From: Candidatus Omnitrophota bacterium
GTDB lineage: Bacteria > Omnitrophota > Gorgyraeia > Gygaellales > Profunditerraquicolaceae
Direction of reading: 5' to 3'
DNA: 36,850 nt
Assembly (NCBI GenBank): GCA_028713155.1
Contig: JAQTPA010000008.1
Location: 1 to 36,850, forward strand
The notes under the pieces were generated by a model, which did no database searches, was not told where the DNA came from, and saw only the letters and a program-made list of their open reading frames with translations. The stretch's first letter is position 1, and every line of letters starts with the position of its first letter. The translations under genes were made by a program, and so were the position numbers. Positions 1 to 36,850 of the stretch are shown in pieces.

Positions 1-1
1 T

Positions 2-72
2 AGGGGCGTCGGTTAATGGCAAACCAACGGTCTCCAAAACCGTGACTGCAGGTTCAAGTCCTGCCGCTCCTG
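2..72 (+). tRNA. tRNA-Trp (anticodon CCA)
   Basis: A complete cloverleaf can be drawn. The acceptor stem pairs 2-8 with 65-71 (one G-U pair), with G72 as discriminator. The D stem is 11-14/22-25, the anticodon stem 27-31/39-43 with loop 32-38, and the T stem 48-52/60-64 with loop TTCAAGT. The anticodon CCA lies at 34-36 and reads the Trp codon UGG. The 3' CCA is not encoded. The length of 71 nt is short because the D loop has 7 nt. Only 35 nt separate it from secE, so it is probably co-transcribed; tRNA-Trp next to secE-nusG is a common bacterial arrangement. Confidence 0.96.
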
Positions 73-107
73 TAGTTTTAAAGCGCGGTAGAGAAGCTAA
101 AGAAAAT

Positions 108-299
108 ATGAATATAATTGCAAAACCGGTAAATTTTATAAGAGAGGTAAAGGCGGAATTAGGTAAGGTTGCCTGGAGTACGCGCGAAGAATTAATGGCA
201 TCCACTATAGTCGTTATCGTAGTTACTACGCTATTGGGCGTTTTTATCGGAGTGCTCGATATATTCCTCTCCAAACTGTTAAGCCTTTTATTTAAATAA
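108..299 (+). CDS. secE: Preprotein translocase subunit SecE
   Basis: A 63-residue protein of the short, single-span SecE type. An amphipathic segment (residues 8-28, containing FIREVKAELGKVAW) precedes one transmembrane helix at about 32-57. SecE clamps the two halves of SecY in the inner-membrane translocon; SecY is encoded at 23399. The frame is open upstream into the tRNA (ATG at 42), but that start lies in tRNA sequence and adds 22 non-homologous residues, so the ATG at 108 is chosen. The stop overlaps the nusG start by one base (TAATG), implying translational coupling. Confidence 0.93.
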   Translation: MNIIAKPVNFIREVKAELGKVAWSTREELMASTIVVIVVTTLLGVFIGVLDIFLSKLLSLLFK

Positions 300-826
300 T
301 GAAAAATTGGTACGTAGTCCATACACAAACAGGGTTGGAAGACAAAGTGAAAGTATCCCTGGAAAATAAAATAACCACTTCCGGTTTGCAGGATTTAATT
401 TCGAGCGTAGTTATTCCTACCGAGCAGGTTTCCGAGGTGCGTTCCGGGAAAAAAAAGATATCCCAGAGGAAGTTTTTCCCCGGGTATTTATTAGTCGAGA
501 TGGAATTGAATGATAATACCTATTTGTTTGTGAAGAACGCTCCCGGTGTTACCGGATTCATTGGTTTAGGCAAGAAGCCGATGCCCCTGCCGCAGAGTGA
601 AGTAGATAATATTTTAAAGAAGACAAAAGATACTCAGGTCAAACCCAGCCCGAAAACCGTTTTTGAGAAGGGTGAGCAGGTCAGGGTTACCGAAGGCCCG
701 TTCCAAAACTTTAACGGAACAATTGATGAGATACACCCGGAAAAAGGAAAAATAAAAGTAAGTGTTTCTATTTTTGGACGTTCAACGCCGGTAGAGTTGG
801 AATACTGGCAGGTGGAAAAGATATAA
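299..826 (+). CDS. nusG: Transcription termination/antitermination factor NusG
   Basis: A 175-residue protein of normal NusG length. The NGN domain spans about 1-115, beginning [11 protein letters not shown] with the conserved FPGYLLVEM segment at 60-68. A KOW domain follows at about 122-175 ([12 protein letters not shown], then a beta-rich end). NusG binds the clamp of RNA polymerase to suppress pausing, and couples it to Rho or to ribosomal protein S10. It overlaps secE by one base and is followed after 2 nt by rplK, the usual secE-nusG-rplK order. There is no insertion between NGN and KOW. Confidence 0.97.
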
Positions 827-828
827 AT

Positions 829-1257
829 ATGGCCAAGAAAGCGATTAAAGCTCAAATTAAATTACATGTTCCGGCAGCGCAGGCAAACCCGGCGCCTCCG
901 GTTGGGCCGGCTTTAGGCCAGCACGGCGTAAATATTATGCAATTCTGCAAGCAGTTTAATGACCAGACTAAGGGTAGGGATGGCCTGATTTTACCCGTGG
1001 TTATCAGCGTATATGACGACAGAACTTTTTCGTTTATCATCAAAAGCCCTCCCTCGTCGGTTCTTTTAAAGCGTGCGGCAAACCTGGCTAAGGCTTCCGG
1101 GACAAGCGGTAAAGAAATTATCGGTAAGGTTACTACCAAGCAGGTGGAAGAGATCGCCAAGCAAAAGATGTCGGATTTAAACACTTCGGATATGGCCCAG
1201 GCGATTAAGGTTATTACAGGAACAGCCCGCAGTATGGGCATTGTAGTTGAGGATTAA
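829..1257 (+). CDS. rplK: 50S ribosomal protein L11
   Basis: A 142-residue protein, full length for L11. The N-terminal domain carries the conserved [17 protein letters not shown] stretch (about residues 22-38). The C-terminal rRNA-binding domain contains [13 protein letters not shown] and ends with [14 protein letters not shown]11 binds the GTPase-associated centre of 23S rRNA, where EF-G and EF-Tu act. The gap from nusG is only 2 nt, so the L1-binding leader that precedes rplK in E. coli is absent here. A 9-nt gap leads to rplA. Confidence 0.97.
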
Positions 1258-1266
1258 CTTTAAACT

Positions 1267-1947
1267 ATGAAAATACGCAGTAAGAGGTATAAAGAATCGC
1301 AAAAAACGCTGGATAGGGATAAACAGTATCAGCTTAAGGATGCGATCAGCGTTTTAAAGAAGATGCCGGCGACAAAATTTGATAGCGCCGTGGATTTACA
1401 TTTTCACTTAAGCGTGGATACCAAAAAATCCGACCAGATGGTCCGCGGCACGGTTATCCTGCCCCACGGGACAGGGAAGAAGATTCGCGTTGCGGTTTTT
1501 TGTAAAGGGGAGCATGAAAAGATCGCCCGGACCGCGAATGCCGATTATGTGGGCGGCTTAGAGCTTATAGAGAAAGTTAGCGGAGGCTTTTTGGATTTTG
1601 ATTGCGCTATCGCTACTCCGGAAATGATGAAGGACTTAAGTAAATTAGGCAAGGTCCTGGGGCCGCGGGGTCTGATGCCCAGCCCTAAAACAGGCACGGT
1701 TACCAATGATATATTAAAAGCCATTGAAGATGTCAAAAAAGGTAAAGTGGAATTTCGGGTGGATAAGCAAGGCGGGATGCATCTTTCGGTAGGTAAAGTA
1801 TCTTTTAGCGAAGATAAATTATATGATAATGCCTCTAAGGTTATTGAAGCAGTGAATGAGGCTAAACCGGCGTCGGTGAAGGGAAAGTTCGTAAAAAGCC
1901 TTTCTATAGCCACTTCCATGAACCCCGGATTAATGCTGGCATTATAA
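1267..1947 (+). CDS. rplA: 50S ribosomal protein L1
   Basis: A 226-residue protein, close to the usual 230. It has the two-domain L1 fold: the N-terminal lobe starts [14 protein letters not shown], and the conserved core includes [20 protein letters not shown] and [11 protein letters not shown] (about 116-145). L1 forms the mobile stalk at the E site and in many bacteria represses its own operon by binding mRNA. The spacers around it (9 and 4 nt) leave little room for an E. coli-like L1 operator. Confidence 0.97.
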
Positions 1948-1951
1948 ATTT

Positions 1952-2476
1952 ATGAAAAAAATAGGCTTAATATTCAAAGAGGCATCAGAAACCCGGATTA
2001 AGAATACGCTTAAAAGTTCCGACGGCGTATTTATCGTCAAGTACTCCGGAGTATCCAGCCCCGACCTTTGTTCGTTAAGGCTGAGGCTTAAAACATCGCG
2101 TGCTTCTTTGTTTGTGGCTAAGAATAGCGTTGCCCGCCGGGCACTTAAGGATTCGGGGTTAGAGGCTTTATTAAAGAATATTGACGGGCCATGCGGCTTG
2201 GTTTTTGTCAAAGACGAGCCGGTTGCCGTATCCCAGGCCTTATGTAATTTTACGAAAGACCACGAACAGTTAAAACTTGAAGGCGGTTCCTTGAATGATA
2301 AGATTATCGAAAGAAAAGATATAGAATTTATGGCTAAGCTTCCTGCAAAGGAAGTTTTACGCGCCCAGGTAGTTGGGGCTTTGAATTCGCCGATATCAGG
2401 TTTAGTCATTGCGCTGAACCAGGTATTGGCGAAATTTGTTTACTGTTTGGATCAGATAAAACAAAATAAACATTAA
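1952..2476 (+). CDS. rplJ: 50S ribosomal protein L10
   Basis: A 174-residue protein of the L10 family. The N-terminal domain binds 23S rRNA, and the C-terminal helix (about 135-174, ending in VLAKFVYCLDQIKQNKH) is the usual docking site for L7/L12 dimers. It begins 4 nt after rplA, so the long L10-binding leader found before rplJ in E. coli and Bacillus is missing. Residues 1-10 differ from the common MxxxxK start, but homology is clear from about residue 25 (DGVFIVKYSGVSSPDL). Confidence 0.95.
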   Translation: MKKIGLIFKEASETRIKNTLKSSDGVFIVKYSGVSSPDLCSLRLRLKTSRASLFVAKNSVARRALKDSGLEALLKNIDGPCGLVFVKDEPVAVSQALCNFTKDHEQLKLEGGSLNDKIIERKDIEFMAKLPAKEVLRAQVVGALNSPISGLVIALNQVLAKFVYCLDQIKQNKH

Positions 2477-2493
2477 GCAGTGATTCAGAAAAA

Positions 2494-2519
2494 TCCTTGC
2501 GAACGGAAGCGAGCAAGGA
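2494..2519 (+). promoter_or_regulatory. Hairpin in the rplJ-rplL spacer
   Basis: TCCTTGC (2494-2500) and GCAAGGA (2513-2519) form a perfect 7-bp stem with a 12-nt loop in the 69-nt gap between rplJ and rplL. No T-run follows, so it is not a terminator. The 5' arm TCCTT could instead pair with AAGGA of the rplL ribosome-binding region (2533-2537 or 2540-2544). A role in setting rplL translation or mRNA processing is inference. Confidence 0.55.
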
Positions 2520-2545
2520 AAAGACAAGTTAAAAGGAGGAAGGAA

Positions 2546-2923
2546 ATGGCAAAATTAGAAGAGATGATCAAGTCGATCGAAGAGATGACTGTGCTCGAGT
2601 TGGCAGATTTAGTCAAGGCCTTGGAAGAAAAATTCGGGGTTAAGGCAAACATGCCGATGATGGCCGCTCCCGCAGCAGGTGGAGCAGGTGCCGCTCCCGC
2701 AGCTGAAGAGAAATCTACCTTTACGGTAGTTTTAACCGGTGCAGGCGCCAATAAGATTTCGGTCATCAAGGAAGTACGCACAATTACCAATCTTGGTTTA
2801 AAAGAAGCCAAGGATTTGGTTGACGGTGCGCCCAAGCCGATTAAAGAAGGCGCGACTAAAGAAGAGGCCGAAGAGATTAAAAAGAAATTAGAAACAGCCG
2901 GCGCTACAGTAGAATTAAAGTAA
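2546..2923 (+). CDS. rplL: 50S ribosomal protein L7/L12
   Basis: A 125-residue protein with the standard layout: N-terminal dimerisation domain (1-33), an Ala/Gly/Pro hinge (about 34-55) and a C-terminal factor-binding domain (56-125) with KISVIKEVR and [20 protein letters not shown]. Multiple copies on L10 recruit EF-Tu, EF-G, IF2 and RF3. The frame stays open to an ATG at 2480, but those 22 residues are Arg/Lys-rich and unlike L12. The ATG at 2546 has a very strong Shine-Dalgarno (AAAGGAGGAAGG, 2532-2543), matching the need for excess L12 over L10. Confidence 0.97.
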
Positions 2924-2929
2924 GTTAAC

Positions 2930-2992
2930 CCTACTGCCAGTAGGAACTATTTGCGAAGGGACTCTTTCCGCGGGAAGAAACGTATTGGCAGT
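2930..2992 (+). promoter_or_regulatory. Structured rplL-rpoB spacer with alternative hairpins
   Basis: The 92-nt spacer 2924-3015 contains a perfect local hairpin, CCTACT/AGTAGG (2930-2935/2939-2944, loop GCC). It also holds a competing long-range pairing of ACTGCCA (2933-2939) with TGGCAGT (2986-2992), which encloses a third stem, TCTTTCC/GGGAAGA (about 2963-2977). The first two cannot form together. The E. coli rplL-rpoB junction holds an attenuator and an RNase III site; this may be an analogue, but that is inference. There is no T-run. Confidence 0.5.
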
Positions 2993-3015
2993 TAGATACG
3001 GGGAAAAATAGATCT

Positions 3016-6000
3016 ATGATTAAACGCAAAAGTTTTGCCAAGTTAAAAGAAGTATATAGCATACCTAATCTCCTAGATGTTCAGCGGGAGGCTTACCAGG
3101 AATTCCTGCAGTTGGATGCCAAGCCTAGCGAAAGGAAACACCAGGGACTGCAGGAGGTTTTTGATGAAATTTTTCCTATTGAAAGCCCTAATCGCTCCAT
3201 AAAACTGGAATTCATCAGCTATTCTTTAGGTAAGCCGAAGTATAATATCGCTGAGTCCAAGATTAGAAGCCTTACCTATGCCCTTCCGCTTAAGGTCAAA
3301 TTCCGCCTGACCACGCCCAAGGAAACTAAAGAACAGGACGCTTATTTTGGTGAGTTACCTCTAATGACCGAGACAGGTACCTTTATCATTAACGGGGACG
3401 AGCGTGTAGTGGTGAGCCAATTACAGCGCTCACCCGGCGTTTCCTTTGAAGAAGAGGAACATCCTACGGGCAAAAAGATTTTTCACGGCCGGGTTATCCC
3501 TTACCGCGGAGCGTGGCTGGAATTTAAATACGACCTTACCGAAACAATTTTAGCTTATGTCGACCGCCGCCGGAATTTTCCCGCCACCCAGATTTTAAGA
3601 ATACTCGGTTTTTCCGAAGATAAAGATATCATTGCTGCTTTTGGCAAGGAATATCCGGAGATTACCAATACCCTGAAGAAAGACTATACCAAGAATAAAG
3701 AAGAAGCTTATATGGATTTTTACCGCAAGATGCGGCCGACCGAGCCGGTGACTAAAGAAGCGGCAGAGGCTTTATTTTACAGGTTATTCTTTGACCCGGC
3801 GCGCTATGACCTGGAGCGGGCAGGCAGGTTCATCCTGAACAGAAAATTAGGGATGAATGTTTCCCTGGAAAAGAGGATACTTGATTCCGATACTATTATT
3901 AAGGTAATCGAATATTTAATTAACCTCAATAGCGGCATCGGTAAGATTGACGATATTGACCATCTGGGGAACCGCAGGGTCAAGACTGTGGGCGAACTGG
4001 TGCAGAATCAGGTGCGTATAGGCCTCTCCAGGGTAGAAAGGTCTATCCGCGAAAGGTTAAGCATATTGAGCGAATTTGATAATATTAACGTGCATTACCT
4101 GATTAATTCCAAATTATTATCCAACCAGATCCGTGATTTCTTTGCCCGCAGCCAGTTGTCCCAGTTTATGGACCAGATTAATCCTTTAGCCGAGATGACT
4201 CATAAGCGACGCTTGAGCGCCCTCGGCCCGGGCGGTTTATCCCGTGAACGCGCCGGCTTTGAAGTAAGAGACATTCATCCTTCGCATTATGGCCGGGTTT
4301 GTCCTATTGAAACTCCTGAAGGCCCCAATATCGGTTTAATCGCTTCCCTAAGCACCTTTGCCAGAGTAAATACCCTGGGCCTCATTGAGACGCCTTATAG
4401 GGTAGTTGATGACGGCAGAGTAACTAAAAGGATTGACTACCTGACCGCGGATATTGAGGAAGATAAAATTATCGCCCAGGCCAATGTCCCGCTAGACGAT
4501 AGCGGTTATTTTGTAGAGAAAGAGGTATCTTGCCGTTATAAAAACGATTTTCCCAAGGTTGCAGGCAAACAGGTGCAATATATGGATGTTTCCCCTAAGC
4601 AGTTGGTTTCCGTCGCCGCCTCTCTGATTCCGTTCTTGGAGCATGATGATGCTAACCGCGCGCTGATGGGCTCAAATATGCAAAGACAAGGCGTGCCCTT
4701 AATGATTACCGAGCCGCCGTTAGTCGGGACGCAAATGGAAGAGAAGGTTGCCCGGGATTCCGGGAATATGATTATCGCGCAAGAATCCGGCAAGGTTACC
4801 AGTATTGATGCCTCCTCTATCACTATCGGTAAAAAAATCTACCATTTAAAGAAATTCTTGCGCACTAATAACGATACATCTATTAATCAGCGGCCGATTG
4901 TAAAACTTGGCGATAAAGTAGAACAGGGTGAGGTGATTGCTGATGGTATCGGCACTAAGGGCGGCGAATTAGCCTTAGGCAAGAATGTTTTAGTTGCCTT
5001 TATGCCCTGGCGCGGATATAACTTTGAAGACGCTATCCTTATCAGTGAAAAATTAGTTGAGCAGGATACTTTTACTTCTATTCATATAGAGGAATTTGAA
5101 ATTGAAGCTACGGAGACCCGTTTAGGTAACGAAGAAATTACCCGCGATATCCCTAATGTCAGCGAAGAGGCCTTAGCCAACTTAGACGAGAACGGTATTA
5201 TCCGTATCGGTGCCGAGGTTTCACCCGGCGATATATTAGTCGGTAAGATTACGCCTAAGACTGATTCCGAGCCTTCTCCCGAGGAGAGGCTTTTAAGGGC
5301 GATATTCGGTGAAAAAGCCGGCGATGTGCGCGATACTTCTTTAATCGTGCCTCCAGGCGTTCAGGGCGTAGTTATAGACGTGCATATTTTCTCGCGTAAG
5401 GACCGCGGTAGAAAATCCAAGGAAGAAAAATCCAGCGAGTTGGCTAAAATCCGCGAGTTGAAGGCTTATTACAAGCAGGAAGTGGAGTTTGTGCAGGCCG
5501 AAAAAAATACGCGCTTAGCCCAGCTCCTCGGCATTGATAAGAAAAAGGCGGAGAGATACGATTTCAGTGAGAATGAAGAAGCCAAGATCCTCGCCGCTTC
5601 TTTTGATGAGCAGGTCAGCGAATTGCTTTCTGAGCAAGAGCAGGAGATTGAGAAGGTCAGGCGCGGCGATGAACTTCCGGCCGGAGTATTAAAGAGAGTA
5701 GTGGTTTATATTGCGACCAAGCGCAGGCTCTCTGAAGGCGATAAATTAGCCGGCAGGCACGGAAACAAGGGTGTGGTTGCCAGAATTATGCCTGAGGAAG
5801 ATATGCCTTATTTACCGGACGGCAGGCCGGTGGAAGTAGTTTTAAATCCCTTAGGCGTACCCAGCCGTATGAACGTAGGCCAAATCTTAGAGTGCCATTT
5901 AGGCTGGGCAGCTAAGTTGCTGGGCCTTTATGTCGGGACTCCGGTTTTTGACGGTGCCAGCGAGAAGGAAATCAAGGAGATGCTTGAAAAAGCGGGTTTA

Positions 6001-6420
6001 CCCGAGGATGGAAAAATCCAGTTATATGACGGCTATAGCGGTGAACCCTTCGATCATAAGGTTACCGTAGGTTATATGTACGTAATGAAATTGATCCACT
6101 TGGTGGATGAAAAGATACACGCGCGTTCTATCGGGCCATATTCCCTGGTTACTCAGCAACCTTTGGGCGGTAAAGCCCAGTTTGGCGGCCAGAGATTAGG
6201 TGAAATGGAAGTCTGGGCCTTAGAGGCCTATGGCGCGGCATTCAGCTTGCAGGAGATGTTGACTGTAAAGAGCGACGATGTTTCCGGCAGGACCAGAATT
6301 TATGAAGCGATTGTTAAAGGTGAACAACGTTTGACTCACGGCACGCCGGAGTCATTTAATGTTTTGATTAAAGAACTTCAAGGTTTAGGTCTGGATATCC
6401 GGACAGAAAAGGCGAAATAA
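3016..6420 (+). CDS. rpoB: DNA-directed RNA polymerase subunit beta
   Basis: A 1134-residue beta subunit, compact beside E. coli (1342) because large lineage-specific insertions are lacking. The rifampicin-pocket segment starts at Q380 ([20 protein letters not shown]): D386, H396 and S401 match E. coli D516, H526 and S531, while I388 stands at the E. coli N518 position. Downstream are [30 protein letters not shown], and the catalytic-region motif GRHGNKGVV (about 913-921). It forms half of the catalytic cleft with RpoC. The start follows a GGGGAAAA purine run; the stop overlaps rpoC by one base (TAATG). Confidence 0.98.
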
Positions 6421-9400
6421 TGGAAGAGATAGTTTCTTTTGACAGTATTTCGATTAAAATCGCTTCTCCCCAGATAATCAAATCCTGGTCTAAGGGCGAA
6501 GTCAAGAAGGCGGAGACGATTAATTACCGTACGTTAAAGCCCGAAAAGGACGGCCTTTTTTGCGAAAAGATTTTTGGGCCGGTACGCGATTGGGAGTGTA
6601 ACTGCGGTAAATACAAAGGCATTAAATTTAAAGGTATAACCTGCGACCGTTGCGGGGTGACCGTTGAACGCTCAAGCGTACGCAGGGAACGCATGGGCCA
6701 TATTGATTTAGCCACTGCGGTTACGCATATCTGGTTTTTTAAAGCCGTGCCTTCCCGCATGTCTGCTCTGCTGGATATAGGCTTAAGGGACCTGGAAAAA
6801 ATAATTTATTATGAGGAATATGTAATTATTGACCCCGGGACCACCCCCTTAAAGAAAAAAGAGCTTTTAAGCGAAGATAAATACCAGGAAGCTTTAGCCA
6901 AATACGGCGCGAATTTCAAGGCTAAGATCGGCGCGGAAGCGGTTAGGGACCTTTTAAAAGAGCTGGATTTAGACGCGCACTGCCGTAAATTAAGGCGTGA
7001 CCTGGAAAAATCCAAAGATTCTTTAAATAACCGTAAAGGCTTGAAGAGTTTAAAGATTGTTGAAGACTTTAAGAAATCCGGTAATAAACCGGAATGGATG
7101 ATCCTGGAGATCCTGCCGGTTATCCCTCCGGATTTAAGGCCCCTGGTTCCATTAGATGGCGGAAGATTTGCCACATCGGACCTCAATGACTTATATCGCC
7201 GGGTAATCAACCGGAATAACCGCTTAAAGAAGTTGATGGAACTAAACGCCCCTGAGATCATCATTCGTAACGAAAAACGCATGCTTCAGGAGGCAGTAGA
7301 CGCGCTCCTGGATAACGGCAGGCACGGCAAAGCGGTGATGGGCGCTAATAATCGCCCCTTAAAAAGCTTATCCGATATGCTCAAAGGCAAGCAAGGGCGC
7401 TTTAGGCAGAATCTTTTGGGTAAGCGCGTAGATTATTCCGGACGTTCAGTCATTGTTGTCGGGCCGGAATTGAAGCTTCATGAATGTGGTTTGCCTAAAC
7501 AGATGGCCCTGGAATTATTTGAGCCGTTTATTATCAAGAAACTGAGAGAAAAGGGTTTTGTGCATACAATCAAGGGCGCCCGGAGAATGGTTGAGCGCGG
7601 TAAGATTGAGGTTTGGGATATATTGGATGAGGTGATTAAGGACCATCCGGTATTATTGAACCGCGCGCCGACTTTGCACCGTCTGGGTATCCAGGCTTTC
7701 CAGCCGCTTTTAATCGAAGGAAAATCCATAAAAATCCATCCGCTGGTGTGTACCGCTTTTAACGCCGATTTTGACGGCGACCAGATGGCTGTACACGTGC
7801 CTTTGTCTTTGGAATCGCAATTAGAAGCTAAGATTTTAATGCTGGCTATAAATAACGTATTCTCTCCCGCCGACGGCCGCCCTATCATCACTCCTACCCA
7901 GGATATAATCCTAGGTGTGCATTATCTGACCAAGGAGAAATCCGGATTAAAGGGAGAAGGGATGATTTTTGCCGACGCCGGAGAAGTTATTATTGCCCAC
8001 GAAGATAAAATTGTATCTTTGCATACCAAGATCAAACTAAGAGTAGAGAGTGTTTTTGATTTGGATGAAAAGAAGATTATTCCCGGAAAGCAGATTATTG
8101 CCACTACCGTAGGCAGAACTTTATTTAATCAGGTCTTGCCTAAAGAATTCGGTTTTGTAAACAGAGAATTAAACAAATCCAAGGTTGGGGATATTGTGGT
8201 TGATTGTTATAAGAGGTTTGGGCATACCGCTTTAATCAACCTGCTTGATGATATCAAAAGGCTGGGTTTTGAGATGGGCACCCAGGGCGGCATATCCATC
8301 GGCATAGATGACCTTCAGATACCGCAAGCCAAGCAGGAAGTCTTAAAAGATTCCAAAGAAAAGGTTTCTAAAGTTGAAGAGCAGTACCGCCGCGGCGTTA
8401 TTACCGACAGCGAACGTAAATCCAAAATCATTGACATCTGGACGCACGCTACGGATGAAATCTCGGATTTATTATTCAAAGGGATGGATAGTTTTAATCC
8501 TATATTTATGATGGCGGATTCAGGCGCAAGAGGCTCGCGTTTACAGGTCAGGCAGCTGGCCGGTATGCGCGGGCTTATGGCCAAGCCTTCAGGAGAAATC
8601 ATTGAAAGCCCGATTACCGCTAATTTCAGGGAAGGATTAAATGTTTTGGAATATTTTATCTCTACGCACGGCGCGCGTAAGGGTTTGGCGGATACCGCGT
8701 TAAAGACCGCGGATGCCGGTTATTTAACCCGCAGGCTGGTTGATGTCGCCCAGGAAGTCATTGTTGCTGAAGAGGATTGCGGAACGCTTAACGGAATTAC
8801 GGTTTCGGCGATCATTGAAGGCGACGAAGAGGTAGTTTCGCTTAAAGACCGTATCGTGGGGCGCGTAGCCTTAGATAATATCGTTGATATCATTACCGAC
8901 GAAGTCATTGTAGCGACCGGCTCGGAGATCCCTGAAGAGAAGGCGGATATGATTGAAACATTAGGCATTGAAAAAATCCGTATCCGCAGCGTTTTGACCT
9001 GCGAGTCGGGAAGAGGCGTCTGCACCAAATGTTACGGCCGCAACCTGGCTACAGGAAGGATCGCGGAACTAGGCGAGGCAGTGGGGGTGGTGGCAGCGCA
9101 GAGTATCGGCGAGCCCGGAACCCAGCTGACCATGAGGACCTTTCATATCGGAGGTACGGCTTCCCGTAAGGTGGAGCAGTCTTTTATCAAATCCAAGAAT
9201 AAAGGTATACTTAAATACCACAATTTAAGGATAGTAGAAAAAAATAAAGAATTCATTGTTCTAAACCGCAATGGGTCTTTGAGCATCAATGACAAGCAAG
9301 GCAGGGAATTAGAGCGTTTTCCTGTCCCCCAGGGTGCATTTATTAATGTTGCTGACGGCGGCGAAGTAGAAAAAGATCTTGCTTTTATCCATTGGGATCC

Positions 9401-10433
9401 TTATACCCTGCCGGTTTTAACCGAAGTTCCCGGAAGCGTAAAATGCGAAGATTTAAAAGAAGATGTTACTCTTAAGGAAGAGCTTAATCCGGTTACCAAG
9501 TTGACCGAGCGCGTAGTAGTTGAACACAAGCAGGAGTATCATCCGCAGATTATCATCCTGGATGCATCCAAGGAAATTCTGGGGATTTATCCTATCCCGA
9601 TCGGCGCGCATATTATGGTTAAGGACGGCCAGAAAGTTGACGGCGGCGATCTTCTAGCCAAGATTCCGCGTATGGTCGTTAAGACCAGGGATATTACCGG
9701 CGGCCTTCCGCGCGTAGCGGAGTTATTTGAAGCCAGGAGGCCGAAGGACCCGGCAATTATCAGCGAAATAGACGGTTTTGTGGAGTTTGGCGAGACTAAA
9801 AAAGGACAGCGGGTGATTATTGTCAAGTCAACTACCGGTATGCAGAGAGAGTATGTTATCCCGCACGGCAAGCACCCTAATGTCTATAAAGGCGATAAAG
9901 TTGAGGCCGGCCAGCAGTTGACTGACGGGCCGGTTGTTTTGCAGGATATCCTGCGTGTTTGCGGAGATAAGGTCCTGCAGGAGTATCTGGTGAACGAAGT
10001 GCAGGAAGTATATCGACTGCAGGGCGTGCGTATCAATGATAAGCATATTGAGTTAATTATCCGCCAGATGCTAAAGAAGGTGCGCGTGGAAGACCCGGGT
10101 GACACCGAATTTTTAGCCACCCAACAGGTAGATAAATGGACATTTCAGAAAGAAAATTCACGGGTAATTAAAAAAGGCGCTAAGCCCGCTGTGGCTACCC
10201 CGCTTTTACTAGGCATTACCAAAGCATCTTTAACTACCGAGAGCTTTATTTCGGCAGCCAGTTTTCAGGAAACTACCCGCGTGTTGACTGAAGCGGCTAC
10301 CAGCGGAAAACACGATGAGTTATTCGGTTTAAAAGAAAACGTTATCGTCGGACACCTTATTCCGGCAGGAACGGGCTTTCGCGGCCATCGTGACATTGAA
10401 GTTGTAAAGAATGTAACCGACAAAAAGGAATAA
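6420..10433 (+). CDS. rpoC: DNA-directed RNA polymerase subunit beta'
   Basis: A 1337-residue beta' subunit, full length. Zinc site 1 uses C60, C62, C75 and C78 (CNCGKYKG...CDRCG). The Mg-binding catalytic loop [12 protein letters not shown] starts at N448, with D450, D452 and D454. The bridge-helix/trigger-loop region contains [20 protein letters not shown]. Zinc site 2 uses C787, C861, C868 and C871, spaced as in E. coli. No SI3-type large insertion is evident. It is translationally coupled to rpoB, and rpsL follows after only 4 nt, so the RNA polymerase and str gene groups are directly joined. Confidence 0.98.
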
Positions 10434-10437
10434 ACCT

Positions 10438-10809
10438 ATGCCCACAATCTCGCAGTTAATCAGATTAGGAAGAATTTCCAAGCATAAAAAGAGCAAGTCC
10501 CCGGCTTTAAAGGCTTGCCCGCAGAGGCGCGGCGTATGTTTACAGGTGCGCACCATGACGCCGAAGAAACCTAACTCGGCCTTGCGCAAGGTCGCCAGGG
10601 TCAGGCTTACTACCGGTATAGAAGTTACTGCTTATATTCCGGGGGAGGGGCATAACCTGCAGGAGCACTCCATAGTTTTAGTCAGGGGAGGGCGCGTTAA
10701 GGATTTGCCTGGCGTACGTTATCATATTGTAAGAGGCACATTGGATGCCGCAGGGGTTAACGCCAGGAGAAGAGGCAGGTCAAAATACGGAGCAAAGAGG
10801 CCTAAATAA
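10438..10809 (+). CDS. rpsL: 30S ribosomal protein S12
   Basis: A 123-residue protein, standard S12 length. The decoding-centre loops [11 protein letters not shown] (41-51) and [13 protein letters not shown] are intact. The lysines mutated in classical streptomycin-resistant strains (K43 and the K of GRVKDLP) are wild type, so no S12-based resistance is expected. The protein ends with the usual [10 protein letters not shown]. It is first in the str set, only 4 nt after rpoC, and is followed by a 63-nt structured spacer before rpsG. Confidence 0.97.
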
Positions 10810-10852
10810 GACCCCTCGCTTCTGCTCGGGGTCATCCTTAGAGCAGGGGGGT
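10810..10852 (+). promoter_or_regulatory. Structured rpsL-rpsG spacer, candidate S7 feedback site
   Basis: GACCCC (10810-10815) pairs with GGGGTC (10828-10833), loop 12 nt. A competing fold pairs CTGCTC (10822-10827) with GAGCAG (10841-10846) and extends through ACCCC (10811-10815) with GGGGT (10848-10852). The two folds exclude each other. In E. coli, S7 represses translation by binding the rpsL-rpsG intercistronic RNA, so the position suggests the same role. The rpsG Shine-Dalgarno AAGGAG (10857-10862) lies just outside. No T-run follows either fold. Confidence 0.55.
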
Positions 10853-10872
10853 AAATAAGGAGTAATGGAAGG

Positions 10873-11343
10873 ATGAGAAGAAGAAAAGCTCAAGAAAAAG
10901 TAGTATTAGCCGACCCGAAACTTAATAGTAAGGTTGTGGCTAAATTCGTGAATATGGTTATGCTGGAAGGGAAAAAAGCTACTGCCGAGAAAATAGTCTA
11001 TGGTGCTTTTGAGATTGTAAAAAAGAACCTTAATGAACAGGATATCTTAAAAGTTTTTTATAAAGCCCTGGATAATGCCCGGCCGCGCCTGGAGGTTAAG
11101 CCCCGGCGTGTAGGAGGGGCTACCTATCAGGTGCCGATTGAAGTACGCCAGGAACGCGGTACATCCATAGCCCTGCGCTGGATAAGGGATTTTGCCCAGA
11201 ATAAAAAAGGCAAGCCTATGGAGCAAAAATTAGCAGAAGAAATTATGGCAGCTTACAAGGGAGAAGGTTCAGTAATCAAAAAAAGAGACGATACGCATAA
11301 AATGGCCGAATCTAACAAGGCCTTTGCGCACTTTAGGTGGTAA
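10873..11343 (+). CDS. rpsG: 30S ribosomal protein S7
   Basis: A 156-residue protein, full length. It starts MRRRKAQEK and contains the S7 core: [20 protein letters not shown], then [20 protein letters not shown] (about 78-97), and the C-terminal [22 protein letters not shown]7 nucleates assembly of the 16S rRNA 3' domain and lines the E site. It lies between rpsL and fusA as in most bacteria. The ATG at 10873 has AAGGAG ten bases upstream and sits downstream of the structured spacer that may be its own repression target. Confidence 0.97.
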
Positions 11344-11350
11344 TAAACGC

Positions 11351-13453
11351 ATGGAAAGAAAAATACCTTTAGATAAGATCAGGAATATCGGGATAATCGC
11401 GCACATTGACGCGGGAAAAACCACAACCAGCGAGCGCATCCTTTTTTATACGGGAAGAAATTATAAACTGGGAGAGGTGCATGAAGGTACCGCGACCATG
11501 GACTGGATGGTCCAGGAGCAGGAACGCGGTATTACCATTACTTCCGCGGCAACTACCTGTGCCTGGAAAGATATCCATATCAATTTAATCGATACTCCCG
11601 GCCACGTGGACTTTACTATTGAAGTAGAGAGATCTTTGAAAGTATTAGACGGGGCAGTGGTGATTTTCTGCGGGGTCGGCGGTGTTGAGCCGCAATCGGA
11701 AACAGTCTGGCGCCAGGCTGACCGTTATGGCGTGCCCAGGATTGCTTTCGTGAACAAGATGGATAGGACCGGGAGTAATTTTCTGGAGGCAATTGACCAG
11801 ATGCATAAAAGGTTAGGGACTAATGCTGCGCCGATCCAGTTGCCTTTCGGTAAGGACGGGGATTTTAAAGGAATCATTGACCTGGTCGAAATGAAGCTTG
11901 TTTTCTATAAAGACGACCTAGGAAAAGATAGCGAGGTTAGGGATATTCCGGCGGAATTAATGCCGGAAGCTGAAAAACAGTATACGGTTATGATTGAAAG
12001 GCTGGCTGAAGTTGATGATAAAATCATGGAAGATTACCTGCACGGTAAAAAAATTACTATAGAGGAATTAAAAGTTGCGATAAGAAAAGGGGTTATCTCC
12101 AATAAATTTGTCCCGGTCCTCTGCGGCTCATCTTTTAAGAATAAAGGTGTGCAGATGATTTTAGACGCAGTCAGGGATTACCTTCCTTCGCCGCTGGATG
12201 TACCTTCGGTCAAAGGGACGAATCCTGAGACAGGCGAGTTTGAGGAGATTAAGGTTTCCGAGAAAGCGCCTTTTTGCGCGTTTTGTTTTAAGGTAGCTAC
12301 TGACCCTTATGTAGGGAAGATTAATTATATCCGCGTATATTCGGGCACATTGACTTCCAGTTCTTATCTATATAATGCTTCCAAGAGGACGCGGGAAAGG
12401 GTAACCAAGATAGTCAAGATGCACGCTAACCGGCAGGAGATAGTCGAGAGTATTTCCTGCGGAGAGATTGCCGCTGCCGTGGGGTTGAAGGAGACTAAAA
12501 CCGGAGACACTCTTTGTATGGAAAATAACCCGATCCTGATCGAATCAATGCGCTTCCCCGAACCGGTTATTCAGCAGGCGATTGAACCTAAGACCAAAGA
12601 CGCGCAGGAAAGATTAGGTATGGCTTTGCATAAATTAGAAGATGAAGATCCGTCTTTTAAAGTTACTTATAACCAGGAAACCGGACAGACTTTAATCGCC
12701 GGGATGGGCCAGTTGCACCTGGAGATAATTATTGACCGGATCATGCGCGAGTTTAATGTAGAAGCCCAGGTCGGCGTACCCCAGGTAGCTTACCGCGAGA
12801 CCTTGACTAAAAAGGTGCGCTCAGTGGGAAAATTTATTTCGCAGTCCGGAGGCCGCGGCCAATACGGGCATTGCGTTATTGAAATGGAGCCGCAGGAAGC
12901 TCCGGGCACAGGTATTACCTTTGAAGATAAAATAAAAAGCGGCGCTATCCCGCGTGAATATATCCCGGCAGTAAAACAGGGGATTATGGGCGCAGCTAAA
13001 TCCGGGGTTTTAGCGGGCTATCCGGTAACGGATGTAAAAACTATCCTGGTTGATGGTTCCTTTCATGAAGTTGATTCTTCGGAATTAGCGTTTCAAATGG
13101 CCGGGTCGCTGGCATTTAATGATGGATTAAGAAAAGCTGGCCCCGTTTTGTTAGAGCCGATCATGGATATGGAGGTAATCGTCCCGGAAGAATTTATGGG
13201 TCAGGTCATCGGCGACTTAAGTTCCCGACGGGCAAAGATAATTTCACTTGCACAGCGCCTTAACCTGCGTACTATCAGGGCGAACATCCCGCTAGCTGAA
13301 GTTTTCAACTATGCCACTATATTAAGATCCTTGACACAGGGCCGTGCATCCTATACAATGGAGCCTTCGTTTTACAGCGAAGTGCCTGCACATATAGCAG
13401 AAAAAATTATAACAGGGTTTGCTGCCACAGGTTCGACTAGGAAAAGTTTTTAA
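11351..13453 (+). CDS. fusA: Elongation factor G
   Basis: A 700-residue translocase with all five EF-G domains. The G domain has [15 protein letters not shown] (P-loop), [12 protein letters not shown] (canonical switch I), DTPGHVDF and NKMD. Domain IV contains the GGRGQYGH segment, and the protein ends in the usual domain V. EF-G drives mRNA-tRNA translocation and, with RRF, ribosome recycling. The frame is open to a TTG at 11324 inside rpsG, but the ATG at 11351, 7 nt after the rpsG stop, gives the expected [16 protein letters not shown] start. tuf follows after 17 nt. Confidence 0.97.
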
Positions 13454-13470
13454 TAAAAACAGGAGGGAAA

Positions 13471-14676
13471 ATGGCTAAAGAAAAGTTTGTCAGGAGTAAG
13501 CCACACGTAAATATCGGAACGATCGGGCACATCGATCACGGCAAAACTACCTTGACCGCCGCTATTGTTAATATTTTGGCTAAGATGGGTAGGGCAACCG
13601 CAAAGGCATACGCTGATATTGCCAAGGGCGGGACAGTAAGGGACGAGACCAAGACCGTTACTATTTCTGTTGCTCACGTTGAATACGAATCGGATTCCCG
13701 CCATTACGCGCATATTGACTGTCCGGGACATGCCGACTATATCAAGAACATGATTACCGGCGCAGCGCAGATGGATGGCGCCATATTGGTAGTTTCCGCA
13801 GCTGACGGCCCAATGCCTCAGACGAGAGAGCATATTCTTTTGGCCAGGCAGGTCAATGTTCCTTCCATGGTCGTATTTTTAAACAAAGTTGATTTGGTTA
13901 CGGATAATGAACTTTTGGACCTGGTGGAAATGGAAGTCAGAGAGCTTCTTACCAAATACGGATATCCGGGAGATAAGACTCCGATTATCCGCGGCAGCGC
14001 ATCTAAAGCTATGGCTGCGGCAAATGACCCTACCAGCGCTGATTGTAAACCGATTTTAGATTTGATCAAGGCCTGCGATGAATTTATTCCTCTGCCGACT
14101 AGAGATCTGGATAAACCTTTATTGATGGCAGTGGAAGATGTATTCAGCATCGAGGGTAGAGGCACGGTGGCCACCGGAAGAATAGAGCGCGGTAAGGTAA
14201 AGTTAAGCGAAGAAGTTGAGATTATCGGCCTAAGGCCCGAAGTAAAGAAATCGGTAGTTACCGGAATAGAAATGTTCCGCAAACTGCTTGATGAAGGCCA
14301 GGCTGGTGATAATGTCGGCTTGTTATTAAGAGGCGTGGAAAAGAATGATATTGAACGCGGTATGGTTATTGCTGCTCCCAAGTCTATTACTCCCCATACT
14401 AAGTTTAAGGCCCAGGTTTATATCCTGACCAAGGAGGAAGGTGGAAGGCACACGCCGTTTTTTAAAGGCTACCGTCCGCAGTTCTATTTCCGGACAACCG
14501 ATGTTACCGGAAATGTTACGCTCCCTACTGGCGTAGAAATGGTTATGCCGGGAGATAACGTTAACCTGGAAGTAGAATTGATTACGCCTATCGCTATGGA
14601 AAAAGAATCGCGCTTTGCTATCCGTGAAGGCGGCCATACTGTAGGCGCAGGAGTAGTTACGGAGATTATTGCTTAA
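13471..14676 (+). CDS. tuf: Elongation factor Tu with atypical switch I
   Basis: A 401-residue EF-Tu. Its G domain has GHIDHGKT (19-26), DCPGH (83-87) and NKVD (138-141), followed by beta-barrel domains 2 and 3 ([31 protein letters not shown] at the C-terminus). It delivers aminoacyl-tRNA to the ribosome. The effector region is unusual: where E. coli has EEKARGITI, residues 55-65 read [11 protein letters not shown], with two extra residues upstream. The Mg-coordinating threonine is retained as T64, but the RG before it is KT. EF-G in this window keeps RGITI. A strong AGGAGG lies upstream. It is the only tuf in this window. Confidence 0.97.
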
Positions 14677-14680
14677 AGAT

Positions 14681-14992
14681 ATGTCAGGCACACAGCAAAA
14701 GATACGCATAAAACTAAAAGCTTATGATCATCGCCTCTTGGACCAGGCGGTTCTGGAGATCGTTGAGACGGTAAAACGCACCGGCGCTAAAATCGCCGGC
14801 CCGGTTCCGCTGCCAACCAGGCGCGAAATCTATACAGTGCTACGCTCTCCGGTTATCGATAAGAAGTCGCGCGAGCAGTTTGATTTATCCACGCATAAAC
14901 GGCTTATCGATATATTTGAACCGACGGCCAAAACGATAGATTCATTAAGGAAACTGAACTTGCCCGCAGGGGTAGATGTTGAGATAAAATGA
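14681..14992 (+). CDS. rpsJ: 30S ribosomal protein S10
   Basis: A 103-residue protein, the standard S10 length when started at ATG 14681. The alternative TTG at 14669 would overlap tuf and add four residues. Conserved features are [33 protein letters not shown] and the end [21 protein letters not shown]10 belongs to the 30S head and is also NusE, partner of NusG in antitermination. It starts 4 nt after tuf, so the long L4-responsive leader of the E. coli S10 operon is absent. Its stop overlaps the rplC start (ATGA). Confidence 0.96.
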
Positions 14993-15651
14993 CCGGTATA
15001 TTAGGCAAAAAAATAGGCATGACCCAGATTTTTGCTGATGACGGCTCATTCGTGAGCGTCACCGCTATTGAGGCCGGGCCCTGCCCGGTATTAGCGGTAA
15101 AAGAAAAAAATGTCCAGCTGGGGTTTGACTTAGCGAATGAGAAACGGCTGAAAAAACCGGTAGCGGGATATTTCAAAAAATTGAACATACCCGGACGCAA
15201 GCTGATTAAAGAGTTAAATAAGGATGCGGCTAAAGAGTATAAAATAGGCGAAGAACTTAAGGTGGATATTTTTGCCCCGGGGGATTTTGTTGATGTCACG
15301 GGAGTTTCCATCGGCAAGGGGTTTCAGGGCGGTATGAAGCGCTGGCATTGGCAAGGCGGCCCAATGACGCATGGTTCGACATCGCGTCGCCGGGCCGGTT
15401 CTGTCGGTTCAAGTACTACGCCCGGAAGAGTGTGGAAAGGCCACCATATGCCCGGCCACATGGGAGCTAAGCAGGTAACCACCCAGAATTTAAAGGTAAT
15501 GAAAATTGACGTAGAAAATAATATCCTTTTGGTTAAGGGCGCTGTCCCCGGGTATAAAAATAGTTACGTTGTTATCAGGAAAGCTATGAAAAAAACAGCT
15601 AAAGCGGCTTCTTCGGCAAAGAGCGCAGCCGCAAAAGAGAAGAAAAAATAA
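14989..15651 (+). CDS. rplC: 50S ribosomal protein L3
   Basis: A 220-residue protein. It begins with the L3 signature [13 protein letters not shown] and carries the central loop that reaches the peptidyl-transferase centre ([36 protein letters not shown]). The last 20 or so residues form a Lys/Ala-rich tail ([20 protein letters not shown]) that is not part of the conserved fold and is probably disordered rRNA-binding sequence. It overlaps rpsJ by 4 nt (ATGA) and ends 3 nt before rplD. L3 is one of the early assembly proteins of the 50S subunit. Confidence 0.97.
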
Positions 15652-15654
15652 TAA

Positions 15655-16308
15655 ATGGAAGCCATAACCTTACCTATATATAATGCGGCAGGCAAAGAAG
15701 TAGACAGCGTAAAGTTGAACCCGGCAGTCTTTGACGGCGTAATTAACTCTGAAGCTTTATATCAGGCAGTTACCGCCTACCGGGCCAACCAGAGAAAGGG
15801 CCTGGCTGCCACTAAAACAAGAGGCGAGGTATCCGGGGGCGGCAAAAAACCCTGGAAACAGAAAGGCACGGGCCGCGCGCGCGTAGGCTCAACCCGTTCG
15901 CCTTTATGGCGCCACGGCGGCGTAACCTTTGGTCCGCACCCGAGAGATTTTTCGTATACTCTTCCGGACAAGATAAAAAAGGCGGCTCTAAAATCCGGCC
16001 TGAATGCCAAGGTAAAAGAAAATAATTTAATCGTTCTGGATGAATTTAAGTTAGGGAACATTAAGACTAAAGAGGCGCTCAAGATATTCACGCAGCTTAA
16101 GGTGGCCGGTGCCAAAAACAGAAAAGCTTTATCCACGCTTTTATTATTAGATAAGGCCGCAGAGAACACAAAGTTAGCTTTAAGGAATATCGGTTTCTTA
16201 AGATTTAATTTGGCTTCGGACACGCATGTTTACGAAGTTATGAGCCATAAAAAAGTAATTATTACCAAAGACGGTTTAAACCAGCTGACTAAAAGGTTAG
16301 GTAAATGA
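15655..16308 (+). CDS. rplD: 50S ribosomal protein L4
   Basis: A 217-residue protein of normal L4 length. The extended loop that lines the exit tunnel is seen in the Gly/Lys/Arg-rich part with GEVSGGGKKPWKQKGTGRAR (about 57-76) and STRSPLWRHGGVTFGP. The globular part follows and ends [15 protein letters not shown]. In gammaproteobacteria L4 also regulates the S10 operon, but the leader needed for that is absent here. It overlaps rplW by 4 nt (ATGA). Confidence 0.97.
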   Translation: MEAITLPIYNAAGKEVDSVKLNPAVFDGVINSEALYQAVTAYRANQRKGLAATKTRGEVSGGGKKPWKQKGTGRARVGSTRSPLWRHGGVTFGPHPRDFSYTLPDKIKKAALKSGLNAKVKENNLIVLDEFKLGNIKTKEALKIFTQLKVAGAKNRKALSTLLLLDKAAENTKLALRNIGFLRFNLASDTHVYEVMSHKKVIITKDGLNQLTKRLGK

Positions 16309-16583
16309 ATTATTCGCAGGATATCGTCAAGTCTTTAATGCGCACGGAGAAGTCAACACAATATGAACCGGACGCTAAGTATCTTTTTTTGGTCGGCATT
16401 AAGGCGAATAAGATCCAGATCAAACACGCGGTGGAGCAGCTTTATAAAGTTAAGGTTAAAGATGTAAATACCTTTGTTTCCGCTGGGAAACTAAAGCGGG
16501 TGCGCCACCAGTTAGGCAGGACCCCTGAAACTAAAAAAGCGGTAGTGACTTTACAGGCAGGACAGAAGATAGAGGTAGCTTAA
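16305..16583 (+). CDS. rplW: 50S ribosomal protein L23
   Basis: A 92-residue protein with the L23 core: SLMRTEKST near the N-terminus, then [20 protein letters not shown] and [14 protein letters not shown]23 sits at the tunnel exit, where trigger factor and SRP dock. The family's usual positively charged stretch follows ([18 protein letters not shown]). The start lies inside the rplD stop (ATGA) and the gene ends 5 nt before rplB. Confidence 0.96.
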
Positions 16584-16588
16584 AAGAG

Positions 16589-17425
16589 ATGGGACTAAAA
16601 TACTTTAAACCAACAACACCTTCGCGCAGGCATATGACCGGCCCGGATTTTTTGGAAATCACTAAGAATACTCCGGAGAAGCGCCTGTTACGTCCTTTAA
16701 AGAAAAGCGGCGGCAGGAACGCCTACGGAAGAATTACTTCCAGGCACCGCGGCGGCGGACATAAGAGGATGTTAAGGGTTATCGATTTTAAACGGGATAT
16801 TTTTGACGTGCCGGCTAAGATTATCGCTATTGAATATGACCCTAACCGTTCATCGCGTATCGCCTTGCTCGAATATCCGAATAAAGAAAGAAGGTATATA
16901 TTAGCGCCGGTAGGCCTGAATGTCGGACAAAGCGTTATTTCCAGCAATCAGAAAGATGTGGAAATACAGGTCGGTAACTGTCTGCTCTTAAGGCATATAC
17001 CTTCGGGGACACTTATTCATAATGTAGAATTAAGCAAGGACCGGGGCGGACAGATTGTACGTTCTGCCGGTTCCAGCGCGCAGATTATGGCTAAAGAAGG
17101 AAATTTTGCCCATATCAAGCTTCCTTCCGGCGAGGTAAGACTAATCAGCCTGGATTGCCACGCTACTGTCGGCCAAGTCGGAAATGTAGAGCACGAAGCG
17201 CTTTATTTGGGTAAGGCCGGCAGGAACAGGTGGCTGGGCGTAAAACCGCAGTCAAGAGGTGTAGTCATGAACCCGGTAGACCATCCGCATGGCGGGGGTG
17301 AAGGAAAATCCGGACAGGGCAACCCGCATCCGGTGACGCCCTGGGGTAAGCCGACCAAGGGCTACCGGACCAGAAAACCGAATCGGTATTCTAATAAGTT
17401 TGTCATTAAAAGAAGGAAACCATAA
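16589..17425 (+). CDS. rplB: 50S ribosomal protein L2
   Basis: A 278-residue protein, full length. It begins [21 protein letters not shown]. It carries the oligonucleotide-binding domain ([23 protein letters not shown] split across about 47-70) and the C-terminal signature [13 protein letters not shown], with H232 and H234 at the position of the E. coli His229 region near the peptidyl-transferase centre. L2 is needed for subunit association and catalysis. The stop overlaps the rpsS start by one base (TAATG). Confidence 0.97.
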
Positions 17426-17712
17426 TGCCGCGTTCACTTAAAAAAGGACCTTTTGTTGAGGAAAGATTGTTAAGGAAAGTCGATCAGCAGCGTAAGAGCG
17501 GCACGCGCCAGGCAATCAAGACCTGGTCCAGAAGTTCAACGGTGATACCGGATTTCGTGGGTTTGACTTTTGCCGTGCACGACGGTAAAAAACATGTTCC
17601 GGTTTTTGTAACCGAGAATATGGTCGGCCACAAATTAGGGGAATTCGCTCCCAGCCGCATATTCAGGAAACACGGCGGCGTAAAGGCCAAAAAGGCATTA
17701 GAGAAGACATAA
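17425..17712 (+). CDS. rpsS: 30S ribosomal protein S19
   Basis: A 95-residue protein with the S19 signature from the start ([19 protein letters not shown]), then [34 protein letters not shown] and a C-terminal basic tail. It lies in the 30S head near the A site and contacts S13. It is coupled to rplB by a one-base overlap and followed after one base by rplV. Confidence 0.97.
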
Positions 17713-17713
17713 G

Positions 17714-18052
17714 ATGATCGCTAAAGCTGAAGGAAAATTTTTAAGGGTTTCTCCGACTAAAGTACGGCTGGTTTTAGACCTTATCCGCGGAAAAGACGCA
17801 TCCAGCGCCCAAGCCATACTTTTAAACATAAATAAACGGCCCAAGGAGTACCTGATTAAGATTTTAAAATCCGCTGTTGCTAATGCCAAGGTTAAAGGGT
17901 TTAACCTTGAACAGCTCTATGTATCAAAGGCCATTTGTAATCCGGGCCCGAGCTGGAAAAGGTTTAAGGCAGCGGCGTTCGGCAGGGCCCAGCCGATCTT
18001 AAAGCGCACGGCACATATAAAAATAGAATTAGATTTAAAATCAGGAGAATAA
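17714..18052 (+). CDS. rplV: 50S ribosomal protein L22
   Basis: A 112-residue protein. It shows the L22 N-terminal pattern FLRVSPTKVRLVLDLIRGKD and the beta-hairpin that reaches into the exit tunnel (residues about 82-100, around WKRFKAAAFGRAQPILKRT). L22 touches all domains of 23S rRNA, and changes at the loop tip are known to affect macrolides; no such change can be judged here. It has one base between it and rpsS and 3 nt before rpsC, with GGAGAA just upstream of the next start. Confidence 0.96.
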   Translation: MIAKAEGKFLRVSPTKVRLVLDLIRGKDASSAQAILLNINKRPKEYLIKILKSAVANAKVKGFNLEQLYVSKAICNPGPSWKRFKAAAFGRAQPILKRTAHIKIELDLKSGE

Positions 18053-18055
18053 TAA

Positions 18056-18730
18056 ATGGGACAAAAGGTTAATCCGTTAATTCTAAGAATAGGTTTTATC
18101 CGGAACTGGCACTCCCGCTGGTTTGCCGGACATAAGGATTATCCTAAGTTCATTTATCAGGATTATAATATCCGCAAGTTTATCAAGAAAAGATTTAAGC
18201 AGGCTGCGGTCTCTAAGATTGTTATCGAAAGATTGGCGGATAAACTAAGGATCCGTATATTCAGCGCGCGGCCCGGGATTATTATCGGCAGGCATGGCGC
18301 AGACATCGAGCGCTTGAGGGAAGATTTGAACAGTATGATCAATCAGGAGATGTCCATCGATATTGAAGAGGTTAAGAATCCGCAGCAAGATGCGCAGTTA
18401 GTTGCGGAAAATGTCGCTTTTCAGATGGAAAAAAGAGTAGCTTTTCGGCGCGCGGTAAAACGCGCTATGGAGCAGTCTATAAATGCCGGAGTAAAAGGGA
18501 TACGCGTCTGCTGCGCCGGCCGGCTTAACGGTGCGGAAATGTCCCGCACCGAGACTTATAAGCAGGGCAAGGTACCCTTACAGACTTTACGCGCGGATAT
18601 AGATTATGGTTTTGCCGAGAGCCTTACTACCTACGGGCTTATCGGAGTTAAGGTTTGGATTTATAAAGGCGATATACTGGAAAAGAAAGTTATAGCGGAA
18701 GAAGCCAAGGCTAAGGAGGAGATAAAATAA
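18056..18730 (+). CDS. rpsC: 30S ribosomal protein S3
   Basis: A 224-residue protein, typical for S3. It starts [16 protein letters not shown]. The KH domain has GIIIGRHG at 74-81 and the C-terminal S3 domain has [20 protein letters not shown] and [21 protein letters not shown]3 lies at the mRNA entry channel and helps unwind mRNA structure. The tail after about residue 210 is short and charged. Its last codons contain AAGGAGGA (18713-18720), which serves as the Shine-Dalgarno of rplP. Confidence 0.97.
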
Positions 18731-18731
18731 G

Positions 18732-19148
18732 ATGCCCCTTATGCCTAAGAGAGTAAAATACCGTAAATTACAGAAGGGACAGCGCAGGGGCATTGCGACT
18801 AGCGGCGCGGACCTGGCTTTCGGCGAATTCGGATTAAAGAGCCTGGATAACGGCTGGTTAAAGAATACTCAGATCGAAGCTAGCCGCGTCATTATTGCCC
18901 GCCAGCTGCATAAGGGCGGTAAACTTTGGATCAGGGTCTTCCCGGATAAATCCATCACTAAAAAACCGGCGGAAGTACGCATGGGCAAGGGTAAGGGAGA
19001 CCTGGACCACTGGGTTGCCGTAGTTAAAAGAGGCAGGATACTGTTGGAATTGGGCGGCGTGCCCGAAGAGTATGCCCGTCAGTGCTTTAGGCTGGTGGCT
19101 TATAAATTGCCGCTCCGGACTAAATTTATCAGCCGCTTACAGAGGTAA
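18732..19148 (+). CDS. rplP: 50S ribosomal protein L16
   Basis: A 138-residue protein with the L16 signature [37 protein letters not shown] and [20 protein letters not shown]. It binds near the A site and contacts the tRNA elbow. The start at 18732 (MPLMPKRV) is chosen because AAGGAGGA ends 11 nt upstream; the ATG at 18741 would give the shorter MPKRV start and cannot be excluded. It is followed after 2 nt by rpmC. Confidence 0.96.
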
Positions 19149-19150
19149 AA

Positions 19151-19354
19151 ATGGCTAAAAGACTAAAAGCTAAAGAATTGGTTGGATTATCGAGAAGTGA
19201 ATTGCTGGATAAGGAAAAAGCCCTGAAGGATGAGCTTTTTAAGTTAAACGGGCAACGTTATTCCGGCAGGGTGGAAAAACCGCATAGGTTTTCCCTGGTT
19301 AAAAGAGAATTAAGCGTGGTCGCCACCGTATTAAATACAAAGAAAGAAAAATAA
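19151..19354 (+). CDS. rpmC: 50S ribosomal protein L29
   Basis: A 67-residue two-helix protein of normal L29 length. Recognisable features are the acidic/lysine-rich first helix (LVGLSRSELLDKEKALKDEL), the turn FKLNGQRYSGRVEKP and the second helix ending in a lysine-rich tail. L29 sits by the tunnel exit next to L23. Its place between rplP and rpsQ is the canonical one. Confidence 0.94.
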   Translation: MAKRLKAKELVGLSRSELLDKEKALKDELFKLNGQRYSGRVEKPHRFSLVKRELSVVATVLNTKKEK

Positions 19355-19356
19355 AA

Positions 19357-19638
19357 ATGGGCAAAAGAAAACAATTTATCGGCACTGTAGTAAGTGATAA
19401 GATGCAAAAAACAGTTATTGTGCGCGTAATGCAAATAAGTAAGCACGCTAAGTATTCCCGGGTAGACAGGAGTTACAATAAGTTTAAGGTGCATGACGAA
19501 AAGGGAATGGCTAAATTGGGAGATACTGTGCGCATAGAAGAAACCCGGCCCATCTCCAAAGACAAGCGTTTTCGGGTCCTGGATGTCGTTAAAAAGCTCG
19601 CGGGAGCCGAAAAAATAGAAATTAAAGAGGAAATTTAA
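19357..19638 (+). CDS. rpsQ: 30S ribosomal protein S17
   Basis: A 93-residue OB-fold protein. It begins with GKRKQFIGTVVSDKMQKTVIV, the usual S17 start, and contains YNKFKVHDE and GDTVRIEETRPISKDKRF, the conserved end of the fold. A short acidic/lysine tail (EKIEIKEEI) follows. S17 is a primary binder of the 16S 5' domain. There are 2-nt spacers upstream and one base downstream. Confidence 0.96.
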   Translation: MGKRKQFIGTVVSDKMQKTVIVRVMQISKHAKYSRVDRSYNKFKVHDEKGMAKLGDTVRIEETRPISKDKRFRVLDVVKKLAGAEKIEIKEEI

Positions 19639-19639
19639 A

Positions 19640-20008
19640 ATGATCCAGTTACGCTCAATATTAAGCGTTGCAGATAATACCGGAGCAAAGCGGGCTTCGC
19701 TTATCTGCGTCCTGGGTAAGAAGAACTGCCCTAATGCCCAGATTGGCGATGTAGTTAATGTGAACATAAAAGAGTCTTCACCCGATGCGACCATAAAAAA
19801 AGGTGAAAAGGCCAAGGCGGTTATCGTCAGGACCAGACAGCCGATAAGGCGGACTGACGGTTCGGTATTAAGATTTGACCGGAATGCTGTGGTGTTTATT
19901 GACAATCAGTCTAATCCCCGCGGCACGCGCGTGTTTGGCCCGGTAGCGCGTGAATTAAGGGATAGAAATTTCTCCAAAATCATTTCTTTGGCTCCCGAGG
20001 TTATTTAA
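19640..20008 (+). CDS. rplN: 50S ribosomal protein L14
   Basis: A 122-residue protein, the exact usual L14 length. It starts MIQLRSILSVADNTGAKRA and contains GDVVNVNIKESSPDATIKKGE, RTRQPIRRTDGSVLRFDRNA and GTRVFGPVARELRDRNFSKI. L14 forms part of intersubunit bridges with 16S rRNA. It marks the start of what is the spc operon in E. coli, but only one base separates it from rpsQ, so the S10 and spc groups are fused here. Confidence 0.97.
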   Translation: MIQLRSILSVADNTGAKRASLICVLGKKNCPNAQIGDVVNVNIKESSPDATIKKGEKAKAVIVRTRQPIRRTDGSVLRFDRNAVVFIDNQSNPRGTRVFGPVARELRDRNFSKIISLAPEVI

Positions 20009-20009
20009 A

Positions 20010-20321
20010 ATGCAAAAAATAAGAAAAAACGATATAGTCCAGGCGGTAAAAGGAAAAGATAAAGGAAAAAAAGGCAAGGTAATCCAGGTAATTTCTGCCT
20101 CTGGCCGCGCCTTGGTGGAAGGCCTAAACTTAGCCAAGAAACATAAGCGCCAGACACGTCAGGACCAAAAAGGCGGGATTGTTTCAATTGAAATGCCTAT
20201 TGCTATTGCCAATATTATGCTGGTGTGTAAACATTGTAACCGGCCGAGCAGAGCGGGCTTTTCTATTTTAAAAGACGGTACAAAGATAAGGATCTGTAAA
20301 ACTTGCAAAGAGGCAATATAA
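20010..20321 (+). CDS. rplX: 50S ribosomal protein L24, with C-terminal zinc ribbon
   Basis: A 103-residue protein. The KOW motif lies at the N-terminus (KNDIVQAVKGKDKGKKGKVI). The C-terminal part has two CxxC pairs, C73/C76 and C96/C99, in the zinc-ribbon form found in many but not all bacterial L24 proteins. L24 starts assembly of the 50S subunit by binding the 5' end of 23S rRNA. It sits one base after rplN and 4 nt before rplE. Confidence 0.96.
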   Translation: MQKIRKNDIVQAVKGKDKGKKGKVIQVISASGRALVEGLNLAKKHKRQTRQDQKGGIVSIEMPIAIANIMLVCKHCNRPSRAGFSILKDGTKIRICKTCKEAI

Positions 20322-20325
20322 AAAG

Positions 20326-20889
20326 ATGGAAAAAATAGTCCCAAGATTGCTGGAAAAATATAGAAAAGAAATAGCCCCGCAGATGGTCCAGGACTTAAAA
20401 CTCAAAAATAAGATGGCTGTGCCGCGACTGGAAAAAATAGTGGTGAATATGGGCGTGGGCGAAGCATTACAGGATGTAAAGATCCTGGAAAAGGCGATGG
20501 ATGAGCTAGCGGCAATTACCGGGCAAAAGCCGATTATGCGCCGCGCTAAAAAAGCCATCTCTAATTTCAAAGTCAGGGAAGGCTCGCCTATAGGCTGTAA
20601 GGTTACTTTGCGCCGGGCAATGATGTATGAATTTATGGACCGCTTGTTGAATATCGCCTTACCGCGTATCCGCGATTTCAGGGGCGTCTCGACCAAGGCC
20701 TTTGATAAGGCGGGCAATTATACTTTAGGCCTTTCCGAACAGGGGATATTCCCGGAGATTGAGTATGATAAATTGACCCGGACGCAAGGTATGGATATAA
20801 CGTTCGTAATCAGAAACGTAAAATCAAAGGAACAGGCTTTTCTTATGCTGAAATTATTTGGCATGCCCTTTAAAACCGATAAGGATTAG
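20326..20889 (+). CDS. rplE: 50S ribosomal protein L5
   Basis: A 187-residue protein, full length. L5 features are [19 protein letters not shown] (about 33-51), [28 protein letters not shown] and the C-terminal [12 protein letters not shown]5 binds 5S rRNA and contacts the P-site tRNA in the central protuberance. In E. coli the start region of rplE is the S8 translational operator; I do not see a clear S8-like helix in the 4-nt spacer or first codons, but only a structure search could judge this. Confidence 0.97.
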
Positions 20890-20900
20890 ATAATAAAGTT

Positions 20901-21086
20901 ATGGCTAAAAATTCACAGATAGCAAGATGGAAAAGATCACCTAAGTTCTCAACGCGTAAATATAACCGTTGTGCCATTTGCGGCAGGAGCGGCGGGTATT
21001 TGCGCAGGTTCCAGTTGTGCCGCATATGTTTTAGAGAATTGGCCTGGCAGGGTTTAATACCGGGTGTCAAAAAAGCCAGCTGGTAG
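20901..21086 (+). CDS. rpsN: 30S ribosomal protein S14, zinc-binding short form
   Basis: A 61-residue protein of the short, C+ type of S14 (rpsZ/rpsN1 type). The zinc-binding cysteines are C24, C27, C40 and C43 (CAICGRS...[10 protein letters not shown]). It ends in the conserved [12 protein letters not shown]14 helps assemble the 30S head. It lies 11 nt after rplE in the normal spc position. The 43 nt after it form one of the larger gaps in the cluster. Confidence 0.96.
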
Positions 21087-21129
21087 GAGAGCTTTTTAAA
21101 TAAAATATAAGTAGAATTGGGGGGAGTAA
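21087..21129 (+). other. AT-rich spacer between rpsN and rpsH
   Basis: This 43-nt gap is unusually long for this part of the cluster. It has an AT-rich stretch (21094-21110) containing TATAAG at 21106-21111, which could be a -10 box, but the matching -35 region (about 21083-21088) is poor. It ends in a G-rich ribosome-binding run (21119-21126). I cannot support a promoter call; no hairpin is evident. Confidence 0.3.
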
Positions 21130-21525
21130 ATGTCAAGGACCGATTTAATAGCCGATTGCTTTACGATCATACGCAATGCCATTATGACCAAAAAGGACAG
21201 CGTGGATGTCCCGGCTTCCAATACCATAAAATCTATTATGGATATTCTGAAAAAAGAAAGCTATGTAGATAATTTTAAACTGATTGAGGACAAAAAACAG
21301 GGATTGGTACGTATTTATTTAAAATATATTGCCGGAAAATCCGCGATCAGGAATATAAAACGTATTTCACGGCCGGGTCTGCGTTTATATGTAAGGCATA
21401 AAAAAGTGCCTGTAGTTTTAAGAGGCAAAGGCCTGGCAATTATTTCTACTTCCGGCGGTATCATGACCGATAAAGATGCCCGCGAAAAAGGTTTAGGCGG
21501 GGAGGTTATCGGTTATATCTGGTAA
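21130..21525 (+). CDS. rpsH: 30S ribosomal protein S8
   Basis: A 131-residue protein, standard S8 length. It begins MSRTDLIADCFTIIRNA and has the C-terminal signature KGLAIISTSGGIMTDKDA and GGEVIGYIW. S8 binds helix 21 of 16S rRNA and in E. coli represses the spc operon. A strong G-rich Shine-Dalgarno (GGGGGGAG) ends 3-4 nt before the ATG. The next gene, rplF, starts 8 nt downstream. Confidence 0.97.
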   Translation: MSRTDLIADCFTIIRNAIMTKKDSVDVPASNTIKSIMDILKKESYVDNFKLIEDKKQGLVRIYLKYIAGKSAIRNIKRISRPGLRLYVRHKKVPVVLRGKGLAIISTSGGIMTDKDAREKGLGGEVIGYIW

Positions 21526-21533
21526 GGAAAATT

Positions 21534-22085
21534 ATGTCTAGAATAGGAAAAAAACTTATTGTTATTCCCAAGGATGTCAAGGTTGAGGTAAAGGATCGCG
21601 TTGTTTCGGTAGAGGGCGCTAAAGGCAAATTAAATATGTGCCTTTCTCCCCGGATCAACCTGGAAATTAAGGACGGCCAGATCCTGGTCAGGCGGGTGGC
21701 GGATACCAAGATGGATAAGTCGCTCCACGGGCTATCCCGCGCCCTGATAGTTAATATGATTAAGGGTGTAACCGAAGGCTATGTTAGAGAGCTTGAAATA
21801 ATCGGAGTAGGTTTTAAGGCCGCGGTGCAGGGAAACAGCCTAAATATGAGTTTAGGGTTTTCTCATCCTGTAAATTTTCAGATACCGCCAGGTATAACAG
21901 TAGAAACCCCTAAGCCTACACAGATAGTTGTAAGGGGTATTGATAAACAATTAATCGGCAAGGTGTCTACCGAGATACGTGCGATTTTTCCTCCTGAACC
22001 ATATAAGGGGAAAGGGATACGTTTTGCGGGCGAATACGTAAAGAAAAAGGTAGGCAAAGCCCAGGCAACCAGTGGTGGAAAATAA
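21534..22085 (+). CDS. rplF: 50S ribosomal protein L6
   Basis: A 183-residue protein with the duplicated L6 fold. It starts MSRIGKKLIVIPKDVKVEV. The second repeat contains GYVRELEIIGVGFKAAVQGN and the end has the signature PPEPYKGKGIRFAGEYVKKK. L6 lies near the sarcin-ricin loop and the factor-binding site. A 2-nt gap leads to rplR. Confidence 0.97.
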   Translation: MSRIGKKLIVIPKDVKVEVKDRVVSVEGAKGKLNMCLSPRINLEIKDGQILVRRVADTKMDKSLHGLSRALIVNMIKGVTEGYVRELEIIGVGFKAAVQGNSLNMSLGFSHPVNFQIPPGITVETPKPTQIVVRGIDKQLIGKVSTEIRAIFPPEPYKGKGIRFAGEYVKKKVGKAQATSGGK

Positions 22086-22087
22086 AA

Positions 22088-22447
22088 ATGAATAAAAAAG
22101 AACTCTCCAGGTTAAAGAGACACCGTCGGATCAGGATGAAAATGCAGGGCTCAAAAGACAAGCCGCGCCTGGTAGTCAAGCGCAGCTTAAATAACCTTTC
22201 CGCCCAGATTATTGACGATACCGAAAATAAGGTATTGTTTTCATACTCAACGGCAAGCAAAGAATTCAAGCAGAAGGCAGCCGGTGCCGGAAACGTTAAA
22301 TCCGCCCAAGTTTTCGGAGAATCCTTTTCCAGGCTGGCCAAGGAGAAGGGGATCAGTAAGATCATATTTGACCGGGCAGGCTATTTATATCACGGCAGGA
22401 TAAAGGAATTTGCCGAGTCTTTGAGAAAAGGCGGAATGGAGTTTTAA
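22088..22447 (+). CDS. rplR: 50S ribosomal protein L18
   Basis: A 119-residue protein. The basic N-terminus contains RLKRHRRIRMKMQGSKDKPR, followed by LVVKRSLNNLSAQIIDD and the C-terminal DRAGYLYHGRIKEFAESLRK with GGMEF. L18 binds 5S rRNA together with L5 and L25. It lies between rplF and rpsE in canonical order with 2-3 nt gaps. Confidence 0.97.
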   Translation: MNKKELSRLKRHRRIRMKMQGSKDKPRLVVKRSLNNLSAQIIDDTENKVLFSYSTASKEFKQKAAGAGNVKSAQVFGESFSRLAKEKGISKIIFDRAGYLYHGRIKEFAESLRKGGMEF

Positions 22448-22450
22448 CAT

Positions 22451-22906
22451 ATGCGCGAATTAAACATTGAACAACAGCCGGAATTAATTGAAAAAGTAAT
22501 TACGATAAACCGTGTGACTAAGGTTACCAAAGGCGGAAAAAAACTGCATTTTAGCGCGCTGGTTGTCGTCGGCGACACTAAAGGCAGGGTAGGTTTTGCC
22601 CTGGATAAAGCGAATGAAGTTGCCGATGCGATACGCAAATCCTTAACCAAGGCCAAGAAGAGCCTTTTTAGGGTGAAATTGGAAGGCTCAACCATACCGC
22701 ATGAAATTATCGGGGAATACGGCGCGGCTAAAGTTATGCTTAAGCCCGCTTCCGAGGGCACAGGAGTAATTGCCGCAGGCCCGGTGCGCGCGATATGCGA
22801 GGCAGCAGGGATAAAAGATATACTAACTAAGTGCCTTAAATCTAATAATCCCATTAATGTTATTAAGGCCACGGTTGCAGGCCTTAAGGGCCTTAAGAGT
22901 AATTAA
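22451..22906 (+). CDS. rpsE: 30S ribosomal protein S5
   Basis: A 151-residue protein, somewhat shorter than E. coli S5 (167) at both ends but with both domains. The dsRBD-like N-terminal half has [20 protein letters not shown] and [17 protein letters not shown]. The C-terminal half has [38 protein letters not shown] and [11 protein letters not shown]5 acts in decoding fidelity and the mRNA entry tunnel. rpmD (L30), which normally follows, is absent: rplO starts 2 nt later. Confidence 0.96.
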
Positions 22907-22908
22907 AG

Positions 22909-23406
22909 ATGAAAAGTAAAAATTCCGTAAAAACCAGGAAGGCAGAATCTATAGAGCAACAGGTAAGCCTGTTTAGTTTAAGGGCGCCTGTTGGCAGCCA
23001 TAAGCGCAGAAAATATCTGGGTAGGGGCTCTGGTTCCGGCCACGGCAAGACTTCTACCCGGGGAAGCAAGGGCCAGACTTCCCGCGCCGGACGGCATTTT
23101 TATTTAGGTTTTGAAGGAGGGCAGTCTCCTTTAGTGCGTAAGATGCCTAAGCGCGGATTTACCAATATTTTCAGGAAAGAATATCAGATTATAAATTTAG
23201 CAAGCCTCGTAAAGATCAAAGAAACCACGATCAGCCCCGAATTAATGGCGCTTAAAGGACTGATCAAGGATAAATCTAAATTAATCAAGGTGCTTGGGCA
23301 GGGTGAGATCAAAAAACCGGTTACGGTACAGGCCCACGCATTTTCTAAAAAAGCCGCTGAAGAAATTAAAAAAGCGGGTGGTACCGTAGAAGTGATCAAT
23401 GTTTAG
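22909..23406 (+). CDS. rplO: 50S ribosomal protein L15
   Basis: A 165-residue protein. The L15 core begins around residue 23 (LRAPVGSHKRRKYLGRGSGS, then GHGKTSTRGSKGQTSRAG) and continues to the C-terminal KKAAEEIKKAGGTVEVINV. The first 22 residues form a polar extension relative to typical L15 proteins; no other ATG start is available, so it appears genuine unless a non-ATG start is used. L15 is a late-assembly 50S protein. It follows rpsE by 2 nt, with no rpmD between, and its last codons overlap the secY start by 8 nt. Confidence 0.95.
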   Translation: MKSKNSVKTRKAESIEQQVSLFSLRAPVGSHKRRKYLGRGSGSGHGKTSTRGSKGQTSRAGRHFYLGFEGGQSPLVRKMPKRGFTNIFRKEYQIINLASLVKIKETTISPELMALKGLIKDKSKLIKVLGQGEIKKPVTVQAHAFSKKAAEEIKKAGGTVEVINV

Positions 23407-24745
23407 CGCGCTGGTTAATTCGTTCAAGATACCGGATTTAAAAAGGCGCCTAATTATTACCGGAGCTTTAATCGCGGTATACCGGATAGGTTGTTACATC
23501 CCTACTCCCGGAATAGACGGGGCAGCGTTAGCTGAGTTTTTCAACCGCCTGGCTAAAACTCAAGGCGGCACGATCTTTGGCATAATCAATATGTTTTCCG
23601 GCGGAGCAATGGAAAAGCTGACCATATTTGCCCTGGGGATTATGCCTTACATATCCTCATCGATTATTATGCAGCTTTTAACCGCGGTTATCCCGGCTTT
23701 AGAGAAAATGGCTAAAGAGGGAAAGGCCGGTTATGAAAAAATAAACCAGCTTACGCGGTATGGCACGGTAGCCTTAGCTTTAATCCAATCGTATTTTATC
23801 GCTCTCTGGCTGGAGAACCCGGCGCGTTTTGAAGGCTTACGGATAGTGATGCACCCGGGATGGAATTTCCGCATAATCACGGTTTTAACCTTGACTACCG
23901 GAACAATCTTTATCATGTGGCTGGGTGAACAGATCCAGGAGAGGGGCATTGGTAACGGCATATCCCTGATAATTACCGCAGGTATTATTTCCAGGATTCC
24001 AGCAGCCATGCATCAGCTGTTTGTCCTGATTTCGCCTTTTGACGCCGCTCGGCGCCAGATCCAGCCGCTTACGCTGTTAATTATGGCTCTTTTTTTAGTT
24101 GGTGTGGTCTTTGCGGTAATCATGATTACCCAGGGGCAGAGAAAAATTCCCGTGCAGTATGCCCGCAGGATTGTGGGGAGGAAGATCTACGGAGGGCAAT
24201 CTACCTACATTCCTTTAAAAGTAGATACTTCCGGGGTTATCGCGATTATCTTTGCCCAATCGATTATATTGTTTCCGGCGACTCTGGCATCGTTTATTCC
24301 TAATCCTGGTTTTCAGAGGTTAGCCGAGAGCTTAATCCGCGGCCATCTGCTTTATACTTTTGTCTACGGGCTCTTGATTATGTTCTTTTGTTATTTTTAC
24401 ACCGCTATCGTATTTAATCCGCAGGACCTCTCGGAAAATATGAAGAAATACGGAGGGTTTATCCCCGGGATAAGGCCAGGAGCTCCCACGGCGGAATTTT
24501 TAGATTACGTAATGACCAGGATTACTTTAGCCGGAGCGGTTTTCATCGTCTTCATCGCTATATTTCCGGACTTTATTATGGCCTGGCTTAAAGTGCCGTA
24601 CCTGGTGGCTTCTTTCTTCGGCGGGACTGGTATATTGATTATCGTCGGAGTTATGCTGGATACATTGAAACAAATCGAATCGCACCTATTGACGCATCAT
24701 TACGAAGGCTTTATTAAAGGCAGCCATATCAAAGGAAGAAGATAA
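23399..24745 (+). CDS. secY: Preprotein translocase subunit SecY
   Basis: A 448-residue membrane protein with about ten transmembrane helices. Family motifs are YRIGCYIPTPGIDG after helix 1, the plug region MFSGGAMEKLTIFALGIMPY, GNGISLIITAGI, and the cytosolic loop GQRKIPVQYARRIVGRKIYG. The C-terminal part includes NPQDLSENMKKYGGFIPGIR and PTAEFLDYVMTR. It is the channel of the Sec translocon with SecE (108-299). It overlaps rplO by 8 nt and adk by 1 nt (TAATG), the classical rplO-secY-adk order. Confidence 0.98.
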   Translation: MFSALVNSFKIPDLKRRLIITGALIAVYRIGCYIPTPGIDGAALAEFFNRLAKTQGGTIFGIINMFSGGAMEKLTIFALGIMPYISSSIIMQLLTAVIPALEKMAKEGKAGYEKINQLTRYGTVALALIQSYFIALWLENPARFEGLRIVMHPGWNFRIITVLTLTTGTIFIMWLGEQIQERGIGNGISLIITAGIISRIPAAMHQLFVLISPFDAARRQIQPLTLLIMALFLVGVVFAVIMITQGQRKIPVQYARRIVGRKIYGGQSTYIPLKVDTSGVIAIIFAQSIILFPATLASFIPNPGFQRLAESLIRGHLLYTFVYGLLIMFFCYFYTAIVFNPQDLSENMKKYGGFIPGIRPGAPTAEFLDYVMTRITLAGAVFIVFIAIFPDFIMAWLKVPYLVASFFGGTGILIIVGVMLDTLKQIESHLLTHHYEGFIKGSHIKGRR

Positions 24746-25410
24746 TGCGGATTGTTTTATTGGGACCGCCGGGCGCGGGTAAAGGGACACAAGCCAAAAA
24801 GTTAGCCGAACGTTTAAGCCTGGCCCATATTTCTACCGGAGATATTTTAAGGCAGAATGTTAAGGACGGTACAGCTTTAGGCAAAGAAGCTAAGGATTTT
24901 ATGGAGCGCGGGCTCCTGGTCCCGGATGAATTAATGAGTAAGATGCTCCTGGAAAGATTTTCTCAAAGCGATATAGGGGACGGCTTTATCCTGGACGGTT
25001 ATCCGCGTAATTTTGCTCAAGCTAAAACTTTAGAGGATATCTTCAGGCAAAAAAATATCGAAATAGATATGGTCGTCTATCTTGATTCCAGCGATAAGGT
25101 GATTATCCAAAGGCTCAGTGGCCGCCTGGTCTGCAATACCTGCGGGGCTAATTTCCATATTACGAATATGCCCCCTAAAACAAAAGGTATTTGCGATAAA
25201 TGCGGCGGGACGCTCTTTCAGAGGACCGATGACAAGGAAGAGACAATCAAGAAACGGCTGGAAGTCTATAAAGGAGAGGTTTCCGGCTTGATAAAATATT
25301 ACCAGGATAAAAAGAAATTATACCGTCTGTCGGCAGACGGCCAAGCGGATGTGGTTCTTGAAGAAATAGTTGCTCTTACAAAAAAATTGTATGGTTCCCC
25401 TAAAGTCTGA
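24745..25410 (+). CDS. adk: Adenylate kinase, zinc-LID type
   Basis: A 221-residue long-form adenylate kinase (ATP + AMP to 2 ADP). The P-loop GPPGAGKGT is at 7-15, the AMP-binding region has HISTGDILR (28-36) and DGYPRNFAQA (84-93). The LID domain carries four cysteines, C130, C133, C150 and C153, as in zinc-binding adenylate kinases of Gram-positive and other lineages; E. coli has none. It is coupled to secY by a one-base overlap. Its 3' end overlaps map by 20 nt. Confidence 0.97.
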   Translation: MRIVLLGPPGAGKGTQAKKLAERLSLAHISTGDILRQNVKDGTALGKEAKDFMERGLLVPDELMSKMLLERFSQSDIGDGFILDGYPRNFAQAKTLEDIFRQKNIEIDMVVYLDSSDKVIIQRLSGRLVCNTCGANFHITNMPPKTKGICDKCGGTLFQRTDDKEETIKKRLEVYKGEVSGLIKYYQDKKKLYRLSADGQADVVLEEIVALTKKLYGSPKV

Positions 25411-26134
25411 GAAAGACCTTCAGATGATTAAGCAGTCCGCGCAGATTTTATCTAAGGTGATGCGTAGGATTGGGAAGGTTATCCAGGAGGGCGTTTTGAC
25501 CCGCGAGATCGATGCTCTGGCTGAAGAATTAATCCTGGAGCAAAATGCCCTGCCGGCTTTTAAAGGGTACAAAGGTTTCCCGGCAACGGTCTGCACTTCC
25601 GTAAACGAAGAGATCGTGCACGGTATCCCCTCAGAGAGAAGATTAAAAAACGGGGATATTATAGGCTTAGATGTAGGAGTAAAATATAACGGTTATTTCT
25701 CAGATGCGGCAGTTACCCTGCCGGTAGGCCTGGTTCCGGCAAAGGTAAAAAAGCTTATTCAGGTTACGCGCGAGGCTTTAGCCGAAGGGATAAAAGAAGC
25801 AAAACCGGGGAATCATCTTTTAGACATCTCGGCAGCCATCCAGTGTTATGTTGAAAAAAATGGTTTTTCCGTTGTGCGGCAATTTGTCGGGCATGGCATA
25901 GGAACCAGCCTGCACGAGGAACCGGAGATACCTAATTTCGGCCAGCCCCATCACGGGCTGCTCCTGGAAAAAGGGATGGTCCTGGCTATTGAACCGATGG
26001 TCAACTTGGGGGGTTGGGAAGCTGAAATTTTAGATAACGGCTGGACCGCGGTAACCAGGGATAGGTTGCCTTCGGCGCATTTTGAACATACGGTAGCCAT
26101 AACCGAAAAGGGCCCGGAGATTTTGACCAAATAG
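25391..26134 (+). CDS. map: Methionine aminopeptidase, type I
   Basis: A 247-residue type Ia enzyme that removes the initiator methionine. The five metal ligands are D94 and D105 (GLDVGVKYNGYFSDAA), H168 (FVGHGIG), E201 (AIEPM) and E232 (HFEHTVA). There is no N-terminal zinc-finger extension. The start at ATG 25391 gives the expected MVPLKSEKDLQMIKQSA; a TTG at 25370 in the same frame would add seven unlikely residues. It overlaps adk by 20 nt and lacks a clear Shine-Dalgarno, so translation is probably coupled. infA follows after 3 nt. Confidence 0.96.
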   Translation: MVPLKSEKDLQMIKQSAQILSKVMRRIGKVIQEGVLTREIDALAEELILEQNALPAFKGYKGFPATVCTSVNEEIVHGIPSERRLKNGDIIGLDVGVKYNGYFSDAAVTLPVGLVPAKVKKLIQVTREALAEGIKEAKPGNHLLDISAAIQCYVEKNGFSVVRQFVGHGIGTSLHEEPEIPNFGQPHHGLLLEKGMVLAIEPMVNLGGWEAEILDNGWTAVTRDRLPSAHFEHTVAITEKGPEILTK

Positions 26135-26137
26135 ATT

Positions 26138-26356
26138 ATGCCTAAAGAAGAACTGATTGAAACCGAAGGAAAGATTGTCGAAGCGCTGCCTAACGCCATG
26201 TTTAAGGTAGAACTGGCAAACGGCCATGTCGTGCTGGCGCATGTATCAGGGAAGATGCGCATGAATTTTATAAGGATTTTACCGGGAGATAAAGTGAAAT
26301 TAGAGCTTTCTCCTTATGATTTAAACAGAGGAAGGATAACATTCAGGGTTAAATAA
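26138..26356 (+). CDS. infA: Translation initiation factor IF-1
   Basis: A 72-residue single OB-fold protein of exact IF-1 length. It contains [40 protein letters not shown] and [20 protein letters not shown], ending [13 protein letters not shown]-1 occupies the A site of the 30S subunit during initiation. Its place between map and rpmJ is canonical. One base separates it from rpmJ. Confidence 0.98.
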
Positions 26357-26357
26357 A

Positions 26358-26471
26358 ATGAAAGTAAAAGCTTCGGTGAGAAGGATTTGCGACAAATGCA
26401 AAATTGTGAGAAGAGCCAGGGTAGTGAGGGTAATTTGTTCTAACCCCAAACATAAGCAGAGACAGGGCTAA
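26358..26471 (+). CDS. rpmJ: 50S ribosomal protein L36, zinc-binding form
   Basis: A 37-residue protein found by reading the gap between infA and rpsM. It begins [15 protein letters not shown] and ends HKQRQG. The zinc ligands of the C+ form are all present: C11, C14, C27 and H32. L36 is a late-assembly 50S protein. The start follows infA by one base and the gene ends 14 nt before rpsM; AAAAGGAG in that gap serves rpsM. The length matches the family exactly. Confidence 0.97.
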
Positions 26472-26485
26472 AAAGGAGAAGCATA

Positions 26486-26899
26486 ATGCCAAGGGTGCTG
26501 GGTGTAGATATACCTAAAGAAAAAAGGATTGAGATATCTTTAACTTACCTGTACGGTATGGGTAGGGCGTTATCCAATAAAATCCTTAAAGATATAAATA
26601 TAGACCCCGCTAAACGCGCTAAAGATTTAAGCGAAGAAGAAGTCGCGCGGATTACCAATACTTTGCAAAAAGGCGGGATTAAACTGGAAGGGGATTTACG
26701 CCGCGATATATCCCAGAATATTAAAAGATTAATGGATATCGGTTCATGGCGGGGCTCAAGGCATAAAAAAGGCCTTCCGGCCAGGGGCCAGCGTACGCGG
26801 ACCAATGCCCGGACCAGGAAGGGCCCGCGCAGGAGGGGTAATATGGCCATCGTCAAGAAAACAGAACCGGCGAAAGCATCAGCAAAACCCGCTAAATAA
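26486..26899 (+). CDS. rpsM: 30S ribosomal protein S13
   Basis: A 137-residue protein. The family pattern is clear: [31 protein letters not shown], and the C-terminal [20 protein letters not shown] with [12 protein letters not shown] Lys/Ala/Pro-rich tail of about 15 residues ([14 protein letters not shown]) extends beyond the usual end. S13 contacts the P-site tRNA and forms bridges to the 50S subunit. AGGAG lies 7 nt upstream of the ATG. The S4-binding pseudoknot leader of the E. coli alpha operon cannot fit in the 14-nt gap. Confidence 0.97.
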
Positions 26900-26921
26900 A
26901 AATACAGAAAGAGGGAATTAA

Positions 26922-27311
26922 ATGGCGACCAAAGAAAGGGCGAAGAAAAAAAAGATAGCCAGGGGCATAAGTTCGGGCATTGCCCATATTCAGGCAAGTT
27001 TTAATAATACTATAATTACCATTACCGATAAACAGGGTAATGTTCTGGTTTGGTCAGCTCCGGGAATCGTAGGCTATAGTGGGTCTAAAAAATCTACGCC
27101 CTTTGCTGCCCAGATAGCTGCGTCGGATGCGGCGAGGAAAGCTAAAGAGGTTGGCATTAAAGACGTAGAGGTGCGCGTAAAGGGACCGGGTTTTGGCCGG
27201 GAGAGCGCCATCAGGGCGCTACAGGCTTCGGGCCTGATTATCACTTTGATTAAAGATGTGACTCCTATCCCGCATAACGGTTGTCGTCCGAAGAAGAAAA
27301 GGAGAGTGTAA
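26922..27311 (+). CDS. rpsK: 30S ribosomal protein S11
   Basis: A 129-residue protein, standard length. The core includes [40 protein letters not shown] and [16 protein letters not shown], ending in [17 protein letters not shown]11 lies on the 30S platform near the E site and mRNA exit. It is 22 nt after rpsM with GAGGGAA upstream, and 3 nt before rpsD. Confidence 0.97.
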
Positions 27312-27314
27312 TTT

Positions 27315-27950
27315 ATGGCACGGTATATTGATGCAGTTTGCAGGTTGTGCCGCAGGCAGGGAGAGAAGCTTTTCCTGAAAGGCACAAAGTGCACGACAGA
27401 AAAATGCCCGGCTTCCAGGAGGGCGTATCCGCCTGGGCAGCACGGCCAGGGAGGCAAAAGACGAGGCAAGCTTTCTAATTACGGCCTGCAGTTAAAGGAA
27501 AAACAAAAAGTAAAAAGAATCTACGGGGTCCTGGAGAAACAATTCCGCCGCTATTTTAAGATTGCTTCCAAAAGCAAGGGTGTTACCGGAAAGGTTCTCC
27601 TGCAATTATTGGAGCGCAGGCTGGATAACGTAATTTTTCGTTTAGGTTTAGGCCTTTCCAGGGCGCAGGCCAGGCAGTTGGTGCGTCATAATTTAATTAC
27701 GGTCAATGCGCGCCGGGTAAATATACCTTCCTACCTGGTAATTGGGGGAGATCTTATCCAGGTCAAAGCTAAAGAAAAGGCGTTGCATAAGATAAAAGAT
27801 ATTCTGGAACAATCCAAGGAGAGGAGCGTTCCCAGCTGGCTGGAATTTAATGCTTCCGGTTTAAGCGGTAAGGTTTTAAGGTTACCGGAAAAAGACGACA
27901 TTCAACAGCCTATACAAGAGCAGTTGATTGTAGAGTTATATTCTAAATAA
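27315..27950 (+). CDS. rpsD: 30S ribosomal protein S4, zinc-binding form
   Basis: A 211-residue protein. The N-terminal zinc site uses C9, C12, C26 and C31 (VCRLCRRQ...KCTTEKC), the C+ form. The S4 RNA-binding domain has [20 protein letters not shown] and [16 protein letters not shown] (about 97-132). S4 nucleates 30S assembly, affects fidelity and, in several bacteria, represses its operon. The order rpsM-rpsK-rpsD-rpoA-rplQ is canonical. A 35-nt gap follows. Confidence 0.97.
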
Positions 27951-27985
27951 TAGAGAGTTTAGACTCATTCAAGGAGGAATAATAG

Positions 27986-28978
27986 ATGGGTATAAAATGG
28001 AGAGATTTTCAGTTACCAAAAAGATTAGAGTGTGAGGAGGCTACTTATACTAATACTTACGGTAAGTTTTCCGCGGCACCCTTTGAGAGGGGTTACGGAG
28101 TTACTCTGGGTAATTCCTTAAGAAGAGTTTTATTCTCCTCTATACAGGGGAGCGCGGTAACTAGCGTTAAAATTTCCGGAGTGCAGCATGAATTTTCTGC
28201 TATCCCGGGAGTCCTGGAGGATATTCCCGAGATAATCCTGAACATTAAAAGCCTGGTCTTGAATTCACATTCAAAAATCCCTAAGACGATATACATTAAA
28301 GCTAATTCCAAGGGAGAGGTCAAGGCTAAGGATATTGAAGGCGATGAAACTATTGAGATCATCAACCCGGATTTGCATATAGCTACCTTGACCAAGGATA
28401 CCAAATTGAATATTGAAATGGGTGTTTCCCTCGGCCAGGGCTATGTCCCCGCAGAGTTAAGTAAGAAAGAAGATAAAGCTATAGGCGTTATTCCGATTGA
28501 TGCCATATTTACTCCTATAAAAAAGGTTAATTTCTTTGTGGAGAATACCCGCGTCGGGCAGCGTACGGATTACGATAAATTAATCCTGGAAATATTCACT
28601 AACGGCGCGATCAGCCCTAAAGACGCGTTGTTATACGCCTCCAATATACTCCAGAGGCACCTGGATATATTTGTTAATTTCGGGCAGCTTCCCGAGGATA
28701 TAGTAGAAGAAGAGTTAGAAATGACCAAGGAAGAAGTATCGCTGTATGAAAAACTAAGGCTCCCTATTTCGGAGCTGGAGTTATCCGTGCGCAGTTCTAA
28801 TTGCTTAAGAGAAGCGGGAATCAAGATCATCGCGGATTTAGTTAAGAAGACCGAAGACGATATGCTGGATTTTAAAAACTTCGGTAAAAAGTCATTAACC
28901 GAAATAAAAGAGTTGATGATGGGCATGGGATTAACCTTAGGCATGCAGATTGACTCTAAAAAAATAAAAAAGGCTTAA
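27986..28978 (+). CDS. rpoA: DNA-directed RNA polymerase subunit alpha
   Basis: A 330-residue alpha subunit. The N-terminal assembly domain has PFERGYGVTLGNSLRRVLFS (32-51) and GYVPAE. A linker of about 235-260 leads to the C-terminal domain. R269 in LELSVRSSNCLREAGI corresponds to E. coli R265, the key UP-element DNA contact. The end contains FGKKSLTEIKELM and MGLTLGM. AAGGAGGA sits upstream of the ATG in the spacer. It completes the core polymerase with RpoB and RpoC. Confidence 0.98.
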   Translation: MGIKWRDFQLPKRLECEEATYTNTYGKFSAAPFERGYGVTLGNSLRRVLFSSIQGSAVTSVKISGVQHEFSAIPGVLEDIPEIILNIKSLVLNSHSKIPKTIYIKANSKGEVKAKDIEGDETIEIINPDLHIATLTKDTKLNIEMGVSLGQGYVPAELSKKEDKAIGVIPIDAIFTPIKKVNFFVENTRVGQRTDYDKLILEIFTNGAISPKDALLYASNILQRHLDIFVNFGQLPEDIVEEELEMTKEEVSLYEKLRLPISELELSVRSSNCLREAGIKIIADLVKKTEDDMLDFKNFGKKSLTEIKELMMGMGLTLGMQIDSKKIKKA

Positions 28979-28981
28979 AAT

Positions 28982-29557
28982 ATGCGACATAAAAAGAAAA
29001 GGCTGCAACTAAACCGTTTTACCAGCTGGCAGGATGCTACAATCAAGAGTTTGGCCAGGAGTTTACTTATCTATGAAAGCATGAGGACTACGCTGCACCG
29101 GGCCAAGGCAGTCAGGCCATTGGCTGAAAAACTCATTTCTCTGGCAAAAGCGAATACCTTAAGCGCAAAAAGAGAGGCTTTTGGGATTTTAGGCGACCAT
29201 AAATTGGTAGCTTTGCTTTTTAACGAGATCGGCCCGCGTTTTGCTAAAAGAGCCAGCGGCTACACCAGAGTTATCAATTTAGCCAAGCGCAGGGGCGATG
29301 ACGCTAAGGTAGTTATTTTTGAGCTTACCGAGCAAAAACCTAAAGTAAAAAAAGTCAAAAAAGTAAAAGGAACAAAAGGTGAGAAAATAGAAAAAGCCAC
29401 CGGAGAACTCCCTGAACCGGAGGCTGAAGAGAAGAAGGCTGAAAAGCCGCGCGAGGCAGCAGCGGTTAAAGAAAAGGCCCCGCAAAGCAAAAAACCTTCC
29501 AAGAAATTTCTCGGCGGGATAAGAGGTATTTTTAAGAAAGAAAGGGATTCGCTATAA
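28982..29557 (+). CDS. rplQ: 50S ribosomal protein L17 with long C-terminal tail
   Basis: A 191-residue protein, against about 120-130 for most L17 proteins. The conserved core is residues 1-117: MRHKKKRLQLNRFTSWQDAT, ESMRTTLHRAKAVRPLAEKL, and GYTRVINLAKRRGDDAKV. Residues 118-191 are a Lys/Glu/Pro/Ala-rich, probably disordered tail that ends in a distinctive hydrophobic/basic segment (KKFLGGIRGIFKKERDSL, 174-191). L17 lies near the tunnel exit. This is the last ribosomal gene. Only 15 nt, with no terminator, separate it from the aminotransferase gene. Confidence 0.96.
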   Translation: MRHKKKRLQLNRFTSWQDATIKSLARSLLIYESMRTTLHRAKAVRPLAEKLISLAKANTLSAKREAFGILGDHKLVALLFNEIGPRFAKRASGYTRVINLAKRRGDDAKVVIFELTEQKPKVKKVKKVKGTKGEKIEKATGELPEPEAEEKKAEKPREAAAVKEKAPQSKKPSKKFLGGIRGIFKKERDSL

Positions 29558-29572
29558 AGCCATTCTTTTCCT

Positions 29573-30748
29573 ATGCACATAGATTCGAGGTTAGCCAGTC
29601 GCTTAAAAAATGTAAAACCTTCATCAACCCTCGCGATCACCTCCAAGGCTAAAAAATTAAAGTCCGAAGGGTTTGATATAATAACCCTGGCCGCAGGCGA
29701 ACCGGATTTTGACACCCCGGATTTCGTTAAGTCAGCCGCGATTGAAGCGATAAACTCCGGCTTTACCAAGTACACCCCTACTACAGGCATCCCAGAATTA
29801 AAAAAACTAATCTGTGAAAAATTCAAAAAAGATAATTCCCTGGAATATGCTCCTTCCCAGGTTGTTGTTTCCTGCGGGGCAAAGCATAGCATATTCAACG
29901 CGCTTTTTGTCTTAGTTAATCCCCAAGACGAAGTGCTTATTCCCTCTCCCTACTGGGTAAGTTATTCTGAGATGGTTAATCTCTGTGACGGAAGGCCCAG
30001 GTTCGTACAGACTTTGGCCGGGAATAATTTTAAAATAACCCCCCAGGAATTAGCCGCGAATATAACCGCAAAGTCAAAACTCCTTATTTTAAACAGCCCG
30101 GCGAACCCGACAGGCTGCGTATATACACAGGAAGAGCTAAGGCAGATTTCGGAAATCTGTGTAAAAAATAAGCTCCTCGTCATCAGCGATGAGATCTATG
30201 AGAAACTTATTTATGACGGCTTAAAACATGCCTCCCTGGGGAGCTTAAACAAAGAAATCTATGATTTGACGATTACCGTAAATGGTTTCTCCAAGAGCTT
30301 TTCGATGACCGGCTGGCGCTTGGGTTATTTGGGCGCTCCTAGTGATATAGCGGAAGCGATTTCGCGCCTGCAGGACCACTCAACCTCCAATCCCAATTCT
30401 ATCGCCCAGAAGGCCGGGATAGCCGCGCTCGGCGCCCCGGAAAGCTTCTACCAAAAAATCTGCCAGCAGTTTCAGGAAAGAAGGGATTATTGTATTGCCA
30501 GGATTAAGGCCATGCCTAAAATAACGCCAGTAGTCCCCGAAGGGGCTTTCTATATTTTTTGCGATATATCCAAGACAAAGCTTGGCGCCATGGAAGTCGC
30601 TAACCAGTTATTAGAAAAAAAATACTTGAGCGTTATTCCCGGAGACGGTTTTGGGGAGGATCATTATATTCGTATAAGCTTTGCTGCCAGCCTGGATAAC
30701 CTTAAAAAGGGAATGGATAGGCTGGAGGAGTGGCTAAAAGATGGGTAA
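29573..30748 (+). CDS. PLP-dependent aspartate-type aminotransferase (class I/II)
   Basis: A 391-residue fold-type I aminotransferase, closest by pattern to the aspartate aminotransferases of subgroup I-beta. The start LKNVKPSSTLAITSKAKKL is typical. Other landmarks are GEPDFDTPD (42-50), LNSPANPTG (173-181), SDEIYE (205-210), and the PLP lysine K241 in NGFSKSFSMTGWRLGYL with R249. It likely interconverts aspartate and 2-oxoglutarate with oxaloacetate and glutamate, in line with the malate and isocitrate dehydrogenase genes downstream, though the exact substrate cannot be read from sequence. It starts 15 nt after rplQ and overlaps the next gene by 8 nt. Confidence 0.9.
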   Translation: MHIDSRLASRLKNVKPSSTLAITSKAKKLKSEGFDIITLAAGEPDFDTPDFVKSAAIEAINSGFTKYTPTTGIPELKKLICEKFKKDNSLEYAPSQVVVSCGAKHSIFNALFVLVNPQDEVLIPSPYWVSYSEMVNLCDGRPRFVQTLAGNNFKITPQELAANITAKSKLLILNSPANPTGCVYTQEELRQISEICVKNKLLVISDEIYEKLIYDGLKHASLGSLNKEIYDLTITVNGFSKSFSMTGWRLGYLGAPSDIAEAISRLQDHSTSNPNSIAQKAGIAALGAPESFYQKICQQFQERRDYCIARIKAMPKITPVVPEGAFYIFCDISKTKLGAMEVANQLLEKKYLSVIPGDGFGEDHYIRISFAASLDNLKKGMDRLEEWLKDG

Positions 30749-31994
30749 AACAATAGCTGAAAAGATACTGAGCAGCCACGCCGGAAAAGAGTTAAAGGCC
30801 GGCGATTTTGCCGTATGTAAAGTCGATTTTACCTTTGGCCAGGACGGAACAAGCGCGATTATCATTGACCGGATCAAAGAATTGGGAGTAAAACAGTTAA
30901 AAACTGATTTTTGCATGGTGATCGACCATAGCGCACCTTCCCCAAGCGAAGGGGTCTCGCGGGTGCATAAAAAAATGCATAATTTTGCCAAGGAATTTAG
31001 CCAGCGGATTTTTGATATAGGCTGCGGCGTATGCCACCAGGTAATCCCGGAATCGGGGAAGGCTTTACCCGGTAATTTAATCCTGGGCGCAGATTCACAT
31101 ACCTGCACCTATGGCGCTTTAGGTGTTTTTTCTACGGGCGTGGGCTCAACAGACCTGGCAATTGCCCTGGCCACAGGCAAAAATTGGTTCAAGGTTCCGG
31201 AGACTTTTAAGATTATCGTAAAAGGAAAAACTCCTAAAGGTATATTCGCTAAGGATATCATCCTGGATATTATCGGAAAAGTGGGTGCTGACGGAGCGAC
31301 TTACAAGGCAATTGAATTTTGCGGCCCGGTAATCGATAAGATGGATATGGACGGCCGTTTAACCATGTGCAATATGGCAGTAGAGATGGGAGCTAAGTGC
31401 GGTTTTATGCCGCAGGATAAAACTACTTTTGCCTGGCTAAAATCCCATGGTGTAAAGCGTGCGGCTATTAAACCTGTAAGCGCGGATAAAGATGCTGCAT
31501 ATGAAAAAATATTGGAAATCGATATAGCCAAGCTTAAAAGCCAGGTTTCCCTGCCGCATAGCGTAGATAAGGTAAAGCCGGCAGCTGAACTAAAGGGATT
31601 AAAAATCAATGAAGCATTTTTAGGCACCTGCACAAATGGAAGGTTGCAAGATTTAAAAATAGCTGCTAAGATACTTAAAGGAAGGAAAGCGGCTCCGGGC
31701 GTAAAGCTTATTATCGCCCCCAGTTCGCGTTCGATTTTACTGGAAGCCATAAAGTTAAAATTGATAAATATTTTTGTCGAGGCAGGCGGGATAATCCTGG
31801 CTCCGGGATGCGGGCCCTGCGTGGGCACGCATAACGGCATACCTGCGGACGGAGAAGTAGTTATCTCTACCGCCAACAGGAATTTTAAAGGCAGGATGGG
31901 TAACCCCAGCGCTTTTATATACCTGGCTTCTCCGGCAACTGTAGCTGCATCAGCAATCAAGGGATATATTACAGACCCGAAGAGTTTTCTTTAA
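30741..31994 (+). CDS. leuC: Aconitase-superfamily hydro-lyase large subunit (LeuC/HacA type)
   Basis: A 417-residue large subunit of a two-subunit 4Fe-4S hydro-lyase, the short LeuC2/homoaconitase-A class. The cluster ligands are C297 (LGTCTNGR), C357 and C360 (PGCGPCVGTHNG). Other motifs are IDHSAP (61-66), LGADSHTCTYGALG (115-128) and GRMGNPSAFIYLASP. By family it would be called 3-isopropylmalate dehydratase, but the partner dehydrogenase at 33661 has isocitrate-type residues and no leuA or leuB is nearby, so citrate/isocitrate is a likely alternative substrate. Two in-frame stops (TAATAA) end it. pilT separates it from its small subunit. Confidence 0.88.
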   Translation: MGKTIAEKILSSHAGKELKAGDFAVCKVDFTFGQDGTSAIIIDRIKELGVKQLKTDFCMVIDHSAPSPSEGVSRVHKKMHNFAKEFSQRIFDIGCGVCHQVIPESGKALPGNLILGADSHTCTYGALGVFSTGVGSTDLAIALATGKNWFKVPETFKIIVKGKTPKGIFAKDIILDIIGKVGADGATYKAIEFCGPVIDKMDMDGRLTMCNMAVEMGAKCGFMPQDKTTFAWLKSHGVKRAAIKPVSADKDAAYEKILEIDIAKLKSQVSLPHSVDKVKPAAELKGLKINEAFLGTCTNGRLQDLKIAAKILKGRKAAPGVKLIIAPSSRSILLEAIKLKLINIFVEAGGIILAPGCGPCVGTHNGIPADGEVVISTANRNFKGRMGNPSAFIYLASPATVAASAIKGYITDPKSFL

Positions 31995-32115
31995 TAATTT
32001 GGTCTTATGAGTTACACCCGACGTTGATCGAAACGCCCGACGCATAATAGGTATTGCGTCGGCGTGCGCTTGTGCGCAAATTGCGTCGGTGCGCCCTTCT
32101 GGGCAGGGAGGAATG
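31995..32115 (+). promoter_or_regulatory. Hairpin- and repeat-rich leader of pilT
   Basis: This is the longest gene-free stretch of the window. It contains three hairpins: CCGACGCA/TGCGTCGG (32037-32044/32055-32062, 8 bp); TGCGC/GCGCA (32065-32069/32074-32078, loop TTGT); and GCCC/GGGC (32093-32096/32101-32104, loop TTCT), the last just before the Shine-Dalgarno GGGAGG (32106-32111). CCCGACG also occurs at 32017-32023. No T-run follows any stem, so a Rho-independent terminator is unlikely. It could hold a promoter, a translational control element or a small dispersed repeat; none can be decided here. Confidence 0.5.
32054..32089 (+). repeat. Direct repeat TTGCGTCGG with inverted copies upstream
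   Basis: TTGCGTCGG occurs at 32054-32062 and again at 32081-32089, each followed within two bases by TGCGC. The reverse complement core CCCGACG occurs at 32017-32023 and 32036-32042. Four arms of the same motif in about 75 bases therefore form nested inverted repeats. Whether this unit recurs elsewhere in the genome cannot be seen from this window. Confidence 0.6.
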
Positions 32116-33162
32116 ATGGAGATAAGGGAATTGCTTCTGATGTGTATTGAGAAGGGTGCTTCGGATTTACATATAACCGAAAGTGAGCCTCCTATCTTGC
32201 GTATTGACGGTTCGCTCAAGCGCACGAACCTTCCTGCCCTGGATAAACATGAGCTGAAGAAGATGATTTATGGCATACTGAATAATTCCCAAAAAGAGGT
32301 TTTTGAAAGAGAGTTGGAGCTGGATTTTTCTCTCGCCCTTCCGGATTTAGACAGGTTCCGGACAAATATACATATGCAAAAGGGTGCCCCGGAAGCGGCA
32401 TTCAGGCGTGTGCCGCTGGAAATACCTACGGTTGAAAAGTTGGGCCTTCCGCAGATTATCAGCGACCTGGCGCGTAAGCCTAACGGCTTAGTTTTGGTTA
32501 CCGGGCCTACCGGTATGGGTAAAACTACTACCCTGGCTACAATGATTGACCTGATTAATAAAGAAAGAGAATGCCTGATTATGTGCATAGAAGATCCGAT
32601 TGAATTTGTCTTTAAGAATAGTAAGAGTATTATCAAACAAAGAGAGGTTTATTCTGATACGCGTTCTTTTGCCGCGGCCCTGATGCACACGCTGCGCCAG
32701 GACCCCAACGTCATCGTAGTCGGTGAAATGCGTGACCTGGAAACTATTTCTACGGCTCTTACCGCTGCAGAAACCGGGCACTTGGTTTTAGCTACTTTGC
32801 ATACTCCGGACGCGCCGCAGACTATTGAAAGAATTATCGATGTCTTTCCTCCGCATCAACAACAGCAGGTGAAATTGCAGCTGGCTGATTGCCTGCAGGG
32901 GGTAGTTTCGCAATTGCTGCTCCCGCATTCTTCAGGCAAAGGCAGGGTCCTGGCTACAGAAATAATGATCGGTACCTCGGGGATAAGAAACCTTATCCGC
33001 GAACAGGAGATTGAACAGATCCCTACGCTTATGCAAACAGGCTCGCAATACGGGATGAAGACTATGGATAAATGCTTGAAAGAGCTGACCCAGAGAGGCG
33101 ATATTACCCTGGACGTTGCGCTCTCTAAAGCTAAAAACGCGGATGAATTCAGGCAGCTATGA
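32116..33162 (+). CDS. pilT: Type IV pilus retraction ATPase PilT
   Basis: A 348-residue hexameric secretion-type ATPase, normal PilT length. The N-terminal PAS-like domain has EKGASDLHITESEPP. The C-terminal RecA-like domain has Walker A GPTGMGKT (130-137), the Asp box around E159-D160, Walker B with E204 (VVGEMRD) and the His box GHLVLATLHT (221-230). GIRNLIRE (289-296) is the near-canonical AIRNLIRE motif diagnostic of PilT rather than PilB. It depolymerises pilin to retract type IV pili. ATG 32116 is preferred to ATG 32113 and GTG 32089 because of Shine-Dalgarno spacing. It sits between leuC- and leuD-like genes and overlaps the latter by 4 nt. Confidence 0.94.
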   Translation: MEIRELLLMCIEKGASDLHITESEPPILRIDGSLKRTNLPALDKHELKKMIYGILNNSQKEVFERELELDFSLALPDLDRFRTNIHMQKGAPEAAFRRVPLEIPTVEKLGLPQIISDLARKPNGLVLVTGPTGMGKTTTLATMIDLINKERECLIMCIEDPIEFVFKNSKSIIKQREVYSDTRSFAAALMHTLRQDPNVIVVGEMRDLETISTALTAAETGHLVLATLHTPDAPQTIERIIDVFPPHQQQQVKLQLADCLQGVVSQLLLPHSSGKGRVLATEIMIGTSGIRNLIREQEIEQIPTLMQTGSQYGMKTMDKCLKELTQRGDITLDVALSKAKNADEFRQL

Positions 33163-33659
33163 AATTAACCGGGCAGGCTTTAAAATTAGGCGATAATATT
33201 AATACGGATTTCATTATTTCGGGAAGGTATAAATTTGCCATTACCGATATGAAAGAACTGGCTAAGCATATCATGGAGGATATTGACCCCGGATTTGCGG
33301 CAAAGATAAAGCCGGGTAAATCTATGATTATTGCCGGCAATAATTTCGGTATGGGTTCCTCGCGCGAACAGGCGCCCCTGGTTATAAAAGAAGCCGGGGT
33401 TGTAGCGGTATTGGCTAAGAGCTTCGCGCGTATTTTCTACCGGAATGCGTTTAATATCGGGCTAGCCTTGGTAGAGACAGATACGGATAAAATCGGCGAG
33501 AACGATCTGATAGAGATAAACCTGGACAAAGGGATTGCCAGAAATACGTCAAAAAATATTGACCTTACCTTAAAGCCGTTCCCCAAATTTATGCAGGAGC
33601 TGCTTAGGGAAGGCGGTATAGTAAATTATTACCGTAAACACGGAGAGCTAAAAGTTTAA
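33159..33659 (+). CDS. leuD: Aconitase-superfamily hydro-lyase small subunit (LeuD/HacB type)
   Basis: A 166-residue swivel-domain subunit, the short LeuD2/homoaconitase-B class. Typical features are GDNINTDFII (11-20), NNFGMGSSREQAP (61-73) and AKSFARIFYRNAFNIGLALV. It completes the active site of the LeuC-like protein at 30741. The substrate-recognition loop after GRY, which is usually a YL-x-x sequence in isopropylmalate and homoaconitate enzymes, reads Y24-K-F-A, so the substrate is uncertain. The start overlaps the pilT stop (ATGA), and the next gene follows after one base, placing it with isocitrate dehydrogenase. Confidence 0.88.
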   Translation: MKLTGQALKLGDNINTDFIISGRYKFAITDMKELAKHIMEDIDPGFAAKIKPGKSMIIAGNNFGMGSSREQAPLVIKEAGVVAVLAKSFARIFYRNAFNIGLALVETDTDKIGENDLIEINLDKGIARNTSKNIDLTLKPFPKFMQELLREGGIVNYYRKHGELKV

Positions 33660-33660
33660 A

Positions 33661-34749
33661 ATGACGCACAAAGTAACCTTGATTCCCGGCGATGGTATTG
33701 GGCTTGAAGTAAGCCTGGCTGCTAAAAGGTGTATTGAGGCCACCGGAGTAAAAATAGAGTGGGAAGAGGCCCTGGCCGGAAGTTTGGCGTTAGAGAAAAC
33801 CGGTGAATTACTGCCTAAAAGTACGCTGGATTCCCTAAGAAAAAACAAAGTGGCCTTGAAGGGCCCGATCATCACGCCGATAGGCGGAGGTTTTCGTTCG
33901 GTTAATGTTGGTATCCGGCAGGCCTTAGGCCTCTACGCCTGCGTGCGGCCGGCAAAAACATATCCGGGAGTAAAAAGCTTATATAAAGATATTGACTTGG
34001 TGATTATCCGCGAAAACAGCGAGGACCTCTACGCGGGCATAGAATTTGAAGAGGGAAAGCCCGCAACAAAAAAAATTATTCAGGAAATAGAAAAGTACAG
34101 CCAAAAGGAGATCCGGCCGGATTCCGGTATTTCTATCAAGCCCATTTCTAAGACCGCTTCCGAAAGGATAGTCAGGTTCGCTTTCGAATATGCTCTAAAG
34201 CATGGCCGTAAAAAGGTCACTCTCGTGCATAAGGCGAATATCATGAAGTTTACCGACGGGCTATTCTTAAAAGCCGGGCGCGAAGTCGCCAGGGATTATG
34301 CCGGAAAAATCAGTTTTAGTGAAGCCATAGTTGACAATATGTGCATGCAACTGGTGCAAAAACCGCATATTTATGACGTGCTGGTCCTGCCCAATCTTTA
34401 CGGTGACATACTCTCAGACTTATGCGCCGGGCTTATCGGGGGGCTGGGGATTGCCCCGGGAGCGAATATCGGAGATGGGCTGGCAGTATTTGAAGCGGTG
34501 CATGGCTCAGCGCCAAAATATAAAGGTTTAAATAAAGTAAACCCCAGTGCGATGATCTTGTCGGGAGTTCTTATGCTGGAGTATCTCAAAGAAGAAAAGG
34601 CTTGCCGGGCGCTGGAAAATGCAGTTAAGTCGGTCATTGCCGAAGGCCGGTATGTCACCTACGATTTTAAATCCGATCCTGACGATCCTCATACAGTCGG
34701 CACGCAAGAAATGGCTGACGCTATTATCCAGAAAATAAAAAACAAATAG
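33661..34749 (+). CDS. icd: Isocitrate dehydrogenase (isocitrate/isopropylmalate dehydrogenase family)
   Basis: A 362-residue beta-decarboxylating dehydrogenase. The substrate loop PIGGGFRSVNVGIRQALGLY has S80, N82, R86 and R96, the isocitrate pattern, instead of the Glu-Leu-Leu-Leu type helix of isopropylmalate dehydrogenase. Also present are R117, Y124, K191, D249 and D253. In the cofactor pocket K286, Y287, V293 and Y334 match the residues giving NADP preference in E. coli Icd (K344, Y345, V351, Y391), while the fifth, R395, is S338. Likely reaction: isocitrate to 2-oxoglutarate, probably with NADP. It starts one base after the leuD-like gene. Confidence 0.9.
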   Translation: MTHKVTLIPGDGIGLEVSLAAKRCIEATGVKIEWEEALAGSLALEKTGELLPKSTLDSLRKNKVALKGPIITPIGGGFRSVNVGIRQALGLYACVRPAKTYPGVKSLYKDIDLVIIRENSEDLYAGIEFEEGKPATKKIIQEIEKYSQKEIRPDSGISIKPISKTASERIVRFAFEYALKHGRKKVTLVHKANIMKFTDGLFLKAGREVARDYAGKISFSEAIVDNMCMQLVQKPHIYDVLVLPNLYGDILSDLCAGLIGGLGIAPGANIGDGLAVFEAVHGSAPKYKGLNKVNPSAMILSGVLMLEYLKEEKACRALENAVKSVIAEGRYVTYDFKSDPDDPHTVGTQEMADAIIQKIKNK

Positions 34750-34776
34750 GGGCGGTTATATTTTTTCGGGAGTAGA

Positions 34777-35697
34777 ATGAAAATAAGCATTATCGGCGCA
34801 GGAAATGTCGGTGCTTTAAGCGCTATGCGTATAGCGCAGTATAATTTAGGCGATATCTTCCTGGTAGATATCGCCAAGGGGCTGGCTAGGGGTAAATCTT
34901 TGGATTTAGCCGATGCCCAGGCAGTATTGGGGTTCGATTATAATATTCAGGGTTCCGATGATATTAGCAGTATAAAGGATTCCGATATAGTAGTGATTAC
35001 GGCCGGCCTGGCCCGCAAACCCGGAATGACCCGCGAAGAACTCCTTGCCAAAAATAGCCAGATTTTAAAAGATGTCTGCGTAAATATAAAGGAACTGGCA
35101 TCTCAAGCCATCGTAATGGTAGTGACTAATCCGCTGGATTTGATGACTTATCTGGCATTAAAGACAACCGGTTTTGCCAGGAATAAGGTGTTGGGTATGG
35201 GCAGCAGCCTGGACAGCTCAAGATTAGCTAACCTTATCGCGCGGGAATTAAAGCTGCCAGCCACTAGCGTAGAAACAATGGTAATCGGAGCGCATGGCGA
35301 GGGAATGCTGCCTTTAGCCAGGCACACTAAAATTAAAGGGGTAAGCCTGGAAGAATTTTTAAGTGACGAGAAAATGGAAGGTTTAACCAAGGGGACTATA
35401 GGAAGAGGAGCCGAGATTGTCGCTTTATTAGGCAGCGGAAGCGCTTTTTTTGCGCCGTCTGCCGCAGTTGCGCAAATGGTTAAAATTATCGCCAAAGATG
35501 AAAAGAAAATTATCGGGGCCTGCGCTTACCTGGACGGCGAATACGGCATTAAAGATATCTGCATAGGCGTACCGTGCCGCCTGGGCAGGGCCGGTATTGA
35601 AAAAATTATCGAGCTGGATTTAACCGATAAAGAGAAAAAAGAGTTAATGCATTCAGCTGATTCTATCCGCAATTTATTAAAACAGCTACCTGTTTAA
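34777..35697 (+). CDS. mdh: Malate dehydrogenase (LDH-like type)
   Basis: A 306-residue LDH/MDH-superfamily enzyme. The dinucleotide motif GAGNVG is at 8-12 and D31 after the second strand favours NAD. The mobile loop AGLARKPGMTREELL (77-90) has the arginines (R80, R86) expected for a dicarboxylate substrate, which marks malate rather than lactate dehydrogenase. D146 and R149 (LDSSR) and the catalytic H173 (GAHGEGM) are present; GEGM is a small departure from the common GDxM. It would interconvert malate and oxaloacetate, linking with the isocitrate dehydrogenase and aminotransferase. GGGAG lies just upstream of the ATG in a 27-nt gap. Confidence 0.93.
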   Translation: MKISIIGAGNVGALSAMRIAQYNLGDIFLVDIAKGLARGKSLDLADAQAVLGFDYNIQGSDDISSIKDSDIVVITAGLARKPGMTREELLAKNSQILKDVCVNIKELASQAIVMVVTNPLDLMTYLALKTTGFARNKVLGMGSSLDSSRLANLIARELKLPATSVETMVIGAHGEGMLPLARHTKIKGVSLEEFLSDEKMEGLTKGTIGRGAEIVALLGSGSAFFAPSAAVAQMVKIIAKDEKKIIGACAYLDGEYGIKDICIGVPCRLGRAGIEKIIELDLTDKEKKELMHSADSIRNLLKQLPV

Positions 35698-35700
35698 TTT

Positions 35701-36850
35701 ATGTACGATTTAGCGATAATCGGCGCGGGTTGGGCAGGCTTTAACGCTTGCTTAAAAGCAAAGCAGTCAGGGCTTAAGGTTGTTCTTATCGATAAATCGC
35801 TTCTTGGCGGTACCTGCCTTAACCTGGGATGCATACCTACCAAAACGCTTATTCAATCCGCAAAAGTATTTAACCTGGTTAAGAAATCTTCGGATTTTGG
35901 CATTAACGTTTCTGGCCCCACAGTTGATTTTCTTAAGATACAGGAGAGAAAAGACAGGATAATCCAGCAGCTGCGCAGCGGCATGCAGCAGATGCTCAAA
36001 AATATTGATTATCTAACCGGCCAGGCCCGGCTCGTCTCCAGCCAGGAAATCAGGGTTTTAGAAAAAACTATCCGGGCCAGGAATGTCCTTATTGCCACCG
36101 GCTCTAAGCCATACGAACTTGCCCAATTTAAATTTGATGCTAGAAAAACCCTTTCCAGTAACGAAATAATTTCCTTAAAAGAAATCCCCGGCTCGCTTTT
36201 AATAATCGGCGGCGGAGTTATCGGTTGTGAATTTGCCGGACTTTTTTCTCAGCTGGGCGCAAAAGTAACTGTCGTAGAAAAAATGCCCCAGCTTCTTCCC
36301 GGGGAAGACAGGGAAGTAGCTAAAAAAATAGAAACAGTATTTAAAAAGAAGGGGATTAAGGTAAATACCTCTAGCGATGCTGCGGCTTTTAATCCGGTTG
36401 ATTTTGATATTATTTTAGTTTGCGTAGGAAGGAAAGCGCAAACAGAGAATTTAGGCCTGGAGGAAACGGGGGTAAATTTAGATAAAGGCGCTATCGCGGT
36501 TGATGATTACCTAAAAACGAATATAAATAATATTTACGCAGCCGGGGATTGCACCGCTAAGATAATGCTTGCCCATTTTGCCAGTTATCAAGGTATAAGC
36601 GCCGTTTTCAACCTGGCCTATCCGGACAAACTCAAGCCGGCCACATCGTCTTGCGTCCCCAGTTGTATTTTTACGGAACCCGAGATTGCCTCTGTTGGCC
36701 TAAGCGAAGATAAGGCCCGCTTACTCGGACGGCATATAGATATTCACAGGTTTGATTTTCTGGGCAGCGGTATGGCGCGTATCCTGGGCGAAACAGAGGG
36801 GTTGATTAAAATAATTTCCGATGTTAAGACCGGTGTAGTTTTAGGCGCCG
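35701..36850 (+). CDS. lpdA: Dihydrolipoamide dehydrogenase (E3), 3' end outside window
   Basis: The first 383 codons of a pyridine nucleotide-disulfide oxidoreductase, open to the window end (family about 460). The FAD motif GAGWAG is at 8-13, the redox disulfide C39/C44 lies in GGTCLNLGCIPTK, the NAD motif GGGVIG at 170-175, and the second FAD motif YAAGDC follows. The dimerisation domain starts near TEPEIASVGLSEDKA. The CxxxxC spacing and GTCLNxGCIPTK pattern indicate lipoamide dehydrogenase, E3 of pyruvate or 2-oxoglutarate dehydrogenase or of glycine cleavage; which complex cannot be decided. It follows mdh by 3 nt without a clear Shine-Dalgarno. Confidence 0.88.
   Translation, partial: MYDLAIIGAGWAGFNACLKAKQSGLKVVLIDKSLLGGTCLNLGCIPTKTLIQSAKVFNLVKKSSDFGINVSGPTVDFLKIQERKDRIIQQLRSGMQQMLKNIDYLTGQARLVSSQEIRVLEKTIRARNVLIATGSKPYELAQFKFDARKTLSSNEIISLKEIPGSLLIIGGGVIGCEFAGLFSQLGAKVTVVEKMPQLLPGEDREVAKKIETVFKKKGIKVNTSSDAAAFNPVDFDIILVCVGRKAQTENLGLEETGVNLDKGAIAVDDYLKTNINNIYAAGDCTAKIMLAHFASYQGISAVFNLAYPDKLKPATSSCVPSCIFTEPEIASVGLSEDKARLLGRHIDIHRFDFLGSGMARILGETEGLIKIISDVKTGVVLGA

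Follow-up and report, generated by a model that had tools for sequence, protein, structure and literature searches.

The hairpin cluster upstream of pilT very probably consists of two nested copies of a small palindromic element of Omnitrophota, a mobile and non-autonomous piece of DNA similar to REP or MITE sequences. In the best reading of its positions, the element prefers Shine-Dalgarno sequences (SDs), which it meets with a defined polarity, and its own loop. The DNA analysed, here called the window, is a stretch of 36,850 nucleotides.

Nested hairpin units upstream of pilT

We verified by sequence inspection the repeats and hairpins that the initial annotation had described before pilT. 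Both CCCGACG arms (32017 and 32036), both TTGCGTCGG arms (32054 and 32081) and the two small stems, TGCGC-TTGT-GCGCA at 32065-32078 and GCCC-TTCT-GGGC at 32093-32104, were confirmed, the second small stem being separated by one base from the SD of pilT, GGGAGG (32106-32111). The 92 nt from 32014 to 32105 correspond to an inner segment of 46 nt (32033-32078) and to outer parts that, once rejoined, also give 46 nt. As judged from the sequence, the arrangement is that of one 46-nt unit inside the loop of another 46-nt unit, with the following features:

30741..31994, forward strand: leuC/aconitase-family large subunit, the upstream gene, with its stop 19 nt 5' of the element
32014..32032, forward strand: outer unit, 5' part (hairpin A 5' arm 32015-32023, with one bulged C, plus the start of the loop)
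32033..32078, forward strand: inner unit, a full 46-nt copy in the same orientation, in the loop of outer hairpin A; E-value 2.3e-14 with the covariance model R1, a value to be read with the fact that this unit is one of the 11 sequences behind the model
32034..32064, forward strand: inner hairpin A (arms 32034-32043 and 32056-32064, loop 32044-32055)
32065..32078, forward strand: inner hairpin B, TGCGC-TTGT-GCGCA
32079..32105, forward strand: outer unit, 3' part (remainder of the loop, hairpin A 3' arm 32084-32091, hairpin B 32093-32096 / 32101-32104)
32106..32111, forward strand: pilT SD, GGGAGG, directly 3' of the unit
32116..33162, forward strand: pilT, PilT/PilU family type 4a pilus ATPase (TIGR01420, 463.6 bits for a cut-off of 319.1), with ATG 32113 as an alternative start

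In the window, pilT is flanked by leuC- and leuD-type genes (30741-33659), beside a long ribosomal-protein region. The folding energy of the leader was ordinary (z of -1.0, with 37 of 200 shuffles folding at least as well), and the MFE z-score is uninformative for this element. With at most one mismatch, TTGCGTCGG occurs 8 times in the window for 7.14 expected, which is the chance level; the cluster stands above chance because the whole unit recurs, in its own genome and at non-pilT sites in relatives. The Rfam search gave no match at the gathering score for the pilT leader, and at E<=5 the sole match was an unrelated CRISPR-repeat inside pilT, with none in the leader.

The pilT locus was then compared between relatives. 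In three congeners (G001, G005 and G006; loci L025, L024 and L023), the outer unit alone is found at this position, after a similar 5' flank, and the inner unit is missing. The outer copy thus seems to predate these species, and the inner copy seems to be an addition in the lineage of the window. At this locus the outer stem reads CGACGC/GCGTCG in L025 and CGGCGC/GCGCCG in L024, a compensatory change on both sides of the stem. The junction varies further in other relatives, with a single unit (L063), nested units (L057) or several units side by side (L055, by eye), and within the genus g13 one unit precedes pilT in G212 versus two nested units in G150. A leuC-like gene also precedes pilT in several relatives (by eye). 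The initial annotation had proposed, among others, a REP-like dispersed element that arrived with pilT. The dispersed nature of the element stands, and its arrival with pilT does not, as pilT follows leuC without any unit in several more distant relatives, such as L027, L040 and L061 (upstream gene identified by eye), and the element precedes many unrelated genes.

Architecture and distribution of the unit

The unit was delimited by a DNA search of 59 genomes (its own and 58 relatives) with the leader, followed by alignment; besides pilT leaders, this search returned matches of the leader region alone at unrelated places in relatives, for example with 89% identity over 79 nt in G001. The unit is composed of a hairpin A, whose 5' arm carries one bulged C and whose loop is conserved, and of a hairpin B, with a short stem and a loop of mostly 4-6 nt, usually followed by AGGAG and a start codon. 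It is 41-49 nt long, typically 45-47 nt, and contains no gene. The covariance model R1, built from 11 units, was ended before the SD so that adjacency to the SD could be tested.

When the own genome was searched by pattern or by plain DNA comparison, the matches beyond the window were weak ones only, and the unit would have passed for a single copy, a verdict that the covariance model overturned. Plain searches miss the copies because their stems differ in sequence yet keep their pairing. R1 matched at least 10 places in this genome, with 11 matches at E<=1, the eleventh being the outer part of the copy in the window. At nine of these sites the unit precedes an SD and a start codon, including those of rpmE-, rpsA-, hisB- and aroC-like genes (named by eye from their first residues), and the tenth is inside pgk. 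Recurrence in the genome and compensatory change among relatives, whose absence the initial annotation would have taken as a refutation, were both observed.

The dispersal of the unit was established by R1 at several taxonomic levels, the genome counts being lower bounds with 22-150 candidates scored per genome. Units were found in all 7 genomes of the genus and, at E<=0.1, in at least 45 of the 59 genomes of the family (own genome included in both counts). At E<=0.001, at least 61 of 285 Omnitrophota genomes, own included, carried them (41 from the own family, 3 from the rest of the order and 17 from the rest of the class), and the other 224 gave no R1 match at this threshold. Among 22 genomes not labelled Omnitrophota, one had a single weak match (E 0.003). 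A close search gave 22-52 matches in each of four genomes of the family and 42 in one genome of another family. In G156 (L332, L335, L336, L346-L349), we noted also a divergent subfamily, AGGCCCTCCGC...GCGGAGGCCT with ACCC...GGGT, located away from SDs and often next to other hairpins.

For the analysis of positions, 293 cmsearch rows (17, 37, 108, 102 and 29) were reduced to 283 by removal of 10 in overlapping loci, and to 273 by removal of 10 duplicates. These 273 non-redundant matches, 196 in the own family and 77 outside, include some of the 11 sequences behind R1 and are not independent, since nested copies have their leader in common and relatives have sites in common. The copies are largely the best-scoring ones, except in G150 and G212, of which 580 kb and 180 kb, respectively, were searched whole. 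Site classes were set by script rules applied to 400 nt downstream and 200 nt upstream. A first classification of the 273 matches (SD and start 127, start only 75, SD only 23, neither 48) was discarded, as it missed short genes and nested copies.

Mobility, nesting and position of the copies

We compared the congeners G150 and G212, in which the compared stretches contain 27 distinct element sites (model matches). Five sites are occupied in both genomes and 14 (4 and 10) in one of them, the element being absent from the other; one site is unclear, its upstream side being non-colinear, and 7 had no counterpart found. Presence and absence of the element at equivalent sites of two congeners is thereby established. 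Clean empty sites were read in the leaders of rpsK-like, dnaK-like and rpsG-like genes (named by eye from their first residues). Among the 14 'absent' sites, two carry element-like remnants (by eye) and for two further ones (223833 and 241110 of G150) the upstream flanks fail to meet closely. No target-site duplication was seen by eye in the filled and empty pairs of this palindromic unit. For 174 units from 10 genomes, likeness was 0.716 within genomes versus 0.643 between genomes, a difference reached by none of 2000 label shuffles. In the own genome the units are no more alike to each other (0.607) than to those of other genomes (0.615), so the own copies look mostly old.

The copy inside pgk (L184:1501-1542; own contig C30, 24318-24359) is a 42-bp in-frame unit that adds a 14-residue insert. 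None of the 11 relatives compared at this site, which include five congeners, has the insert, and its position corresponds to a gap in two solved homologues that were aligned. It is the one clear case of in-frame insertion in a coding sequence, others having been read by eye only.

Insertion of the unit in its own loop, as in the window, was found in double and in places triple form. The script returned 36 nested candidates, of which L175:1414, L329:1501 and L388:1040 look doubtful by eye. Nested and tandem units share one direction (by eye). Triple nesting, a unit in a unit in a unit, was read by eye in L211, L215 and L235 (G067), and two adjacent units in opposite directions, the sole inverted pair noticed, lie at L216:1443-1546 (G066). 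A second, perfect 20-bp palindrome, CCTGCCTGCCGGCAGGCAGG, is present in the 3' arm of the unit in three genomes (L183:225, L268:3343 and L325:1463, the last being the same as L350:1055); it occurs elsewhere too, with 8 matches in the examined loci, two of them at the same place.

The position of the copies relative to SDs was determined on both strands. Within the own family, an SD at 6 nt or less followed by a start codon was present on the sense side in 105 of 196 copies, and within 100 nt in 41 more (146 in total), with no SD-start within 100 nt in the other 50. In the antisense direction, an SD-start was present within 12 nt in a single copy and within 100 nt in 12 more (13 in total), so that the polarity towards the SD is clear in this family. 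Outside the family (n=77), the sense side gave 13 copies with an SD at 6 nt or less and a start, 15 more within 100 nt and 49 with none, and the antisense side gave 4 at up to 12 nt and another 9 at up to 100 nt. SD targeting is therefore not universal, given these 49 copies with no sense SD-start within 100 nt.

In the 106 family copies of the SD class, the end of the unit is at 0 nt from the SD core in 82 and at 1 nt in 15 (97 of 106). The upstream stop (by script, n=96) ranges from 44 nt inside the unit, 15 being well inside, to 88 nt before it. As the distance from unit to SD is nearly constant and that from stop to unit varies widely, the SD, rather than the gene end or the spacer, is what the unit is anchored to. 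The empty sites that were read keep an SD, which makes the SD a neighbour and not a part of the unit. On the opposite strand, the adjoining 7 nt contain CTCC in 104, AATT (own loop) in 20 and neither in 72 of the 196 family copies, and CTCC in 12, AATT in 8 and neither in 57 of the 77 others; as SD adjacency already implies CTCC, this count is no independent proof of targeting.

The genes that follow the units include operons of housekeeping genes, such as those of ribosomal proteins, tuf and dnaK (names by eye), and we saw, by eye, no common gene function among the targets. Other units end where tRNA-Gly (L203, L259, L175 and L205) and tRNA-Arg (L333 and L334) genes begin, or no more than about 10 nt away; in some of these, hairpin B and the tRNA have bases in common. 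Three FMN riboswitches (RF00050; L312:1462-1627, L194:1417-1581 and L174:1337-1582), from three genera and two families, carry an antisense unit in a variable part of the aptamer, either as an old insertion long kept or by repeated insertion at one spot. L173 and L377 resemble these cases but are below the Rfam cut-off. In G228 and G034, units adjoin terminator-like sequences (by eye). Targeting of GGAG fails to explain the pgk, tRNA-Arg and FMN-riboswitch sites.

We examined whether stem pairing points to DNA or to RNA in 242 distinct units (of 244), with 13 pairs each and with arms chosen by Watson-Crick pairs only. The 3146 stem pairs comprised 3031 Watson-Crick, 37 G.T, 40 A.C and 38 other pairs, and the arms came in 41 (A) and 50 (B) different sequences. 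On the evidence of these arms, pairing is maintained through sequence change. G.U is not favoured over A.C, unlike the expectation under selection on the transcript. This pattern fits a palindrome kept as DNA, or a spread so recent that few pairs broke, and it may leave room for some effect on the mRNA.

These data bear on the reading of the unit as a cis-acting RNA device that enhances translation, stabilises the mRNA or signals its processing and is maintained by selection just upstream of SDs, for which dispersal would be the means and function the reason why copies persist there. The marked bias to the sense orientation and to SD-adjacent sites in the own family, the conserved loop and the conserved pairing would be expected of such a device, and the copies close to or at the 5' ends of tRNAs would also agree with a processing signal. 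We nevertheless consider it unlikely, as G.U pairs do not exceed A.C pairs (37 vs 40), sites differ between congeners, the target genes have no common function (by eye), copies occur within a coding sequence too and, in antisense, within FMN riboswitches, and the MFE of the window leader is ordinary.

Proposed mechanism and comparison with known systems

A mobile DNA palindrome remains our preferred reading, and the following mechanism would account for it. The element would move as DNA, possibly single-stranded, folded into hairpins, with an enzyme supplied in trans, perhaps an HUH/Y1 enzyme of the REP-transposase kind. Its polarity would reflect a target that lies near CTCC (complementary to GGAG) on the template strand, and its own loop would be a second preferred target. 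Copies before genes would be tolerated because the SD stays intact. We propose tentatively, as a possibility short of probable, that the SD complement (CTCC, template strand) is the insertion target, which would lead to homing to translation starts across the genome in one orientation, and to recursive stacking with the own loop as second target. The SD bias could come either from targeting by the mechanism or from retention by selection. For the enzyme, all 25 genomes tested carried PF01797, 8 of them having no unit at E<=0.1, and no unit was found at E<=1 in the flanks of 20 PF01797 genes (63849 bases; 20 of the 67 places listed). A link between the unit and the corresponding protein, RAYT, is kept as a possibility.

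No published description of the element was found, by title or start of the abstract, in a literature search that covered mostly open-access papers; by text search, 'repeat' does not appear in the main text of an Omnitrophota survey (PMC10066038), nor do 'repeat' and 'palindrom' in PMC13153191. An SD-oriented palindrome in housekeeping operons would insert hairpins into 5' leaders throughout the genome. The element allows a direct test of whether leader hairpins alter translation inside operons, offers a test of which enzyme moves orphan palindromes, and accounts for 'structured leaders' in Omnitrophota that might pass for riboswitches. If targeting of the SD complement is true, a transposable element would be domesticating or parasitising the commonest short signal of bacterial mRNA; if the unit is no more than a REP-like repeat of the ordinary sort, it remains a mobile family within the phylum for which we found no description.

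The closest comparison is with REP and REPIN sequences, which are associated with RAYT (TnpA-REP) enzymes (PMC3733652, PMC3116915, PMC8266576). Like these, the unit is a short, palindromic and often bulged hairpin, present in high copy, non-autonomous, and able to sit in genes and to supply stops. It would be rather improbable, in our opinion, that the unit is a REP of the described GTAG/CGTC super-families, moved by RAYT and so far unreported in Omnitrophota. The small bulged palindrome, the many copies, the PF01797 proteins in 25 of 25 genomes tested and the in-frame and stop-supplying copies, such as those described for REPs in PMC3733652, would agree with it. Section 15 of the same paper places REPs between co-directional genes near the 3' end of the upstream ORF, with a variable downstream distance. 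The placement found here is the reverse, the unit being anchored to the downstream SD (unit to SD of 0-1 nt in 97 of 106 copies, stop to unit of -44 to 88 nt, n=96). The tag differs also: of the 273 matches, 9 have GTAG near the 5' end, 3 have CGTC, and 2 have GTAG at the 3' end on the other strand. In RAYT systems the RAYT gene is flanked by repeats, whereas the 20 PF01797 loci have no unit near them. Finally, the unit is made of two hairpins of about 46 nt in total, and is nested or in tandem as mostly direct repeats, not as inverted doublets (one inverted neighbour pair, L216). We did not file the unit as a REP because it differs in tag, RAYT flank and placement. To our knowledge, none of the REP, REPIN, ERIC, BOX and RPE sequences is in fixed orientation to ribosome-binding sites.

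A riboswitch or regulator site specific to pilT, the RNA switch of the initial annotation, is highly improbable: the cluster lies directly before pilT, and type IV pilus genes are often controlled by riboswitches, but the unit also precedes rpmE-, rpsA-, hisB- and aroC-like genes in the own genome (by eye), is missing before pilT in several relatives and differs between congeners, its leader has no Rfam match, and neither a common target function nor an excess of G.U pairs was found. For paired binding sites of a regulator, also proposed by the initial annotation, no indication was seen.

The mobile palindromic element that we favour has likenesses to several other systems. It is non-autonomous and mobile in the manner of MITEs, 14 sites differing and 5 being common to two congeners. 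MIRU of mycobacteria have a preference for gene junctions and for orientation, and we know of no hairpin pair, self-nesting or SD anchoring in them. In Neisseria, the REP2/CREN repeat ends in a ribosome-binding site before start codons; by this description the unit differs, as here the SD adjoins the unit and is present in empty sites. The likeness to MIRU is one of description, as interspersed short units; those are 40-100 bp long, and differential translation within an operon is proposed as their function in PMC2734929. The Rickettsia palindromic elements, given as about 150 bp and often in genes in PMC10969869, are likewise palindromic mobile units; they are found in-frame in coding genes, of which the unit gives one clear case, pgk. 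Our unit is of 42-46 nt and in its own family lies mostly in leaders.

A further analogy may lie with the IS200/IS605 type. Its single-strand transposition involves recognition of hairpins and a fixed orientation to a short target, with no target duplication. By analogy, the unit would have in common with it a fixed target on one strand, the hairpins and the absence of visible duplication, and TnpA-REP is presented as kin to IS200/IS605-type transposition in PMC8266576. In its behaviour, the element works like a miniature element of the REP/MITE type.
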